This document shows, one piece after another, positions 1 to 64,000 of a stretch of DNA of 64,000 nt (position 1 is the stretch's first letter; every line of letters begins with the position of its first letter). The DNA is from Pyrobaculum sp. WP30. Its GTDB lineage: Archaea; Thermoproteota; Thermoprotei; Thermoproteales; Thermoproteaceae. Under the pieces are notes generated by a model. The model was not told where the DNA came from, searched no databases, and saw only the letters and a list, made by a program, of their open reading frames with translations. The stretch lies in NCBI GenBank assembly GCA_001189275.1, contig CP012158.1, positions 682,001 through 746,000 of the forward strand, written 5' to 3'. Position numbers and translations under genes: made by a program.

Positions 1-358
1 CCAGCAGGAGTATCTCCCCGCCGCGTAGTTCCTTTATCTGCCTCCTCGCCTCAGGACCTGCTACGTCATCGACAAATTTAACGGGTCTCTCCAGGTGCTT
101 CTCGAGGTAGGGCTTGTGTAACTCCAGCGACGTGAAGTCGTCTTGTCCAGGTCTGCCCTGGTGCGCAAGGACCACGGCGCGGGCACCTGCGTCTGAAACT
201 AGGCGCAACGTGAAGGCATGGGCTCTTATTCTAAAATCATCAACTATTTTTCCATTTACAATAGGTGAATTTATGTCGATACGTATAAACAGTGTTTTAT
301 CTTTTTTCAAGCATCTTTCTATGTTAACCAGCTGATCGATTACATCATTAAGTAACAT
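1..358 (-). CDS. pgk: Phosphoglycerate kinase, N-terminal part (cut by window edge)
   Basis: The first 119 codons are present and the 3' part lies outside the window. The start reads MLLNDVIDQLVNIE and continues with LFIRIDINSPIVNGKI, DDFRIRAH and VVLAHQGRPG. These match the conserved substrate-binding N-terminal domain of phosphoglycerate kinase (RxDxN and the HxGRPxG loop). The enzyme transfers the acyl phosphate of 1,3-bisphosphoglycerate to ADP and works in glycolysis and gluconeogenesis. The ATG at 356-358 is the first in frame; the DNA upstream is AT-rich and has no other gene. No frameshift is seen. Family assignment is firm from motifs; the C-terminal nucleotide-binding domain cannot be checked here. 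Confidence 0.93.
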   Translation of the reverse strand, partial: MLLNDVIDQLVNIERCLKKDKTLFIRIDINSPIVNGKIVDDFRIRAHAFTLRLVSDAGARAVVLAHQGRPGQDDFTSLELHKPYLEKHLERPVKFVDDVAGPEARRQIKELRGGEILLL

Positions 359-464
359 GTATTATCGTTTAACTGGGGTTAATAAGTGTTACTGACTACA
401 CTCAGAATATAGACATATATATTCTATGTAGATAGAGCCCTCAACTGTTATTAAGACGACCCAT

Positions 465-1049
465 GTGGGGGACATGCAACTTGACAAATACAAACACGCC
501 CTGCGGCGGGTTTCTGAGGAGCTTAACAAACGAGGAGTGGACCACGTCCTCGTCGGTAGCGCGGTTCTTCCGCTGGTATATAATATCAAATACGACCCCA
601 GAGATGTCGATCTCTTTATCCTCAACAAGTCCACCGTGCTGGACTACGAGCTTTTTGAGGAGATAGCTAAGGAGAACGACTGGGACATGGGGACCTCGGA
701 CCACGGCACGATATACTACGAGTTGATTGTTGGGGGGGACGCCGTGAGGGTTGACCTGTTGGAGAACATCCTCGACATCTACATCCCCCTTGACTTTTTC
801 TCAAGCCTCAAGGAGGTTGATCTAGGCGGCGTGAAGATGAAGGCCGTGGGTCTTGAGGAGCTTCTGGTGCTTAAGGCAAAGATAGCGACGAAGGAAGCCG
901 AGGAGTTCATAAACGAAGTCGCCAGGCTCGTGCTTGAGTACGACATAAGACTTGACTACAACAAGATCAAGAAGTACGCGTCTCTGTATCCAGAGGACGC
1001 GGAGGGTATTTTAAAGCGCTTAAGGAGAAACGGCATCTACGTGGAATAA
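465..1049 (+). CDS. Nucleotidyltransferase-fold protein
   Basis: A protein of about 194 residues. Near residues 29-52 it has LVGSAVLP followed by DPRDVDLFI, the GS and DxD signature of the minimal nucleotidyltransferase fold, and DAVRVDLLENI supplies a plausible third acidic residue. A C-terminal helical half follows. Such proteins are often toxins or antitoxin-like enzymes, or paired with HEPN proteins, but no HEPN partner lies next to it, so the substrate is unknown. The open frame begins with GTG at 465; an ATG at 474 preceded by a G-run is an equally good start. It is followed by thrS on the same strand after 27 bp. Confidence 0.75.
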   Translation: MGDMQLDKYKHALRRVSEELNKRGVDHVLVGSAVLPLVYNIKYDPRDVDLFILNKSTVLDYELFEEIAKENDWDMGTSDHGTIYYELIVGGDAVRVDLLENILDIYIPLDFFSSLKEVDLGGVKMKAVGLEELLVLKAKIATKEAEEFINEVARLVLEYDIRLDYNKIKKYASLYPEDAEGILKRLRRNGIYVE

Positions 1050-1076
1050 TATTTATAGGCAGGGCAAACTCCGCCC

Positions 1077-2906
1077 ATGCGCGTTTTGTACATACACGCC
1101 GAGCACTTCAGCTGGGAAGTGAAAGACCCGGCGCTTGATATCAAAGACGAGCCGACTCCGGGCCGCGCCGAGAACGCCTTGGTGGTTTTCGTCACTGTCG
1201 AGAGGGGCGACGCGGCAGATGAGGATTTCTTGCGCCAGGTGGCGCGCGACGTCGTAGACGTCGCCAGGAGGGTCAAGGCGTCTTCCATAGTCATATATCC
1301 CTACGCCCACCTTTCTAACGAGCTCGCCAGGCCCTACACGGCGAGGGAGGTGGTGAACCGGCTATACGAGGTTGTGAGGTCCGAGTTCGGCGGCGATGTC
1401 CACAAGGCGCCTTTTGGGTATTACAAGGCGTTTGAGCTCAAGTGTCTGGGGCACCCCCTCTCGGAGCTCAGCAGGACCTTCAAGCCGGAGCAGGCGAGGC
1501 AGGGGAAGAGGGAGGAGGAGAGGCGTGACTTCTACGTGGTGCTCACGCCTGCGGGCGAGGAGTACGACCCGGCCAAGTTCGACTACGGCGGCTACGAGGA
1601 TCTGCGGATCTTGGTGGAGAAGGAGGTGTTTAAGAAGGAGCTGGGCGGAGGGGCCGAGCCTAGGTATTTGGAATACCTCAGGAAGTTCGGCTTCGAGTGG
1701 GAGCCCATGTCTGACGTGGGCCATATGCGCTACGCACCTGAGGCCACGGTGATGATGGAGCTTGTGGAGGACTACGCGTACATGGCCGCCAAGTCCCTCG
1801 GAATACCTGTGTTCAAGATCAGGGGGACTAACATGTTTAAACTCGCCGAATCCGCCATCGAGACGCACGCAAAGCTGTTCGGCGAGAGGCTTTACGTGGT
1901 TGAGTCAGATACTGACCTGATACTCCGCTACGCGGCCTGCTTCCAACAGTTCGCGATGGCTAAGGACTGGGTGATAAGCTACCGGCACCTGCCCTTCGGC
2001 ATGTTGGAGATAGCGGACTCCTACCGGCACGAACAGCCGGGCGAGACGGTGCTCCTCTTCAGGCTCCGGAGGTTCTACATGCCGGATCTCCACATATTCA
2101 CGAGGGATCTCCCGGAGGCCGTCAACGTGACTTATAAGCTCCACGAAGTCATCTTCAGAGAAATAGGGAAGCTCGGCAGGACCTACGTTTCGCTGTATAA
2201 CGTCACCGAGGACTTCTACAAGAGCCATAGGCAGTACCTGGTGGAGCTCGCCAGGAGGGAGGGCAAGCCCATATTGGTGAGGGTTCTGCCGGGGCAGAAG
2301 TACTACTGGGTGCTCAACGTGGAGTTCCACATAATCGATGAGTTGGGGAGGCCCAGGGAGGTGGCCACGTTCCAGATAGATGTGGGCAACGCCCAGCGTT
2401 TCGGCATAAAGTACGTAGACGAGAACAACCAGACTAGGTACCCCGTCATCATACACACGGCCATTTTAGGTAGCGTCGAGAGGTACCTATACGCCGTATT
2501 CGATACGATGGCCATAGCGGAGAAGGAGGGCAAGACTCCGCGGCTCCCCACCTGGCTCTCGCCGGTGCAGGTACGCATAATACCCATCACCAAGGACAAC
2601 TTGAAATACGCTGTTGAGGTCGCCGACAAGCTAGAGGCGGAGGGCATCCGCGTGGATATAGACGACAGAGACGAGACCCTATCTAAGAGAGTTAGGGAGG
2701 CTGAAACCGCCTGGGTGCCGTATATATGCGTCGTGGGCGCCAAGGAGGCGGGCGAGGGCACGCTGTCGGTCAGAGAACGGGGAGGCGGTCAATACAAGAT
2801 GACCCCAGCGGAGCTCGTTGAGAAGATTAAGGAAGAGGTGAGGGGATACCCCTCTAGGCCGCTCTACCTGCCGCGTTTCCTCAGCCAGCGCCCCTCGCGG
2901 TACTAG
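1077..2906 (+). CDS. thrS: Threonyl-tRNA synthetase, archaeal type
   Basis: A full-length 609-residue class II synthetase that charges tRNA-Thr in the cytoplasm. Residues 1-140 form the archaeal editing domain related to D-aminoacyl-tRNA deacylase (start [13 protein letters not shown]). The catalytic core follows, with class II motif 2 around residues 314-332 ([19 protein letters not shown]). The C-terminal anticodon-binding domain covers roughly residues 495-600 ([34 protein letters not shown]). The start is supported by a TATA-like ATATTTATAG about 25 nt upstream (1048-1057), implying a leaderless mRNA. Some Thermoproteales relatives split editing and catalysis between two genes; here both are in one chain. 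Confidence 0.96.
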
Positions 2907-2962
2907 CCGATATATTTTTTCAGCCGATAAGTTTATATAGGGGTATCTACGGCGCGCACGAA

Positions 2963-3343
2963 ATGCAAGCAACAACCCAGCTCAAAACCCCCGTGGTCGG
3001 CAAACACGTCTACGGCGAATTATACGGGGTTGACGAATCGCTCCTCCGAGACGAAGAAAGACTGAGGAAGATCGTGATTGAGGCTGCGCATATAGCAAAT
3101 ATGCACCTGGTGGAGGTGAACTCCTGGAGGTTCAAGGGGGGCGACAAGGAGGGCGTGTCGGTTATCGCGTTGGTGTTGGAGAGCCACATCGCCATCCACA
3201 CATGGCCCACGTATAACTACGCGACGGTGGACGTGTATACATGTGGCGAACACTCCGACCCCGTATCTGCCTTCCGGTACATAGTGTCGCAACTAGCCCC
3301 AAAGAGGTTCACGGCTAACTACTCAGACCGCTCATATAGATAA
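2963..3343 (+). CDS. Pyruvoyl-dependent decarboxylase proenzyme (SpeD family; arginine or S-adenosylmethionine)
   Basis: A 126-residue SpeD-family proenzyme. The self-cleavage site is [10 protein letters not shown], with Ser74 becoming the pyruvoyl group; Cys94 (VYTCGEH) is the usual catalytic cysteine. The family makes either decarboxylated AdoMet or agmatine for polyamine synthesis. In crenarchaea one SpeD paralogue is an arginine decarboxylase, and the sequence as I remember the Pyrobaculum family resembles that branch, so both substrates are left open. A TATA-like TTTATATAG at 2931-2939 lies about 27 nt before the ATG. It sits between thrS and a DUF4346-like gene on the same strand. Confidence 0.87.
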
Positions 3344-3362
3344 CCCCTTCCTTTTTCTCCTA

Positions 3363-4268
3363 ATGTCAAATATCTTGCTGATACTCCTCTGGCTCAGCCA
3401 AGACAGAATAGACAGAACCATCCTCAACAAAGTCGCCTTTGTGGGCACTGTGCACTCCGCCGACTCGGTTAACTTCGTGGTGAAGACGCTCTACGAGACC
3501 CACAACCACGTCGACACGGTCGTTGTATACGGCCCCGACCTAAACGGCGCAGGCGAGCTGATAGTGGAGGCTCTGCGGGGTGTATGTAACGACGCCCTGC
3601 GGATACCTTGTGAATATGTAAAGACGCTCAACGTAGATTTGGTCGACCTCAGGTGGCGGGGGGAGGAGGAGCTTAGAAAAGCAGTAGAGACACGTTATAG
3701 GCCGGCCAGAGAGGCGGTGCGGCCCCGGCGAGAAGTGGCGCTGGAGAAACCCAACAAGAGGCTACCTTACGGAGGACTCCACATCCTCTACGACACAGAC
3801 CTGGAAGCCCTCAGGGCCAAGGCTGTGGACTATATACTGACCTACGGCGTGGAGAGCCACGACGTCGTTTACAGCTACCTAGCCCTACAGCGAGACCCCG
3901 GAGGCGAGTACTTAACGACGCCTTGCGACGTGATAGAGGAGTGGCCCTGCGGTCTCGATAGGGGAGGCGTCTTGATAGCCACGCCCGCTTTTATCCAGAA
4001 GAAACAACTTGAGACGGCGGCATCCGCCGTTAGGCCAGAGTTCTATAACCGCGACGTGTACGACCCACACGGCAACTTCGTATTTGCCGATATGCTGTAC
4101 CACTACGGCCCCCGCGGCGTCTTGCTACGGCAGATAGAACTAGACGAGGTAAACGTGAGGAGGGAGGCGCAGAAGCTCCTGCCTGACCACGCCTTCTACG
4201 TCGGGCGGGAATACGCAGCCTACAAGCTGTTGAAGGATAAATACGTGCAGGATAGATGGAAACAGTAG
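3363..4268 (+). CDS. DUF4346 / thymidylate-synthase-like protein of unknown function
   Basis: A 301-residue protein, start ATG 20 nt after the previous stop. The N-terminal half is an alpha/beta region resembling the DUF4346 (MtrA-like) domain found with methanogen thymidylate synthase-like proteins: VGTVHSADSVNFVVKTLYET and VVYGPDLNGAGELIVEALRG. The C-terminal half contains a cysteine (TTPCDVIEEWPCG) and a C-terminal YAAYKLLKDKYVQD that recall the thymidylate synthase-like fold. A separate ThyX gene lies at 32664-33401, so dTMP synthesis need not depend on this protein. I assign the family from remembered motif patterns only; catalytic role is unknown. Confidence 0.5.
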   Translation: MSNILLILLWLSQDRIDRTILNKVAFVGTVHSADSVNFVVKTLYETHNHVDTVVVYGPDLNGAGELIVEALRGVCNDALRIPCEYVKTLNVDLVDLRWRGEEELRKAVETRYRPAREAVRPRREVALEKPNKRLPYGGLHILYDTDLEALRAKAVDYILTYGVESHDVVYSYLALQRDPGGEYLTTPCDVIEEWPCGLDRGGVLIATPAFIQKKQLETAASAVRPEFYNRDVYDPHGNFVFADMLYHYGPRGVLLRQIELDEVNVRREAQKLLPDHAFYVGREYAAYKLLKDKYVQDRWKQ

Positions 4269-4560
4269 CGGCCTGTTGAAACAGTTGTAGAGACGTGGAG
4301 GCAGACAAAAAGAAAAGCCGACACCCTACACAAGGCAGTTGTTGAGGACGCGTGCAGGAGCCCTACGCGCCGGACGGTACGTGGATACACATAGAAGAGG
4401 GGCATGCTCCATATATCCCAACCCACGGCGTAAACGCCGAGGCGTACTTCCCAGACGTGTTAAGACTACCACGGGAAGGGGTCGAACTAGGGTGGAGGAC
4501 GGGCGATGAAGGTACAGAAGGCTGGCCTACCACACAACCTTGCCAGGTATTTGCCTGCGA
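4269..4560 (+). pseudogene. Degenerate coding remnant, copy 1 of 2, beside tRNA-Ser
   Basis: This stretch reads as coding in two plus-strand frames that must be joined by a frameshift. Around 4274-4355 one frame gives ETVVETWRQTKRKADTLHK; from about 4355 another gives EPYAPDGTWIHIEEGHAPY and continues to about 4530. A clearly related sequence occurs at about 21990-22200, where the same phrase is interrupted by a TAG stop. Both copies lie directly beside tRNA genes. I do not recognise the family. A mobile-element or repeat-family origin is inferred from the two decayed copies, not from a domain match. Confidence 0.55.
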
Positions 4561-4636
4561 CGAGATGTGGAGCATGTTGAACCACAGTCCAGTCAAGCAT
4601 GGTAACCGGAAAAGCTGTTGGCGCCGGGGGTGGGAT

Positions 4637-4658
4637 GTGTCCGGCGGTTCTCCCGCCG
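4637..4658 (-). other. tRNA-Ser intron 2 (T loop, near 58/59)
   Basis: A 22-nt insert in the T loop contains a hairpin (CGGCGG, loop GAGAA, CCGCCG). The exact cut can move one base (58/59 or 59/60) without changing the mature length. Confidence 0.8.
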
Positions 4659-4695
4659 TTGAACCCACGCCCCCTGGTCGGGGACGGGATCTCAA

Positions 4696-4710
4696 CTCGG
4701 GGGCTTGCCT
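4696..4710 (-). other. tRNA-Ser intron 1 (anticodon loop, between positions 32 and 33)
   Basis: The 15-nt insert AGGCAAGCCCCCGAG must be removed to restore a seven-base anticodon loop with U33. A 32/33 position is non-canonical (the canonical site is 37/38), but such sites are known in Thermoproteales. Confidence 0.75.
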
Positions 4711-4764
4711 GTCCCGCGCCTTGGGCCGCTCGGCCACCCCGGCTGAGGTGCTGTGAATCTATGG

Positions 4765-5202
4765 TTATAAATTTTTGGGTTTATACTGCGAGACTTGGGC
4801 TAAGACTTCGCATATCTCTTTCTTGACGCATCTTATCTCTACCTCTTCGTTGGGTGTGGTTAATACCAAGTCTGCGTCTGGCGGGGGGTCTGGGCCTATG
4901 TGTATTTTGTAGCCCACCTTCCTGTCGCGCAGGCCCTCTAATACTACGTAGTCCGCGTCTATGTCGCCGCATGAGACGGCGCGGGTGTAAAGCACGTAGA
5001 TCTCTCCGTTGTAAAACAAGACTCTGTCTGCGCCGGCCTCCCTGAGGCGGCGTGTGTCTTTGGTAGGCGGCTCAGGGTCGTGGTGGCTAACCTTAATCGC
5101 AACGACCGTGTAGCCCCCCTCCTTAAGGCGGCGAATAACCCTCTCGGCCAGCGCCGTCTTGCCCACGTCTTTCCCGCCTGTGATCTGCACCACGCAGGTC
5201 AT
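4765..5202 (-). CDS. mobB: Molybdopterin-guanine dinucleotide biosynthesis protein B
   Basis: A 145-residue P-loop protein with Walker A GGKDVGKT at residues 9-16, then VVAIKVSHHDPEPPTKDTRRL and YVVLEGLRDRKVGYKI, the usual MobB pattern. It binds GTP and helps load the guanine dinucleotide form of the molybdenum/tungsten cofactor, fitting an organism rich in molybdo- or tungsto-enzymes. Its start overlaps the stop of the PadR-like gene by 4 bp (5199-5202), so the two are probably co-transcribed with ino1 upstream. The C terminus ends just beside the tRNA-Ser gene. Length is typical for the archaeal form. Confidence 0.92.
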   Translation of the reverse strand: MTCVVQITGGKDVGKTALAERVIRRLKEGGYTVVAIKVSHHDPEPPTKDTRRLREAGADRVLFYNGEIYVLYTRAVSCGDIDADYVVLEGLRDRKVGYKIHIGPDPPPDADLVLTTPNEEVEIRCVKKEICEVLAQVSQYKPKNL

Positions 5203-5501
5203 GTCAGTAGCTTCACCAGGTTCTGCAACTCCTCTAATGCCTTCCTAAAGTTTTCACGGGCCGCTTCAGACGCCGCATAGAGCTTCTTGCCCTCCTCCTC
5301 CACCTCGACCAGAACCCCGTCTGCCACCATCCTTTTCAGCAACACGTACCCGTAGACCGTGCTTATGTTGAATCCGTACTTCCTGATTTCTTGGATTATG
5401 GCGTAGCCGTGTAGGGGGCCCCGCCTGTTGAGTATGCTCACCACGTACAGCCAGAGGTTCCCCTGGCCTATGCATCGCCTGAATCGTTGATAAGCTCTCA
5501 T
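5199..5501 (-). CDS. PadR-family transcriptional regulator
   Basis: About 100 residues starting at the ATG at 5499-5501. The frame stays open further upstream, but that part overlaps ino1 and has no regulator-like sequence. The winged helix-turn-helix reads NLWLYVVSILNRRGPLHGYA followed by IIQEIRKYGFNISTVYGYV and a wing with VLVEVEEEGKKLY, characteristic of PadR/PhtR regulators. It overlaps the ino1 stop as ATGA, so it is translationally coupled to ino1; it also overlaps mobB. The ligand is unknown. PadR proteins usually repress nearby genes; the target here cannot be deduced. Confidence 0.85.
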   Translation of the reverse strand: MRAYQRFRRCIGQGNLWLYVVSILNRRGPLHGYAIIQEIRKYGFNISTVYGYVLLKRMVADGVLVEVEEEGKKLYAASEAARENFRKALEELQNLVKLLT

Positions 5502-6553
5502 CGATCGCGCTTTCCCTCGATGAACTCCAGCACCGCCCTGTAGGCCTCGTCGGGGCTCATGTGGACTGGCGGGTTTTTGAAGCCCCACGCCGATGCGCTT
5601 ATAAGCGGCCCGCCTATTCCTCTGTCTAGGGCAAGCTTGGCAAGTCTGATGGAGTCTGTGACCACAGCCGCGCTGTTCCACGCGTCGTGTACGTCGAGCG
5701 TCGCTTCTATCCTTATAGACAGGCCTCCAAATATCTCCGCCTCGATGAGCGTATGCGCTATCTTCCTGTCGCCTAGGAACTGTATATACGCCACGGGCGA
5801 TATGTAGGCGTCGAACTCCTGGCCCATGGCCATCATCTTGACCGCGGCGGTCTTCGTCTTCTCCTTGTCGCCGCGTCGATGCATCAAATTAACGAAGTCC
5901 GGCGTGCCCCCTACGTTTATCTGATACGTGTGCTTAATTCTCACCCCCCGTAGCGCTAGCAACCTTATGAGAGTTTTGTGCAACACCGTCGCCCCGATCT
6001 GATTCTGGGTGTCGTCGCCGAGCAGCGGTAGCTCCTTCTCAGCAAATCTCCTCTGCCAATACTCGCTGGTGGCGATGGGGGCTGGCATGGCGTTTATAAA
6101 GGCGGCGCCGGCTCTAAGGGCGGCCTCGGCGTAAGCCTCCGCGGCCTTCTTGGCGCCGGTAGGTAGATAATTAACTAAGACCTCGGTGTTTGTAGAGTTT
6201 AGCTCCTTGACTACGTCTTCCACAGTGCCTTCGACAAGTTTTAGCACTAATCCGCCCTCAGGCACACCATCTAGCGCGGGGCCAGGACGCACCGTCACCC
6301 CCAACCTGGGCGGTTTGAATATCACAGTGGCGTTATTGGGCGGTTGAAGTATAGCCTCTGCCAGATCTAGACCTACTTTTCTCCCGTCGATTTCAAACGC
6401 AGAAGTAAAAGTTATGTCGCGCGGGGTGTATTTACCAATTTCCCTGAAGGCGACAATGGGCTCGAGCTCTGGGTTGTGTTTATACATCTCAATTCCCTGG
6501 ACGAGGGCCGACGCGCAGTTGCCGACTCCAACAACGCCGACTCTAATGGGCAT
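5498..6553 (-). CDS. ino1: myo-Inositol-1-phosphate synthase
   Basis: A 351-residue enzyme converting glucose 6-phosphate to L-myo-inositol 1-phosphate with NAD, giving the head group of archaeal inositol phospholipids (and, in some thermophiles, the solute di-myo-inositol phosphate). The NAD motif is GVVGVGNCASA near residues 7-17. Family-typical stretches include LVNYLPTGAKKAAEAYAEAA, FINAMPAPIATS and LLGDDTQNQIGATVLHKTL. Length matches archaeal members. It is the first gene of a minus-strand run ino1-padR-mobB, and its stop overlaps the regulator start. The promoter should lie between it and the convergent end of the redox gene upstream; AT-rich DNA is present there (6555-6600). Confidence 0.95.
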   Translation of the reverse strand: MPIRVGVVGVGNCASALVQGIEMYKHNPELEPIVAFREIGKYTPRDITFTSAFEIDGRKVGLDLAEAILQPPNNATVIFKPPRLGVTVRPGPALDGVPEGGLVLKLVEGTVEDVVKELNSTNTEVLVNYLPTGAKKAAEAYAEAALRAGAAFINAMPAPIATSEYWQRRFAEKELPLLGDDTQNQIGATVLHKTLIRLLALRGVRIKHTYQINVGGTPDFVNLMHRRGDKEKTKTAAVKMMAMGQEFDAYISPVAYIQFLGDRKIAHTLIEAEIFGGLSIRIEATLDVHDAWNSAAVVTDSIRLAKLALDRGIGGPLISASAWGFKNPPVHMSPDEAYRAVLEFIEGKRDR

Positions 6554-6614
6554 GTCCGTCTAAACACCTGTGTTAATAAACAATTCGTTAAGTAGGCCAG
6601 TGGGGGAAATGAGG

Positions 6615-8543
6615 TTAGGCCAGTCTTTCCGCCACCACCTCCGCCATGTCCTTAACAGCTACCGCGCTCTCCTTGGTCCTCTTCGCGTCGCTGAGCATGG
6701 CGTTGCAGAAGGGGCACAGAGTGACGATGGTGGAGGCGCCGGTTGCTGTGAGCTCCTCGAAGCGTATGTGGCTGATACGTTTCTCCTCGGGGACGTCGTA
6801 CCAGTAGTTGGCGCCGCCGGCGCCGCAGCAGAACGTCCTCTCGCCATGTCTAGGAGGCTCTCTAACCTCGCCGAGTTTAATTAAGATTTTTCTGGGGGGC
6901 TCTACCACTTTGTTGTAGCGGGCTAGATAACAGGGGTCGTGGATCGTCATCGCCTCTTTCCCTTCTCTTAACGATATTCTGCCTTCTTCGAGTAGGCGTT
7001 GGATTATTTGGACGTGGTGATAGACTTCTAGTTTTACTCCGAAACGTGGGTATTCATTCTTGAAGGTGTTGTAGCCGTGGGGACAGATAGTTATTAACTT
7101 CTTGATCTTGTATTTTTCAAATGTCAGTTTGTTGTTGAGGACGAGTTCTTGGAAGCGGCTTTCTTCGCCAAGCCTCCTCAGTGGGTCTCCGCAACACTGC
7201 TCCTCATCTCCTAGCACGGCAATTTTATCAAGCATACCGGCTTTTCTTAATATTTCTATAAACGCCTTGACTATCTCCTTCGTCCTGTTGTCGAAGCTAC
7301 CCATGCATCCAACCCAGAGTAAATACTCGGCGTCTGGGTTTTCGCTTATATGTTTAACTCCTAACTCTCGCAACCAATCGTGCCTACCCGTGTTTGGTTG
7401 CATTAAGGTGTTGTGGTATTGACTCACCGACATGAGAAGATCAGCCTTTTTCTGGTCTAGCCGCGACTCAAAGACTAAGCCGCGGCGAACGTCGACTATG
7501 TAATCTACATGACGTATATAGACGGGGCATTGGTACATACACGCGCCGCAAGTGGTACAAGCCCACACCTCGTCTTCAGAAATCCCGACCTCAAAGAGGT
7601 CGACGTCGCCTTTAGCCTCTGCTATTTTCGTAACTAGGTTCATTGGGCTGAGAGGTCTTTTCGCGGCGTACGCCGGACACACATCTTGACATCTTTTACA
7701 CCTTGTACAAGCGTCGAACATTATTCCATGTACGCCTCTCCACTCGCTCTTTTTCTTAACGCCTACGGCAATTTCTGTCTCACCACTTTCTATCACCTTC
7801 TCTAACTCAAACGGCGTTGTGAGCTCGCCAAGCGGCCTCTCCGTCATTAGGTAATTCGCGTAGGCTATGTACATGTGACGTAGCACCACCACAGGCGAAA
7901 TAGCCATGAGTAGAAACGCAGTTGCTACGTGTATGAAGTACGCGGCTACGTACACCTCATGAGTAGGCGTCGGCACTAGATAAGAGAGGGGAGACCATGG
8001 CGAGGGGCCCCCGAGGTAGTAATCTACTCTGTACCTCCTCATTACAACTCCCGTTATTGCAATTATGAAGAAACCTAAAAGAACCAAGATGTACTGAGTT
8101 GTTAATTTCCTGTATCTATCTCTACCTGTGTATACCCTGTAAATGCCGGCTAGAGATGCATATACTATAAACACGGCGGCGACGTCGAGCAAAAATCTCA
8201 TGACTAAGAAAGGCAAACCGCCATACTCCAGACCGGCGTAATGTACCACAGAGACTATTATCGTGCCTACTAGAGAGATGCCGAGGCCGATTATTAACAG
8301 TAGGTGTATAGTACCTCCAAAGATCTGCGCCGTCAAGAACCTATAGTGCGAGAGGAACTCCCCTAAGAAACTAAATACCTTATCCAACCTAGTAAGCGAT
8401 TGTCTAACTATTACGGGGAGCCCTACTCCTTTATACGTTCTATGGAGGCCGTATAGGAGCGCCGCTACGGAAAAAACGGCAAAGGAATAAACCACGATAT
8501 ATGTGAACTCCGGCACGCCGAGGTACTCCACATATCGTGCCAT
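6615..8543 (-). CDS. HdrD/DsrMK-like membrane iron-sulfur protein
   Basis: A 642-residue fusion. Residues 1-235 hold about six membrane segments with histidines suitable for haem b, as in NarI/DsrM-type subunits. Next come two 4Fe-4S binding motifs (CTRCKRCQDVCP and CTTCGACMYQCP). The last 300 residues carry the duplicated cysteine-rich CCG domain of heterodisulfide reductase D: EEQCCGDPLRRLGE, HDPCYLARYNK, TFCCGAGG and CPFCNAML. The layout implies electron transfer between the quinone pool and a cytoplasmic disulfide-type substrate. The natural acceptor is not known in this lineage. No dsr or hdr partner genes are adjacent, so it acts as a stand-alone unit. Confidence 0.85.
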   Translation of the reverse strand: MARYVEYLGVPEFTYIVVYSFAVFSVAALLYGLHRTYKGVGLPVIVRQSLTRLDKVFSFLGEFLSHYRFLTAQIFGGTIHLLLIIGLGISLVGTIIVSVVHYAGLEYGGLPFLVMRFLLDVAAVFIVYASLAGIYRVYTGRDRYRKLTTQYILVLLGFFIIAITGVVMRRYRVDYYLGGPSPWSPLSYLVPTPTHEVYVAAYFIHVATAFLLMAISPVVVLRHMYIAYANYLMTERPLGELTTPFELEKVIESGETEIAVGVKKKSEWRGVHGIMFDACTRCKRCQDVCPAYAAKRPLSPMNLVTKIAEAKGDVDLFEVGISEDEVWACTTCGACMYQCPVYIRHVDYIVDVRRGLVFESRLDQKKADLLMSVSQYHNTLMQPNTGRHDWLRELGVKHISENPDAEYLLWVGCMGSFDNRTKEIVKAFIEILRKAGMLDKIAVLGDEEQCCGDPLRRLGEESRFQELVLNNKLTFEKYKIKKLITICPHGYNTFKNEYPRFGVKLEVYHHVQIIQRLLEEGRISLREGKEAMTIHDPCYLARYNKVVEPPRKILIKLGEVREPPRHGERTFCCGAGGANYWYDVPEEKRISHIRFEELTATGASTIVTLCPFCNAMLSDAKRTKESAVAVKDMAEVVAERLA

Positions 8544-8603
8544 GAAGAGCGAGGACGGCAGATATTAAACAGTTGACACAGTCTCTATGCTTCTGAAATA
8601 TAG

Positions 8604-9248
8604 CTAATTCAAGTTTTTACATATAGCCATAAATGGACAACTACTGCACCTCGTCTCTGGCGGTTTATCCATACTTAAAATCTTTTTTATATTTGCTAAA
8701 AGCTCCACTGCACTGTCGTCTCTTTCGACGCGTTCTACCTTGTTTCTATACACGAGGTAGCCGTAACGCGCCTTGAGGAGGTATATGTATATCTGTAGCT
8801 GTTTTCGGTGAGCCTCCTTAGTGGCCATCCCAGTCTTAACCTCCACCGGTATATACTCCCGCCCCCGTTTAATCACGACATCTACCACGCCGACTAGATC
8901 CCCGATCTCCACCTTGTACTCCGTCATGACGTTGCCAAAAACGGAGACAGCCCTCTCATACCGCTCGTGCAACAACCTCCCGCGGACCAGCGAGACGGCG
9001 GAGTTCTTAGTAAAGAGTTTCAGGCCGAGCTTGTACTGCACCCACAGAAGCCTCGGGCAGTACTCGAAGTCGTTAATCACAGACGGCGAGATGCGCTTGA
9101 AGTCGTATCTATACGCATAGACGTCTGGGAGAAGTATTAACACTTCTTGCTCTTTTCTCATCTCTGCCAACGCGCTCTCCGAGTCGAGGTTGTCCAAGTC
9201 GTCGCAGTTGACCAGGCTACAAATCGGCTTAGGCAGAAGGAGTTCCAT
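8604..9248 (-). CDS. Solitary Cas4-like PD-(D/E)XK nuclease
   Basis: About 214 residues from the ATG at 9246-9248, preceded by a GGCGGGGG ribosome-binding-like run; the start overlaps the upstream GTPase gene by 20 bp. It has a first cysteine in FEYCPRLLW, a RecB-type core with GRLLHERYE (His), GDLVGVVDVVI (Asp), YIPVEVKTG (Glu-x-Lys) and QLQIYIYLL, and a C-terminal CSSCPFMAIC cluster. Together these give the Cas4 iron-sulfur nuclease layout. Cas4 enzymes resect DNA ends and trim prespacers during CRISPR adaptation. No CRISPR array or other cas gene occurs in the window, so this copy is solitary. A general repair nuclease is the alternative. Confidence 0.88.
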   Translation of the reverse strand: MELLLPKPICSLVNCDDLDNLDSESALAEMRKEQEVLILLPDVYAYRYDFKRISPSVINDFEYCPRLLWVQYKLGLKLFTKNSAVSLVRGRLLHERYERAVSVFGNVMTEYKVEIGDLVGVVDVVIKRGREYIPVEVKTGMATKEAHRKQLQIYIYLLKARYGYLVYRNKVERVERDDSAVELLANIKKILSMDKPPETRCSSCPFMAICKNLN

Positions 9249-10788
9249 CCCCCGCCTTGAGCACCCTGCCGAATATCCTCGTCGGGCCGTTTCTGAAGAT
9301 GAACACTCCCCCGTCAATGTGCCAAGGCCGCGTTAGTTCTATCTTCGCCACCCCGCTGTCTCCCACCATGAGCCCCTCCTTGTCTATCTCTTTTATATAC
9401 GCGTTAGCCCTAATGGCTTTGTAGTGAAAAACGCCGGAAAACCCGGCCTTGATCACCGTCGGGTGTCTTAGCACCAAAACGTCGGCTACAACTTCCCTAA
9501 CCCCCGCGAGCGGCCGCCTAGACAAGACCATGCCCTTCTCCACCTTTTCTATCTTGTCAAGCGCTATGGTGACGAAGTTGCCGGCCTTGGCGGATTCCAC
9601 CGGCGTTCTGTTTAGGTGTATGGACTTCACGACGGCGGAAACCCATTTGCCGTCGCTATACGGCCCCACCCAGACCTTGTCGCCCACTCTCACGACGCCT
9701 CTCTCCACCAGCCCGCCGATGACTATGCCGACGCCCTTCACCAAGTAGATGTCGGAGATGTACATGAGGAGGTCGCCGTTGTGCTCCCACTTCCTTCTCC
9801 TGGGCAACAGGGAGAGGAACCGGAGCAACAGGTCAAGCCCGTGGCCGGTTACGCTTGAGGCGAAAAACACCGGGGCGATGCGGCCGGTGGAGATGGCCCT
9901 AGCCGCCAGAACCACGTCACCCACATCTCTCACTACGTACGGTATCTTGCTGACCCCCGGCATTTTCAAAACCCTAACCACCTCGTCTACAGTCCTCTGG
10001 AACACCTCTTGAGGCGCGATGTCTACCCTCGTGACCACGACGAAGACCGGCATCCCCAACGCCACCGCTATGCCCAGATGCTCCTTCGTCATCCTCTGAA
10101 CCCCCGAGTTGGCCGCCACCACCAACATGACGTAGTCCGGCTGAGAGCTGAAAAGCCCCCGCAACGCCGTCCTCAAGTACCGCTCGTGGCCCCCCACGTC
10201 GACGAGGAGCACCAGCTTGTCAGACCTCCTATACACCTCGGCCTCGTCGAGCGGATCCACCAGGCCGTGGTTAACCACCGAGTCGCCGCTGAAGCCCAGA
10301 AGCCTCATCGAAACTGCTGAGGTGCGGCCCGTTAAAACCTCGTGCTTGTACCGAGACGCGTAGGACCTGGCAAGGCCCTTCCCGTCGTCCAGCCTCCCGG
10401 TGGTCAAAACCCCCACAAGAGTTGACTTGCCGGCGTCTACGTTGCCCAACGCCGCCACGGTCACGGTGGGCGGAGGCTCCTCCCGCACAGCCACCCTCAC
10501 CAGAACCTCTGCCACCTTCCCCCTAACCCCCTCCGACACCCTCAAGATATACACCGCGGCGCCCGCCCGCTTAGCCACCTCCCGAAGCGTCCCCAACGCC
10601 TTCAACAACTCGTCGTCTGGAAGCCCCAGAGGCCTCCCGTCATCCGCAACGCCTATCAAATAAACCGCCTCCCCGCCGCCCTCCAAGAGGCGCCTCTTCA
10701 TCTGGCCAGCCAACCTATCAACGTCGCCGCTACTCAAGGTGAGCTTGTACTCCACATTTCCCTCCTCGCTTTCAGAAGGATAATCCAC
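9229..10788 (-). CDS. GTPBP1-like translational GTPase
   Basis: A 519-residue protein of the elongation-factor GTPase superfamily. After an N-terminal domain of about 105 residues come G1 GNVDAGKST, G3 DVGGHERYLR and G4 VVTRVD, then two beta-barrel domains (KVWVGPYSDGKWV, VVADVLVLRHPTVIKAGF). This order matches the GTPBP1/GTPBP2 family found widely in archaea, whose eukaryotic members act in mRNA decay and ribosome rescue. The start appears to be GTG at 10788. Its 3' end overlaps the Cas4-like gene, so the two are likely co-transcribed. Biochemical role in archaea is not established. Confidence 0.87.
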   Translation of the reverse strand: MDYPSESEEGNVEYKLTLSSGDVDRLAGQMKRRLLEGGGEAVYLIGVADDGRPLGLPDDELLKALGTLREVAKRAGAAVYILRVSEGVRGKVAEVLVRVAVREEPPPTVTVAALGNVDAGKSTLVGVLTTGRLDDGKGLARSYASRYKHEVLTGRTSAVSMRLLGFSGDSVVNHGLVDPLDEAEVYRRSDKLVLLVDVGGHERYLRTALRGLFSSQPDYVMLVVAANSGVQRMTKEHLGIAVALGMPVFVVVTRVDIAPQEVFQRTVDEVVRVLKMPGVSKIPYVVRDVGDVVLAARAISTGRIAPVFFASSVTGHGLDLLLRFLSLLPRRRKWEHNGDLLMYISDIYLVKGVGIVIGGLVERGVVRVGDKVWVGPYSDGKWVSAVVKSIHLNRTPVESAKAGNFVTIALDKIEKVEKGMVLSRRPLAGVREVVADVLVLRHPTVIKAGFSGVFHYKAIRANAYIKEIDKEGLMVGDSGVAKIELTRPWHIDGGVFIFRNGPTRIFGRVLKAGDGTPSA

Positions 10789-11471
10789 AAACGTAGATGG
10801 GAGTATTTAAAAAACTACTTAGAGAGGCAACAAGCCGAATGGATATATCCCAAGCGCTATGTTTGTAAGTATTATGGCATATGCGAAGACCACAGACAAG
10901 GTGCTGAGCACCTTTATCAATGGGTTAAGCGAGGGGCCGCTTGTGTCTTTAAACGGGTCGCCCACGTTGTCTCCCACGTTATCGGCGATGACGCCTGGGT
11001 TCCTCGGGTCGTCTTCAGGAATGCCAGCCTCCACCTTGCCCACCAGATCCGCGCCTAGATCCGCCGCCTTGGTGTATATGCCGCCGATTCTCATAATACA
11101 GAGTAACGAGACTAGCGCCGAAACCCAACGCCACGAGGGGCACAGCCCAGTCGTGCGTCACGGCCTTAAACACCAAGTAAAACCCCGAAATCAGGAGCAG
11201 GGCGATGCCGGCGAGAGACGGCCCCATGACGGCGCCGGCACGCCAAGAAACTAATGCCACCTGTGGCGCGGCTTGGGCGATGCGCGAGGCGGATCTGGTC
11301 GTGACGTATGTGCCGAGGTAGCCCGCCAACATCGAGCCCCACGCGCCGACGATGAAGCCCACCGTGGTGAGCCCATAGGTGCGCCGCGGCAAGTCTATGG
11401 CTAATATTATAAGCATGGTTAGGACTGCCAGGAGCACCGCCAGCGTCTTATACTGCCTGAAGAGATACGCC

Positions 11472-12107
<636 letters not shown>

Positions 12108-12769
12108 AATCTCTTTATAAATTTAACTTCCACAGTAAAAAATAAAGAGATGGGTAGAATCCTTCATGATAAATTTATAAGAGAGGCAAGTAAAATATTA
12201 GAAAAATATTTAAATTTATTCACTATAGATTATAAAAAATATAAAGACGTTGGAAGTTGTAGCTGAAATTTTGTCAAAAAGATTAAAAAACAAGTTGGCT
12301 GGATATATTACAAGACAAATTAAAAAATTATAAAGCTCATGATGACAGAACAAACAATAATATATAGGAAATAAGCCATTTATGAACTATGTAACGGCAA
12401 CAGCTATGCAATTTCAAGTCAGGATGCAAAAGAAGTTGTAATAAAAGCAAGCTGACGATATATATCTAGAGCAGTGGACATAGTAAAGGCAATAAGAAAG
12501 AAATTTACTCATGACATGTTGATATAAAAAGTTTAAGTATAGATTCTGAAGAAAGGCAAGTAGATTAAAGTGGTAGTAAGAGAATGATATCAATAATAGA
12601 ATTTGTACTTGTTAAAAGACAATAATATTTTTATATTTTCAATAATTGTTTATTTAATATAGCGGGGTAGGCGACCAGGAGCGCCCGGGAGGCTACTCTA
12701 TGGCTTGTGCTGTGTCTACGTATTGAATACGTATACGCAATATTTTAAAGCAGTAGAATTACTGCCTCC
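12108..12769. other. AT-rich intergenic island
   Basis: This 660-bp gap continues the AT-rich foreign composition of ppa up to about 12660. It holds the decayed HEPN-like remnant (see separate entry) and, at 12741-12750, a TATA-like TATTTTAAAG about 25 nt before the GTG start of the ATPase subunit I gene. From 12660 on the composition returns to that of the host. I see no intact gene. Confidence 0.7.
12150..12530 (+). pseudogene. Decayed HEPN-type domain gene
   Basis: An AT-rich plus-strand remnant starts MGRILHDKFIREASKILEKY and runs LFTIDYKKYKDVG before a stop. A shifted frame continues EILSKRLKNKLAGY, and a later frame gives SYAISSQDAKEVVIKAS, a stop, and RYISRAVDIVKAIRKKF. The order (helix, IxYKKxKDVG-like turn, late S-x-DA helix) resembles small HEPN-domain proteins that pair with minimal nucleotidyltransferases. 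At least three lesions separate the pieces, so it is not functional. The composition matches ppa, suggesting both arrived together. Family assignment is by pattern only. Confidence 0.5.
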
Positions 12770-15076
12770 GTGCCTCTTGAGCGTGTTGTGGAATTCAGGT
12801 TAGCGTCTCAGGTGGATCTGCTTCCTGAAGTGATATACTTCATCGGCAAGACCGGCGCCGCGATGTTTGAGGAGAGGCCTGAAAAGCTTCCGAGACCGCG
12901 CGACCCCGCCGCACTCCAGAAGGCTAAGAAGATAGATGAGTTCCTGAACCAACTGTTGTTCTATGTACAGCCGCAACAGGTAGCGTTGCCGCTGACCACT
13001 CTGGAGTCCCAGATAGATTCGGTGCTGGAAAAGCTGGAGGCTCTCTACAAGGAGGTTTCCTACTACACCCGCTTAATAGACGAGTTGCGGGTCAAGCTGG
13101 CGGTGTCTAGAGAAATTGCCGGGGTCAAGACGGCTGTGTTGCCGAGGACTGAGGCGCTGGAGGTCTTCGCGGCGTTGCCTGGAAGGGCCGTGAGGGAGGC
13201 CGTGGAGCTGGCCAAGTCTCTAAAAGCCACGGTGGTGCAACAAGGCAACGCCCTCATCGTGGCGGTGGAGCGGAGAAACGCGCCGCAGCTGAGAAACGCG
13301 CTTGAGAAGCTGGGCGTACGCGTGCTCTCTCTGCAGGAGGTCGCCGACATGGAGCCTCCCAACGTGTTGGAGGAAAGGCTGAGGAAGGCGGAGGAGGAGC
13401 TGAAGGCGGCGGTGCAGAGACAGAAAGACCTCATAAATTACGCCTATACACTCAGAAACGCGGCGGCCGCCGTCGCCGAGACCTTCAACAAATCTGCAAT
13501 AGACGAGGGGGCGGAGACGGGCCGTCTCTTCGAGTCCTACGAGAAAGAGATAAAGAAGCTTGAGGAGCAGTTGGCCAACCTCTCCAAGATCAGGAAGGTT
13601 CTGGAGGCCCTCTCCGGAAGAGGAGGCTTGAAGTTGCCCGAGGGGTTTAAGCTGGTGGTCGACCCAGAAACGCCCATAGCCGCCCCGCATATGTTGCAGG
13701 AGATCAACGGGGTTAAGGTGGCGTTAGTGAGGGGCGGGGCGAGGGGGGTTGAGGTTCCTCCGGAGTACCTCTCCGACATAAAAACCGGCAGGGAGCTTGT
13801 GGAAAACGCCATAAAGTCCCTGGAGGCGTCCCTCCAGAGGCTCAGGAAGGAGCTCGAGATGCTGGAGAGACTGTATCGCGAATACTCGATATACGGCGAC
13901 GGGAGGTGGGAGGAGCATAAAGACACGGCGTCGGTCATATTCTACGTGCTTGAGAAAGACGTGAAGAAGATAGACGACGCCCTTGCGGAGTTTGTGAAAC
14001 ACAACCTCGGCAGGCTGGACGTGGTCAGGCGGACGCGCTACAAATACTTCGACGCCGTGCCCGTGGAGAGGAGGCCGACGCTGGAGAAATACCCCCCGCC
14101 TATTAGGCAGTTCACCAAGATCGTCTACATGTACGGCGTGCCGAGGCCAAACGAGATAAGCCCCGTGCCGCTGGTGGCGCTTCTCTTCCCAGTCTTCTTC
14201 GGCTGGATGTACGGCGACCTCGGCCACGGCTTCCTCCTCTTCCTCCTGGGCCTACTCCTCCTGAAGAAACTATACGGCGGGAGGTACAGAGACTGGGGGA
14301 TAATATGGGCATTGACGGGTCTCGTCTCCATGTTTTTCGGCGCCCTTGTATACCAGGAGGTATTCGGCTTCGGGTTTAAAGAACTAGGCATAAAAATGCC
14401 GACTCCGCCTGTACTACACCTCTTCGGCGAGGGACACGAGCTGGTGACGACGGGGGGCGTACTGGCTGGGATCAAAGCGGCGTTTATACTAGGCTTCTTC
14501 CTCATATTGCTCGCCTTCCTTTCCAAATTCGTAAACACGTTGCTGAAGGGGGAACCCGACGTGGCGGTGGCGGTGGTGTTGCCGCAGGTAGTGCTCTTCT
14601 TCTCGCTGGGCATGGTGTTCTTCTCCCTTGTGAAAGACGCGTTGCACCTGGGATTCATGGCGCCGCTTCTCCAGCTCCCGTGGCTCTACATCTTCGTGGG
14701 GGCTTTCATATGGAGCGCGGCTGGGACCTTTGCCTTGAGGGCTAAATATAAGCACCACGAGGAGGCGCCTCCCGTCACCGAGGAGTTTATAATGGGCTTC
14801 GTCGAGGGTTCCCTCGGCGCGTTGGCAAACATACCGAGCTTCGCCCGTCTCGTGATCCTAATACTGATACACGGCGTGTTGACAAAGCTGGTAAACGGCG
14901 TTGCCATTTCGCTCGGACCCGCCGGCATCCTCTTCGCCGTGTTTGGCCACTCCCTAATAGCAGCCGCCGAGGGCCTGTTCTCCATGGTGCAATCCCTCCG
15001 TCTCGTGTTCTACGAGACGCTTTCTAAGTTCTACGAGGGCAGAGGACGCCTCTTCGCTCCTCTGGCTCTGCCCTAA
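12770..15076 (+). CDS. atpI: A-type ATP synthase subunit I
   Basis: A 768-residue subunit forming the membrane stator of the archaeal A1Ao ATPase. Residues 1-430 are cytoplasmic and rich in coiled coil (ALYKEVSYYTRLIDELRVKL, SYEKEIKKLEEQLANLSKIR). The C-terminal 330 residues contain about eight membrane helices, opened by the family signature FPVFFGWMYGDLGHGFLLF. The start is GTG at 12770, with TATTTTAAAG 20-29 nt upstream, indicating leaderless transcription. Its stop overlaps the ATG of the next gene (TAATG). No other ATPase subunit is adjacent. Confidence 0.92.
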   Translation: MPLERVVEFRLASQVDLLPEVIYFIGKTGAAMFEERPEKLPRPRDPAALQKAKKIDEFLNQLLFYVQPQQVALPLTTLESQIDSVLEKLEALYKEVSYYTRLIDELRVKLAVSREIAGVKTAVLPRTEALEVFAALPGRAVREAVELAKSLKATVVQQGNALIVAVERRNAPQLRNALEKLGVRVLSLQEVADMEPPNVLEERLRKAEEELKAAVQRQKDLINYAYTLRNAAAAVAETFNKSAIDEGAETGRLFESYEKEIKKLEEQLANLSKIRKVLEALSGRGGLKLPEGFKLVVDPETPIAAPHMLQEINGVKVALVRGGARGVEVPPEYLSDIKTGRELVENAIKSLEASLQRLRKELEMLERLYREYSIYGDGRWEEHKDTASVIFYVLEKDVKKIDDALAEFVKHNLGRLDVVRRTRYKYFDAVPVERRPTLEKYPPPIRQFTKIVYMYGVPRPNEISPVPLVALLFPVFFGWMYGDLGHGFLLFLLGLLLLKKLYGGRYRDWGIIWALTGLVSMFFGALVYQEVFGFGFKELGIKMPTPPVLHLFGEGHELVTTGGVLAGIKAAFILGFFLILLAFLSKFVNTLLKGEPDVAVAVVLPQVVLFFSLGMVFFSLVKDALHLGFMAPLLQLPWLYIFVGAFIWSAAGTFALRAKYKHHEEAPPVTEEFIMGFVEGSLGALANIPSFARLVILILIHGVLTKLVNGVAISLGPAGILFAVFGHSLIAAAEGLFSMVQSLRLVFYETLSKFYEGRGRLFAPLALP

Positions 15077-15753
15077 TGGAGATAATCGCCGAGGTCACCC
15101 CGGTCAGAGACAGAACGAAGCTTCTGAAGAAGCTGGAGACGCTCAAGCCGTTGGTCAACAGAATAGACATACCGGAGGCGCCTGGGGGCAAACCCACGGC
15201 GCACGCCCTAGCCGTGGGCGCGCTCGTCAAGCAGATGGGGTTTGAGCCCATCGTGCACATACGGCTTCTTGACGTGAACAAGACAGGTCTGAAGTCTCTA
15301 CTCGGCGGAGCCTACCTGCTGGACATAAAAGACGTGGTGGTGTTGCAGGGGGACCCCCCGGCCGAGGGCAGACCCGTGGGCGAGGTATCCACCGAGGAGG
15401 CTGTGGAGGAGGCGAAGAAGATGGGGCTTAGAGCAGGCGCCCTGCTGAGCCTGAGGAGAGACCACAGAAAACGCGTGGAGACCCTCAGAGCCGACTTCTA
15501 CCTAGCCCTGCACCTCACAGACGCCAAGCAACTGGAGGGGCTCCCCCCCATCGTCTACCCCTACGTCATGGTGAGAACAAGCAACAACTCCGAGCTGATT
15601 GACAGGCTTAGACAAACCGCCGTGGAGCCCCACGAGGCCTTGGCGTTGGTGGAGGCGCTGGAAGGGGCGGCGCCCGGAGCCGTCATCTCGGTTCCGGGAG
15701 ATTTCGACGCCTTGGTAGGGCTACTGAAACAGATAAAAACACGCCGTGGCTAA
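15076..15753 (+). CDS. Methylenetetrahydrofolate reductase-like protein, short form
   Basis: A 225-residue protein with the TIM-barrel pattern of the MTHFR family: RIDIPEAPGGKPTAHALAVG, PIVHIRLLDVNKTGLKSLL, VVVLQGDPPAEGRP (family GDPP motif) and MVRTSNNSELI. Canonical enzymes are about 290 residues, so the C-terminal part is trimmed. The family reduces a methylene-pterin to a methyl-pterin with flavin. The pterin in this lineage is not plain folate, so the exact substrate is uncertain. It overlaps the stop of atpI by one base and should be translated from the same message. Confidence 0.72.
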   Translation: MEIIAEVTPVRDRTKLLKKLETLKPLVNRIDIPEAPGGKPTAHALAVGALVKQMGFEPIVHIRLLDVNKTGLKSLLGGAYLLDIKDVVVLQGDPPAEGRPVGEVSTEEAVEEAKKMGLRAGALLSLRRDHRKRVETLRADFYLALHLTDAKQLEGLPPIVYPYVMVRTSNNSELIDRLRQTAVEPHEALALVEALEGAAPGAVISVPGDFDALVGLLKQIKTRRG

Positions 15754-15784
15754 AAATCCACAGACGTGAAGCCTTAAAGACAAG

Positions 15785-16027
15785 TCAAAACACGCCGCAG
15801 TTAAAAAGCCTCCGGTCTCTGTACCCGACTAGGTAAACCCCGTTAACCAGTATGTTGAGCCCGTATACGTAGAAGTGGCATAATGACTTCGGAACAGCGA
15901 CAACTCTGTTCCCGGCCAGCACCAGAAAGGTGTTGTAGGTTTCGCCGACTACGACGCCTCTAACGCCGTAGGAGCAACGATATGTAGAAACCTCTCTCCC
16001 CAGCAGATCTACACAACTTAGACGCAA
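15785..16027 (-). CDS. rnp1: RNase P protein component 1 (Rpp29/Pop4 family), short
   Basis: An 80-residue protein with the Sm-like Rpp29 core: DLLGREVSTYR, VRGVVVGETYNTFLVLAG, RVVAVPKSLCHFYVY and LVGYRDRRL. It binds RNase P RNA, which removes tRNA 5' leaders. It lies directly after rpl29 (3-bp gap), the usual archaeal place between L29 and S17. Typical archaeal Rpp29 is somewhat longer. The match matters because Pyrobaculum RNase P RNA is reported to lack the specificity domain that the Rpp21-Rpp29 pair normally binds. Confidence 0.83.
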   Translation of the reverse strand: MRLSCVDLLGREVSTYRCSYGVRGVVVGETYNTFLVLAGNRVVAVPKSLCHFYVYGLNILVNGVYLVGYRDRRLFNCGVF

Positions 16028-16029
16028 GG

Positions 16030-16236
16030 CTACTTGGTCAACTCACGCTCTATTGTCAAAATCCTCGCGATGGCTCTCTTTATCTGTTTAATCCTGCCAG
16101 GTTTCTCGACGAATCCCCTCGCCCTCTGCGTCTCAAGCCTGACCAGCTCCGCCCTGAGCTGGTTAAGCAACTGACGCCTCTCCTCCGGCTTCATCTCCCT
16201 CAACACCTTGGCCTTGAGCTTCTTTTCAGAAGACAT
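16030..16236 (-). CDS. rpl29: Ribosomal protein uL29
   Basis: A 68-residue, two-helix ribosomal protein: LKAKVLREMKPEERRQLLNQ, LRAELVRLETQRARG and RIKQIKRAIARILTIERE. This is the typical L29 pattern, including the conserved basic IKxxKRAIARILT segment. It sits between S3 and Rpp29 on the minus strand in the standard archaeal S10/spc order, with a 30-bp gap from rps3 and 3 bp to rnp1. It binds 23S rRNA near the peptide exit tunnel. Confidence 0.95.
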   Translation of the reverse strand: MSSEKKLKAKVLREMKPEERRQLLNQLRAELVRLETQRARGFVEKPGRIKQIKRAIARILTIERELTK

Positions 16237-16266
16237 GTGCCGCCACTAAAACCAACTTTATTAAGT

Positions 16267-16932
16267 TTATTGTTGCGCCTCAGCAGGCGCCGCCGCCTCG
16301 GGTCTTGTGGGCGGTTTGATCTTGTACTCGTCGCTGTACCGCATAGTCGCCGGCGTGATCCTCACCTCTATGCCGTAGATGCCCGGCTTCAGAAGCACGT
16401 GGACCACCGCCCGCCTCACCCGCTGTTTGGCGTCGTAGCCGATCTTGTAGAGCTTCCCGAAGGTCTGCTTCTCGAACTTAGCCCTCTCCGTAGACAGCTT
16501 GCCGCTCACCACGATCTCAAAGCCCTTAGCCCCAGCCTCCGTCAACTGCCTTATGGCCACAAACATGACCCGTCTAAACCTGACGCCCTTAGCCATGGCG
16601 TTGGCTATACGGTACGCCACAACCTTGGGGAACATCTCGGGCGCCTCGATCTTGGAGACGTCTATCACGTCTATCTGCGGGTTCTCCACGCCCAGCTTAT
16701 TGGTAAGGATGTTACTAATCTCCTTCACGATGGCGCCTTTCCTGCCGATGATCCTAGAAGGTCTCTCCGCGTATATCACGATGCGCGTGCCCAGGGGAGT
16801 CTTCAAAATCTCAGAGTCGATGTATCCATACTTACTCAGCCTATACTCCAGAAACTCCTTAATCATCCACTTCTTCTTGTTCTCCTCCAGGATTTTCTTA
16901 TACACAGGCAACCTCCTCTGAGCAGTAGACAT
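16267..16932 (-). CDS. rps3: Ribosomal protein uS3
   Basis: About 221 residues from the ATG at 16930-16932 (MSTAQRRLPVYKKILEENKK). It contains the KH domain with RPSRIIGRKGAIVKEI and the C-terminal S3 domain (GVRFRRVMFVAIRQLTEAGA, GIEVRITPA). An alanine-rich tail ends the protein. The frame is open for another 22 codons upstream, but a TATA-like ATTTAAAT lies about 25 nt before this ATG (16953-16962), so the inner start is preferred. S3 lines the mRNA entry channel. A separate promoter here splits S3-L29-Rpp29 from L22, with an sRNA gene in the gap. Confidence 0.95.
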   Translation of the reverse strand: MSTAQRRLPVYKKILEENKKKWMIKEFLEYRLSKYGYIDSEILKTPLGTRIVIYAERPSRIIGRKGAIVKEISNILTNKLGVENPQIDVIDVSKIEAPEMFPKVVAYRIANAMAKGVRFRRVMFVAIRQLTEAGAKGFEIVVSGKLSTERAKFEKQTFGKLYKIGYDAKQRVRRAVVHVLLKPGIYGIEVRITPATMRYSDEYKIKPPTRPEAAAPAEAQQ

Positions 16933-17015
16933 CGCCACCCCCATCAACACCATATTTAAATTTTTCCGAGATACGCAGTCCTCTAAACATAAAAACACGC
17001 AACATCTAAAGAGAC

Positions 17016-17070
17016 GAATGATGGAAATTCCTTTATGGAGAGAGATGACCGGTTCACCCCTTGCTGATGC
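17016..17070 (+). ncRNA. C/D-box sRNA guiding 16S rRNA methylation (predicted G916 and position 940)
   Basis: Read on the plus strand between rps3 and rpl22: C box ATGATGG (17018-17024), D' box TGGA (17036-17039), C' box AGATGA (17043-17048) and D box CTGA (17064-17067). A TATA-like CATAAAAAC at 16988-16996 lies about 25 nt before it. The D' guide AATTCCTTTA (17026-17035) pairs 10/10 with spliced 16S TAAAGGAATT, across the position-919 intron junction. The D guide pairs 11/11 with CAAGGGGTGAA in 16S (42298-42308). By the N+5 rule the targets are G41529 and G42302. Confidence 0.85.
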
Positions 17071-17074
17071 TTGC

Positions 17075-17632
17075 TTACCGCCTCGCTAAGTTTAGTTTGT
17101 AGCGCTTCGGAACAACCTCCTTAGGCAACTCAACCGCAACGACCTCCACGTTGACGGTCTGCTCGTCGAACCTGGTGGCGCGTCCGAAGGCCCTCGGCAG
17201 TATATTGGGGATCCTGATCCCCTTGTGGGCGGCGGCGTGGACTACGACGACCCGCTCCACGTCCAGCCCCCTAAACTTCGCGTTGTTTTCTAAATTCTCC
17301 AAGATCTCGAGGTACCGCCTGGCGACCTTGATGGGCCACTTAGCCACGGGCCACCCCCTCCAAGGCGTGGCGTGGTGGGCCTGCTTCTTCTTGAAGGTTT
17401 TGATGGGGATGGGCCTCCTCAGCTTCACGACGTCCTCCAGCCACGTCTTGGCCTGCTTAAGGGTCATGCCGTTGATGAACCTAGCCACCTCCACGCTCTT
17501 CTTCCAAGACATCTTCTGCTCGGGGGCGTACGCCCTGGCGATCTGCTCTGGCGTTATCTTTACCCCATACTTTCTAAACACGAGATCGATTATCTGTTCG
17601 TCGCTTAGCGAGTAGCTCTGATGCTGAGGCAC
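17075..17632 (-). CDS. rpl22: Ribosomal protein uL22
   Basis: A 185-residue L22 with the archaeal N-terminal extension. Signature segments are [40 protein letters not shown], RNxx-like [20 protein letters not shown] and [19 protein letters not shown]22 lines the peptide exit tunnel and contacts 23S rRNA. A TATA-like TTTATAAA on the minus strand (17651-17660) lies about 25 nt before the ATG, forming a divergent promoter region with the UbiA gene. The usual upstream partner S19 is not next to it, so the ribosomal cluster is broken here. Confidence 0.95.
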
Positions 17633-17717
17633 AAAGCCCCGAAGAGAGACGTTTATAAAATTTCCCCCAGCCCGAAACCGACGTGGTGTATATAAAGAGA
17701 CAGATGTAGCCCAGCCG

Positions 17718-18545
17718 GTGTCTCTCTGGCGGCTAATCAGGGGTGAACACGGCGTGTTGGCGATGCTGGCATCAACCGCGTCCTACATAGTGGCAGGAGG
17801 CCGCGACCCAGCCGTAGCGGCGTTGCTGGCCGCATCCACCTTCCTCGCCGAGGCCGGCCTCTTCGCCCACAACGACGTCGCCAACTTGGAGGAGGACAGG
17901 ATAAACCGGCCCGACGCGCCCCTGGTCATAGGCGCCGTAAGCTTAAACACGGCGCGTGCGGTGGCGTACGGCTCCCTGACGCTTGGCGCCGTTGCGGCGG
18001 CCGCCTTGGGCCCCCTGCCCCTGGTCATATACGCCACGGCGGCCGTGCTCGGCACGCTGTATAACGCCAAACTCAAGCGGGTGCCTGTCTTGGGCAACTT
18101 CGTGGTGGCCTTCCTCACCTCAATGACTTACATATACGGCACGGCCGCCGCGGGGAGCGTGTCCACCGTCTTGGTCCTGCTCTACTTGTCGTCGCTAGTG
18201 GCTAACCTCGGCCGCGAATTTGTGAAGACGGCGATGGACTACGAAGGCGACATGAAGGCCGGGGCGAGGACCGTAGCCGTGCTTATCGGGCCGCGGAAAG
18301 CCGCGGCGTTGGGCGCCGCGGTTACGCTGACATCCACGGCATTCGGCGGGGCGCTCGCATACTTCTCCGCCCTCCAAGGCTTCCACCTGCTGGCGTCGGG
18401 CGCGGCGGCCACGAGCCTCATGCTGATCTACCTATCAGCCCTGGCGCTGAAAGGGCGGTGGAAGACCTACCGAGACGGGACGCTCCTCGCGTTTGGCATA
18501 ACCCTGCTGGCCCTCGTCGCGGAGGCCATATGGCAACTATTCTGA
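17718..18545 (+). CDS. UbiA-family prenyltransferase (probable archaeal lipid DGGGP synthase)
   Basis: A 275-residue membrane protein with about eight helices and both aspartate-rich motifs: [19 protein letters not shown] near residues 50-70 and [18 protein letters not shown] near 174-191. This pattern fits geranylgeranylglycerol-phosphate geranylgeranyltransferase, which adds the second C20 chain of archaeal ether lipids. Other UbiA enzymes share the motifs, so the substrate is inferred. The start is GTG at 17718, about 26 nt after TATATAAAG (17688-17696). Its 3' end overlaps the HAD gene by 16 bp. Confidence 0.87.
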
Positions 18546-19210
18546 TCGACCTAGACGGAACCCTCATCCCCCTCGACGCCTGGAATCCCGTATTCGCCGA
18601 GATTTGTACATACATTGCAAAACGTGCAGGCACAACGCCGGAGGAGATATGGAGGAGGGCCAGGCGGAGAAACCTAGAGCTTCTACGGGCGCTAGACCTA
18701 AGGGCCTTCGACTGGCAGAGGATACTCGCAGAGACCGCCGCTGAGCTCGGCGTCGACGAAGTGCCAGACGTGGCCAGGGTCTTGGAGAGGCACCTACCCG
18801 CCTTTAGGCTCAACGACGGAGCCGTCGAGGCCCTGGCAGAGCTCAAGGCCGCGGGACACCGCGTGGAGATTGCAACAAACGGCCTCGCCTATTACCAATT
18901 GCCTGTCATACGGCGTCTCGGCCTCGACGAGCTGGTAGACGGCGTCAGAACCTCAGACAGATATGGATGCCCCAAGACATGCCCCCAGTACTTCCAAGGC
19001 GCAGATGTGATGATAGGCGACAACGCAGTATTCGACGTCTACTTCCCGCAGAAGTTCGGCCTCTATACAATATTCTACGGCAACTGGGAGGAAGAGGCGG
19101 CGGCGCATTCCCAGAGGATGCAGATAGACCTCTCCAAGGCGGCGCCGCACGCAGTCGTTACAAACCTGAGGGAAATCCCCCGAGTAATACAGTCGTTATT
19201 TAGCTCTTAG
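18530..19210 (+). CDS. HAD-superfamily hydrolase
   Basis: About 226 residues from the ATG at 18530 ([18 protein letters not shown]). HAD motif I is DLDGT, motif II IATNGL, motif III the lysine in GCPKTCPQYF, and motif IV VMIGDNAVFDVYF. These residues make it a phosphohydrolase of the phosphoglycolate-phosphatase-like branch, with a helical cap at residues 25-95. The gene overlaps the end of the UbiA-family gene and is probably co-transcribed, but a link to lipid synthesis is not shown. Its end overlaps the convergent gene at 19200 by 11 bp. Confidence 0.88.
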   Translation: MATILIDLDGTLIPLDAWNPVFAEICTYIAKRAGTTPEEIWRRARRRNLELLRALDLRAFDWQRILAETAAELGVDEVPDVARVLERHLPAFRLNDGAVEALAELKAAGHRVEIATNGLAYYQLPVIRRLGLDELVDGVRTSDRYGCPKTCPQYFQGADVMIGDNAVFDVYFPQKFGLYTIFYGNWEEEAAAHSQRMQIDLSKAAPHAVVTNLREIPRVIQSLFSS

Positions 19211-19658
19211 GCCAACACCAAAGGCCCCGTTCCCGCTGGATAAAACCCCGCTTCCTTAGCATCACGCTGTTGAGGTTTTTGCCGTAGTACTGCCTGACCT
19301 CGGCGAAGGTCAAGCACCCATCCGGCCTCTTCATTGCCTCCCTAATCACAGCCTCCCAGCCGCCGCCGGCCTCTGCGGCGCCTAGTTGCACGTGGCGGAG
19401 AGCGTCCTTCACGGCCTTCTCAACGGCGTGTGTTATTCTCCTGTCTAAATCCCCCAAGGCCTGCGACACCGCCTCCTCCACAGCCCGCGCCGCCCGCTCC
19501 TCCCACTGAGAGGCCACCTCCTCCACGATCTCCCTGATCTTCATCTTACACGGTTGCTCCATCAGCTTTATGATAGCCTCGTCAAAAGGCGCGTCGGGCC
19601 GCGGCAGGAGCCGCCTCAGACGCTCCACTAAGGAGGGGTCCCTCACTTCAATGTGCAT
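19200..19658 (-). CDS. Hypothetical protein with coiled-coil middle and C-terminal HTH-like region
   Basis: 152 residues, family not recognised. It begins MHIEVRDPSLVERLRRLLPR, has a long amphipathic helix region (QWEERAARAVEEAVSQALGD, RRITHAVEKAVKDAL) suited to a coiled coil, and ends with a compact basic region (CLTFAEVRQYYGKNLNSVML, RKRGFIQRERGLWCW) that could be a winged-helix or DNA-contacting element. A minus-strand TATA-like TTTATATAG (19676-19684) lies about 22 nt before the ATG, so it has its own promoter. It converges on the HAD gene. A regulator or nucleoid-associated role is possible but unsupported. Confidence 0.7.
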   Translation of the reverse strand: MHIEVRDPSLVERLRRLLPRPDAPFDEAIIKLMEQPCKMKIREIVEEVASQWEERAARAVEEAVSQALGDLDRRITHAVEKAVKDALRHVQLGAAEAGGGWEAVIREAMKRPDGCLTFAEVRQYYGKNLNSVMLRKRGFIQRERGLWCWPKS

Positions 19659-19714
19659 GTCGCCACTGTATGTAAAACTATATAAAGATTACGAGACCTT
19701 GGCAAGAAAAAAGC

Positions 19715-20560
19715 CTACTCCTTTGCCTCCTTGGCCATCCGCTTCGCCAAGGTGTAGACGACGGGCGCCAGGAGGATGCCCACCGCAATGGCGACGCCCC
19801 ACGCCACGTTCTGCACAACCTGCGCGGTTTCTGGGAAGTTGGCAAATATCGCGCCGAGCCCAACCATCAGGAATATTGTATACAGCAGGAACTTGGCATA
19901 CGGCGCCGCGCTGGCGAACTCCGGGTGGTCCTCCACTATGTTCCTAACCACTGTGTGGCCTATGAATATGCCCGCGCCTATGATGACCGTGCCGAGAATG
20001 AGCGGATACACAAGCGGCCCAGTGAACAGCATTAGGTCAAGCGCAATAGACACCACGAGGGCGATTAAGCCGATGAGGAGGAGGTTCCTCAGCATCTCCC
20101 CAATCTCTACGAACTGTTTCGGGAACAGACCGGTGAGGAGCTTGCCGATGTAGTCGGTGAGGAGAGCCACCAAGATAAGGCCGGCAGTCAGCAAGATGAT
20201 GCCGCCGATAAGCCTCGGCAGATACTCGGCGACCTGCGCCACCAACATGCCCGCCTCGCCGCCTATCCGCAGATACTGAAGCGCAACCACGATGCCTATC
20301 ACCACGATAAAGGCGGTGATCAGCATTCCGATGAGATTAGACAAGTCGATGCCGGCAGACCTAAAGGCCTTACCCACGTCAGTTCTGTCAAAAGCTCTCT
20401 CGAGACCGGTGCGCTCAATTAATCTATTTACAGCACTTCCCACGACAGAGCCAATAGCCCACGCGACAATAATTATCAATATAGCTATAACACCTTGAAT
20501 ACCATACGTAATTATGTCTTGGAGCAACTTATCCCAATTTATTCCGAGTTGTAGCAACAT
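19715..20560 (-). CDS. Small-conductance mechanosensitive channel-like membrane protein
   Basis: About 281 residues from the ATG at 20558-20560. There are six or seven membrane helices, including repeated amphipathic motifs LLQDIITYGIQGVIAILIII and AWAIGSVVGSAVNRLIERTG that resemble the conserved TM helix of MscS-type and CmpX-type proteins. The soluble beta domain of MscS is absent. An upstream TATA-like AATATTTAAA on the minus strand (20582-20591) supports this start over an earlier in-frame ATG at 20608. A role in osmotic response is inferred. The gene stands alone. Confidence 0.72.
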   Translation of the reverse strand: MLLQLGINWDKLLQDIITYGIQGVIAILIIIVAWAIGSVVGSAVNRLIERTGLERAFDRTDVGKAFRSAGIDLSNLIGMLITAFIVVIGIVVALQYLRIGGEAGMLVAQVAEYLPRLIGGIILLTAGLILVALLTDYIGKLLTGLFPKQFVEIGEMLRNLLLIGLIALVVSIALDLMLFTGPLVYPLILGTVIIGAGIFIGHTVVRNIVEDHPEFASAAPYAKFLLYTIFLMVGLGAIFANFPETAQVVQNVAWGVAIAVGILLAPVVYTLAKRMAKEAKE

Positions 20561-20949
20561 GAAAGAGCCAGCATTGTAACTTTTTAAATATTTCGCTGTG
20601 ACACCCACCTTTTAACACCGTTAATGGCGGGAAAGCCGCGGGGAATTCTGCAGTGTTAGTTTGCCCAAACTAACACGCCGACAAGCGCCGACCAGACCTA
20701 ATATGGGGGGAAACACCAACTCTTCAGTTAACTAAATCCACGCATCTATAGATAATACAGAAATAATATACTAAAACATAAAAAGAATATCCAAAATACA
20801 TTAACAATGAATGCAATATCATTAATTTAGGATTTTATCTATGTTATTGCTACTAGACATAGTCATAGGTAGGGTAGCTCATTAATAAAGTCTAACATCA
20901 AGCCCGGTCGTCGCCTCAAGAATTTTTCAAGAAGTTTAGATGTGGATTC
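20561..20949. other. AT-rich intergenic region
   Basis: A gap of 390 bp with no gene that I can support. It holds the promoter of the MscS-like gene (20582-20591), a 24-nt hairpin palindrome (20653-20676), and then about 250 bp of AT-rich DNA without long frames. The palindrome is described separately. Confidence 0.7.
20653..20676. repeat. Perfect 11-bp inverted repeat (hairpin/operator-like)
   Basis: GTGTTAGTTTG is followed, after two bases, by its exact reverse complement CAAACTAACAC. The element lies 93 bp upstream of the MscS-like gene. It could be an operator for a dimeric regulator or an RNA hairpin. No T-run follows, so a terminator is unlikely. Confidence 0.7.
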
Positions 20950-21162
20950 ATGCGTCCTCCTCTCAACGCGGTATGGACCTCCCGACGCAAGACGCCAGAC
21001 GGCTACTACGTGGTGGTTTTAGGTCTCTACGCACAGGAGTTGTTGAGAGTCGAAGGCGCAGAGCGGCTCGGCCGCTACTACACCTACCGGACTAAGTCGT
21101 GGGATGAGGTGGTGAAGATAATACGCAGAGCCCAGGCGCTGGGGCTCGACGTGAGGACTTAG
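20950..21162 (+). CDS. Small hypothetical protein (70 aa)
   Basis: A 70-residue basic protein, not recognised: MRPPLNAVWTSRRKTPDGYY, VVVLGLYAQELLRVEGAERL, GRYYTYRTKSWDEVVKIIRR, AQALGLDVRT. The codon usage is that of neighbouring genes and the sequence alternates strands and a helix, so it looks like a real small folded protein. The upstream DNA is AT-rich, but I see no TATA box at the standard distance. It is followed by a degenerate zone leading to the tRNA-Val pseudogene. Confidence 0.55.
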   Translation: MRPPLNAVWTSRRKTPDGYYVVVLGLYAQELLRVEGAERLGRYYTYRTKSWDEVVKIIRRAQALGLDVRT

Positions 21163-21262
21163 CGCAGTGAATTAAGCCGGCGGAGTCTTGTATAATCACA
21201 GCGGCGGCGCCTGTGGGCAGAATTATGCCTGGGGCTTGGTAGGAGCGAGGTGAACCGGAGGC

Positions 21263-21350
21263 TTCAGTACCGGGATTTTTAGGCGGGTTTCCCCTGAACC
21301 CAGGGCCACCCTCGCGTGAGGCGGGCATCATACCGCTAGACTACGAGCCG
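21263..21350 (-). pseudogene. tRNA-Val(CAC) pseudogene fused to the end of rnhA
   Basis: The minus strand repeats the tRNA-Val(CAC) gene at 22277-22365 from GTAGTCTAGCGG through the CTCAC anticodon loop, more than 35 bases with one or two changes. A T-loop insert (GGGGAAACCCGCC and on) follows. The anticodon stem has a mismatch, and the 3' acceptor strand does not pair with CGGCTCG, so it cannot form a functional tRNA. The TAG stop of rnhA is the TAG of the pseudogene's GTAGTC sequence. Confidence 0.75.
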
Positions 21351-21910
21351 CGGCGGCTGAGAAGCCTCTCAATAAGCCTCGAGGCCTCCCTCCGCGGAAG
21401 ACACTCGGCGTCTTCTACGCCGAGTCTCTTCAAAAGCGCCACCTGTCTCTCCGTGGCCAGCCGCCCGGCGTACAGCCTCCTGACCTCGGGATGTGTCTTG
21501 AGGAAGTCGCAGTACGCCTTCTTTGAGTAGTAGTCGGCGCGGGCGTTCCGCTCCCGGGGGACCCAGCCTATGGAGAACTTCCGGAACCGCCGCGTCAGCT
21601 CCACAGCTTGTTCATACAGCGGAACTAGATGCGGCGCCTTGACTTGATAAACCCCGAGCATCTGCCTCACCACCAGCTGACTGTCGCCGTAGACCTCAAC
21701 TTCTGCGGCCCCCGCCGACAGGGCCCACTCCATCGCCTTTATGAGAGCCGTGTACTCAGCCACGTTGTTGGTGCACTGCCAACCGCCCACACAGACGACA
21801 CCGCCCTCACCGTGTATCTCCCTATCGTCCTCGTAGACGGCGAAGCCGTAGGCGCCGACGCCGCCGGGGTTCACAGGCTCGCAAGCCCCATCGAAGAAAA
21901 GTTGATACAC
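21341..21910 (-). CDS. rnhA: Ribonuclease HI
   Basis: A 189-residue RNase HI that cuts RNA in RNA-DNA hybrids. The catalytic residues can be seen in LFFDGACEPVNPGGVGAYGF (Asp), NNVAEYTALIKAMEWAL (Glu), VEVYGDSQLVVRQM (Asp) and RERNARADYYSKKA (Asp). The N-terminal domain of about 140 residues resembles archaeal RNase HI without the basic protrusion. A C-terminal extension (RRLYAGRLATERQVALLKRL) follows. The last codons and stop lie in a tRNA-Val pseudogene, so the present C terminus was set by an insertion or recombination event. Confidence 0.92.
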   Translation of the reverse strand: MYQLFFDGACEPVNPGGVGAYGFAVYEDDREIHGEGGVVCVGGWQCTNNVAEYTALIKAMEWALSAGAAEVEVYGDSQLVVRQMLGVYQVKAPHLVPLYEQAVELTRRFRKFSIGWVPRERNARADYYSKKAYCDFLKTHPEVRRLYAGRLATERQVALLKRLGVEDAECLPRREASRLIERLLSRRGS

Positions 21911-21969
21911 AGCGCAGAGAATACAAGCTTAAATAAATCAGTTGTTATATTAGCCACGACATTGTTTCT

Positions 21970-22210
21970 AGTTGCTCAAAGCGTTGTCTTTGTGTAGCAC
22001 CTCCACCAACCCCCTATTGCATACCGGAGAGCTTATGCGCCAGACGGGACGTAGATACACATAGAAGAGGGATGCATGCCATATATTCCAATTCACAGCA
22101 TCAGCGCCGAGAGCGTTGAAGCTTCCGCATGGAGGAGTTGCTCCAGCGGGGCTGGAGGGCAAGCGATGAAAGGGGGCGGAAATCGAACGCGTCGAGATTA
22201 GCCCGCGTAT
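21970..22210 (+). pseudogene. Degenerate coding remnant, copy 2 of 2, beside tRNA-Val
   Basis: Aligned by eye with the remnant at 4269-4560: the phrase YAPDGT, a TAG stop, IHIEEG, then PYIPIHSISAE is the counterpart of YAPDGTWIHIEEG and PYIPTHGVNAE. Further stops and shifts follow. Nothing here is likely to be expressed as a protein. The family is not recognised. The common feature of both copies is position next to a tRNA gene. Confidence 0.55.
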
Positions 22211-22276
22211 AGGCGCACCACACAGCCAACACATAGAGTTACTACATCTCCAGCCACGTCAGAAGAATCCATGGAT

Positions 22277-22365
22277 GGGCCCGCCGGGATTTGAATTCCC
22301 GGGGAGCTACCCTCCCGGGACCACCCGCGCGTGAGGCGGGCATCATACCGCTAGACTACGGGCCC
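22277..22365 (-). tRNA. tRNA-Val (anticodon CAC) with a T-stem/loop intron
   Basis: Acceptor GGGCCCG pairs with CGGGCCC; the discriminator is A. The anticodon arm is CCCGC-CTCACGC-GCGGG, giving CAC. Removal of an 18-nt insert restores the T arm CCGGG-TTCAAAT-CCCGG. The mature length is 71 nt; CCA is not encoded. The intron position (53/54) is non-canonical. Confidence 0.93.
22296..22313 (-). other. tRNA-Val intron (position 53/54)
   Basis: The 18-nt insert AGGGTAGCTCCCCGGGAA separates the 5' half of the T stem from the TTCAAAT loop. Moving the cut by one base in either direction breaks the T loop consensus, so the site is well defined. Confidence 0.8.
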
Positions 22366-22565
22366 TGTCTTACTGTAAATGTCGGGTTTTTAAGTTTATG
22401 ACCGCGCGGCAACCCCTAAGACGGCGAAGTCGCTAGGGAACGATGGGAATGATTACGCTGGTGGCGACCTGTATAGATCTGTTAACCTAGAAGCGGCGGA
22501 GAGCTTGAAGATAGGCTTCACCTACGGGTCTCTCTTGGAGGCGGCTGTTTAGGAGGCTTAGCATA

Positions 22566-22589
22566 TCCGTCCTATACAGTTATATATAG
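22566..22589 (+). repeat. Left copy of a 24-bp perfect inverted repeat
   Basis: The 24 bases beginning TCCGTCCTATACAG are exactly the reverse complement of 25966-25989. The right part contains TTATATATA, which is the TATA box of the aminotransferase gene that starts at 22607. The two copies bracket 3.4 kb. Confidence 0.85.
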
Positions 22590-22606
22590 ACCAATTTAGT
22601 TTACTT

Positions 22607-23953
22607 ATGCCTAAGTGGCACTGGCCCATAGACCCAGACAAGGTGCCGAGAATTGTAGTGGAGCCGCCGGGCCCTAAGGCCTTGGAGGTGGTGCGGCGAG
22701 ACGAGGAGCTGATAATGCAGTCTTTTGCTCGTTGGTATCCCCTGGTTATCGCAAGGGGCTACGGACCTGTGGTTGAAGACGTTGACGGCAACCTCTACAT
22801 TGACTACAACGCAGGCATAGCCGTCACAAACGTGGGGCACGCCCACCCGAAGGTGGTGGAGGCTATAAAGAGGCAGGCGGAGCTGTTTCTCCATTACTCC
22901 CTCACCGACTTCTACTACGAGGTGGCGGTGAAGCTCGCCGAGAAGCTGGTCTCCATAGCTCCAATATCTGGCGGGAAGAAGGTTTTCTTCACTAACAGCG
23001 GCACCGAGTCCATAGAGGGGGTGTTGAAGATCGCCAGGGGCCACTTCAAGGGTCAGAGGCCATATGTGATAGCCTTCCTCGGCGCCTTCCACGGCAGGAC
23101 GTACGGCTCCATGAGCGTCACCGCGTCAAAGCCCGTCCACAGGCGGCATTTCTCCCCGCTGGTCCCTAACGTGATACATGCCCCCTACCCGCACCCAGTC
23201 CATTGCCCCTTTAAGGCGTCGACGCCTGAGGAGTGCGGCGAATACGCTCTGGCGTTTATAGAGGACTGGATCCTCAAGAGGCTCGTGGACCCCTCCGAGG
23301 TCTCTCTCGTTCTTATAGAGCCCATACAGGGCGAGGGGGGCTACGTTGTGCCGTCTAAGAGCTTCATCCAGGGTCTTAGGAAGCTCACGCAGGAACACGG
23401 CATGCTCTTCGCTGTGGACGAGGTCCAGTCGGGCTTCGGCAGAACCGGGAGGTGGTTTGCCGTTGAGCACTTCGGCGTGGAGCCTGACCTCATAGCCACG
23501 GCAAAGGCCATCGCCGCCGGGCTCCCCCTAGGCGCCATAATCGGCAAGGCCGAAGTCATGTCGCTTCCAAGAGGCGCACATGCCAACACCTTCGGCGGAA
23601 ATCCTGTGGCGGCCGCCGCAGCCCTAGCCTCCATGGAGGTGATAGAGGAAGAGGGTCTACTGCGCCACGCCGAGATGTTGGGCGAGGAGCTGAAGAAGGT
23701 ATTCGCTGAGGAGGTGGGCGACCGCCACCACGTGAGGGGCTTGGGGCTTATGATTGGCGTTGAGCTACTAGACGAGAGGAAAAAACCTGCTAAGTATTTA
23801 GATGAGGTGCTCCTGAAGGCGTTTAAACGCGGCGTGGCCGTCATAGGCGCGGGTCTCTCCACGATCAGGGTGGCGCCGCCTCTTGTGATACCCCGCGAGA
23901 TGGCTCTAAAAGCCGCCTCTGTTATACTGGAAATCCTACGTGGCTACAGATAG
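22607..23953 (+). CDS. Class III aminotransferase (4-aminobutyrate/ornithine type)
   Basis: A 448-residue PLP enzyme. It has the class III pattern GPVVEDVDGNLYIDYNAGIA, FFTNSGTESIEGVLKIAR, GAFHGRTYGSMSVTASKPV, LIEPIQGEGGYVVP, FAVDEVQSGFGRTG and the PLP lysine in LIATAKAIAAGLPLGAI. Length and the long N-terminal segment fit archaeal 4-aminobutyrate/omega-aminotransferases, which also include ornithine aminotransferases and amino-acid racemases, so the substrate is open. A TATA box (22580-22588) sits about 23 nt before the ATG. The 240 bp upstream hold only short, stop-broken frames next to tRNA-Val. It converges with the small gene at 23936. Confidence 0.9.
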   Translation: MPKWHWPIDPDKVPRIVVEPPGPKALEVVRRDEELIMQSFARWYPLVIARGYGPVVEDVDGNLYIDYNAGIAVTNVGHAHPKVVEAIKRQAELFLHYSLTDFYYEVAVKLAEKLVSIAPISGGKKVFFTNSGTESIEGVLKIARGHFKGQRPYVIAFLGAFHGRTYGSMSVTASKPVHRRHFSPLVPNVIHAPYPHPVHCPFKASTPEECGEYALAFIEDWILKRLVDPSEVSLVLIEPIQGEGGYVVPSKSFIQGLRKLTQEHGMLFAVDEVQSGFGRTGRWFAVEHFGVEPDLIATAKAIAAGLPLGAIIGKAEVMSLPRGAHANTFGGNPVAAAAALASMEVIEEEGLLRHAEMLGEELKKVFAEEVGDRHHVRGLGLMIGVELLDERKKPAKYLDEVLLKAFKRGVAVIGAGLSTIRVAPPLVIPREMALKAASVILEILRGYR

Positions 23954-24160
23954 GCCGGTCACAAACTTCTTTTTCACAGCCTCGTCGTAGTACCACTCCA
24001 CGATCTCTTCCTCAGCCATATCCATGGCGAAGTCAAAAGCCTCATCCCAGTCAAAGGACTCAAAAACGACGTCCCAGCCCTCCTCAACAAGCCTGAGGTC
24101 CCTCTCCTTCCCCGTCACCAAGATCCTTCCCTCTCTCTTGCTCACAAGTACTCTATACAC
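23936..24160 (-). CDS. Small acidic hypothetical protein (74 aa)
   Basis: A 74-residue protein: MYRVLVSKREGRILVTGKER, then an acidic helix FESFDWDEAFDFAMDMAEEE, then IVEWYYDEAVKKKFVTGL. The family is not recognised. A minus-strand TATA-like TTTTAAATA at 24178-24186 lies about 22 nt before the ATG, followed outward by an alternating ACGTATACGTATACGT tract. Its end overlaps the convergent aminotransferase gene by 18 bp. Good promoter and ordinary codon use support a real gene. Confidence 0.68.
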   Translation of the reverse strand: MYRVLVSKREGRILVTGKERDLRLVEEGWDVVFESFDWDEAFDFAMDMAEEEIVEWYYDEAVKKKFVTGLSVAT

Positions 24161-24189
24161 GCACGTATACGTATACGTATTTAAAAGCC

Positions 24190-24358
24190 ACCCGAGAATT
24201 TTAACATATTACCATAAAGACCACACAAATACCTCTAATAAAAAGGACAAGACACTGATTAAAAAACTAGTATTTGCGAAAAGTATTTATATGTAACAGT
24301 GTATATAATATACCTGAGACCGACTATCTACCCCTCGTCGTGTTACAAAGCCAACGGC
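24190..24358. other. AT-rich intergenic spacer
   Basis: About 170 bp of AT-rich DNA between the divergent small gene and the 3' end of nucS. I see no gene, RNA motif or repeat in it beyond scattered A/T runs. Confidence 0.5.
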
Positions 24359-25093
24359 TTAGAATAGCTTTGACGCATTTTTATTTGTTACAGCCATCAA
24401 CTCCCTTGGGTTTATCTTTACAAACTGTAAACCATACCTTTTCAAGTATTCAAGCGCAGACGAGGAGATATCGCCGGCCACGAGGACCCCCCTCACCCCG
24501 TGCCCCTTTTTTCTATAAGTCTCTACATACCGCGCCAGCTGGAAAACAGCCTCATGTGTAGCGACGTCGCGCTTAACCTCTATAACCACGTACCTACCCT
24601 CCCTATCCTTCGCAAGTATGTCCACATGGCCCACGTCCATAGGCACCTCGACGCCGACCACCTCAAGGCCCTCCTCTATAAGCCAGGGGGCCGCCACCAG
24701 GGCCTCCACAATGTCTTTCTCAGACCCGGCTAACTCCAGCTCGGTCGTCCCTACGTCGAAAACACCCACGAAATCCACAGAGAGAAAAACCACCCTGACG
24801 GTCTCAAACGGCCTAGACCTAACGCTCTTCACCACGAGCCTCCCCTCCTCCACATACGCCGCCGTGGAGGACCCCGGCGGTTGCCAAATCTTGGGCTGGG
24901 CCTTCTCGGCCTCGTGTACCAGCAGAGTCCCGTCTCTCTTTATCAACAACAGGCGGCGCCCCGGCTTGAGGGATGCCGCCGCCCTCCCGCTGTATGTCAC
25001 CTCGCACACCCCGGCGACCGCCACTATGCCGTGCTTCCTCCCCGAGTTTATCAGACGTGCCGCCTCCTCCGCCGAGGGTCTCTCAAGATACAC
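24359..25093 (-). CDS. nucS: Endonuclease NucS (EndoMS)
   Basis: About 244 residues. The N-terminal beta domain includes [20 protein letters not shown] and [16 protein letters not shown]. The C-terminal RecB-like nuclease carries [20 protein letters not shown] and [19 protein letters not shown], i.e. the D, E-x-K and Q-xxx-Y residues. NucS/EndoMS cuts mismatched or branched DNA and replaces MutS/MutL in many archaea, which matters here because several genes in the window carry single-base frameshifts. The first in-frame start is TTG at 25099, but a TATA-like TTTAAA at 25114-25119 favours GTG at 25093. Confidence 0.92.
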
Positions 25094-25156
25094 CTCCAAA
25101 AACTCAGTGGGGGTTTAAAGACAATAAGTTAATATAGTGCCTCAATCCCCCACGCC

Positions 25157-25537
25157 ATGGCCAAGATAGAGATTAAGGAGGTCCCCGAAGTAAGAGGGTT
25201 CAGCACGGTGAAGAAGGTGCCCAACAGAGCGGCGCTACAGAGAGACCTCAAGCCCAACGCGATCCTCATCTTCCACGGCAAGGAGGGTCACGAGATGGTG
25301 GTTGAGATCTTCACTCCGGACCCCAACGGCGATAAGACCCTGCCCCCCGCCACAATGGCCGTCACCAAATTCAGCGGAAGCGCCGAAAAAGTAGACAACG
25401 CCTACGCTACGCTCCTCTTCTGGGCCCTCAAGGAGGGGAAGAGCTTGGGAAGCCCCACGAGAGAGGTATACCTAAAAATCGACACCACGCAGAGCCCGCC
25501 CGAGGTAGAGGTGGAGGTGCAGGCCCCAGTTCAATAG
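25157..25537 (+). CDS. Hypothetical protein (126 aa)
   Basis: A 126-residue protein, family not recognised: MAKIEIKEVPEVRGFSTVKK, LKPNAILIFHGKEGHEMVVE, TLPPATMAVTKFSGSAEKVD, NAYATLLFWALKEGKSLGSP. The alternating strand/helix pattern with a final VEVEVQAP strand suggests a small globular alpha/beta fold, possibly related to GyrI-like ligand-binding proteins, but that is only a guess. AT-rich DNA with TTAATATAG (25131-25139) provides a promoter about 22 nt upstream. A decayed PaREP2-like sequence begins immediately after its stop. Confidence 0.7.
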   Translation: MAKIEIKEVPEVRGFSTVKKVPNRAALQRDLKPNAILIFHGKEGHEMVVEIFTPDPNGDKTLPPATMAVTKFSGSAEKVDNAYATLLFWALKEGKSLGSPTREVYLKIDTTQSPPEVEVEVQAPVQ

Positions 25538-25539
25538 GA

Positions 25540-25945
25540 AGTACGACGTTGAGGTAGGGACGCTAGAGATCAAAGGCGGCATCTACCCCCTGCGGCTAAG
25601 CTGGCCACGCTGTATGCGCCGTACATCAACACCGACGAAAGTCTTAACAACTACAAGTTCGTGAGGACTATGGAGCTCGCCCCCCGCGGTGCGGCGGGGC
25701 GAGGTAGGCCTAACCGAGAAGGAAACGCCGACGGCCAACATCTACATCTCGGCGGAGGGCGTGGAGAAGGCGTATAGGCTCTACCTACGAGATATCGAGC
25801 TCCGGTTCGGTTCTCGCAACGAGGGGGGAGGCTTTGTTAGGCGCCCGCCTCCTCAGGCTGGCGGGGGTAAAGGCGGAGGCCAGGAAAAACGCCGACGGCA
25901 AACGGCTCGTTTAAGCCAGCCACCCACGTCACGTTTAGAGCTAAG
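25540..25945 (+). pseudogene. PaREP2-like repeat-family gene, decayed
   Basis: Several plus-strand frames, separated by shifts, read as pieces of a PaREP2-type protein: LYAPYINTDESLNNYKFVRT, then TANIYISAEGVEKAYRLYLR with DIELRF, then ALLGARLLRLAGVKAEARKN and DGKRLV before a stop. The last piece resembles the family stretch seen in the intact gene at 60837-61946 (VLREAGVEAELKNYWDK). No single frame covers more than a third, so it is dead. Confidence 0.65.
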
Positions 25946-25965
25946 CGACTCGGCTGGTCGGTAAG

Positions 25966-25989
25966 CTATATATAACTGTATAGGACGGA
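25966..25989 (-). repeat. Right copy of a 24-bp perfect inverted repeat
   Basis: Exact inverted copy of 22566-22589. Read on the minus strand it contains the same TATATATA box, which would point transcription into the decayed PaREP2-like sequence. Confidence 0.85.
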
Positions 25990-26017
25990 ACGTTTTTAAC
26001 GCCGCCGGCAGTGGACC

Positions 26018-26071
26018 GAGGTGATGAGGGCTGGGTTGCAGATCGGTGGTGATTTAGGAGCCAACTGATAT
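26018..26071 (+). ncRNA. C/D-box sRNA, target unknown
   Basis: C box GTGATGA (26021-26027), C'-like TGGTGAT (26047-26053) and D box CTGA (26065-26068), with a weak D' (CAGA, 26039-26042). The total length of about 50 nt is typical of archaeal C/D sRNAs. A TATA-like GTTTTTAAC (25992-26000) lies about 25 nt before the C box. The D guide is TTAGGAGCCAA. I found no convincing complement in the rRNA of this window. Confidence 0.7.
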
Positions 26072-26077
26072 CGAGAA

Positions 26078-26842
26078 TTACAGAGCGAGTTCTCTCTTTA
26101 TCTCGGCGAAGTAGCTTTGGTAGCCCACTTCTTCAATACGCTTGATTACGTTTTCGTCTCCTTCCAGCACGACCCTCCCCTCCGCCATTACGTAGACTTT
26201 AGTGGGCTTTATGAACTTCAGCACCCTGGCGTAGTGGGTGGAGAGGAGGACTCCGCTGCCGGAGGTCGCCAGCTGAGTCACGGCCTTGCCCACGGCGGCT
26301 ATCCCGTCTATGTCGAGGCCGCTGTCTGGCTCGTCAAGCACCACGATCTTAGGCCTTAGGAGGAGGGCCTGGAGGACCTCGGCCCTCTTGAATTCGCCGC
26401 CGCTGAAGCCCGCGCCGACGCCCCTGTTGAACACCTCGGGCTTAAGCCCCAGCTCTGCGGCTGTTTTCTGGGCCTGCGCCAGGACCTGCGGGTTGGGCTC
26501 CGTGAGTTTTTTACCGGCGCGTATGTTCATCATGGCTTGTAGCAAGAAGGCGAACCTCACCTCCGGCACCGCGACTGGCGACTGGAAGCCGATGAAGATG
26601 CCTCTGGCGAACCGCTCCTCTGGAGGCAGGTCCTTTATCGATTCGCCGTCTAGCAATATGTCCCCGCCTACAACCTCGTACTTGGGGTTGCCGGCTATGG
26701 CCTGAAACAGAGTGGACTTGCCGCTGCCGTTGGGGCCCATTAAGACCGCCACCTCGCCGCTGGACACCGCGAGGGTTACGCCTTTTAGGATCTCCTTCCC
26801 GCCTACTACGACGCGAAGGTCTCTAGTTTCAAGCCTGTGCAT
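26078..26842 (-). CDS. sufC: Fe-S assembly ATPase SufC
   Basis: About 254 residues from the ATG at 26840-26842, preceded by GGGGAGGAG; an upstream in-frame ATG at 26914 would overlap sufB and is less likely. ABC ATPase motifs: Walker A MGPNGSGKST, signature GAGFSGGEFKRAEVLQ, Walker B KIVVLDEPDSGLDIDG and the His in LSTHYARVL. SufC powers the SufBCD scaffold that builds Fe-S clusters; here it is divergent from sufB. TTTTAAAAC at 26862-26870 is the likely TATA box. No sufD is present beside them, as in many archaea where a SufB homodimer may serve. Confidence 0.95.
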   Translation of the reverse strand: MHRLETRDLRVVVGGKEILKGVTLAVSSGEVAVLMGPNGSGKSTLFQAIAGNPKYEVVGGDILLDGESIKDLPPEERFARGIFIGFQSPVAVPEVRFAFLLQAMMNIRAGKKLTEPNPQVLAQAQKTAAELGLKPEVFNRGVGAGFSGGEFKRAEVLQALLLRPKIVVLDEPDSGLDIDGIAAVGKAVTQLATSGSGVLLSTHYARVLKFIKPTKVYVMAEGRVVLEGDENVIKRIEEVGYQSYFAEIKRELAL

Positions 26843-26912
26843 GGCTCCTCCCCGATTTGTAGTTTTAAAACGTGCATAGAGAAGGCTTATATCTATCATT
26901 CGCGGGGGATCC

Positions 26913-28337
26913 ATGCAGGAGTTGGAGTCTCTCCGTGCAACTATCAGCCATGTAGAGAGCGTGGAGGAGGTGTTGGGTCTTGAGAAGCAGTTCAGCTACC
27001 AAGTGACGCTTAAGGGCCGCATCACCAGAGACATGATAGAGGAGATCAGCAGGCTCAAGGGGGAGCCGGACTGGATGCGGAGGCTGAGGCTTAGGATGCT
27101 GGAGCTCTTCGAGAAGCTTCCCACGCCCAAGTGGGTCAGGGCCGTGGAGGAGATAGACCTAGAGACGCTCGTCCACTACGCGAAGCCTCAGACCGAGGCC
27201 GTGTCCAGCTGGGACCAGGTGCCGAAGGAGATCCGCGAGTACTACGAGAAGCTGGGCCTGCCGGAGATAGAGGCGAAGGCGCTTCTCGGCCTAGGCGCCC
27301 AGTTCGACAGCGAGATCATATACTTCAACCTCAAGAAGAAGCTCCAGGAGAAGGGCGTCATCATGTTGCCCATGGAGGAGGCGGTCAAGAAGTACCCCGA
27401 CCTTGTGCAGAGGTACTTCATGAGGGTGTTCCCACCTGAGCATAAATTCGCCGCGCTCCACGGCGCTTTGTGGTCCGGCGGTGTCTTCATATACGTGCCG
27501 CCCGGCGTCCGGATAGAACAGCCTCTCGAGACCTTCTTCTTCATCGGCCAGTCTCTAGAGAGCCAGATGGAGCACTCCATAGTGGTGGCGGACAAAGGCG
27601 CCTACGTCCACTGGATCGAAGGTTGCTCCGCGCCCCGCCTCCTCAAGTACTCCTTCCACAACGGAATGGTGGAGGGCTACGCCCACGAAGACGCCACGCT
27701 TAAGATCACCACTGTACAGAACTGGTCCCGCAACGTGATAAACTTCAACAACAAGAGGGCAATAGCCGAGGCTGGGGCCAAGGTCCACTGGGTCGAGGGA
27801 TCCATCGGCAGCAAGACGACCTACACCTTCCCCTCCACCGTCTTAAAGGGCGAAGGCGCCTCCACCGAAATCGTCGGCATAACGGCGGCTAAGGGTCCCT
27901 ACTGGAAGGAAAACGGCGCCAAGGTGTGGCACCTGGCCCCCAAGACCAGCAGCAGAGTTGTCAACAAGAGCATATCCGCCGAAGGCGGCGTCGCCGTATA
28001 CCGAGGCCTGGTGCACGTCCAGAGGGGGGCTAAGTATGCAAAGTCCCACGTCCAGTGCGACTCCCTCGTGCTCGACAAGAAGTCGGCCACCTTGACGGTG
28101 CCCCACGACCAAGTATTCGAGGAGACTGCCGTGGTGACGCACGAGGCCACCGCCTCGACGATATCTGAGGAGAAGCTGACCTACCTAAGAGCCAGGGGAT
28201 TCACAGAGGACGACGCCAAGGCCGCCATTGTGCTAGGATTCGTCGGAGACATCCTAAAAGACCTGCCGTTTGAATACGCAGTGGTGCTTGGCAGAGTCAT
28301 CGAGCTGGAGTTCGGAAGGCTGTCTAAAGTCGGCTGA
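26913..28337 (+). CDS. sufB: Fe-S assembly scaffold SufB
   Basis: A 474-residue SufB. Characteristic segments: LGAQFDSEIIYFNLKKKLQE, FAALHGALWSGGVFIYVPPG, SQMEHSIVVADKGAYVHWIE with GCSAPRL, and the C-terminal helices YLRARGFTEDDAKAAIVLGF. The beta-helix core holds the conserved cysteine/glutamate cluster site. It works with SufC, encoded divergently 70 bp away from a shared promoter region. Length is that of archaeal SufB (about 470). The many Fe-S proteins in the window, such as the HdrD-like protein and Cas4, would depend on it. Confidence 0.95.
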   Translation: MQELESLRATISHVESVEEVLGLEKQFSYQVTLKGRITRDMIEEISRLKGEPDWMRRLRLRMLELFEKLPTPKWVRAVEEIDLETLVHYAKPQTEAVSSWDQVPKEIREYYEKLGLPEIEAKALLGLGAQFDSEIIYFNLKKKLQEKGVIMLPMEEAVKKYPDLVQRYFMRVFPPEHKFAALHGALWSGGVFIYVPPGVRIEQPLETFFFIGQSLESQMEHSIVVADKGAYVHWIEGCSAPRLLKYSFHNGMVEGYAHEDATLKITTVQNWSRNVINFNNKRAIAEAGAKVHWVEGSIGSKTTYTFPSTVLKGEGASTEIVGITAAKGPYWKENGAKVWHLAPKTSSRVVNKSISAEGGVAVYRGLVHVQRGAKYAKSHVQCDSLVLDKKSATLTVPHDQVFEETAVVTHEATASTISEEKLTYLRARGFTEDDAKAAIVLGFVGDILKDLPFEYAVVLGRVIELEFGRLSKVG

Positions 28338-28371
28338 CACAACTTAAATACCTATAGAGTTTAGCCACTGC

Positions 28372-28965
28372 ATGTCTATATGCGAATTTGAGAATTTTTC
28401 CCTCTGCAACCCCCAGGTGGATAAAGGCGAGGCTTTGAGAACGGCGCTGGAGATCGGCGAGGCGCTGGGGGCCTCTCCTTACGACTTAATAGGCTTGGCC
28501 ATTGCCTTCGGCGCCGATCCGCTGGAGGCGAAGAAGAAGCTGGCTCTCGAGATCACCGGCCACATAAAGAAGCCGGTGGCCGCCTTCCTGGCTAAATACG
28601 GCAGAGTGCACGGCTACGAAAGGGTGGAGAGGGAGTTGTTGAGGCTCTACCAGGCGCAGAGGGGGGACTGCATATGTCCGGTGGGCCCCCTTGCCCCCTG
28701 GGGAGGGGGGTACATAGTCCAGAGACCGTACGGAGTGTACATATGCGAAGGAGGCGCCTGCAGAGAGGTGGCGCAGGAGCCCCTGGCCCTATACGAGCAC
28801 CCCACTGGCTGTATGTTCTACAACCCGCCGCTGGTTTTGACGGGCCAGCCCATAGCCGCCGTGGTTAACGCCTTGAAGCAGTTAAAGGTAGCCGAGCCGG
28901 AGCTGGTGGCAAAGGCCCTCCTCCCGGGGCTCTGCAGAGACCTCTGGGGGGTCTACGTGCCGTAG
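28372..28965 (+). CDS. Cysteine-containing hypothetical protein (197 aa)
   Basis: 197 residues with eight cysteines, family not recognised. The N-terminal helical half contains GEALRTALEIGEALGASPYD and AIAFGADPLEAKKKLALEIT; the C-terminal half has CICPVGPLAPWGG, VYICEGGAC and HPTGCMFYNPPLVLTG. The spaced cysteines could bind a metal or cluster, but no standard motif is complete. A TATA-like ACTTAAATAC (28343-28352) lies about 25 nt before the ATG. It overlaps or abuts the ATP-grasp gene, so the two probably work together. Confidence 0.7.
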   Translation: MSICEFENFSLCNPQVDKGEALRTALEIGEALGASPYDLIGLAIAFGADPLEAKKKLALEITGHIKKPVAAFLAKYGRVHGYERVERELLRLYQAQRGDCICPVGPLAPWGGGYIVQRPYGVYICEGGACREVAQEPLALYEHPTGCMFYNPPLVLTGQPIAAVVNALKQLKVAEPELVAKALLPGLCRDLWGVYVP

Positions 28966-28967
28966 TG

Positions 28968-29867
28968 ATGCAGATAGGCATAATCAGGCCGTTTGAGGTG
29001 GAGTTCAATCCTGGGGACGTCGCCGATCTGGAGGATGCCGTTAGGAGGCGGGGCCACACCCCCGTGAAGATCTACGTAGATATGTTGGAGGTGGGGATTG
29101 AAAGGGGCGTCTTGAAAATACGGCAGGCGGTGGGGAGGATGCCCCCCGTTGCGGTGGAGGTGTCCGGCGCCGTCCTTAGGCATCTGGGGATTTTCCGCGA
29201 TTTTGAACAATTTCTCTACAGAGTGTGGGCGGCGAAGGCGCTTGAGGAGGCCGGCATCTACGTGATGAACCCTGTATTGCCGTGGGTGGCGGCGGGGGAC
29301 AAGATGGCCGCCTTGATGAAGCTAGCCAAGGCCAACCTCCCGGTGCCCCCCACGGTCGTGACTGAGAACATGTTTGTAGGCTACAGGGCCGTGGGGGAGT
29401 TCGGAAAGGCCGTGGTGAAGCAACTACGCGGCGCCATGGGCTACGGCGTGTTTCTCGTGGATAACCCAGACGTGGCGTTTCACATATTCTCAATGCTGGT
29501 CAACATAAATAAGCCGATATACGTGCAGAAGTTTTTGGAGAAGGGGCCTGGCGACTACAGAGTAGTGGTGGTGGGCGGTCGGGCAATAGGCGCCGAATAC
29601 AGAAGGGCCGAGGGCTGGAAGACAAACGTGGCCCAGGGCGCGGCCCCCGAACCCACGAGGATAACCCCCGAGATGGAGGAGCTGGCGGTCAAGGCGGTGG
29701 AGGTGCTAGGGCTTGACTACGGAGGCGTCGACATAGCGGAGACCAGGGAGGGCTACTACATACTTGAGGTAAACCCCACCATGAGCTGGCAGGGCTTCAA
29801 AGCCGCCACGGGCATAAACCCCGCCGAGCACATAATCGACTACCTGCTGGAGAAGACAAGGAAATAA
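28968..29867 (+). CDS. RimK-like ATP-grasp ligase
   Basis: About 299 residues. The ATP-grasp fold shows GDKMAALMKLAKANLPVPPT, KAVVKQLRGAMGYGVFLVDN, KPIYVQKFLEKGPGDYRVVV and the metal-binding YYILEVNPTMSWQGFKAATG. The layout is that of RimK/LysX/MptN-type enzymes that add amino acids, often glutamate, to a carboxylate. The substrate cannot be told from sequence. The ATG at 28968 is preferred to a GTG at 28965 that overlaps the previous stop. Its last codons overlap the D-box end of a C/D sRNA on the other strand. Confidence 0.85.
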   Translation: MQIGIIRPFEVEFNPGDVADLEDAVRRRGHTPVKIYVDMLEVGIERGVLKIRQAVGRMPPVAVEVSGAVLRHLGIFRDFEQFLYRVWAAKALEEAGIYVMNPVLPWVAAGDKMAALMKLAKANLPVPPTVVTENMFVGYRAVGEFGKAVVKQLRGAMGYGVFLVDNPDVAFHIFSMLVNINKPIYVQKFLEKGPGDYRVVVVGGRAIGAEYRRAEGWKTNVAQGAAPEPTRITPEMEELAVKAVEVLGLDYGGVDIAETREGYYILEVNPTMSWQGFKAATGINPAEHIIDYLLEKTRK

Positions 29868-29921
29868 TCAGTCCGTCGCGAGCCTATCATTACTCAGTAC
29901 TTTGATACCCATCATCACACA
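29865..29921 (-). ncRNA. C/D-box sRNA, predicted guide for 23S rRNA U47618 (about E. coli U2593)
   Basis: On the minus strand: C box GTGATGA (29912-29918), guide TGGGTATCAAAGTA, D' box CTGA, spacer GTA, C' ATGATA, guide GGCTCGCGACGGA, D box CTGA (29868-29871). All four boxes are near-perfect. The D guide segment CTCGCGACGG is the exact complement of CCGTCGCGAG in 23S at 47615-47624; the N+5 rule points to U47618. The C box overlaps the TGA stop of pop5, so the sRNA is probably processed from that transcript. Confidence 0.9.
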
Positions 29922-30214
29922 GACGTACCCAGGCCCCCCAATTTATCTCTTATCGACGCCGCAACCGCCTTAGCCCTCTTCGCGGTCCCCGCGACCCTCA
30001 CCGTGCGGCAGCCGTCTAGCAACGCCACCACGGCCCTTACGGCCCGCACCGCCTCCCGGGGCACCCCCACCACCAACACGTCGTCGTATATGGCCACTAA
30101 ACGCGGGGCGTGGACTAGCGAGAGGAAGCCAGCCAGCATGTACCGCTCCAGAAGCTGGGCATGGCAAGCGGCTGGGTCCTCAGCCCTAACTAGGAGGTAG
30201 CGGTACTTAGTCAT
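29915..30214 (-). CDS. rnp2: RNase P protein component 2 (Pop5 family)
   Basis: A 99-residue protein placed exactly where archaeal Pop5 sits (after Rpp30 and the COG1325 gene). Sequence: [60 protein letters not shown]. This fits the ferredoxin-like Pop5 fold that, with Rpp30, supports the catalytic domain of RNase P RNA. The primary match is weak, so context carries much of the assignment. Its start overlaps the Rpp30 gene by 8 bp, and its stop codon lies inside the C box of a C/D sRNA. Confidence 0.75.
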
Positions 30215-30737
30215 CTCCCCCCGCCACGAGCTCGGTCAACACGCCGAGGGAGTTCTTGATGGGGAGGACCCAGCCCTCGTCTCTGCCGACCTCGACTAAC
30301 AGCGCGGCCACGTCTAGAGGCGACTTGACGTCGCGGAGGCTCTCCACCGGGGTCGAGAAGATCGTCACATCAGGCTCCAGAACCTCAAGCCACCTGGCCA
30401 GAAGGGGTAGATCCCTCAGCAGAGGCCTCAGTGGAAGCTCCACATACTTGCCGTACCTCCTGGTGGCCCTTACCTGGTCGCGCGTGAGAGGGGCGTGGGG
30501 GTTTACCCTAATTATCTGCACCTCATCCCTGTATACAAAGACGTTGAACTTGTCGCGGCCCCTGGCCTCGACCCAGTTTACGTCAACCCCACGGACGAAC
30601 GGCGCCAATAGAGCCGTCTCGGCCTCGGCGCGGAGCAGGGCGGCCCGCACCCCGACCTCCCAGAGAGCCCTCTCAACCTCCGGCGTCACGACCGCCAGAT
30701 CCCACTCGACGAAACCTCGCCTAACTACAGAGGCCAT
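30207..30737 (-). CDS. rnp3: RNase P protein component 3 (Rpp30 family)
   Basis: A 176-residue, TIM-barrel-like Rpp30. The C-terminal segment [20 protein letters not shown] with [10 protein letters not shown] matches the family pattern (S-x-x-x-x-LRSPxDVAALL). The N-terminal region includes [20 protein letters not shown] and [20 protein letters not shown]. Rpp30 pairs with Pop5 to activate the RNase P catalytic domain. It overlaps both neighbours (17 bp with the COG1325 gene, 8 bp with pop5), so the three form one tightly coupled unit. It is shorter than most archaeal Rpp30 proteins (about 210). Confidence 0.85.
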
Positions 30738-31080
30738 CCCTCACCCGGATCTTCAGCCTAACCACGTCGTCTTGTTGCTCAGCCGCCTTAACAACGCCGC
30801 GGACCAGCGCCTGTTTATCCAGCCGAAGGTAGTAGAGGCCTTCAGACTCGCCCTTTGAGGCCGGGACTTCTCCGCCGAAGGCGTCGCACAGCTTTGTCAA
30901 CACGCCGTCGCAACTATCTAGAAAAGACGTGACTAGGTAGATCGGGTTGCCGTGGTGCCCCTCGTATATCTCCACGACTAGTGGCATATCGCCGAAGAAG
31001 CGCCGAAGAGCGTTGAACACCTTCTCTAGGCTCTCGGTGGCGTGCACCACGACGCTGATCTCCACAAAACGGCACCGCAC
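30721..31080 (-). CDS. COG1325-type RNA-binding protein (exosome-associated family)
   Basis: A 119-residue protein in the conserved archaeal order L15e - COG1325 - Rpp30 - Pop5. Sequence segments: [80 protein letters not shown] and [11 protein letters not shown]. Family members are small ferredoxin-like RNA-binding proteins predicted to act with the exosome. The start is GTG at 31080. It is divergent from rpl15e across a 70-bp AT-rich promoter region, and it overlaps rnp3. Confidence 0.82.
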
Positions 31081-31151
31081 GTAGCCGCCTGGAGACTTGT
31101 ATTAAACGTTGATGCGTGAGAAAATTTAAAAAGGTGCCATAGAACTGGGCC

Positions 31152-31715
31152 GTGGCTCCCTCGGCGTATAGCTACATGGCCATGTGGTATAGGAAAGCCG
31201 GCAGAGAGATACACGAGAGGCTGATGCGAAAGCTGTTGATCGACTGGAGGAGGACGCCCTCCATCGTAAGGGTGGAGAGGCCCTTCAGGCTCGAGAGGGC
31301 GAGAAAAGTCGGCTACAAGGCAAAACAGGGAGTGGTGGTGGCGAGGGTACGCCTCGCGAGAGGGCCCTTCAACAGGAGGAGGCCCGACTCAGGCAGGAGG
31401 CCGAAGAGAATGGGTGTATACGGCATAACGACTTGGAAGTCCTGGCGCCAGGTGGCTGAGGAGAGGGCGGCCAGGAAGTTCCCAGGGCTTGAGGTGCTAA
31501 ACAGCTACTGGGTTGCCGACGACGGCATCTACCGCTACTTCGAGGTGATATTGATAGACTGCAACCAGCCCGCCATAAGGAACGACCCGCTGTACTCGGG
31601 CATATGCGGCAAGGAGGTGCCCAGGAGGAGGATCGCCAGGAGGCTGAGAGAGAGGCAGAAGAGACTGATCGAGCACCTAAAGAAGACGCTTCTGCCGAAG
31701 TTACAAGCCGAATAA
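31152..31715 (+). CDS. rpl15e: Ribosomal protein eL15
   Basis: A 187-residue L15e: APSAYSYMAMWYRKAGREIH, RRTPSIVRVERPFRLERARK, GYKAKQGVVVARVRLARGPF, RRRPDSGRRPKRMGVYGITT, and FPGLEVLNSYWVADDGIYRY. These blocks are nearly invariant in archaea and eukaryotes. The start is GTG at 31152, about 25 nt after a TATA-like ATTTAAAAA (31124-31132). It binds 23S rRNA. It is transcribed away from the RNase P protein genes. Confidence 0.96.
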   Translation: MAPSAYSYMAMWYRKAGREIHERLMRKLLIDWRRTPSIVRVERPFRLERARKVGYKAKQGVVVARVRLARGPFNRRRPDSGRRPKRMGVYGITTWKSWRQVAEERAARKFPGLEVLNSYWVADDGIYRYFEVILIDCNQPAIRNDPLYSGICGKEVPRRRIARRLRERQKRLIEHLKKTLLPKLQAE

Positions 31716-31744
31716 TTTTTAACCCTCTTCTTCTGTTTTATCCA

Positions 31745-31800
31745 CCGCGACGGGTTGCCGAGAGCCGCCTCCGGCGGCGCCGTGACGCAACCTGACGTGT
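31745..31800 (+). ncRNA. Possible H/ACA-like guide RNA or structured hairpin
   Basis: GGTTGC (31753-31758) pairs with GCAACC (31787-31792) and an inner GCCGCC (31764-31769) pairs with GGCGGC (31773-31778). The asymmetric inner loop has CGAGA on one side and a GTGAC-containing strand on the other, which could form a kink-turn. ATTTTTAAC (31715-31723) could be its TATA box, about 25 nt upstream. A transcription terminator for rpl15e is an alternative. Confidence 0.35.
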
Positions 31801-31810
31801 CTGGGGCACA

Positions 31811-32674
31811 CTACTTCCTCATCTCTCTGAAGAGGTGCCCCACGTAGGCCAGATTAAAGGCGCCCCTGCCCCCCAGGCTCAGGTCGTAAAGAAACGCCGC
31901 GTTGGTGGCCCTCGCCAGGTTATACATGGCGAACACCCACGGCGCATGTTCCGGCTTGCCTTGCACAAAGACGTAGCGGGGGGCGCCCTCCTCTCCGTAC
32001 ATCCACACCTGGAGCTCTCCCAGGTTTATCTTCGACACCTTGCCCTCCGGCCTGCAACCAAACGCGGCGTAGAGCCTGTCGCGCCCTACGGCGTATTCCA
32101 GCTTCAGCCTCCTGCCCGGCGCCTCGATGCCCATGATGGACGCGTATACGTCGGCCGCGGCGAAGACTCTCTCTAGGGCCCGCATGGGCGTGTAGAGGCA
32201 ACCGCCCCAAGCGTCCCGGAAGCTCCCACACAACGTATAATTCCCCCCAATGTAGGGCTTGTACTTTACCGACACCTCCGCGAACTGGTCCGCACGCTCC
32301 ACGGGCAGGTCTATATCTACGTCGGGCACTGGGAGGGAGCGGTAGAGCGAGAGAGAGGCGGAGAGCCAGCTGTCGCCAACCACGTAGACAGGCTTGTCGC
32401 CGGCAAGCGCCCTCTTCGCCTCGTAGAAGTTAAACACGTCGCAGGAGTCCACGACTACGTCGTAGCCGCCGGAGGGTTGCTGGACTATCCTCACCGCTAA
32501 TACGTCCTTAATGAAATCAAGCGTGAATAGGGGCTCAAATGGGGGGACGTCTAGGACGGGATCCGCGGGGTTTGCGGTCTGTATATCCACCTCCACGCCG
32601 CTTTCCCGCAGAAGATAGGCAAGATATGCGGAGCCCGCCTCAAGCCCCCTAATCAGAACCCGCCTAACGGCCAT
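31811..32674 (-). CDS. Rossmann-like hypothetical protein
   Basis: About 287 residues. The N terminus MAVRRVLIRGLEAGSAYLAY with LLRESGVEVDIQTANP looks like a dinucleotide-binding beta-alpha-beta unit with a degenerate glycine motif. The middle contains YDVVVDSCDVFNFYEAKRAL and KPVYVVGDSWLSAS, and later KINLGELQVWMYGEEGAPRY. This resembles FAD/NAD oxidoreductases of the geranylgeranyl-reductase or thiazole type, but the fold match is weak and no substrate can be named. It overlaps thyX by 11 bp and is probably co-transcribed with it. Confidence 0.6.
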   Translation of the reverse strand: MAVRRVLIRGLEAGSAYLAYLLRESGVEVDIQTANPADPVLDVPPFEPLFTLDFIKDVLAVRIVQQPSGGYDVVVDSCDVFNFYEAKRALAGDKPVYVVGDSWLSASLSLYRSLPVPDVDIDLPVERADQFAEVSVKYKPYIGGNYTLCGSFRDAWGGCLYTPMRALERVFAAADVYASIMGIEAPGRRLKLEYAVGRDRLYAAFGCRPEGKVSKINLGELQVWMYGEEGAPRYVFVQGKPEHAPWVFAMYNLARATNAAFLYDLSLGGRGAFNLAYVGHLFREMRK

Positions 32675-33401
32675 ACGCAACAGCGGCGAGCCAGGGCTTG
32701 TCTGGGAGGGGGCCGTGTTTCTCCTCTGCGTCTTTTATGGCGTAGAGGCGGCAGTCCTCGCCCCGCGGGACTTTGGTGCAGAAGTCGCGGTGTAGCTGGG
32801 GGAGGTCTTGCCACACCAGCTTGGCTAAGGCGGGCCAGAGGCGCCAGGCGTGGGCGAACATCTGCCAGCAGACGTGTCTAATCTCCGCCTGTGCCGTGTA
32901 TGCGCACCGCAGGGGGGCGAAGTTCAGCAACAGCTCCCGGGCGTTCATCTGCACGGCGAACAAAACAGCGGCGGCGTTTGGCAACGCCATCCTGGCGTAC
33001 TCAGGCCTAAAGCCCTCCCTAAGCTTTACGTAGTCCTCGTAGGCCCTTCTAAGGGGCTCCTCGGGGAAGCCCACCGGCACCACGAATCTGATCTTTCGCT
33101 TCGTGTAGTCCACGTAGCGTTGAGACTCCGACCAGTAGGAAGCCAGCCTGTGCCGGATGAACTGCGTATGGCACGCCCGGGAGCACTCCACGATGAACTG
33201 CGCCCCCATGAACTCGAAGACTGACCAGTGCCCCTGGCGGTAGAAGGCGCCTATCCGCCTCTCTACGAGCTCCTGCGTCTGCGCGCTCAAGACCTCCTCC
33301 CACGAGGCGCCTCTGTACAGCGCGTCTGTAAGAGCAGACACCAAGCCCTCGGAACCCCAGCTACCCACCAGCAGGACCCTTGGCGTGTTGAAGACCTCCA
33401 C
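32664..33401 (-). CDS. thyX: Flavin-dependent thymidylate synthase
   Basis: About 245 residues from a GTG at 33399-33401 (EVFNTPRVLLVGSWGSEGLV). The ThyX signature RHRLASYWSESQRY (RHRxxS...S.R) is intact, followed by EIRHVCWQMFAHAWRLWP. It methylates dUMP using methylene-pterin, FAD and NADPH. The frame is open a further 40 codons upstream but passes through the divergent promoter, so the inner start is favoured. A TATA-like TTATATAA (33447-33454) is shared with the glycosyltransferase gene on the other strand. Confidence 0.93.
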   Translation of the reverse strand: MEVFNTPRVLLVGSWGSEGLVSALTDALYRGASWEEVLSAQTQELVERRIGAFYRQGHWSVFEFMGAQFIVECSRACHTQFIRHRLASYWSESQRYVDYTKRKIRFVVPVGFPEEPLRRAYEDYVKLREGFRPEYARMALPNAAAVLFAVQMNARELLLNFAPLRCAYTAQAEIRHVCWQMFAHAWRLWPALAKLVWQDLPQLHRDFCTKVPRGEDCRLYAIKDAEEKHGPLPDKPWLAAVAYGR

Positions 33402-33471
33402 GTCTGTAGATATCTCTAAGATTAAATCTCGTCTCGCCGTGTTACTTATATAATACCCTGTCTTCAACGTC

Positions 33472-34986
33472 GTGGTCAATATCACTTTTCCAAACATTAC
33501 TCTGCCGAGGGGTCTCCTCAACGAGACACTTCATATACTCAACAAGACCAGGACCGAGCCCATCACGGCGCCAAACGCCCCAGCCATACCCCCCTGGCTA
33601 CAACACACACTGCTCTCGGCGTACTTCATCCTTCTGGTTTTCGCACTTCTGTTGATGGCGCACTACATCTACTACGCCAGACACGCGCGGCCCGTCAACT
33701 ACGACCCGCCCCCCGGCGAAGGGAGGTTGCTCTCGATAATAATCCCCATCAAGAACGAAAGCGCGGACACCCTCCTCGGGGCGTTGCGTAGGCTGTCAGC
33801 CCTCTCTTGTCCAGACGCCGAGATAATCGTAGTGTCCGACGACCCCCCGGAAAAATTTGAAGAGTTAAGAAAGGCGGTGGAGGAAGCGGGTATACACGAC
33901 GTAAAGCTGTTGAGGAGGCCGAACCCCGTGGGGTACAGAGGCACAGCCCTCAACTGGGTCGCGGAGCAGGCCAGGGGCGACGTCCTCTTGTTCCTAGACG
34001 TAGACAGCGTGCCGCCGCCGGACCTCTGCACAAGGGCCCGCGTAGTGGGCGAGAAAGAGATACTTTTCCTCGGCTGGGACGGCTACGCCCCCGTGGAGAC
34101 CCCCATAGCGACGTTGCAGCTCTTCCTCTACAAATACCTGCTTTACTACGTGGCCATACTAGGCCGACACAACACGGGGCACCCCGTCTTCGCCCTGGGG
34201 TCTGGAATAGCCGTGCGGAAAAGCTTTCTCAGAGAGATAGGCGGCTTCTGCAACTGCGCAGCCGACGACTACGACATATCTATGAAGGCGTATGTACACG
34301 GCGGGCGGGTGGTCTACTCCCCAGGCCCCCCCGTGTACGTAGAAGTCCCGGCGGGCTTTCATGCATTTAAGCGGCAATACGCGAGGTGGACCTACAACTC
34401 CGCCTACATACTAGCCAAATACCTCTCCCAGTTGCTCAAGCTGAAGATGCCGGCGGCGCATAAACTCAGCATACTCCTCAACGTCGTCACGCACCCCCTC
34501 ATGATACTCACCACATTCGCCGTGATGCTGGCAGGCGTGGCGATGGGGTACATGGGCATAATCATCCCGCCCCTCCACATATTAATACTTCAGCTGGCCC
34601 TCTTCATAACGGCCGCCCTACAGCTGTTCTACGTCTACAGACTAGCCAAGCTAGACGGCCACAGCTTTCTTGAAGTAGCCGGCAAAATGGCCAAATCCGC
34701 CGGCCTCCTCCTCATCCTAAGCCCATACCTCACCTTCTACGTCCTGCTCGGCCTCCTCAAGCGTAGAATCAGGTGGTACACCACCCCCAAGGGCCTGGCG
34801 GGGCTGAGAGGAGGAGCGTGGGGACCCTACGAGGCGGCCACGGCGGCGGTCTTCGCGGCATTGCTCGCGGCCGCGGTCTACATGGGAAATGTAATCTTTG
34901 CGACAAGCGCCGCCTTTCTGTTGACAGTCGCCTTATACGTCTATATACAGATGGCTATGCCCTCTTCACGATCGGATACGGAATGA
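33472..34986 (+). CDS. Processive family 2 glycosyltransferase, membrane bound
   Basis: 504 residues. An N-terminal segment rich in Asn-x-Thr (NITFPNITLP) precedes a membrane helix (LLSAYFILLVFALLLMAHYI). The cytoplasmic GT-A domain shows LSIIIPIKNES, VVSDDPPEKFEELRKAVEE, VLLFLDVDSVPPP (DxD), ADDYDISMKAYVHG and QYARWTYNS (QxxRW). Five or more C-terminal helices follow. These motifs mark a processive synthase of the cellulose/hyaluronan synthase type that extrudes a beta-linked polysaccharide. The start is GTG at 33472, about 22 nt from the shared TATA box. Its 3' end overlaps lysS. Confidence 0.85.
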   Translation: MVNITFPNITLPRGLLNETLHILNKTRTEPITAPNAPAIPPWLQHTLLSAYFILLVFALLLMAHYIYYARHARPVNYDPPPGEGRLLSIIIPIKNESADTLLGALRRLSALSCPDAEIIVVSDDPPEKFEELRKAVEEAGIHDVKLLRRPNPVGYRGTALNWVAEQARGDVLLFLDVDSVPPPDLCTRARVVGEKEILFLGWDGYAPVETPIATLQLFLYKYLLYYVAILGRHNTGHPVFALGSGIAVRKSFLREIGGFCNCAADDYDISMKAYVHGGRVVYSPGPPVYVEVPAGFHAFKRQYARWTYNSAYILAKYLSQLLKLKMPAAHKLSILLNVVTHPLMILTTFAVMLAGVAMGYMGIIIPPLHILILQLALFITAALQLFYVYRLAKLDGHSFLEVAGKMAKSAGLLLILSPYLTFYVLLGLLKRRIRWYTTPKGLAGLRGGAWGPYEAATAAVFAALLAAAVYMGNVIFATSAAFLLTVALYVYIQMAMPSSRSDTE

Positions 34987-36403
34987 CGTCTTTTATAGAC
35001 TCGGCGTTGGTGATTATCATCGCCAGCCTGTCTACGCCTATGCCGACGCCGCCCGTCGGCGGCATGCCGAAGCTCAGCTCCTCCACAAAGTCCCAATCCA
35101 GGGGGTGGGCCTCCTCCTTGGGGAAAAGCTCCTCCTCCCTGGCGAAGTACTCGTACTGCTTCACGGGGTCGTTGAGCTCAGTGTAGGCATTGGCCACCTC
35201 AAGCCCCCCCACGAAGGCCTCGAAACGCTCCACAAGCCCCGGCACCTCTCTGTGGGGTTTGCAGAGCGGCGTAGACTCCTCAGGGTAGTCCACGACGAAG
35301 GTAGGCTCCACCAGCTTCTTCTCCACCAGCTTCTCGAAAAGCTTAACCAGCGCGATCCCCCTGTTGTACACCTTAAGCGGAACCTGGAACTCCTTCAGCT
35401 TCTCCTTTATCTGGTCGTCGGTAAGCCTCTCGGGGTCAACGCCGCCGAACTCGCGCAACGCGTCGTGTAGAGTTATCCTCCGCCAAGGCGGGGAGAAGTT
35501 TATGTTCCACTCCCTGTACTTAACCACGCCGGACCCTAGCACTGCGGCAACCGCCTCGTAAACAACCTCCTCCGTCAGCCTCATCACGTCTTTGTAGTCG
35601 GCGTAGGCCTGGTAAGCCTCTAAAGACCAAAACTCGGGGTTGTGGAGGGCGTCTATGTCCTCGTTGCGGAACTGGGGGCCTATCTCGAAGACCTTGGGGA
35701 ACCCCGCGATGATGTACCGCTTGAGGTACAGCTCCGGGGATATGCGGAGATACCACTCCTCGTCTATGGCCCAGATCTTGGTGGTGAAGGGCCTCGCCGC
35801 GGCTCCGCCGTATATGGGCTGAAGCACCGGCGTAGGTATCTCGATGAACCCCCGCCTCCACATGGCCTCCCTAAGCGCCTGTATAAACCGGGCCCTAGCC
35901 GCCACCCGCCACCTAAGCTGAAGGTCAAGCACCATCGCCACCGAGCGGTACCGCATGTAAAACGGCGACTCTCTATCCACCTTGCCCCACTCAGGGAGCG
36001 GCTGAACCGCCTTAGCCAGCAGAGCGATGGAGGACGCCCTCACCGCGTAGTCCCCCCTCTGCGTCTTCACCACCGGCCCCTCCACCCCCACGTAGTCCCC
36101 ACGCCAAATGTGTTCCAAGATGGGGAGCTTGGGGTCGGCCATGACTTGAAACCGGGCCCCGTCTTCGTAGAGGTCTATAAATACCACGTTGGGGTGGCGC
36201 CGCACGTCAGATACCCTCCCAGCGGTCCTCACCGTCAGCCCAACCCAAGGCTCCAGCAACGCCTGCCTTCTAAGCTCGTTAAGCGCCTTCACGCTGTGGG
36301 TCACAGAAAAACTGTGCGGGAAGGGCTCCACACCCCTCTCCCTAAGCGAGCTGATCAGCTTCCGCCACTCCTCCACCTTAGAGGGGCTCTGCCTCTCAGA
36401 CAT
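34955..36403 (-). CDS. lysS: Lysyl-tRNA synthetase, class II
   Basis: About 482 residues from the ATG at 36401-36403, with a TATA-like ATATATAG about 24 nt upstream (36424-36431); an upstream GTG at 36412 is less likely. The OB-fold anticodon domain covers residues 50-140 (GRVSDVRRHPNVVFIDLYED). Class II motif 2 is FPKVFEIGPQFRNEDIDALH and motif 3 GGVGIGVDRLAMIITNA. Many archaea use a class I LysRS; class II enzymes occur in several crenarchaea. It overlaps the convergent glycosyltransferase gene by 32 bp. Confidence 0.95.
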   Translation of the reverse strand: MSERQSPSKVEEWRKLISSLRERGVEPFPHSFSVTHSVKALNELRRQALLEPWVGLTVRTAGRVSDVRRHPNVVFIDLYEDGARFQVMADPKLPILEHIWRGDYVGVEGPVVKTQRGDYAVRASSIALLAKAVQPLPEWGKVDRESPFYMRYRSVAMVLDLQLRWRVAARARFIQALREAMWRRGFIEIPTPVLQPIYGGAAARPFTTKIWAIDEEWYLRISPELYLKRYIIAGFPKVFEIGPQFRNEDIDALHNPEFWSLEAYQAYADYKDVMRLTEEVVYEAVAAVLGSGVVKYREWNINFSPPWRRITLHDALREFGGVDPERLTDDQIKEKLKEFQVPLKVYNRGIALVKLFEKLVEKKLVEPTFVVDYPEESTPLCKPHREVPGLVERFEAFVGGLEVANAYTELNDPVKQYEYFAREEELFPKEEAHPLDWDFVEELSFGMPPTGGVGIGVDRLAMIITNAESIKDVIPYPIVKRA

Positions 36404-36430
36404 CGCCACCACAAACCCGCCACTATATAT

Positions 36431-37060
36431 CTATTCCACAACCACAACGCCCCACCCGCCGAAGGACAGCTCCCTAAGCGCCGGCAGACCCAGGCGGATC
36501 CTCAGCTCAACAGCCCTCCGGAGGGCCCAACGCGAGGGCACGTCGACGAACCGCACCACGGCGTTCCCCGCAACCTCAACCAGACGGGAAACCGCAACCG
36601 CCGCGCCGCCCCCAACAACGGCGCCCTGCAGGGCCACCCTCCACCTAGACGGCCCCACCTCGGCGAGACGCGCCACCGCCGCGCCCCTCGGGTCATCGCC
36701 GAGAACCTCCACCTTCCTCATCCTAGGCACACGCCCAAGGGCCTCCACCACATACGCCACGGCGGCTGTCTCAAGCGCCGAGGGATTGCTTCCATCGACG
36801 TAGACAAACCTGTCAGACGCCACGTACTGCGCCGCCGCGTTCTCCGCGTAGGCAACCACGTACCGCCCCACCTCGCCCCCCGACACCACCACGCCGAAAG
36901 CCCACCGCGAAAAGGGCCCAGACCCCCTGCGCAGAGCCCACAGGGAGAAGTCGTCGATTAGAAACGCCTTAACCCTAACCGCCACGTGACCAGGCGGAAC
37001 CCTCAGGGCAGGCTCCTCCACCCGCCTCACCGAACCCCCCTCCAGCGTTAGACGCCACAC
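36431..37060 (-). CDS. Reduced alcohol-dehydrogenase-like (MDR) protein
   Basis: A 209-residue protein starting with GTG at 37060 after a TATATATC box (37079-37086). The start, GGSVRRVEEPALRVPPGHVA followed by VRVKAFLIDDFSLWAL, follows the GroES-like domain of medium-chain dehydrogenases (E-P-x-L-x-x-G-x-V-x-V-x-V), but the zinc-site cysteine is replaced. The later LETAAVAYVVEALG and KVEVLGDDPRGAAVARLAEV resemble a shrunken nucleotide domain. Normal MDR enzymes are 330-350 residues. A non-catalytic derivative is possible. Codon usage is strongly G+T, as in its neighbours. Confidence 0.5.
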   Translation of the reverse strand: MWRLTLEGGSVRRVEEPALRVPPGHVAVRVKAFLIDDFSLWALRRGSGPFSRWAFGVVVSGGEVGRYVVAYAENAAAQYVASDRFVYVDGSNPSALETAAVAYVVEALGRVPRMRKVEVLGDDPRGAAVARLAEVGPSRWRVALQGAVVGGGAAVAVSRLVEVAGNAVVRFVDVPSRWALRRAVELRIRLGLPALRELSFGGWGVVVVE

Positions 37061-37099
37061 GTCGAGAGGCTGAACCCGCTATATATCTGTACCACGCCG

Positions 37100-38533
37100 C
37101 TAGCCCTGCAGTATGCGCCTCACCACCTCCCTCATCCTAGCCGCCACCTCGGGGTCCGGCGCCACCTCCTCAGGCCACGGCCTCCCCCCGTATTCCTCCG
37201 GAAGCTTCCTCGTGGCGTCTATGCCAAGCTTAGAGCCGTAGCCAGGGATGGGCGACCCCGTGTCCAACACGTCCACATGCGCCCCCGGCACCACCACCAC
37301 GTCGCGTTGCGGGTCAATCCGTTGCGCAACGGCGAACACAACCTCGTTAAGGTCGTGCACATCAACGTCGTGGTCCACCACCACCACGACCTTAGTCAGA
37401 GAAAGCATATGTCCAAGCCCCCACAGGGCAAACATCACCTTCTTCCCATGGCCCGGATACCTCTTCCTAATAGACACAACGGCGACGCCCTGGAAGAGGC
37501 CGTGAGCCGGCAGGTTCAGATCCACCACCTCCGGCAGAAGAAACTGCAAGATGGGGAGGAAGACCCGCTCCACAGCCTTCCCCATGTAGGCGTCCTCCAG
37601 CGGAGGCCTCCCCACCACAGTGCCGTAGTAGATGGGGTCTTCCCGCCTCAGCAAAGCCCTGGCCTTAAAGACGGGGTAGAGCCCCCCGGGGTCATACACC
37701 CCGTAGTGGTCGCCGAAAGGCCCCTCCCGCCTCAAGTCACCCACATCTACGCAACCCTCCACCACCGCCTCAGCCCGCGCCGGGATGTACAAGTCGGTCG
37801 CCACGCCCTTGGTCACCTCCACCCCCGAGCCCCGGAGGACACCCGCGAAGAGGTACTCGTCGAGGGGGTAAGGCGTCGGCATCATGCCGCTGAGGAGGAA
37901 GGCCGGGTCACCGCCGATTACAACAGCCGCGTCTACGCAACCAGAGGAGGAGCCAAACAGCCCCGCCGCCCTCTTGTGTATCTGCGAATGCACCACCGCC
38001 TCCCTCTCGTTGAGGATCTGGATCCTGTAAACCCCCAGGTTGTGCACCCCCCCGACGTCCCTCGTGACGAATACGCCGAAGGTTACGTAACGCCCCGCGT
38101 CCCTAGGCCAACTCTTAAAAGCCGGAATAGAGAGGAAGTTAGGCTCCTCCACCACCTCCTTCACAGGCCCGCCCCTCACCGCCCTCGGCGCGTAACGCCC
38201 CAGCTCGAAGAGCTCAGCCGCCGCCTTGAACTTCTCCACAATCGAAACAGGAGGCGGACCCGCCATAGGCTCCAAGAGCCGCCGCCCCACCTCCTCCAGC
38301 CTATCCACCCCAAGCGCAAGCTTAACCCGCTCCAAAGAACCAAAGAGATTACCAACAACACGCCACCCCGGAAACCCCCTCACGTTTTCAAACAACACCG
38401 CAGGACCCCCCGCGTACATAACCTGCCTAAGCACCTCCGGAATCTCAAGCTCAGGCGACAGAGACTCCCCAACCCGCCTCAGCCAACCCCTCCCCTCCAG
38501 CGCCTCTAGAAACTCCCTCAGATCAGAAAACAC
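37100..38533 (-). CDS. UbiD-family decarboxylase
   Basis: A 477-residue protein of the prenylated-FMN-dependent UbiD family: FENVRGFPGWRVVGNLFGSL, RYVTFGVFVTRDVGGVHNLG, EGPFGDHYGVYDPGGLYPVF (including the E-G-P-F-G-D/E-H signature), GRPPLEDAYMGKAVERVFLP and KVVVVVDHDVDVHDLNEVVF. It decarboxylates an aromatic or unsaturated acid, perhaps in quinone synthesis. No UbiX flavin prenyltransferase is adjacent. The start is GTG at 38533, 20-28 nt after TTTTAAAA (38553-38560). Size is standard. Confidence 0.92.
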   Translation of the reverse strand: MFSDLREFLEALEGRGWLRRVGESLSPELEIPEVLRQVMYAGGPAVLFENVRGFPGWRVVGNLFGSLERVKLALGVDRLEEVGRRLLEPMAGPPPVSIVEKFKAAAELFELGRYAPRAVRGGPVKEVVEEPNFLSIPAFKSWPRDAGRYVTFGVFVTRDVGGVHNLGVYRIQILNEREAVVHSQIHKRAAGLFGSSSGCVDAAVVIGGDPAFLLSGMMPTPYPLDEYLFAGVLRGSGVEVTKGVATDLYIPARAEAVVEGCVDVGDLRREGPFGDHYGVYDPGGLYPVFKARALLRREDPIYYGTVVGRPPLEDAYMGKAVERVFLPILQFLLPEVVDLNLPAHGLFQGVAVVSIRKRYPGHGKKVMFALWGLGHMLSLTKVVVVVDHDVDVHDLNEVVFAVAQRIDPQRDVVVVPGAHVDVLDTGSPIPGYGSKLGIDATRKLPEEYGGRPWPEEVAPDPEVAARMREVVRRILQG

Positions 38534-38567
38534 AGCACCACCACCACGCCCCCTTTTAAAACTGTGT

Positions 38568-39470
38568 TCAATAAAGCTTCTTGATGCCGAAGACCCCGCC
38601 CAGCCACTCGCCGATCATATAGGTCAAGAAGGCGGTGCCCAGCAGGAGGCCCACAGTCTGCAGAAACTCAAACTTGAAATCCCTCTCCGCATAGACAGCC
38701 GCCTGAAACGTAAGAACAAACGACAACACCACGCCCACGGCGATTGACGCGGCGAAGGCCAGATATATGTCATGCGTGAGGAAGTAGGGAAGCGACATGA
38801 GAGCCACCGCGAAGATGTACCCAACCCCAGTCACCAAAGCCGCAACGGCAGGCGACTTCCCCACCTCGTGCTTAGTCTGGAGATACGACGCCGACGCCAT
38901 GGAAATCGCCGCCCCAACCCCCACGATGAGGCCGATAACCCCAGCCACCGTGGTGCTGTTTGTGGTGCCGAGGGCGCCGGCGTGAGCCCCCGTGATCTCA
39001 ATAATGGCATCCGCAAGCCCCAGCACCAGAGCCCCCATGTACTTCACCACCGTCTCGTCTATCTGGGCAATGAGAGACCTCTCGTGCTCCTCCTCATCCC
39101 TTATGATGCGCCTCAGCCTCTCCAAGTCCTCCCCCGACAGAAGAGGCTCCACAGAGCGGTAGCGCGCAATCGCCTCCTTCTCCCCACGCTCCAGAAGCTT
39201 AGCCACAAAAGTAACCCCAAACAAAAGACGCAGAAACGCCATAAAGAAGGCGTAGAGACGCACCCGCCACGCCGGCGGCTCCACCGCCGCGAACCTCCTC
39301 CAGAACCTAAAATGCTCCAGCTCCTGCGCCGCGAGAGCCTCCAGCACCCGCCTCCTGCCCGCCCCACGCTCCATACGCGCCAACATGCCGTACACCACAT
39401 ACTCCCTAAACTCGTCCAAAGCCGCCTCCCGAGCAACCTCAACCAACTTCGAACTAGAACCAACTTCCAT
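38568..39470 (-). CDS. Ferritin-like domain fused to a VIT1/CCC1 iron transporter
   Basis: 300 residues. Residues 1-140 form a rubrerythrin-like four-helix unit with AALDEFREYVVYGMLARMER, AAQELEHFRFWRR and IIRDEEEHERSLIAQI supplying the E...ExxH metal ligands. Residues 145-295 form the VIT1/CCC1 membrane domain (GLADAIIEITGAHAGALGTT, VGVGAAISMASASYLQTKHE). Similar MbfA-type proteins move iron or manganese across the membrane to prevent oxidative damage. It has its own TATA-like TTTATAAA box (39488-39496), 20 nt before the ATG. The HTH gene upstream could control it. Confidence 0.87.
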   Translation of the reverse strand: MEVGSSSKLVEVAREAALDEFREYVVYGMLARMERGAGRRRVLEALAAQELEHFRFWRRFAAVEPPAWRVRLYAFFMAFLRLLFGVTFVAKLLERGEKEAIARYRSVEPLLSGEDLERLRRIIRDEEEHERSLIAQIDETVVKYMGALVLGLADAIIEITGAHAGALGTTNSTTVAGVIGLIVGVGAAISMASASYLQTKHEVGKSPAVAALVTGVGYIFAVALMSLPYFLTHDIYLAFAASIAVGVVLSFVLTFQAAVYAERDFKFEFLQTVGLLLGTAFLTYMIGEWLGGVFGIKKLY

Positions 39471-39490
39471 GAAGAACAGAAACCGGGAAT

Positions 39491-39916
39491 TTATAAACCT
39501 GACTGCCCCCCACCCCCCTCTCCCTTCTCCTCACTCTTCCTCCAGTAATACAAACTCTTCGCAATAGAGACAAGCGACGAAGACACATCCCCCTCCCCCA
39601 GAGACCTCACCGCCTCCAAAAACGGCGTAGACCCCTCAACCCCCCTCGACCGCAGAAACTCCCAAAGATCCCGGAAAAAATCCATCATCCTAAGAGAACC
39701 CACATACGCGTCAAAAGAATCCCGAAGCACCACCACCCGCCGCCTCCCCTGCAAAACCGTAAACACAACACCCTCACGCTCCAACACGTAGAGATGCCAC
39801 TGCGCCGCCCCATAAGAAATCCCCAACTCCTTAGCAATCTGATACACCGAGGCGCCACCCCGCCCCCTCAAAAACTCCACAATACGCCGCCTAACCCCCT
39901 CAGAATCCACAAACAC
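39491..39916 (-). CDS. Winged helix-turn-helix transcriptional regulator
   Basis: 141 residues starting at a GTG at 39916. Residues 7-70 are an ArsR/MarR-like winged helix: VRRRIVEFLRGRGGASVYQI, AKELGISYGAAQWHLYVLER, EGVVFTVLQGRRRVVVLRDS. The C-terminal 65 residues (FFRDLWEFLRSRGVEGSTPF) are helical and may dimerise. A TATA-like TTTTTATAT on the minus strand (39929-39937) supports the start. It lies directly upstream of the ferritin-VIT gene, so regulation of iron handling is plausible but not shown. It is the last gene before the rRNA operon. Confidence 0.8.
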   Translation of the reverse strand: MFVDSEGVRRRIVEFLRGRGGASVYQIAKELGISYGAAQWHLYVLEREGVVFTVLQGRRRVVVLRDSFDAYVGSLRMMDFFRDLWEFLRSRGVEGSTPFLEAVRSLGEGDVSSSLVSIAKSLYYWRKSEEKGEGGGGQSGL

Positions 39917-40445
39917 ACAAAACCCCCCGATATAAAAACTCTGACCCCACCCCCAACAACAAGCCTAAATATACCCAACGGTGCTTACAAGCGGCGGCAC
40001 CCCGGCACATCAAAAACAGCCCACGCCAAACAGCACACAAAAACCACAGCAACCGCACCAAACAACCCACCACAACAAACAACAAACCACACAAACACGA
40101 CAAAACAGCCGACAGGCGTAAAACACACCCCCTCTCTACATATGCGCCTTAAGCCCCGCCGGGCCACACGCCAGGCAAGAGAAGGGGAAACTAGACAAAA
40201 ACGGCAACCCCCACCCCACCACGGCACCAGCCACGTCACACCCCTCCACAGCCGCGGCGCAAACACGCAGGTTAAAGACGACAAGACGCCGGCAACCACC
40301 CAGAGATCAAGAAGCTTCGGCGCATAACAACGCGGCGCTACATACACTACATACCTGACACACGCAGACCCGCAGAACCGCCGCCCCAAACAGATAAAAA
40401 CCTCCACACACCACACAGCCAACGCGGCGACACACAGCAGAGAAA
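39917..40445. other. C+A-rich intergenic region before the rRNA operon
   Basis: About 530 bp with no gene that I can support. The plus strand is extremely rich in C and A (long runs like ACAACAAACCACACAAACAC). The region could hold regulatory or replication-origin sequence. Reading frames through it on either strand have biased, low-complexity translations and are not credible proteins. No repeat cluster of origin type was spotted by eye. Confidence 0.6.
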
Positions 40446-40454
40446 AACTTTTAA
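40446..40454 (+). promoter_or_regulatory. Probable rRNA operon TATA box
   Basis: AACTTTTAAA, preceded by A-rich DNA (BRE-like AGAAAA), is the only strong TATA-like element before 16S. It predicts a transcript start near 40478, about 170 nt before mature 16S. Confidence 0.65.
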
Positions 40455-40596
40455 ACTACCACGTCCTAGAAAATCCGCGCTCTTACAAAATGACGCCGGG
40501 CAAAAGCCCGGCAGACTCACCCTCATGTTCCCCGGACGTCCCCTCCTGGACACACAGCCCAGGCCGGGGCGCCGGGGAGAAAACCCCACGCCGCCG

Positions 40597-40628
40597 CCGA
40601 GGAGAAGCCCGGACAAAACCCACCCCCC
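40597..40628 (+). other. 5' half of the pre-16S processing stem (bulge-helix-bulge)
   Basis: CCGAGGAGAAGCCC (40597-40610) pairs with GGGCTTCTCCTCGG (43603-43616); GGAC (40611-40614) pairs with GTCC (43596-43599); ACCCACCCCCC (40618-40628) pairs with GGGGGGTGGGT (43584-43594). The AAA bulges on each side of the 4-bp central helix form a near-canonical archaeal splicing-endonuclease motif for 16S excision. Confidence 0.85.
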
Positions 40629-41169
40629 GGGCGGCCTTGCGGCCGTCCGAAACCGGTTGATCCTGCCGGACCCGACCGCTATCGGGGTAGGGCTAAGCCA
40701 TGCGAGTCGCGCGCCCGGGGGCGCCCGGGAGCGGCGCACGGCTCAGTAACACGTGCCCAACCTACCCTCGGGAGGGGGACACCCCCGGGAAACTGGGGCC
40801 AATCCCCCATAGGGGAAGGGCGCTGGAAGGCCCCCTCCCCGAAAGGACGGCGGCCGATCCGCCGCCGCCCGCCCGAGGATGGGGGCACGGCCCATCAGGT
40901 AGTTGGCGGGTTAAAGGCCCGCCAAGCCGAAGACGGGTAGGGGCGGTGAGAGCCGCGAGCCCCGAGATCGGCACTGAGACAAGGGCCGAGGCCCTACGGG
41001 GTGCAGCAGGCGCGAATACTCCGCAATGCGGGCAACCGCGACGGGGCTACCCCGAGTGCCGGGCGAAGAGCCCGGCTTTTGCCCGGTCTAAAACGCCGGG
41101 AGAATAAGCGGGGGGCAAGTCTGGTGTCAGCCGCCGCGGTAATACCAGCTCCGCGAGTGGTCGGGGTGT

Positions 41170-41200
<31 letters not shown>

Positions 41201-41344
41201 GGCAAGTCGCTCCTGAAATCCCAGGGCTCAACCCTGGGGCGGGGGGCGATACTGCCGGGCTAGGGGGCGGAAGAGGCCGCCGGTACTCCGGGGGTAGGGG
41301 CGAAATCCGTTAATCCCCGGAGGACCACCAGTGGCGAAAGCGGG

Positions 41345-41384
<40 letters not shown>

Positions 41385-41532
41385 GAGCAAAGGGGATTAG
41401 ATACCCCTGTAGTCCCGGCCGTAAACGATGCGGGCTAGCTGTCGGCTGGGCTTAGGGCCCGGCCGGTGGCGAAGGGAAACCGTTAAGCCCGCCGCCTGGG
41501 GAGTACGGCCGCAAGGCTGAAACTTAAAGGAA

Positions 41533-42280
41533 AGGGAGGTTGGGAGCTGGGCGCGAAGGCTTAAATAGCTCCCCGGCCCTCTAGGGCATGGTGACGCTCA
41601 ACGGGGAGCTGGCCTACTTAGCAGGAGCTTTACGAGACGGGACTGTGGTGATTAGAAGCGGGTACGACTACGAGGTCAGGCTTGCGCAGAAGAGCCGCGA
41701 GTGGCTTGAGGTGCTAAACGACCTCTTTGCGAGGATCTTCGGGAGAAGCGGCTCCATATACCGCGAGAAGAGGAGAGGCGCGTCCGGCGCCGTGAGGGCA
41801 TATTACGTCCTGAGGATATTCGACAAGAGAGTAGTCGGCGAGCTGATAAGGCTCTTCGACATAGCTACGCCGCAGACCAGGTGGGGAACCCCCGACATAA
41901 TAAGGCGCGCAGGCGCAGACATTGTGAAGCACTACGTGAGGGGGTTCTTCGACGCCGAAGGCGGCTTGCCCAAAGACCCCACCCGCGCCAAACAGCACTA
42001 CATCTCCTTCGACCAGGCAAACCTCGACGCCCTGGCCTTCATCAGAAGCCAACTGGCGCAGATGGGCTACCGCCCTACGAGGATCACCAAGACGGGTAGC
42101 GTGTGGCAGTTCAGGCTGACGCGGAGGGCCGACATTATGAGATTTAAAAACGAAATCGGGTCGTGGCACCCCGAAAAGAAGCGGAGGCTCGACCTCCTGT
42201 ACGCCTCCCTGGGACGACAAGACCTCCTTTTCCCCTCCAGTCCTCTTCATCCATCCGCCCAGCTCCCGCCTCCCCCTGAA
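41533..42280 (+). other. 16S rRNA intron at position 919
   Basis: A 748-nt insertion between AAACTTAAAGGAA and TTGGCGGGG. Its ends pair: AGGGAGG-TTGGGAGCTGGGCG with CGCCCAGCTCCC-GCCTCCCCCT. It encodes an endonuclease (41588 onward). The exact cut could shift by up to three bases because GAA occurs at both ends. Confidence 0.9.
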
Positions 42281-42307
42281 TTGGCGGGGGGGCACCACAA
42301 GGGGTGA
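41588..42307 (+). CDS. LAGLIDADG homing endonuclease in the 16S position-919 intron
   Basis: An open frame of 239 codons with two LAGLIDADG motifs: LAYLAGALRDGTVVI near residue 10 and HYVRGFFDAEGGL near residue 120. The linker and second half (YRPTRITKTGSVWQFRLTRR) fit a monomeric endonuclease that would cut intronless 16S genes and spread the intron. A TATA-like CTTAAATAG (41560-41568) lies about 24 nt before the ATG. The stop (TGA at 42305-42307) is in the 3' exon, 27 nt beyond the splice site. In the circular intron the frame would instead end REVGSWARRLK and a TAG. Confidence 0.88.
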   Translation: MVTLNGELAYLAGALRDGTVVIRSGYDYEVRLAQKSREWLEVLNDLFARIFGRSGSIYREKRRGASGAVRAYYVLRIFDKRVVGELIRLFDIATPQTRWGTPDIIRRAGADIVKHYVRGFFDAEGGLPKDPTRAKQHYISFDQANLDALAFIRSQLAQMGYRPTRITKTGSVWQFRLTRRADIMRFKNEIGSWHPEKKRRLDLLYASLGRQDLLFPSSPLHPSAQLPPPPELAGGHHKG

Positions 42308-42824
42308 AGCTTGCGGCTTAATTGGAGTCAACGCCGGAAACCTCACCCGGGGCGACAGCAGGATGAAGGCCAGGCTAACGACCTTGCCGGACGAGCTGAG
42401 AGGAGGTGCATGGCCGTCGTCAGCTCGTGCCGTGAGGTGTCCGGTTAACCCGTACCCACCACGGGGCCGAAAGTCCGGCAACGAGCGAGACCCCCACCCC
42501 TAGTTGCTACCCGGCCCTTCGGGGCCGGAGGCACACTAGGGGGACTGCCGGCGTAAGCCGGAGGAAGGAGGGGGCCACGGCAGGTCAGTATGCCCCAAAA
42601 CCCCGGGGCTGCACGCGAGCTGCAATGGCGGGGACAGCGGGACCCGACCCCGAAAGGGGGAGGCAATCCCGTAAACCCCGCCCCAGTAGGGATCGAGGGC
42701 TGCAACTCGCCCTCGTGAACGTGGAATCCCTAGTAACCGCGTGTCACCAACGCGCGGTGAATACGTCCCTGCCCCTTAGGCGGGCCGCTGCGGCTTGTTT
42801 TTAAGATCGGTCTTTCTCCCTCCT

Positions 42825-43579
<755 letters not shown>

Positions 43580-43583
43580 CCAT

Positions 43584-43616
43584 GGGGGGTGGGTAGTCCA
43601 AAGGGCTTCTCCTCGG
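43584..43616 (+). other. 3' half of the pre-16S processing stem
   Basis: Complement of 40597-40628, including GTCC (43596-43599) and the AAA bulge (43600-43602). It lies between the 16S 3' end and the start of 23S and accounts for much of the 65-nt spacer, leaving no room for a tRNA. Confidence 0.85.
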
Positions 43617-44121
43617 CCCCGCAAACCGCCGCTCCGCACGGCAAAGCCGCCCGGTGGATGGCTCGGCTCGGGCGCCGAGGAAGGGCGTGGCAAGCTGCGA
43701 TAAGCCCGGGGTAGCCGCAGGCAGGCTTAGAACCCGGGATCCCCGAATGGGGCTTCCTGCCGGGGCCGAACAGGCCCCGGCGCCCCGTAAGGGGCGGGAA
43801 CGCGGGGAACGGAAACATCTTAGTACCCGCAGGAAGAGAAGCCAAAAGGGATCCCCTGAGTAGGGGCGACCGAAAGGGGGAGAGCCCAAACCAAATCCCC
43901 GCGGGACAACCGCGGGGAGATGTGGGGCGTGGGCCTGGGTACCGCCGGCGGGCGGTAGCCGAAGTGGGCTGGAAAGCCCCGCCGTAGAGGGTGATAGCCC
44001 CGTAGGCGAAACCGCCCGTGGCGGAGTCCCGGAGTCCCAGAGTACCACGGCTTAGTTTTGCCGTGGGAACGCCGGCCACTGGCCGGCAAGGCTAAACACG
44101 TCCCGAGTCCGATAGCGCACT

Positions 44122-44154
<33 letters not shown>

Positions 44155-45450
44155 AAGGGGGGTGAAAAGAGCCTGAAACCGGGCGGCTACAGTGGGGCGG
44201 GCCCGCAAGGATGCCCCCTCCCGAAGGAAACCCCGGTGACGGGGGAGTACGAGGGAGGGGGTCCAGGGTCCGCCCTTACGTCTAGAAACACGGGCCGGGG
44301 AGTTCACGGCCGTGGCGAGCCTAAGGGGTTAAACCCCGGAGGCGTAGGGAAACCGACAGCCCGCAGCGGGGCAACCCGCGAGGGGCGGGGTCTGAAAGGG
44401 CCCGCAGTCACGGCCGTGAGACCAGAAACCGGGCGATCTAGCCCTGGGCAGGGCGAAGCGGGGCGAAAGCCCCGTGGAGGCCCGAAAGGGTTCTGATGTG
44501 CAAATCGTTCCCATGACCTGGGGCTAGGGGCAAAAGACCAATCAAGCCCGGTGATAGCTGGTTCCCCCCGAAGCGGGTCCCAGCCCGGCCTCCCCGGAGG
44601 TTGCCGGTGGGGTAGAGCACTGATCGGGGGTGCGGGAGCCGAAAGGCTCCGGCCCCCGGTCAAACTCCGAACCCGCCGGCGCCGCAGAAGGGGGGAGGCG
44701 GGGGCGGTGGGGTAAGCCTCCGCTCCGAGACGGGAACAACCGAGACCGGGGTTAAGGCCCCCAAGTGCGGGCTTAGTGTCAATCCCAAAGGGCGTCTCCC
44801 GCCCAAGACAGCGGGGCCGTGGGCCTAACAGCAGCCATCGGCTAAGCAACGCGTAACAGCGGACCCGCCGAGGCGGGAGGCCCCGAAGATGTACAGGGAC
44901 TAAGCCCGCCGCCGATACCCCGGGCCTCCGGCCGTTGGCCGGAGTGCGGTAGGGGGGCGCGGCCGTGGGGCAGAAGCCGGGCCGAGAGGTCCGGTGGACC
45001 CGCGGCCGACGAAGATCCCGGCGGTAGTAGCAGCGAAGAGGGGTGAGAAGCCCCTCCGCCGGAAAGGACAAGGTTTTCCTGGCAACTTCAATAGGCCAGG
45101 AGTTAGCCGGTCCTAAGGCGGGGCCTAATAGGCACCCGCCGAAAGGGAAACGGGTTAATATTCCCGTGCCGCGGGGGTAGGCTCTGCGGCAACGCAGGCC
45201 CCGTCCCCGACGCCTCGGGATAGGGCGGGCGGGACCGCCGTCCCGTTTAACCGTCGAAGGCCGGGGAGTGCCGTAACGGCGAGAACCGGCCGAAGGCGGG
45301 AATAGCCGGGGGTTTCCCCGGTCCGCCCGACTCCTGGGGCCCGTGAAAAGGGGACGGGGAACGAGCCCCCGCGCCCGTACCGAGAACCGACGCAGGTGCT
45401 CCTGGGTGAGAAGCCCAAGGCGGCTCGGGTAACCCCAGGCCAGGGAACTC

Positions 45451-45483
<33 letters not shown>

Positions 45484-45668
45484 TGCCTGCGGTCTTGGGG
45501 AACACCCCCGGGACCGCAGGTCGCAGTGACAAGGGGGACCTGACTGTTTAACAAAAACATAGGTCCCCGCGAGCCCGTAAGGGTGTGTACGGGGGCTGAA
45601 TCCTGGCCACTGGCGGTACGTGAACCCCGGGTACAACCGGGCGAAGCGCCGCTGAAGGCCGGGGGTAA

Positions 45669-46331
45669 ACTCGGCCATCCGCAGGCCGCAAGCTTTAAAC
45701 CTGCATCCCATCCTGCAACATGGAGTGCGAGAGAGACGAGGCGTTTGCCTACCTCGTAGGTGCCTTGGGAGACGGCACCCTCTACGCGACAAGCGACGGC
45801 CACTACGTCGTCGAGTACGGCCAGAAAGATGTGAGGTGGCTTAGAGTCATAGAGCAAAAAGCCAGCTGTCTAGGCTACAGAACCCACATAGTTAGGCACA
45901 GGTCCAGCTACTGGAAAGCCAAGATATACAGCAAGGAGCTCTACACAGCCCTCTCAGAGGCCAAGTCTCGGCTACACGACGTGGTGAGCTCGCTAGATGC
46001 GAGATTGTTTGCGGCGTATCTAAGAGGACTCTTCGACGCAGAGGGCACAATAACGCGCCACTACAGAAAAACTGTGAGAATCAGGATAGCACAGAAAGAC
46101 ACGCAACTCTTATCAATCATAGCAAGACGGCTAAGAGAAATGGGAATTGAATGCACCGACCCATTCCCAAGCGATAAACACAGCACATACATCATCCAGA
46201 TACCACACAGGTCAGTAAAACAGTTCATGGACTTAATAGGCACGGAACACCCCTCCAAAAAAGAGAAGTTCACCTCCCTCTTTCCCTAACCCTCATCTTT
46301 ATCCCAGCGGCCTGCGGAGGCCGGGGCCCAG
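45669..46331 (+). other. 23S rRNA intron near position 1913
   Basis: About 663 nt inserted between GGCCGGGGGTAA and CTCTGACCCTCTTAAGG. The terminal helix CCGCAGGCCGC / GCGGCCTGCGG is perfect. The boundaries were set by restoring the universal GTAACTCTGACC; a shift of one or a few bases is possible. It holds an intact endonuclease gene. Confidence 0.85.
45720..46289 (+). CDS. LAGLIDADG homing endonuclease in the 23S intron near 1913
   Basis: A compact 189-residue endonuclease with clear double motifs: FAYLVGALGDGTLYA near residue 9 and AYLRGLFDAEGTI near residue 98. Each motif is followed by a beta-sheet saddle (GHYVVEYGQKDVRWLRVIEQ, KTVRIRIAQKDTQLLSIIAR). It ends HPSKKEKFTSLFP within the intron. 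A TATA-like GCTTTAAACC (45692-45701) is about 22 nt before the ATG. Size and motif spacing are typical of archaeal rRNA-intron enzymes. Of the four intron genes it is the only intact one with both start and stop inside its intron. Confidence 0.93.
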   Translation: MECERDEAFAYLVGALGDGTLYATSDGHYVVEYGQKDVRWLRVIEQKASCLGYRTHIVRHRSSYWKAKIYSKELYTALSEAKSRLHDVVSSLDARLFAAYLRGLFDAEGTITRHYRKTVRIRIAQKDTQLLSIIARRLREMGIECTDPFPSDKHSTYIIQIPHRSVKQFMDLIGTEHPSKKEKFTSLFP

Positions 46332-46372
46332 CTCTGACCCTCTTAAGGTAGCCAAATGCCTTGCCGGGTAAG

Positions 46373-46986
46373 GGCGGTTGCGTGGGGGAAGGCTTAAAGC
46401 CAACCCCCAGCTGCGTCGATGTGGACATCGACCAGATTTCTGCCTATTTACTTGGGTGAATAGTTGGCGACGGAGGGCTCTACAAGCTCAGCTACAGCGG
46501 AGGCCGGACGGAATACCGCGTAGTCGTAACGCAGAAAGACTTGTCTACAGCGACGCGGTGTCTAGTGCCGTTGTTTAAGACTGTAGCATGCTCAACGTGA
46601 CCTCCAAAGTGCGCCTCGTCGCAGGCAGTACTAGGGCGGAGGTCAGAATCTCCAGCAAGAGACTATATGAGCACTTCACCTCGCTCTTAACAAGACTGCC
46701 CGAGTTCACCGAGAGGGAGAGGCGGCTGTTCATAGCCGGCTTCTACATGGCTGAAGGCGAAAAAAGCAGGAGACGCGTCAGGATGTGGAACAAAGACATA
46801 CAGTTGCTCAAGCTGATAGGCAGCTGGCTGAGAGAATTCGGCATAGAGAAGATCAGCATATACCTCGACGACAAGCGGCACGGAGTCTACGTCTTAGAGA
46901 TCCCCAGCAGACACCGGCATCTGTTCTTCAGGGGGTTGGAAACACCCTGTGATCTTCACTAACCTCCACGCGCCGCCCCCCGAGAG
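46373..46986 (+). other. 23S rRNA intron near position 1954
   Basis: About 614 nt inserted between CCTTGCCGGGTAAG and TTCCGGCGTGCATGAATGG. The ends form a helix: GGCGGTTGCGTGGGGG with CCTCCACGCGCCGCC. The exact cut may move by two bases because AG is repeated. It contains a broken endonuclease gene. Confidence 0.85.
46421..46962 (+). pseudogene. Decayed LAGLIDADG endonuclease in the 23S intron near 1954
   Basis: From GTG at 46421 the frame reads DIDQISAYLLG, then a TGA (46457-46459), then IVGDGGLYKLSYSGGRTEYR, so a stop lies in the middle of the first LAGLIDADG motif. Near 46575-46590 the reading moves to another frame: MLNVTSKVRLVAGSTRAEVR, then the second motif RLFIAGFYMAEGEKSRRRVR, ending at 46962. 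Two lesions make an active enzyme unlikely. The TATA-like GGCTTAAAGC upstream (46391-46400) is kept, as in the intact relatives. Confidence 0.9.
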
Positions 46987-47930
46987 TTCCGGCGTGCATG
47001 AATGGATCAACGAGGTCCCCACTGTCCCGGCCTGGGGCCCGGCGAACCTACCTCCAGGTGCACAGTCCTGGGACCCCCGACGGGGCGAGAAGTCCCTATG
47101 GAGTTTCACAGCAGCCTGTCGTTGCGGGGGGCGGGGGTGCAGAGCGTAGGTGGGAGCGTTGAAGCGGGGTCTCCGGGCCCCGTGGATGCGGCCCTGGAAC
47201 ACCACCCACTCTCCGCCCCTCCGCTTACCCGCCCACAGGGGCGGGGACAGCGGCAGGCGGGCTGTTTGGCTGGGGCGGCACACCCCTGAAAAGATATCGG
47301 GGGTGCCCAAAGCTCGGCTCAGGCGGGTCAGAAATCCGCCGTAGAGTGCAAGGGCAAAAGCCGGGCTGACTGGGCCCTTGAACGCAAGGGGCCCAGGCGG
47401 GAAACCGGGGCCTAGAGAACGCTCGTGCCCCCACCAGTGGGGGCCGGGCATGACAGAAAAATTACCCTAGGAGTAACCGGCTCGTCGCGGGTGAGAGTCC
47501 CCATCGACCCCGCGGTTTGGTACCCAGACGTCGTCTCTTCCCATCCTGGCGGTGCAGTAGCCGCCAAGGGTGGGGCTGCCCGCCCATTAAAGGGGAACGT
47601 GAGATGGGTTCAGACCGTCGCGAGACAGGTCGGTCTCTACCTGTCGGGGGCGTTGGCCGCCTGAGGGGAAGGTGCCCTCAGTACGAGAGGAACGGGGCGC
47701 CGCGGCCTCTAGTGTGCCGGTTGTCCGGCAGGGCACTGCCGGGCAGCCACGCCGTGGGGGATAACCGCTGAACGCATCTAAGCGGGAAGCCCTCCCCGAG
47801 ACGAGGCGGCCGTTGCCCTGGGGGCGACCCCGGGGTGCGAGGGCTCCCGTAGAAGACGGGGTTGATGGGGGGGCGGTGTAACCTCCGAGGGTTTTCCCGA
47901 GGGGGGAGCCGGCCCCTCCCAATCGCCCGA

Positions 47931-48223
47931 GCGTGCGGGGCGGCGGGCGAAAGGGCTGGAGGCGGCGGCGTGGGGTTTTTGGCTTCAGTTTTCTGTTATG
48001 GCCGCAGTTATGGTTAGACCTGGTGCGCCGTGAGGCGGCCGCGTGTATGGCTCCTTATTTATATGGGTCTCTTCGCCATTTTTCCCGTATGGAAAATTTT
48101 TTGGGTAGGGTGGAGAGGGTGTGTATGGACAAACCGTGGCAGTGTGGGGTGGGGGGTCTTCAGCCGCTGGGCGGCCAGGCGATTTGTGGTGGATTTGCCG
48201 TGGGGTCTCGGTTGGTGGGGTTG
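47931..48223. other. Region between 23S and the first island gene
   Basis: About 290 bp. It begins with a G-rich tract and T-runs (GGGGTTTTTGG near 47970) that may end rRNA transcription. A TATA-like TTATTTATAT at 48054-48063 lies about 25 nt before an ATG at 48089 that is in frame with the next gene and is an alternative start for it. No 5S rRNA or tRNA is seen. Confidence 0.55.
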
Positions 48224-48853
48224 ATGGATGTGAGGTTGATGTTTAGGGTTTTTCTTTTGGTTTTTGTTGTGGTGTTTGTGGTTTTTGTTGGTTTGTATTT
48301 TGTTGGCCGTGGGGGGTTTCGTGGCGTTGGAGGTGTTGATGGCGGGTCCGCTGCCGCTGTTGATTCTGTTGTGTTGGGTTATGCTGAGAGGGTTTTGGCT
48401 GAGGCGAGGGGGCTTTATGTGCGTGCCGTGGCTGTGAATGGAAGCGGCTTGGTGGGTGTGGATCCTCTGGGGCTTATATTAAATGGGACGTTTATAAACA
48501 GCACTGCGTTGGCTGTAGGCCGTACGCAGTACAGGTGTGTTATCTTAAAGGTGTACTACAACGGCTTTGTCTTCTTCCCTCGGGAGGTTCAGGCGGGCGG
48601 TATAAGGGCTGTTCTCCTCCCGAGGCCGGGGGATGTGACGTATACCGGTGGGTGGGTGGGCCGTTATCTGATAACGTATGACGGCGAGGTCTACAATGTG
48701 ACGTTGTTCGACGTGTCTTTTATGGAGTCCTCGTCGTACGTCTCCGCATCGACTCAGGTGGTGGGTGGCTTGTACGTCATCCAGATCTGGGTTAGTGAGA
48801 AGCTCTATTCTTTGCCTAACGGAGAATTGTGGCTGATACTCGCAAAGTCCTAA
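48224..48853 (+). CDS. Membrane-anchored extracytoplasmic protein
   Basis: About 209 residues from ATG 48224 (MDVRLMFRVFLLVFVVVFVV), with one strong N-terminal membrane segment and an external domain of about 170 residues. The external part contains AERVLAEARGLYVRAVAVNG, YRCVILKVYYNGFVFFPREV and VGRYLITYDGEVYNVTLFDV, rich in beta strands and Asn-x-Ser/Thr sites. Family not recognised. An in-frame ATG at 48089 after a good TATA box would add 45 residues, so the start is uncertain. It is the first gene of the G+T-rich island and may belong with the exported proteins downstream. Confidence 0.6.
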   Translation: MDVRLMFRVFLLVFVVVFVVFVGLYFVGRGGFRGVGGVDGGSAAAVDSVVLGYAERVLAEARGLYVRAVAVNGSGLVGVDPLGLILNGTFINSTALAVGRTQYRCVILKVYYNGFVFFPREVQAGGIRAVLLPRPGDVTYTGGWVGRYLITYDGEVYNVTLFDVSFMESSSYVSASTQVVGGLYVIQIWVSEKLYSLPNGELWLILAKS

Positions 48854-49340
48854 CACGTCCACGCCGCTAAAAATATGCGGGAAATGGTGGCTCTTGTTTT
48901 TGATAGGCGGGGGCGGAGAGGATTCCTCAGACGGTTGGGTTGTTGCCGTCGACTCGTGGTGTCTCTCGGTGGTTGGTTTTCATCGTGTTTCTTTGTTTCT
49001 GCTGTCCCGATGCGTATTACGTGAGAAACAAATCTGGTGTTGGTCAGTTTTTTCTAGTCTCTGTGCTACCTCTTGGAGGACTCTGTAAAACGGCGCTTTT
49101 ACATCGTCTTCCTCCACCGGAGCCGGTCTTGTGTCAAGGCTTTCTCCGGCGGGGACTGCCAGCCTACTGCAGAGCCTTCATTGACAACATAAGCACGGAA
49201 AAAGACGTAACCACAACTAGAGAATTGCGTTTTTTGTAGGTTTTGAGCGGCTTGTGTTTGGGGGTGGTCTCGTGACTTTTTGGCGGTGTCTTTACGTAGG
49301 CTGGTCGGCGCAGTAACTTTTATTCTTATTTTACGTGGGT
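48854..49340. other. Intergenic region with a doubtful short gene
   Basis: A 490-bp stretch. It contains the possible 99-codon gene at 48940-49239 and, near 49317-49325, the T/A-rich TTTTATTC element that probably serves as promoter for the large exported protein. Otherwise no supported feature. Confidence 0.5.
48940..49239 (+). CDS. Possible small exported or membrane protein (99 aa), doubtful
   Basis: An open frame beginning with TTG. It has a short hydrophobic stretch (RWLVFIVFLCFCCPDAYYVR) and then SGVGQFFLVSVLPLGGLCKT and FIDNISTEKDVTTTRELRFL. The signal-like start and non-random C terminus argue for a gene; the TTG start, lack of a TATA box at the right distance and competing frames argue against. 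It could also be a fragment of a larger decayed exported protein, since it lies among members of that group. Confidence 0.35.
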   Translation: MLPSTRGVSRWLVFIVFLCFCCPDAYYVRNKSGVGQFFLVSVLPLGGLCKTALLHRLPPPEPVLCQGFLRRGLPAYCRAFIDNISTEKDVTTTRELRFL

Positions 49341-52300
49341 ATGCGGGTGTGGTTGTTGGTGTTGGGGTTGGCGGTGGCTGTGTTTGGTGGTGTGTATGTG
49401 TTTGAGGGTGGTTCTCCTGTTGGTTATGTGGTGGTGGATGGGGTTAGGGTGTATTTGGTGAATAGTTCTGTGTCTTTGTTTGTGGACTACGGTGGGAATA
49501 TCACTGTGGTTTACTGTGGTGGTGTTTTGTGGGGTGTGGGGCCTGGGGTGTGGTTTAACGTGTCGCTTTCTTCGCTTTCTGTCTTTGAGGTGTATGTGGA
49601 TGGGGTGTTGGTGGACCGCTTCGCGGTTAAGCCGGCCCGCACGAGCCACAACCCGTTTGTTACGGACCTCATGCTTAGTCTTTCTAAGACGCGGGTTGTG
49701 AGGGGGGAGGTGGTGTCGGCGTGGTTGAGCTGGGTGCGGCATTCTTGGTGTCCTGCTGACTTTGTCAAGGTCTTGGCGAGGGGGCGGGATGGCTCTGTCT
49801 ATGAGTTGGGTAGGTTTAGGTGGCCGTATTGGGAGCTGGTGAGGTACGGCGCCGAGAGCAAGTCTGTGTCGTTTGTTGTGGATCTGCCGCCGGGGGTGTA
49901 CGAGGTGAGGGCTGTGGCTTGTTCTTGCCACGGCACGGCTAATATTTTCAACCCCGGCTGGGACGACGTCTGCTACGACGGGGGCTTCAAGGGCCGTAGT
50001 CCGGGGGAGTTGAGCTGGTCTTTGTACGAGGCGGCGTCTCCGGTGGTCAACTTGACGGTGTTGCCTACGGAGCTGGATTTGTTGGGGTGGGCCGCCGTGC
50101 ATGGGCTCGACGCGGGGGAGACTAACAGACTGCTGTCGTCGTTTGGGCTGGAGCCCTACGTGGAGGAGGTGTTGCGGAGGAATACGCCGTTTGTGCGTTT
50201 TGTGTTGAAGAACGGGTCGACGGTGGAGGTGCCGGTGTTTTTTGAGGTGCAGTCTAACGGGACTGGGTTTTTTGTGGTTGGGAACCCGTCTTGGGTGCGG
50301 GTGGCCTACGTGGCTGTGGCGAAGTTTTCTAGAGGCGGCGTGGGGGGTAAGCTTCGTTTTAACCTTACTGTGTCTCCTCTAGATGCGGAGGTGTTGGCGC
50401 CGGCTGTGTTCCGCGGCGGGGATGGGGAGGCGGAGGTTTCTCTCTTTCTCTACGTCCCTCCCGGCGTCTACAGTCTGGGCAACTTCTCGGTGGTTTTTGA
50501 AAGAGAGCGGCTTGTGGCGGGCAATAGGTCTATCTTTCTGCGTTGGCTTCATGCGGTGTTTCTCCCGCCTGAGGCGAAGAGGCTTGTCGACGCGGTGGGT
50601 TGGTGCAACTCGGCGTTTTGGAAGGCTTTTGACGAGGTGGCGGATCCCTACGACTACTCCCTCCTGGGCGACGTAGTCATCACCGTAATCCCCGTGGGGA
50701 AGGTTGCCGGCTTCTTCGGCAAGTACTTGTCCAGGGGGGCCGAGGCGGCTGGCGTCCTCTCTGCGGTTAAGGCTGCGGTGTATGCCTTGTCTTCGTCGAA
50801 GTGGGCGAGGGCCGTCGGCTCCGCCGCGGGCTACGTCCTTCCCGACGTCTTCATCGCCATGGATATCCACCAGCTTCTCGACCCGGCGGCGGCTGAGGAG
50901 GTGTTTTCGGCTTTTGACGTAGATGTCTGGGAGGTGGAGCGCTTCCACGCCGGCGTGTTGACTGAGTCTACCTGCCGCAACGCCGGGAGGTACTACGCCG
51001 CGGTCTACGTCTCGTGGGTTAGCAGAATCTCCACGGTCGTCGACCTCGTCTCTAACCTATATGCCAAGGTGTCGAAAGACGCCTTGGAGCGCTTCGGCAG
51101 GTCTATCGTCACGGTGGCGGAGGAGGCGCGGCGCTTCGACTTCGGCACGCACGCCGCCTACATCGCCGCGAGGGGGTGGGGGCCGCACGACGTTGACGAC
51201 AAGATTTGGGACGACGCCTTTTCAAAGCTGGCGAAGGCGCTGACGGGCAGAGAAGACGTAGCCACAGTAGTCCAGCTCTCCAGAATGGGCATAATCAGCG
51301 ACAGGAAGGGCGTGCTCGAAGGCTACGTCATTACGGGGAAAAAAGGTGGGTATACCCAGGCGGTGGGATTTGACGCATATGTTAAGTCTTTCGGCGGTAA
51401 AGACGTCTACTTCGTAACGCCTGGCGAGGAGGGTGGTGGGTTTTTGGTGGGTTTTTCTGATGACAAGAGTTTGTATAGGTGGACGAATTACGGCTTTTTT
51501 GATAAGTTGAGGAGGTTTGGTTTTGTGAAGGATTTAAACATTGTTGAGAGGGGTGAGGGGGAGGTTTCGGTTAGGGGCTTCAAGACGCGGTACTCATGCG
51601 TAGAGGTCTCTTTCGCCTACCACCCCGAGTACATAAACACGATACAAGACTTGCTTACGCAAGGGTTGAGTGCGGATGCGAAAGCCAAGAAGCTTGCTCA
51701 GTGGAGACAGAGGTTTGCTGTGATTGCAACCTTCCACGCTCTAGATGCGGCGCTCCGCAGCCGGATAAAGTACTACGCCTACGAGGTGGATATCCCCTCT
51801 CCGTCGGAGATTGGAATTATGAATAGACTCGCAGTGGGCGGCTTAGTTGGCTTTTTACGTCAAAATAATAGGTTTATATATGAGTTTCCTAAGGTTATCA
51901 TACATCTGCCCGGCGAGCGGACGTTTAAAGCCCCCGACGGCATTGCCTTGTTTGAGGAGGGCAACGTCAAGGGCATCTACCACTTAGAGGTCGGTAGCAA
52001 ATTCGACGACGCTCTTGATAGATATTTCAAGCGTACTTGGAATTGGACCGAGTCTAATGTCGTTTCGACGTGTAGGGGTGGGGTTTGTCTTACTCCGCAT
52101 GGCGTTGCGCTTGTGGGGTTTAGGACTGACGCCGTGGGTGGGGCGACTGTGGGGGCGATGGCTGCTGGGGCTGTGGCTGATCACGTCAAGGCTTATCCCC
52201 AGATCAAGACTTCGCTGGTGGAGTGGGCGGAGTTGTTAAATAGAGAGGCTGTGGTTAGGCCTGTGATTGGAGATTATCAAGAGGTGCAACACGGCGCCTA

Positions 52301-52394
52301 CCGCCTGAGGCTGTTGGTGTTGGAAAAGGCGACGTTGATAAACGAGGACATGAGAGAGGCGGCCCTAAAGGCCTGGGCAAGTTGCTGGAAATGA
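49341..52394 (+). CDS. Exported multidomain protein A (candidate polymorphic toxin)
   Basis: A 1017-residue protein. Residues 1-18 are a signal peptide (MRVWLLVLGLAVAVFGGV), with DNA at the start nearly identical to that of protein B. Residues 20-400 are beta-rich and full of Asn-x-Ser/Thr sites (VKPARTSHNPFVTDLMLSLS, DLPPGVYEVRAVACSCHG). Residues 410-600 are helical with hydrophobic stretches (VVITVIPVGKVAGFFGKYLS). The C-terminal 380 residues differ from B and C and include APDGIALFEEGNVKGIYHLE, a weak PD-(D/E)XK-like stretch. The TGA overlaps the next ATG (ATGA). I infer a toxin with a replaceable effector end; the activity is not proven. Confidence 0.7.
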   Translation: MRVWLLVLGLAVAVFGGVYVFEGGSPVGYVVVDGVRVYLVNSSVSLFVDYGGNITVVYCGGVLWGVGPGVWFNVSLSSLSVFEVYVDGVLVDRFAVKPARTSHNPFVTDLMLSLSKTRVVRGEVVSAWLSWVRHSWCPADFVKVLARGRDGSVYELGRFRWPYWELVRYGAESKSVSFVVDLPPGVYEVRAVACSCHGTANIFNPGWDDVCYDGGFKGRSPGELSWSLYEAASPVVNLTVLPTELDLLGWAAVHGLDAGETNRLLSSFGLEPYVEEVLRRNTPFVRFVLKNGSTVEVPVFFEVQSNGTGFFVVGNPSWVRVAYVAVAKFSRGGVGGKLRFNLTVSPLDAEVLAPAVFRGGDGEAEVSLFLYVPPGVYSLGNFSVVFERERLVAGNRSIFLRWLHAVFLPPEAKRLVDAVGWCNSAFWKAFDEVADPYDYSLLGDVVITVIPVGKVAGFFGKYLSRGAEAAGVLSAVKAAVYALSSSKWARAVGSAAGYVLPDVFIAMDIHQLLDPAAAEEVFSAFDVDVWEVERFHAGVLTESTCRNAGRYYAAVYVSWVSRISTVVDLVSNLYAKVSKDALERFGRSIVTVAEEARRFDFGTHAAYIAARGWGPHDVDDKIWDDAFSKLAKALTGREDVATVVQLSRMGIISDRKGVLEGYVITGKKGGYTQAVGFDAYVKSFGGKDVYFVTPGEEGGGFLVGFSDDKSLYRWTNYGFFDKLRRFGFVKDLNIVERGEGEVSVRGFKTRYSCVEVSFAYHPEYINTIQDLLTQGLSADAKAKKLAQWRQRFAVIATFHALDAALRSRIKYYAYEVDIPSPSEIGIMNRLAVGGLVGFLRQNNRFIYEFPKVIIHLPGERTFKAPDGIALFEEGNVKGIYHLEVGSKFDDALDRYFKRTWNWTESNVVSTCRGGVCLTPHGVALVGFRTDAVGGATVGAMAAGAVADHVKAYPQIKTSLVEWAELLNREAVVRPVIGDYQEVQHGAYRLRLLVLEKATLINEDMREAALKAWASCWK

Positions 52395-53464
52395 AGCCCT
52401 ACGAGCCCTACCTCGCAACCGACAATTCTGGGCTCGACGTATATATAGGCCCTGAGGTGTTTCTGCCGTGGGAGGAGGTGGGTGATGGGCGTCTGGTGGG
52501 CAGGGCGGGGGGTCGCTTTGTGGTTTATGTAGAAGTAGAAGACCCCGACTTATTAGGCGAGGATCATCCGCTTAGGGGGCTTAAGAAGGGGAGGAGGGCG
52601 TTGTGGGGCTTGGCGTTGGCTAGGCCTGTGATTAGGAGGCGCTCTTCGTTGGTGTTTGCCGTGGAGAGACCTTACGAGGGGCCTTTTAGACACATCTGCA
52701 TCCCCCCGCTGGGTGGGTCTAGGTGGTGGGTGTATAAGAATAGGTATCCGCTGAATCTTCCTACAGAGCTCCTCAGGGTTTGGATGTACAGAGATTTTGG
52801 GACGTATATCCTCGAAAGGGGGTTTGTGCGCGAGTACAGCGGCAGAGATGATGTTGTTACGACTCACTGGCCTATGAGCTACTGTAAGGCTGTCCTCGGC
52901 GTGAGGTTTGGCTTGGTGCGTAGAGAGGATGTGGATTGTTGTGAAGATGTGCCTCGTCTGTGGCCCTCGCCCCTGGGCAGTCCCATGTCTATTCCGGGCT
53001 CCGGCTCCCTCGTCGGCGCTGAGCTTCCGGTGGTTAGGAGGTCGAGGGGTTATCTTAGGGTTGGCGGGTGGCTTGCTTGGCATAGAGTGCTCGGCCTCCT
53101 GGACGGCGGGAGGTGGGTTTTGTTGGGAGATGACGGCCTCTACGAGGCTGTTTTTACGCCTACTGTCAAGGAGCCGTTGGAGGTCTTCGGCGAGGTTGGG
53201 TATGTAAAAGTCTTGAAGCCGTACGAAGGCGACGTGGACGACGTCGCCTCGCCCTGCGGCGCGCCTAGGCTTGTGGCGTGTGTAGAAGACACAAAGGAGG
53301 CCCTCGTGGCGGCTGGCCATAGATGCGAGGCTGAGGGCGGCATACCGCACGTATTTCTAGGCGATGTATACACGGTTAGCCTAGGCAGAGAGGTGATAGA
53401 CTGGCCGCTTGCCGATCCATGCACCGCGGGGCTTCACCCCGGGGAGTTGAGGGTTGACGGATGA
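52391..53464 (+). CDS. Cytoplasmic partner 1 of protein A (candidate immunity protein)
   Basis: About 357 residues, no signal peptide or membrane helix. It starts MKPYEPYLATDNSGLDVYIG and has a unique N-terminal 200 residues rich in Trp/Tyr (GGSRWWVYKNRYPLNLPTEL). A block of about 90 residues (GSLVGAELPVVRRSRGYLRV and RWVLLGDDGLYEAVFTPTV) is nearly identical to the next gene, and the C terminus carries VIDWPLADPC, also shared. The ATG overlaps the stop of protein A, and its own stop overlaps the next ATG. No family recognised. Coupling to an exported putative toxin suggests immunity, by analogy with bacterial systems. Confidence 0.72.
   Translation: MKPYEPYLATDNSGLDVYIGPEVFLPWEEVGDGRLVGRAGGRFVVYVEVEDPDLLGEDHPLRGLKKGRRALWGLALARPVIRRRSSLVFAVERPYEGPFRHICIPPLGGSRWWVYKNRYPLNLPTELLRVWMYRDFGTYILERGFVREYSGRDDVVTTHWPMSYCKAVLGVRFGLVRREDVDCCEDVPRLWPSPLGSPMSIPGSGSLVGAELPVVRRSRGYLRVGGWLAWHRVLGLLDGGRWVLLGDDGLYEAVFTPTVKEPLEVFGEVGYVKVLKPYEGDVDDVASPCGAPRLVACVEDTKEALVAAGHRCEAEGGIPHVFLGDVYTVSLGREVIDWPLADPCTAGLHPGELRVDG
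53009..53278 (+). repeat. Direct repeat, copy 1 (shared block of the partner genes)
   Basis: About 270 bp that recur at an exact offset of 860 bp (53869-54138). Only a handful of substitutions are seen, and long stretches are identical, while the flanking gene sequence is unrelated. Confidence 0.9.
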
Positions 53465-54411
53465 GTCTCAGGCTGACTATCGAAGAGTGTAAGTACATCA
53501 CTCACTACTATTTTGGCCGTACTGAGGGGGGTTTGGTGGGTGCTGTCTATTGTGTGGCTAAGCCGTGGGCGGATCTTTCTCTGGAGTACGGCAGGTTGTA
53601 TGTCTTCAGCGAATCTGGGAGAATCGGCGAGGTGTTTAGGCTGTCTCGCGGCTTTAGGCCGTTGTGTATGCCGTCTGTGAGGTGGGGCGGCGGCGTGTCT
53701 AGGTGGTGGGGTTTTGGATACGCCATCCTCAAGGGCGACTTCGGCGACGCCTACATAGACGTCTACGGCGTCGTGACTGAAAACCTGGAGTTTGTGGAGA
53801 TGGATACGCCTTATCTCTTCGACAAGGTGGAGAGGTGCAGAGGCATGTTTGAAAGGGGCTCTGGCTCTCTTGTCGGCGCCGAGCTTCCGGTGGTTAGGAG
53901 GTCGAGGGGTTATCTTAGGGTTGGTGGGTGGCTTGCTTGGCATAGAGTGCTCGGCCTCCTGGACGGCGGGAGGTGGGTTTTGTTGGGAGATGACGGCCTC
54001 TACGAGGCTGTTTTTACGCCTACTGTCAAGGAGCCGTTGGAGGTCTTCGGCGAGGTTGGGTATGTAAAAGTCTTGAAGCCGTACGACGGCGACGTAGATG
54101 ACGTCGCTTCGCCCTGCGGCGCGCCTAGGCTTGTGGCTTGTGGCGAGGAGGGGGTGGGGGTGGGGAGGGCGGTGCTTAGGTATGTGCGTGGCAGGTTGGA
54201 GGAGATTGGGGTGAGGCCGGAGCTCTTCATGGGGGAGTTTAGGTGTGGGGAGTCTTTTATCTTTCCCGAGCTTGTGGAGGTGGGGATCCCCGCCGGAGTT
54301 ATTCACGACTGGCCGCTGGCAGACCCGTGTCCCCACGTGTTGAGAGCCGCAAACTGCGAGCCCTTCGGCTTATTCACGTCGGGAACCACGGTGCCGTCGT
54401 ACGATCTGTAA
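53461..54411 (+). CDS. Cytoplasmic partner 2 of protein A (paralogue of partner 1)
   Basis: 316 residues, no signal peptide. The N-terminal 130 residues (CKYITHYYFGRTEGGLVGAV, MPSVRWGGGVSRWWGFGYAI) are unlike partner 1. A 90-residue block is almost identical to partner 1. The tail differs again until VIHDWPLADPC. The ATG overlaps the previous TGA as ATGA, so A, partner 1 and partner 2 form one translationally coupled set. The mosaic (variable, constant, variable, short constant) suggests repeated recombination. No known family. A role in protection from protein A, or in its delivery, is inferred from context only. Confidence 0.72.
   Translation: MSLRLTIEECKYITHYYFGRTEGGLVGAVYCVAKPWADLSLEYGRLYVFSESGRIGEVFRLSRGFRPLCMPSVRWGGGVSRWWGFGYAILKGDFGDAYIDVYGVVTENLEFVEMDTPYLFDKVERCRGMFERGSGSLVGAELPVVRRSRGYLRVGGWLAWHRVLGLLDGGRWVLLGDDGLYEAVFTPTVKEPLEVFGEVGYVKVLKPYDGDVDDVASPCGAPRLVACGEEGVGVGRAVLRYVRGRLEEIGVRPELFMGEFRCGESFIFPELVEVGIPAGVIHDWPLADPCPHVLRAANCEPFGLFTSGTTVPSYDL
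53869..54138 (+). repeat. Direct repeat, copy 2 (shared block of the partner genes)
   Basis: Copy of 53009-53278 without any insertion or deletion. High identity at third codon positions implies recent duplication or gene conversion. Confidence 0.9.
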
Positions 54412-54764
54412 GCCGTCGAGGCCGCTTCCGGGGGGTTTCCGGCGCCGCGTTGGACATGTTCTTGAAAAGTTTTTTCTTTTTTCGTGGTTGGTGGTTTTCG
54501 CCAAAGGGCTCGTCGAGGGCGTTGGCTGGGGGTTTTGTTGCATGTTTTTCTTTTGGCGGTGTGCATGAGGTTGTGCTGACGTCTACTGATGTGTTGTTGG
54601 CGTAGTTATAGTGCGGCTTTCACAGTGTCTTGTTTCTGCTGTGGGGTGCGGCTGGCGTGTATCTGCGCTGTTTTGTTGGTAGTTTTGTGGTTGTGTCTCT
54701 TTTTGTGTTATGTCGTCGATGAATATTTCTGTCGTTGGGAGTCTTTAGTTTTTCGAGTCTTTGC
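54412..54764. other. G+T-rich intergenic region
   Basis: A 350-bp gap between partner 2 and protein B. Reading frames on both strands are short or low in complexity. No TATA box at an ideal distance from the protein B start is obvious; TTTAGTTTTT near 54745-54754 is the best candidate. I see no repeat or RNA motif. Confidence 0.5.
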
Positions 54765-57700
54765 ATGCGGGTGTGGTTGTTGGTGTTGGGGTTGGCGGTG
54801 GCTGTATTTGCGGGTGTTCAGGTCTCCAACGGGGCGTTGTATTTCTTCAACGAGACGTCTGACCTCCGCGGGTCTGTGTTTCTTAAGGTGTTTGATTTGG
54901 CTCGTTGGTGGGATCTTAACTATTCTTCTGTGTTGGTTAGGGCGTCTGTGGGGGCTGAGTGGAGGTTTGAGCGGGTGGAGGGGGCTTTGCTTGACTATGC
55001 CCTGTTTTGGGAGGACTGCTCCTACTGCGACTCCGGCTCGCCTCCGCCGGTTAAGAACCGGGGCACCCTCTACGAGGATCTGATTCTTAGGGTGACGTAT
55101 GTAGGGGGGAGGTGGGTGGTTAGGGTGTTGTGGGGTCAGGGGGGCTTTGGGCACGAGGTGTATGTCAACGGGTCTCTTCTGTACAGGAAGCCTCCGGGGT
55201 ACGCGGGGGAGCCTGGGGTCTGGGGGGAGTACGTGGGGGGTGCTTTGGAGGTTAGGCTTGTCTCGCTGGGTGACTCCCGCGCCGACGCCGCCGCGCTCTT
55301 TACCGCCTTTGACCGGGCGCATGAGGCTTTGGCCTGCGCCGCGGCGCTGGGGCTTGACGCAAAGGAGACTAACGGCCTTCTGCGGCATTTGGGCGTCTCT
55401 GGGGAGGTGGTGCGGGTGCGGAGGGGGGACGGCGGCGCCGCCTTTGTCTTTAGAAACGGCTCTGCCGTCTCTGTCCCGCTGGTTTTAGACGTAGACGTGG
55501 GGTGGTGGGGGCGCTTCGTGTTGGTCAACCCCTGCGGCGCCGCGGTGAACTGGACCCTCCGGCTGTATGTGGACAACAAGACTCTCGGCTCTAAGCCGGG
55601 GGTAGGCTGGCGGCTGAGGTGCCGGCGGATATGGCGCCTTACTCGGCGGCGCCTGTCTACGTCTTCGGCGTGGCGAAGGAGGCGGGCTTGTACCGCGTCA
55701 GCTACCGGCTGTACGTGAGGCCCGGCGTCTACGACGTGTGGGGCTACCGCGTGGTGGTGGATAAGGAGCGCCTCGCCGCGGCTAACGGCTCTATTGCAAA
55801 CTGGGTGTGGGGGTTCTTTGAGTCGCTGGTGGGCAGGGCGGCGGGGGATAGATGTGCGGAGGCCCGGGGGGCCGGCAGGCGGTGGGCTGCGGAGAGGATT
55901 GGGTGGGCTGGGGTGGCCACTGAGGTGGATACAGTGCTGGGCGGCGTGGCGCTTTTCTTCACCGCGGGGACCTACGGCGAGGGGCGGACTGCGGTTAAGG
56001 GGGCGGCGGAGGCGGTTAAAGTGGCTGAGGAGGTGGCGAGGGGGTACAAGGCGGCGAGGGCCGTGGCGTATGCCTACCAGCTGTGGCAGGGGGTGCTTCT
56101 GGGGTGGGATGTCTACCTCTCTGTGGCTAGGGGGGAGGTGCCGGTTGAGGCTTTGGGCGCCGCCGTCGCCTCCGTCGGGGGGAGGGTGGGGGAGAGGGTG
56201 CGCCTAGTGTACAGCCTGGCGGCCGGCGGGCTTCTCTTGATGAATCTGGGCCACGTGCCGGAGATGGAGGAGCTGGTGCGGGGCATCAACGACGAGGCTT
56301 CTAAATACGGCGAGTACGCCCACTGCTTCGTCGACGGGGCCCTCGGGGCGTTTGACACCTACGCCAAGGAGGTTCTGGCGAATCAGCTCGTCGGCGTGTT
56401 CTCCACATTCCTCGACATAGACAATGTCCTAAACAACAAAGCCTACAAAGGCTACCTACAGCTAGCCGGATACTCCCCGTTTCAGCCCAACCACGGGCCG
56501 ATCCTGCCAGCGGAGAAGTTTGGGCGACTGGCTAAGGGAGGAAGCGTTTTTATCGTTACTAACCACAAGCGTTTCGGCGTCAATGAGGCTGGGAAGCCGC
56601 GGCTTCTGGCGATCGAATACTCCAATGACAAAGTGACATTTCACACTGGGATTCCACAAGAGAGGGGTTGGGTTGCCACGGTAGGCGGCTACGACGTCGT
56701 TGCGTATGTTTATGAGGGTAAGGACGTCATGTTTGGGCTCCGTCGGGGCGGCAGGTTTGTGTTGGGGGTTTACAACGACGTGGGCCGCATGTTGATGTTT
56801 GCGGCTCTCACGGCGCGGGGCTCCGACGTGCGTAGGGGTGAGGTGGTGCTGAGGACGGCGGTGGGCGACACTAAGGCGGAAGTCTACGAGTTCAATGTCG
56901 ATGCAAGTCAGCTTGTTAATAACATAATTGACGTCACTAAGATGAAATTCCAGCCTCACACGGTGTATAAGGACGTGGTGGCGGCTTTTCTCTATGGGTG
57001 GGGGTATGTGGAGATCAACGGCGTGGCTACCGAGGTGCCGGTTGTGCCTAAGAGCGGCCAGACCTGGACGACTGCCAAGACGTTGCAGGAGTCGGTGGCT
57101 GAATCGCTCGGCGTACCTAAAGAGACTACTGTTACTGTCATAAAGCAACTCGGCGATGGAGGCTATCGTGCAGACATCCTCGGCGTCGGCCGCGGCGGCG
57201 TGATACTTCTGGGCGAAGTAAAGAGCTTAAACGAGGTGAAAGATAAATCTGCTGACCAGGTAATGAACGTGGTCGCATCGCGTTTTAAGACTCTTGAGTC
57301 GTGGGGCGAGGCCTCCGGCGAGTACGTTGCCTTCATGTCGCTGGCCTTCGGCGGCGTGGGCTCCGTGGGTAAAGGGAAAAGCGGCGCGGTCGGCTCCGCC
57401 TGGGCCACCCCCGTAGACTTAGAGACGTTGACCATCCCGCCGCCGATTAACAAGGCGCCGATTGACAATAAGTTGCCTTTGTTTGTCTACTCCCTATTTG
57501 ACCCCAGCGACGGCAGAGTCATGGTGTGGATCCTAGAGGTGCCTGAGAGCGTGTTTAAGGGAGGCAAGCTTGACGAGACGAGTTTAAAGAAGTGGCTTCA
57601 AGCGGTCCACGAGGAGGCTTATAAACAGTTTACGGGGGAGGGCGGCCAGATTAGTTGGGATGATGAAAAAGTTAAACTCGGCGATAAGTTGTTTGAGCGT

Positions 57701-57772
57701 TTGAGGGAGGATAGGAAGAGGTATGGGGATTCCGGCGCCGTGTTGGATGTAGTTCTTGATTTATTTAGCTAG
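54765..57772 (+). pseudogene. Exported multidomain protein B with PD-(D/E)XK domain, frameshifted (candidate polymorphic toxin)
   Basis: The first frame runs from ATG 54765 (MRVWLLVLGLAVAVFAGV signal peptide) to the NWTLRLYVDNKTLGSKPG region; the homologous continuation (AAEVPADMAPYSAAPVYVFG) is in another frame from about 55600. The switch is at GGGGG (55598-55602). One extra G would give a single 1002-residue protein like A. After the helical region (AYAYQLWQGVLLGWDVYLSV) the C-terminal effector contains YRADILGVGRGGVILLGEVK with SADQVMNVV, a clear PD-(D/E)XK nuclease-like core. The TAG overlaps the GTG of the ankyrin gene. A phase-variable or recoded gene is an alternative to a dead one. 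Confidence 0.75.
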
Positions 57773-60700
57773 TGTTTTTCATGGGTTGTCTCGTCGACGC
57801 CGTTAGGCGGGGGGATGTGCAGGAGGTGGCGAGGCTTCTCGCCGCGGGGGCCGACCCCAACGTGAGAGACCCAGACGGAGAGACGCCTCTCCACATCGCC
57901 GCGGAGCAGTGCCGGGCCGACTTAGCTGAGCTTCTGCTTAAACACGGCGCAGATCCAAGCGCCAGAGACAACCAAGGCAAGACGCCTCTCCACATCGCCG
58001 TCGGGGGGCGTTGCGGAGCGGTCGTGGAGCTTTTGCTTAAACACGGTGCTGACCCCAACGCCAGGAACAAAGAGGGCAGGACGCCGCTTCACTCAGCGGC
58101 GATTTCAGGCAATGTCAAACTTGCAGAAATTCTCCTCAGCCGCGGTGCAGATCCAAACGCCAGAGCTGCAGACGGCGCGACTCCCCTCCACCTTGCAACG
58201 GGGAGGCTCCGCACGTATCTACAGGAGGAGGTGTGTCATACAGATTTCGTGAGGCTTCTCCTCAGCTACGGGGCGGATCTAAACATACGCGACGGAGACG
58301 GCCGCACCCCCCTCCACTACGCCGCCCGCGACGGCTGTGTGGAGGTGGTGCGTATTCTTCTCGCGGCTGGCGCTGTGCCGGATGTCAAAGCCGCCGCGGA
58401 GGCGGCTGGGCGTTGCCGCTTCGACGTGCTCAACCTCTTCCCAGACATCTCGGCAGCCGCCGGAGTTCTTCTGCGGAAGTGCGGCGACCGTGGCATGGAG
58501 TATCTGTGTAGGAGGGGGGTTCTTCACCCGTTTCTCTGCGCCGCGGCGGCAGACGACGCAGTGGCTGTGGAGGAGCTTTTGAAGCAGGGCGCAGACCTCG
58601 GCGTGAGGGATCCGCTGGGCCGCACGGCGCTTCACATAGCCGCCGAGCTCTGCAGGACAAACGCCGCAAAGACCCTCCTCGCCCACGGCGCCGACCCAAA
58701 CGCCAGAGACGCAGAGGGCAACACGCCCCTCCACCGCGCGGTTGCCGTGGGCTGTGTGGAGGTGGCGGAGCTTTTGCTCAGCCGCGGGGCTGATCCAAAC
58801 ATACGCGACAAAGACGGCTACACGCCTCTCCTCATTCTTGCCGGCGGCTTGCGTGAGTCTGTGGATCTGGTCGCCGTCTTGCTTGACCACGGCGCGGATC
58901 CTAACGTGGTTGACTACCACGGCCGCACTCCGTTGTTTCACGCGGCTGAGAGATTCCACAAAGACTTGTTCTACCTCCTCCTCGGCCGCGGCGCCAGGGC
59001 AACGCTTAGGGAGGCGGCGCTTATAGGCGACTTGCATCTGGCGGAGGAGCTTTTGAAACAAGGCGCAGACCCCGACGAGCGGGATGCAGACGGCAGAACT
59101 CCGCTCCACTACGCCTTGGAGCGGTGCCACGTGGAGGTAGCCGAGCTGTTGCTTAGACACGGCGCGTATCCCAACATACGCGACAAAGACGGCCACACAC
59201 CCCTTTACTACGCCGCGCGGAATGCCTGTCTTGACGGCGTGTTGCTCCTCCTCAAACACGGCGCCGTCGTGTATCCGGAGGTTTTAGACGTAGTGACTTC
59301 ACTTGAGGAAAGCAGAGAGATCCTAAAGCTGAGGGGCGTCGTTAAGCGTTTTGCGGAGCGCGGCGTCTTGTCTATGTGCAACGAGGCCTGCGAGACGCCG
59401 CTCCACCGCATATACAAATACGACTACTACAAACAGCTGTGGCTTCTTGAATTCGGCGGCGACCCCAACGTCCGCGACCGCCACGGCAGGACGCCTCTGC
59501 ACCACGCAATCATGTTGGATGGACCCCTGGGACTCCTACTTGACCACGGCGCGGATCCAAGCGCGCGGGATAAAGAGGGCAAGACGCCGCTTCACTACGC
59601 CGTTGCCCGCAGAGACCGGTACGGCGTGAAGCTTCTGCTGGAGTACGGCGCAGAGGTGGATGAGGAGCTGGCGGAGGCGCTCCGCCTGTCGCCGCTCCAC
59701 CTGGCGGCTTTGAGGGGAAGCGCGGAAGAGACGGAGAGGCTTCTCAACAGCGGAGCAGACCCCAACGTTAGAGACGTCTTCGGCTGCACCCCGCTTCACT
59801 ACGCCGCGGCGAGGAACCACAAGGCGGCGGCTGAGCTTCTGCTTAAACACGGCGCAGACCCAAACGCCAAAGACGACGGACGCGTGACGCCGCTTGATCT
59901 CGCGGTGGGGCGGTGCGCCTTAGACGTGTTGGAGTTGCTTCTGCCGCTGGGAGATGTAAATGCTGTGGTGAATAAGGCGGAGTGTCTCGCCGTGTTGAAG
60001 AGGCTGGGCTTCGAGACGCCGGAGAGAGTAAGGCGGAGGTGCGAGCCGTACGTCGCTTGGGCCCTCAAGGCGGATGTCTCTTCTGTTGAGTCCGTCTTGA
60101 GGGTGGCCGCCTACGTCGGATGCGGCGAGGTCGCCTCCATACTGCGGAGGCGGTTCCCAGCCGAAGTGGTGCGCAAGGCGGCGTTTGAGTTGGTGGGCCT
60201 CTCGCCGCCGGAGGAGTTGCAGTTGCAGGATCTGCGGGAGCGTTGCATTCGGGGGAGTATCGCGTGGCTTCTGCTTAGCCGCGGCGTGGATCCCAACACG
60301 AGAGATGTACACGGGCTTACCCTCCTCCACGCCGCCGCCTGGTGCGGCGATGAGTCCGCCGTGGAGCTTCTGCTGAAAGCCGGCGCGGATCCAAACGCCA
60401 GAGATGCAGAGGGCAACACGCCGCTTCACGTAGCGGCTCGGCGTATGTTTCCGCAGGTTGCGCTTCTGCTCCTCAAACACGGCGCGGATCCCAACGCGGT
60501 AAACGCAAGGGGCGAGACGCCGCTTCACATTGCGGCGCGTGGGGACGAGCATACGATTGGCTCGGGCAACTACGCCGTCGTCTCCGTTCTCGTGAAGCAC
60601 GGCGCCGATGTAAACGCCCGCGACAAAGACGGCAACACCCCGCTTCACTACGCTGTCGCCAGGTGCGCCTTCGCCACGGCCTCTCTCCTCCTCAAACACG

Positions 60701-60807
60701 GCGCAGATCCAAACGCCAGAAACAACCAGGACAAGACGCCGCTGGATCTGGTCAACTGCCCCAAGATGGCTCGCGCCTTCCGGAGGCTCTTCTCCGGCGG
60801 TAGCTGA
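57772..60807 (+). CDS. Ankyrin-repeat protein, about 22 repeats
   Basis: A 1011-residue cytoplasmic protein (no signal peptide) made almost wholly of 33-residue ankyrin repeats with consensus GADPNxRDxxGxTPLHxAxx followed by xVAELLLKH. I count about 22-24, of which four or five are degenerate. The start is GTG at 57772, sharing its G with the TAG of protein B, or ATG at 57781. Ankyrin proteins bind other proteins and are a known class of immunity protein next to bacterial polymorphic toxins, so binding to the toxin B effector is a fair inference. Such long ankyrin proteins are rare in archaea. Confidence 0.92.
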   Translation: MFFMGCLVDAVRRGDVQEVARLLAAGADPNVRDPDGETPLHIAAEQCRADLAELLLKHGADPSARDNQGKTPLHIAVGGRCGAVVELLLKHGADPNARNKEGRTPLHSAAISGNVKLAEILLSRGADPNARAADGATPLHLATGRLRTYLQEEVCHTDFVRLLLSYGADLNIRDGDGRTPLHYAARDGCVEVVRILLAAGAVPDVKAAAEAAGRCRFDVLNLFPDISAAAGVLLRKCGDRGMEYLCRRGVLHPFLCAAAADDAVAVEELLKQGADLGVRDPLGRTALHIAAELCRTNAAKTLLAHGADPNARDAEGNTPLHRAVAVGCVEVAELLLSRGADPNIRDKDGYTPLLILAGGLRESVDLVAVLLDHGADPNVVDYHGRTPLFHAAERFHKDLFYLLLGRGARATLREAALIGDLHLAEELLKQGADPDERDADGRTPLHYALERCHVEVAELLLRHGAYPNIRDKDGHTPLYYAARNACLDGVLLLLKHGAVVYPEVLDVVTSLEESREILKLRGVVKRFAERGVLSMCNEACETPLHRIYKYDYYKQLWLLEFGGDPNVRDRHGRTPLHHAIMLDGPLGLLLDHGADPSARDKEGKTPLHYAVARRDRYGVKLLLEYGAEVDEELAEALRLSPLHLAALRGSAEETERLLNSGADPNVRDVFGCTPLHYAAARNHKAAAELLLKHGADPNAKDDGRVTPLDLAVGRCALDVLELLLPLGDVNAVVNKAECLAVLKRLGFETPERVRRRCEPYVAWALKADVSSVESVLRVAAYVGCGEVASILRRRFPAEVVRKAAFELVGLSPPEELQLQDLRERCIRGSIAWLLLSRGVDPNTRDVHGLTLLHAAAWCGDESAVELLLKAGADPNARDAEGNTPLHVAARRMFPQVALLLLKHGADPNAVNARGETPLHIAARGDEHTIGSGNYAVVSVLVKHGADVNARDKDGNTPLHYAVARCAFATASLLLKHGADPNARNNQDKTPLDLVNCPKMARAFRRLFSGGS

Positions 60808-60836
60808 GCCGCGGCGGCTCGTTGGGTTGCTGGTGT

Positions 60837-61946
60837 TTAGGGGGCTTCCTCCTTTGTTTTTTGTAGCCACCTCTCGGCTTCCTGGTGTATTTCGGCGTAT
60901 TTCATGAGGGCTTCTAGGTGGCGTCGTGTGAGTTTCAGCATGATGGCGCCGTCTCGCCTCTCTACGACCGTGGGCTCGTGGCCCGTGACGGCTATTATCA
61001 GGGTTTTTGTCCTGTGGGCGTCTGCGGCGCGTCCGCCGGGCGCGTCGGCGTGGGCGTAGGCGTAGCCTCTGACTTCGCCTCTGGCGCCGCGGGTGAAGGT
61101 GATTGTCTTCTGGAGCGGCGCGCCGCCTACCTCGGCTCTTATCCAGATGCGTAGCTGTTCTTTTTCTATCCACGCCTTGGCTTCGTGGACTGTTACGTCG
61201 CCTGTCTTCAAGCCGGCGAGTTTCGCCGCGCCGCGGCCTCTGCCGGCTTCTATCTCTTCTTCTAGCCTGCGGCGGGCCCCGCCCTCCGCCGCCTCCTTCA
61301 CCTGTTGCAGTAGTTGGGTTGCCTCTGCGCGGACCTGCTCGTCTTGGGCTTGGGCGGCGAGGTAGGCGAGGCGTCTGAGGCCCTCTGGGGTTATGGCTAC
61401 CCACCCTCTTCCGCCCCCTTGGGGCTTCTTGGCTCTGTAGTGTACGCCGGGTCTGAGGCCGAGTCTCTCTAGGCGTTCTGCCGCGTATTCCACGGCGAGG
61501 GGGCTTGTGGATTTGTACATCACCCTCAAGGCGCCTCTGGAGTCCAGCAACGCCGAGAAGCGCATCCTCAGTAGCTTCTCGAGCCAGGCATCGGCCTTTT
61601 CGCTGTCGACGAGTCCTTTCTTTTCGGCTTCGCGTATGGCCTGGGCGATGGCTTCTCTGAGCTCTTTCCGGGCGGCGGCTAGTTTGTCTATGGAGGCTTT
61701 TATGTACCACTTCTCCCTGTTGACTGACTTGTCCCAGTAGTTTTTCAGCTCGGCTTCTACGCCCGCCTCTCTTAGCACGGCGGTTGCCTCCTCCGCCGCC
61801 TCGCGGTTGGAGGAGTTGAACTGGATCTTGACTGTGTAGCTCATCTCTACGCTGAACTTAGCCTGCCGCCCCCCGGCCTTAATCACGAGCTCCGCCCTGG
61901 CGTATCTGCCGCCGCTCTTCACCACGCCCACAACCACCTCCACCAC
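60837..61946 (-). CDS. PaREP2-type repeat-family protein
   Basis: 369 residues starting with GTG at 61946. It has the pattern I associate with the Pyrobaculum PaREP2 family: NREAAEEATAVLREAGVEAE, EKWYIKASIDKLAAARKELR, ALRVMYKSTSPLAVEYAAER, AKPQ-like KKPQGGGRGWVAITPEGLRR and AGLKTGDVTVHEAKAWIEKE, with a C-terminal AIMLKLTRRHLEALMKYAEI. The function is unknown. Although coded on the minus strand, its plus strand is still G+T-rich like its surroundings. It separates the B-ankyrin pair from protein C. A decayed relative lies at 25540-25945. Confidence 0.75.
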   Translation of the reverse strand: MVEVVVGVVKSGGRYARAELVIKAGGRQAKFSVEMSYTVKIQFNSSNREAAEEATAVLREAGVEAELKNYWDKSVNREKWYIKASIDKLAAARKELREAIAQAIREAEKKGLVDSEKADAWLEKLLRMRFSALLDSRGALRVMYKSTSPLAVEYAAERLERLGLRPGVHYRAKKPQGGGRGWVAITPEGLRRLAYLAAQAQDEQVRAEATQLLQQVKEAAEGGARRRLEEEIEAGRGRGAAKLAGLKTGDVTVHEAKAWIEKEQLRIWIRAEVGGAPLQKTITFTRGARGEVRGYAYAHADAPGGRAADAHRTKTLIIAVTGHEPTVVERRDGAIMLKLTRRHLEALMKYAEIHQEAERWLQKTKEEAP

Positions 61947-62139
61947 ACCTCCCCCGCAGACGGAGATTAAAACATTTACGCCACGTAGATCTCAGCCGCG
62001 GCGTGTTTCCGGGCCGTGCGGGACGCGCGGCGGGCGTGGGAGGGAGTCCGGCGTAGGGGGCCTCATGTGTGGGACTGTGGTGTTGTATCGTTGGAGGTTT
62101 ATCGGCGTAATGTTTAAATATTTTTAGTTTCTTCGCGGC

Positions 62140-64000
62140 ATGAGGTTTTTGTTGTTGCTGTTGGTTCTGCTCGCCGTCTTCGTATCGGCTTACAACGTCT
62201 TCTGGGGCGAGTTTGTCCACTGCGACGTCGGTACGTGTCCCTACCCCAATCCCGAGGGGCGCTTCCTCTCGATGAACTCGACCTCGATTGTCTTCGACAC
62301 TTCTGGGGACCCCTCTGCGATGGGGTTCTACGTCGTCGCCGTCGTGTTGGATAAACACGCCTCGTTGAGTATTTCTGGCTGGTGGTCCTACCAGCTTCCG
62401 CGGACTATGGCCTACGTGGTGTCCGACAAGGGCTTTTCGGCGATGGAGTGCTCCACGGGCGGGGGGCAGGTCTGTTCGGTGTCGGGGGTTCTCTCGCCCG
62501 GCGTCTACTACATAGTCCTCGTGGACGCCTGGGCTCAGCAGACCGTCAGAGTTGCCGTCTCCGACGGCCGGCTTGTGTTGGCGGATGTGTCGCCTCAGCG
62601 GGTTGCCTGCGCCTTGTGGAGGGCCGGAGTCCTGGCGGGTCAGCGGCTCACCTACGCCTTCCACTGGCCCTCCCGGCCGGGCGTCTCTATTTCTCAAGAC
62701 GTCGTCGACTCCTCCTGCGGACCTCCTGCTCTTCAAGAGGCTTTGGCCTTCGCGGCCGTCTTCGGGCTCAATGCCAAGGAGGCTTCACTCCTCGTGAGGC
62801 CTTTCGGCTACAACGTCACGTCTGTGGAGAGGAGGTTCGGCTCCGTCGTCTTCCGTCTCCAGCCTGATTTGACCTACGTGGTGCCTCTCGTCTTCGACGT
62901 CCAGCTGGGGGGCCAGGGCCGCCTCCTCTTGGTGAACCCCAGCAACGCCACGGTGCGTTGGGCCGTCGAGGTCCATCTGTCCAACAAATCCGGCGTGGGG
63001 TCCCCCAGGGGGCCTCCCGTGATGAGTTTCGACGCGGTGGTTCCGCCTCGCTCAGCCAGGGATTTCTACCTCTACGGCTCGGCGGGGGAGGGGGGCTTCT
63101 ACGTGTTGTCGTATAGGCTGCGGGTTTTGAACGAGTCGGTCTCGTGGGGCGGCTCGTCTTTCTACGTGCGGGATAGGTTGGCCACGCAGAACGGCTCTGT
63201 CCTCAACTTCTTGTGGGGGCTGGGGGAGCGGGTGGCGGGCGCCGTGTGGCGGGACCCCTGTCTCTCGGCGCGGGGGGCTGGGCGGATGTGGGCGGCCTCT
63301 AAACTGGGCCTGGCTGGCGTCGCGACGGAGGCGGACGTCGCGGCGGGGGTCTACTCTCTCTTCGCCACGGGGGGCTCCCTTCTTGGGGTGAGGCTGGGCG
63401 AGTCGGCGGCTAAGGCGTCCTCCTCGGCGGTTAAGATCGCCAGGGGGCTGGCCGCGGCCGGGAGGGCCGTCGCCTACGCCGACTTGTTGGCCCACGGCGT
63501 TTTGCTGGGCTGGGATGCCTATCTTGACGTGTCGTCTGGCAGAGCGCCTTGGGGGGAGGTGGCGGACGCGGCTCTCGTGGCGGCCGGCCCCGTAGCGGCG
63601 AGGGTTAAGCCTCTTGCGGCTGTCTTGGCGGGGGGCGGCGCCGTGATGCTCTACCTCGGCGAGCCGCTGAACTTGTCGGCCTCCTTCGCAGAGGAGCTCT
63701 ACGCCGCGGCCTCTGAATACGGCGAGTACGCTGACTGCTTCGTGGCGGGGGCCCTCCAAGCCTTCTCCACGTACGCCCAGGAGGTCGAGGCGGCCCGATG
63801 GGTCGGCATAGCCTCCTCCTTTGTCGACGTTGCGTCGCTTCTAAACAACAAACACTGGCTAGGCTATAGACAACTCGCAACGTTGGCGGCCTTCGACTAC
63901 GAACAACCGGTTCCCGTGTTTAAGATCAGAGAACTTCTGAGGCGTATTAGGGGCGGCATCGATGCGGTTATGTTCGGAAAACATATAGTAGGCGTAAGAG
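62140..64000 (+). CDS. Exported multidomain protein C, 5' part (candidate polymorphic toxin; runs off the window)
   Basis: An open frame of 620 codons with no stop before the window end. It starts MRFLLLLLVLLAVFVSAYNV (signal peptide) about 25 nt after ATGTTTAAATA (62110-62120). The beta-rich region includes ALAFAAVFGLNAKEASLLVR and FYVLSYRLRVLNESVSWGGS, matching B's ALACAAALGLDAKETNGLLR and LYRVSYRLYVRPG. The helical region AVAYADLLAHGVLLGWDAYL and YGEYADCFVAGALQAFSTYA parallels B closely. After SLLNNKHWLGYRQLA the similarity to B ends, so its own effector domain should begin near 63890 and lie mostly beyond the window. Confidence 0.78.
   Translation, partial: MRFLLLLLVLLAVFVSAYNVFWGEFVHCDVGTCPYPNPEGRFLSMNSTSIVFDTSGDPSAMGFYVVAVVLDKHASLSISGWWSYQLPRTMAYVVSDKGFSAMECSTGGGQVCSVSGVLSPGVYYIVLVDAWAQQTVRVAVSDGRLVLADVSPQRVACALWRAGVLAGQRLTYAFHWPSRPGVSISQDVVDSSCGPPALQEALAFAAVFGLNAKEASLLVRPFGYNVTSVERRFGSVVFRLQPDLTYVVPLVFDVQLGGQGRLLLVNPSNATVRWAVEVHLSNKSGVGSPRGPPVMSFDAVVPPRSARDFYLYGSAGEGGFYVLSYRLRVLNESVSWGGSSFYVRDRLATQNGSVLNFLWGLGERVAGAVWRDPCLSARGAGRMWAASKLGLAGVATEADVAAGVYSLFATGGSLLGVRLGESAAKASSSAVKIARGLAAAGRAVAYADLLAHGVLLGWDAYLDVSSGRAPWGEVADAALVAAGPVAARVKPLAAVLAGGGAVMLYLGEPLNLSASFAEELYAAASEYGEYADCFVAGALQAFSTYAQEVEAARWVGIASSFVDVASLLNNKHWLGYRQLATLAAFDYEQPVPVFKIRELLRRIRGGIDAVMFGKHIVGVR

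What the first reader, a model, noticed from the sequence alone, without database searches (positions are those of the whole stretch)
17016..17070. sRNA guide that pairs only with spliced 16S rRNA, across the 919 intron junction
The D' guide (17026-17035) matches 10/10 bases of TAAAGGAA|TT, where the bar is the exon junction between 41532 and 42281. The D guide matches 11 bases starting 18 nt into the 3' exon. Methylation by this sRNP would therefore either require prior splicing or compete with intron folding, and the guide could act as an RNA chaperone or checkpoint for splicing. The sRNA also has its own TATA box.
Basis: partly seen in the sequence, partly recalled or inferred. Interest (0 to 1): 0.8.

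Follow-up and report, generated by a model that had tools for sequence, protein, structure and literature searches.

The report
Ordinary rRNA methylation guide, intron-independent
This is a genus-wide archaeal box C/D small RNA that guides methylation of 16S ribosomal RNA; it spans an intron junction here only because a mobile intron happens to sit inside its target in this one genome, since relatives without the intron carry the same guide.

Summary
A box C/D sRNA lies at about 17016-17069 (+). Its D' guide matches 10/10 bases across the spliced 919 junction of 16S, and its D guide matches 11/11 bases in the 3' exon.

The interpretation mostly fails. The sRNA occurs in all 11 Pyrobaculum genomes held. 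Eight of the other ten have an uninterrupted 16S at position 919; two of them, G004 and G005, have exactly the same D' guide. The intron core was found in only 2 of 45 genomes of the order; the second, G013, has no such D' guide. Guide and intron are therefore uncoupled, and this is a normal double-guide rRNA methylation sRNA.

"Pairs only with spliced 16S" is too strong: 8 of 10 pairs form with the 5' exon alone (-8.3 against -10.6 kcal/mol), and the D site is entirely exonic. The D' methylation site is more likely A41527 (E. coli A914) than G41529, because the only D'-box GA conserved in all 11 genomes is at 17040-17041.

What survives is narrow. The D' target overlaps the exon strand of the predicted bulge-helix-bulge splice motif, so sRNP and splicing endonuclease should exclude each other here. 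That is testable but unproven.

The parts
16989..16995 (+). TATA-like A/T block (ATAAAAA), 23-29 nt upstream of the C box
   Evidence: A/T-rich columns at -28 to -23 conserved in 10 of 11 species
17014..17071 (+). box C/D sRNA gene (approximate ends)
   Evidence: conserved core in all 11 Pyrobaculum genomes
17018..17024 (+). C box ATGATGG
   Evidence: RTGATGG/T in 10 of 11 genomes
17026..17035 (+). D' guide; pairs with 41525-41532 + 42281-42282
   Evidence: exact complement; ATTCCTTTA in 10 of 11 genomes
17038..17041 (+). D' box GAGA (GNGA); 17033 is N+5 and faces A41527
   Evidence: G, G and A at 17038, 17040 and 17041 invariant in 11 genomes; the alternative TGGA at 17036-17039 is not conserved
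17045..17051 (+). C' box ATGACCG
   Evidence: RTGACCG in 10 of 11 genomes
17052..17063 (+). D guide (12 nt); 17053-17063 pairs with 42298-42308, N+5 faces G42302
   Evidence: 11/11 complement, invariant TTCACCCCTTG in 11 genomes
17064..17067 (+). D box CTGA
   Evidence: invariant
41525..41532 (+). 5'-exon part of the D' target; also the exon strand of the predicted BHB
   Evidence: fold of 41480-42340 pairs AGG 41528-41530 with the intron 3' end and leaves AAA 41531-41533 as the bulge
41533..42280 (+). 16S intron at E. coli position 919, with LAGLIDADG ORF from 41588
   Evidence: locus 919 is a known insertion site (PMC4496867)
42281..42282 (+). 3'-exon part of the D' target (UU)
42298..42308 (+). 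D target in the 3' exon

Best explanation
It is an ordinary double-guide archaeal box C/D sRNA. Assembled with L7Ae, Nop5 and fibrillarin, it guides 2'-O-methylation of two nearby 16S nucleotides: A41527 (E. coli A914) through the D' guide and G42302 (about E. coli 940) through the D guide, which are 27 nt apart in mature rRNA. The guide is older than, or at least independent of, the 919 intron. In this lineage a mobile LAGLIDADG intron inserted into the conserved target site, so the junction falls inside the D' duplex by coincidence of two elements that both favour conserved rRNA. Shown: boxes, guides, conservation, absence of the intron from relatives that keep the guide. Inferred: transcription, sRNP assembly, methylation, and that D' methylation here happens either after splicing or before the intron folds.
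For: sRNA in 11/11 Pyrobaculum genomes with invariant D guide and D box. 16S contiguous at 919 in eight of them. G004 and G005 have exactly this genome's D' guide (AAATTCCTTTATG) and no intron. sRNAs with both guides also occur in other genera of the order, e.g. L060-L065. In Thermoproteus-like (g2) and g5 genomes a D guide of the same type is joined to other D' guides, the normal guide turnover of C/D families. Intron core in 2/45 genomes, the second without the D' guide. About half of archaeal C/D sRNAs are double guides with targets within 100 nt (PMC4644070).
Against: No RNA or methylation data for this genome were available. The D' box deviates from CUGA, so D' activity and the exact methylated base are uncertain. 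In this genome position 17036 mismatches U41524, which weakens the D' duplex relative to most relatives (-10.6 against -13.8 kcal/mol), although G004 and G005 share that mismatch without having the intron.
Confidence: 0.9

Rival explanations
1. Methylation and splicing compete at this site: the sRNP D' guide and the splicing endonuclease need the same exon strand, so the order of events in pre-16S is constrained in this genome as a side effect of the insertion. (Compatible with the best explanation.)
For: D' target 41525-41532 coincides with the central helix and 5' bulge of the predicted BHB. Eight D' pairs form with unspliced RNA, so binding before splicing is possible and would open the BHB.
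Against: RNA folding at 37 C only; no kinetic or in vivo data; RNA helicases or early splicing could make it irrelevant. The predicted methyl sites are not the nucleotides whose 2'-OH is used in cleavage (41532 and 42280), so no direct chemical block.
Confidence: 0.3
2. The sRNA is a dedicated splicing chaperone or checkpoint: it bridges 5' and 3' exons across the 748-nt intron, or marks only spliced 16S.
For: The two guides lie on opposite sides of the intron. Chaperone roles have been proposed for C/D sRNAs whose targets are distant in sequence (PMC4644070).
Against: Same sRNA and same guide in intronless relatives. The other intron-bearing genome lacks the D' guide. No sequence feature of the guide is specific to this genome. 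Bridging through D' would unfold the BHB rather than help it.
Confidence: 0.04
3. Chance match: no functional sRNA here.
For: No Rfam family matches above threshold.
Against: Conserved boxes and guides in 11 genomes; none of 200 shuffles matched.
Confidence: 0.01

Closest known systems
Archaeal double-guide box C/D methylation sRNAs of Pyrobaculum (110 families in Lui et al. 2018, as cited in PMC7994747; P. calidifontis set in PMC4644070)
   Same: Box order, 12-nt D guide, two guides hitting 16S within 100 nt, conserved across the genus
   Different: Nothing in kind; in this genome one target is interrupted by an intron. I could not read Lui et al. to assign the family number.
Nanoarchaeum equitans sR17/sR15, proposed C/D chaperones on 16S helices 28 and 30 (PMC4644070)
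   Same: Guides pair around helix 28 of 16S; two sites are held together by one sRNA
   Different: Those sites are distant in mature rRNA; here they are 27 nt apart and become distant (775 nt) only in the unspliced precursor of this one genome
pre-tRNA-Trp intron C/D RNA (sR50; summarised in PMC7994747)
   Same: Links C/D methylation with archaeal intron splicing
   Different: There the guide is the intron and is tied to it; here the guide is a separate gene and independent of the intron
Thermoproteales 16S introns at locus 919 (PMC4496867)
   Same: Same insertion site, BHB motif, homing endonuclease ORF
   Different: A plain member; the paper's main text has no mention of methylation

Membership tests
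Archaeal box C/D methylation guide sRNA | C (RUGAUGA-like) and D (CUGA) boxes about 40 nt apart | tested here: met
   ATGATGG 17018-17024, CTGA 17064-17067, conserved
Archaeal box C/D methylation guide sRNA | Internal D' and C' boxes | tested here: met
   GNGA and RTGACCG conserved but degenerate
Archaeal box C/D methylation guide sRNA | Guide of at least 9 Watson-Crick pairs covering the N+5 site | tested here: met
   D 11 bp, D' 10 bp; criterion from PMC4644070
Archaeal box C/D methylation guide sRNA | Expressed as a stable ~50-60 nt RNA bound by L7Ae, Nop5 and fibrillarin | not testable with these tools
   No RNA data
Splicing-dependent (junction-specific) guide | Requires the spliced product to pair | tested here: not met
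   8 of 10 D' pairs and all D pairs form on unspliced RNA
Splicing-dependent (junction-specific) guide | Occurs together with the intron | tested here: not met
   Guide without intron in 8 genomes; intron without guide in G013
Archaeal BHB intron at 16S locus 919 | Bulge-helix-bulge at the junctions and a homing endonuclease ORF | tested here: met
   AAA bulge flanked by AGG/CCU and GGGAGG/CCUCCC helices; LAGLIDADG_3 E 3.6e-13

The most novel reading that the evidence does not exclude
In this genome the insertion of the 919 intron has turned a housekeeping guide into a de facto order-sensor: D' binding and BHB splicing exclude each other, so A914 methylation reports whether pre-16S was spliced before or after sRNP binding, and sRNP abundance can modulate splicing.
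Probability: 0.12. Interest if true: 0.5.

Novelty: new member of a known kind. Interest (0 to 1): 0.22.

Why it matters
As a gene it is routine. The pair of genomes (same guide with and without an intron inside its target) is a natural comparison for a question I did not find addressed in the papers I could search: whether archaeal pre-rRNA splicing and sRNA-guided methylation occur in a fixed order. Pyrobaculum relatives provide the intronless control.

Tried and rejected
Splicing chaperone or checkpoint: rejected on phylogenetic distribution. Chance match: rejected by conservation and shuffling. Rfam assignment: none. The key Pyrobaculum papers (Lui 2018; Bernick 2012) are not held, so the family number could not be given. 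A genome contigs pattern scan returned only 3 loci, fewer than the whole-genome search, and was not used for counts. Folding the sRNA alone gave no stable structure (z 1.28), which I do not count against a C/D sRNA.

Full report
What is there. The window belongs to a Pyrobaculum-type genome of 1,993,257 bases. The genus is inferred from relatives: one of the matched same-genus genomes has the length of Pyrobaculum oguniense TE7, which was also found by name. Between the genes for ribosomal proteins L22 (17075-17632, -) and S3 (16267-16998, -) lies, on the + strand, a box C/D sRNA: C ATGATGG 17018-17024, D' guide 17026-17035, D' box, C' ATGACCG 17045-17051, D guide 17052-17063, D CTGA 17064-17067. 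A TATA-like block 23-28 nt upstream of the C box recurs in 10 of 11 species.

The 16S gene (40650-42837) carries an intron at 41533-42280, E. coli position 919, with a LAGLIDADG protein and a predicted bulge-helix-bulge. Locus 919 is a recognised insertion site in Pyrobaculum and other Thermoproteales (PMC4496867). Joined at 41532|42281, the exons read TAAAGGAATT, the exact complement of the D' guide; the D guide is the exact complement of 42298-42308. Shuffled 16S sequences never gave an 11-nt D match to any C/D-spaced candidate in the window (0 in 200).

The intron connection is coincidental. All 11 genomes of the genus contain the sRNA, with TTCACCCCTTG-CTGA invariant and ATTCCTTTA in ten. 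In eight of the ten other genomes the 16S aligns through position 919 without a break; the remaining two, G007 and G008, are fragmented assemblies for which no 16S match reaching the junction was found. G004 and G005 have letter for letter this genome's D' guide and no intron. Elsewhere in the order, sRNAs with both guides occur in further genera (L060-L065), while Thermoproteus-like (g2) and g5 genomes combine a D guide of the same type with unrelated D' guides. The 5' core of this intron was found in 2 of 45 genomes of the order; the other one, G013, has no TGATG-N(0-4)-ATTCCTTTA element, and its related sRNA has a different D' guide (L067). The guide exists without the intron, and the intron without the guide.

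Pairing is not restricted to spliced RNA. Eight of the ten D' pairs, including the pair at the likely methylation site, involve only the 5' exon: predicted -8.3 kcal/mol unspliced against -10.6 spliced; in most relatives the guide runs 12 pairs to the D' box, about -13.5 to -13.8. At 85 C the predicted stable core is the same 7 pairs in both. The D site is wholly exonic.

Which base is methylated. Across 11 genomes the invariant GA is at 17040-17041, giving a D' box GNGA (GAGA, GTGA, GCGA) at 17038-17041; in most relatives the D' duplex then reaches exactly to the box. By the N+5 rule (PMC4644070) the target is A41527 (E. coli A914, numbering by the well-known 907-926 primer site, from my own knowledge). 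Both predictions are untested.

What remains interesting. The 5'-exon half of the D' target is the exon strand of the BHB central helix and bulge. If the BHB forms first, the D' site is hidden; if the sRNP binds first, the BHB cannot form. The D and D' sites, 27 nt apart in mature 16S, are 775 nt apart in the precursor. This is an inference from structure prediction at 37 C, made without RNA data. It predicts an order of events; it does not show a checkpoint. The predicted methyl groups do not fall on the nucleotides whose 2'-OH takes part in cleavage.

Base rate. From figures in PMC7994747 (88 C/D sRNAs in P. calidifontis; 56% of Pyrobaculum guides with rRNA targets) there would be roughly 100 guide targets on about 4.4 kb of rRNA. 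A 10-nt duplex with at least 2 nt on either side of a given junction is then expected about 0.16 times per junction. This is my estimate. With four rRNA insertions seen here (two in 16S, two in 23S), finding one guide across one junction is not surprising.

Verdict. A real, conserved, ordinary double-guide C/D sRNA; the junction-spanning is an accident of one mobile intron. Interest is low, apart from a clean natural comparison for splicing versus methylation order.

Noticed in passing
window 42445-42475 (16S, about E. coli 1093): A second 16S insertion of 24 nt (AACCCGTACCCACCACGGGGCCGA, hairpin-like) is absent from three sister genomes; probably a short hairpin-only intron at the known locus 1093 (PMC4496867).
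   Followed up: partly
window 45672-46318 and 46372-46985 (23S): Two 23S insertions of about 645 and 612 nt relative to sister genomes, probably BHB introns.
   Followed up: partly
window about 29868-29918, - strand: Another C/D-like sRNA candidate (GTGATGATGGGTATCAAAGTACTGAGTAATGATAGGCTCGCGACGGACTGA) with a 10-nt D-guide match to 23S.
   Followed up: no
window 31741-31800: Rfam Pyrobac-1 RNA, 52.4 bits.
   Followed up: no
L045 and L106 (genome G013): A roughly 180-nt intron at 919, too short for a homing endonuclease, shares an identical 31-nt stretch across the 5' junction (CTTAAAGGAAAGGGAGGTTGGGAGCTGGGCG) with the window's 748-nt intron although the genome is of another family, suggesting lateral spread.
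   Followed up: partly
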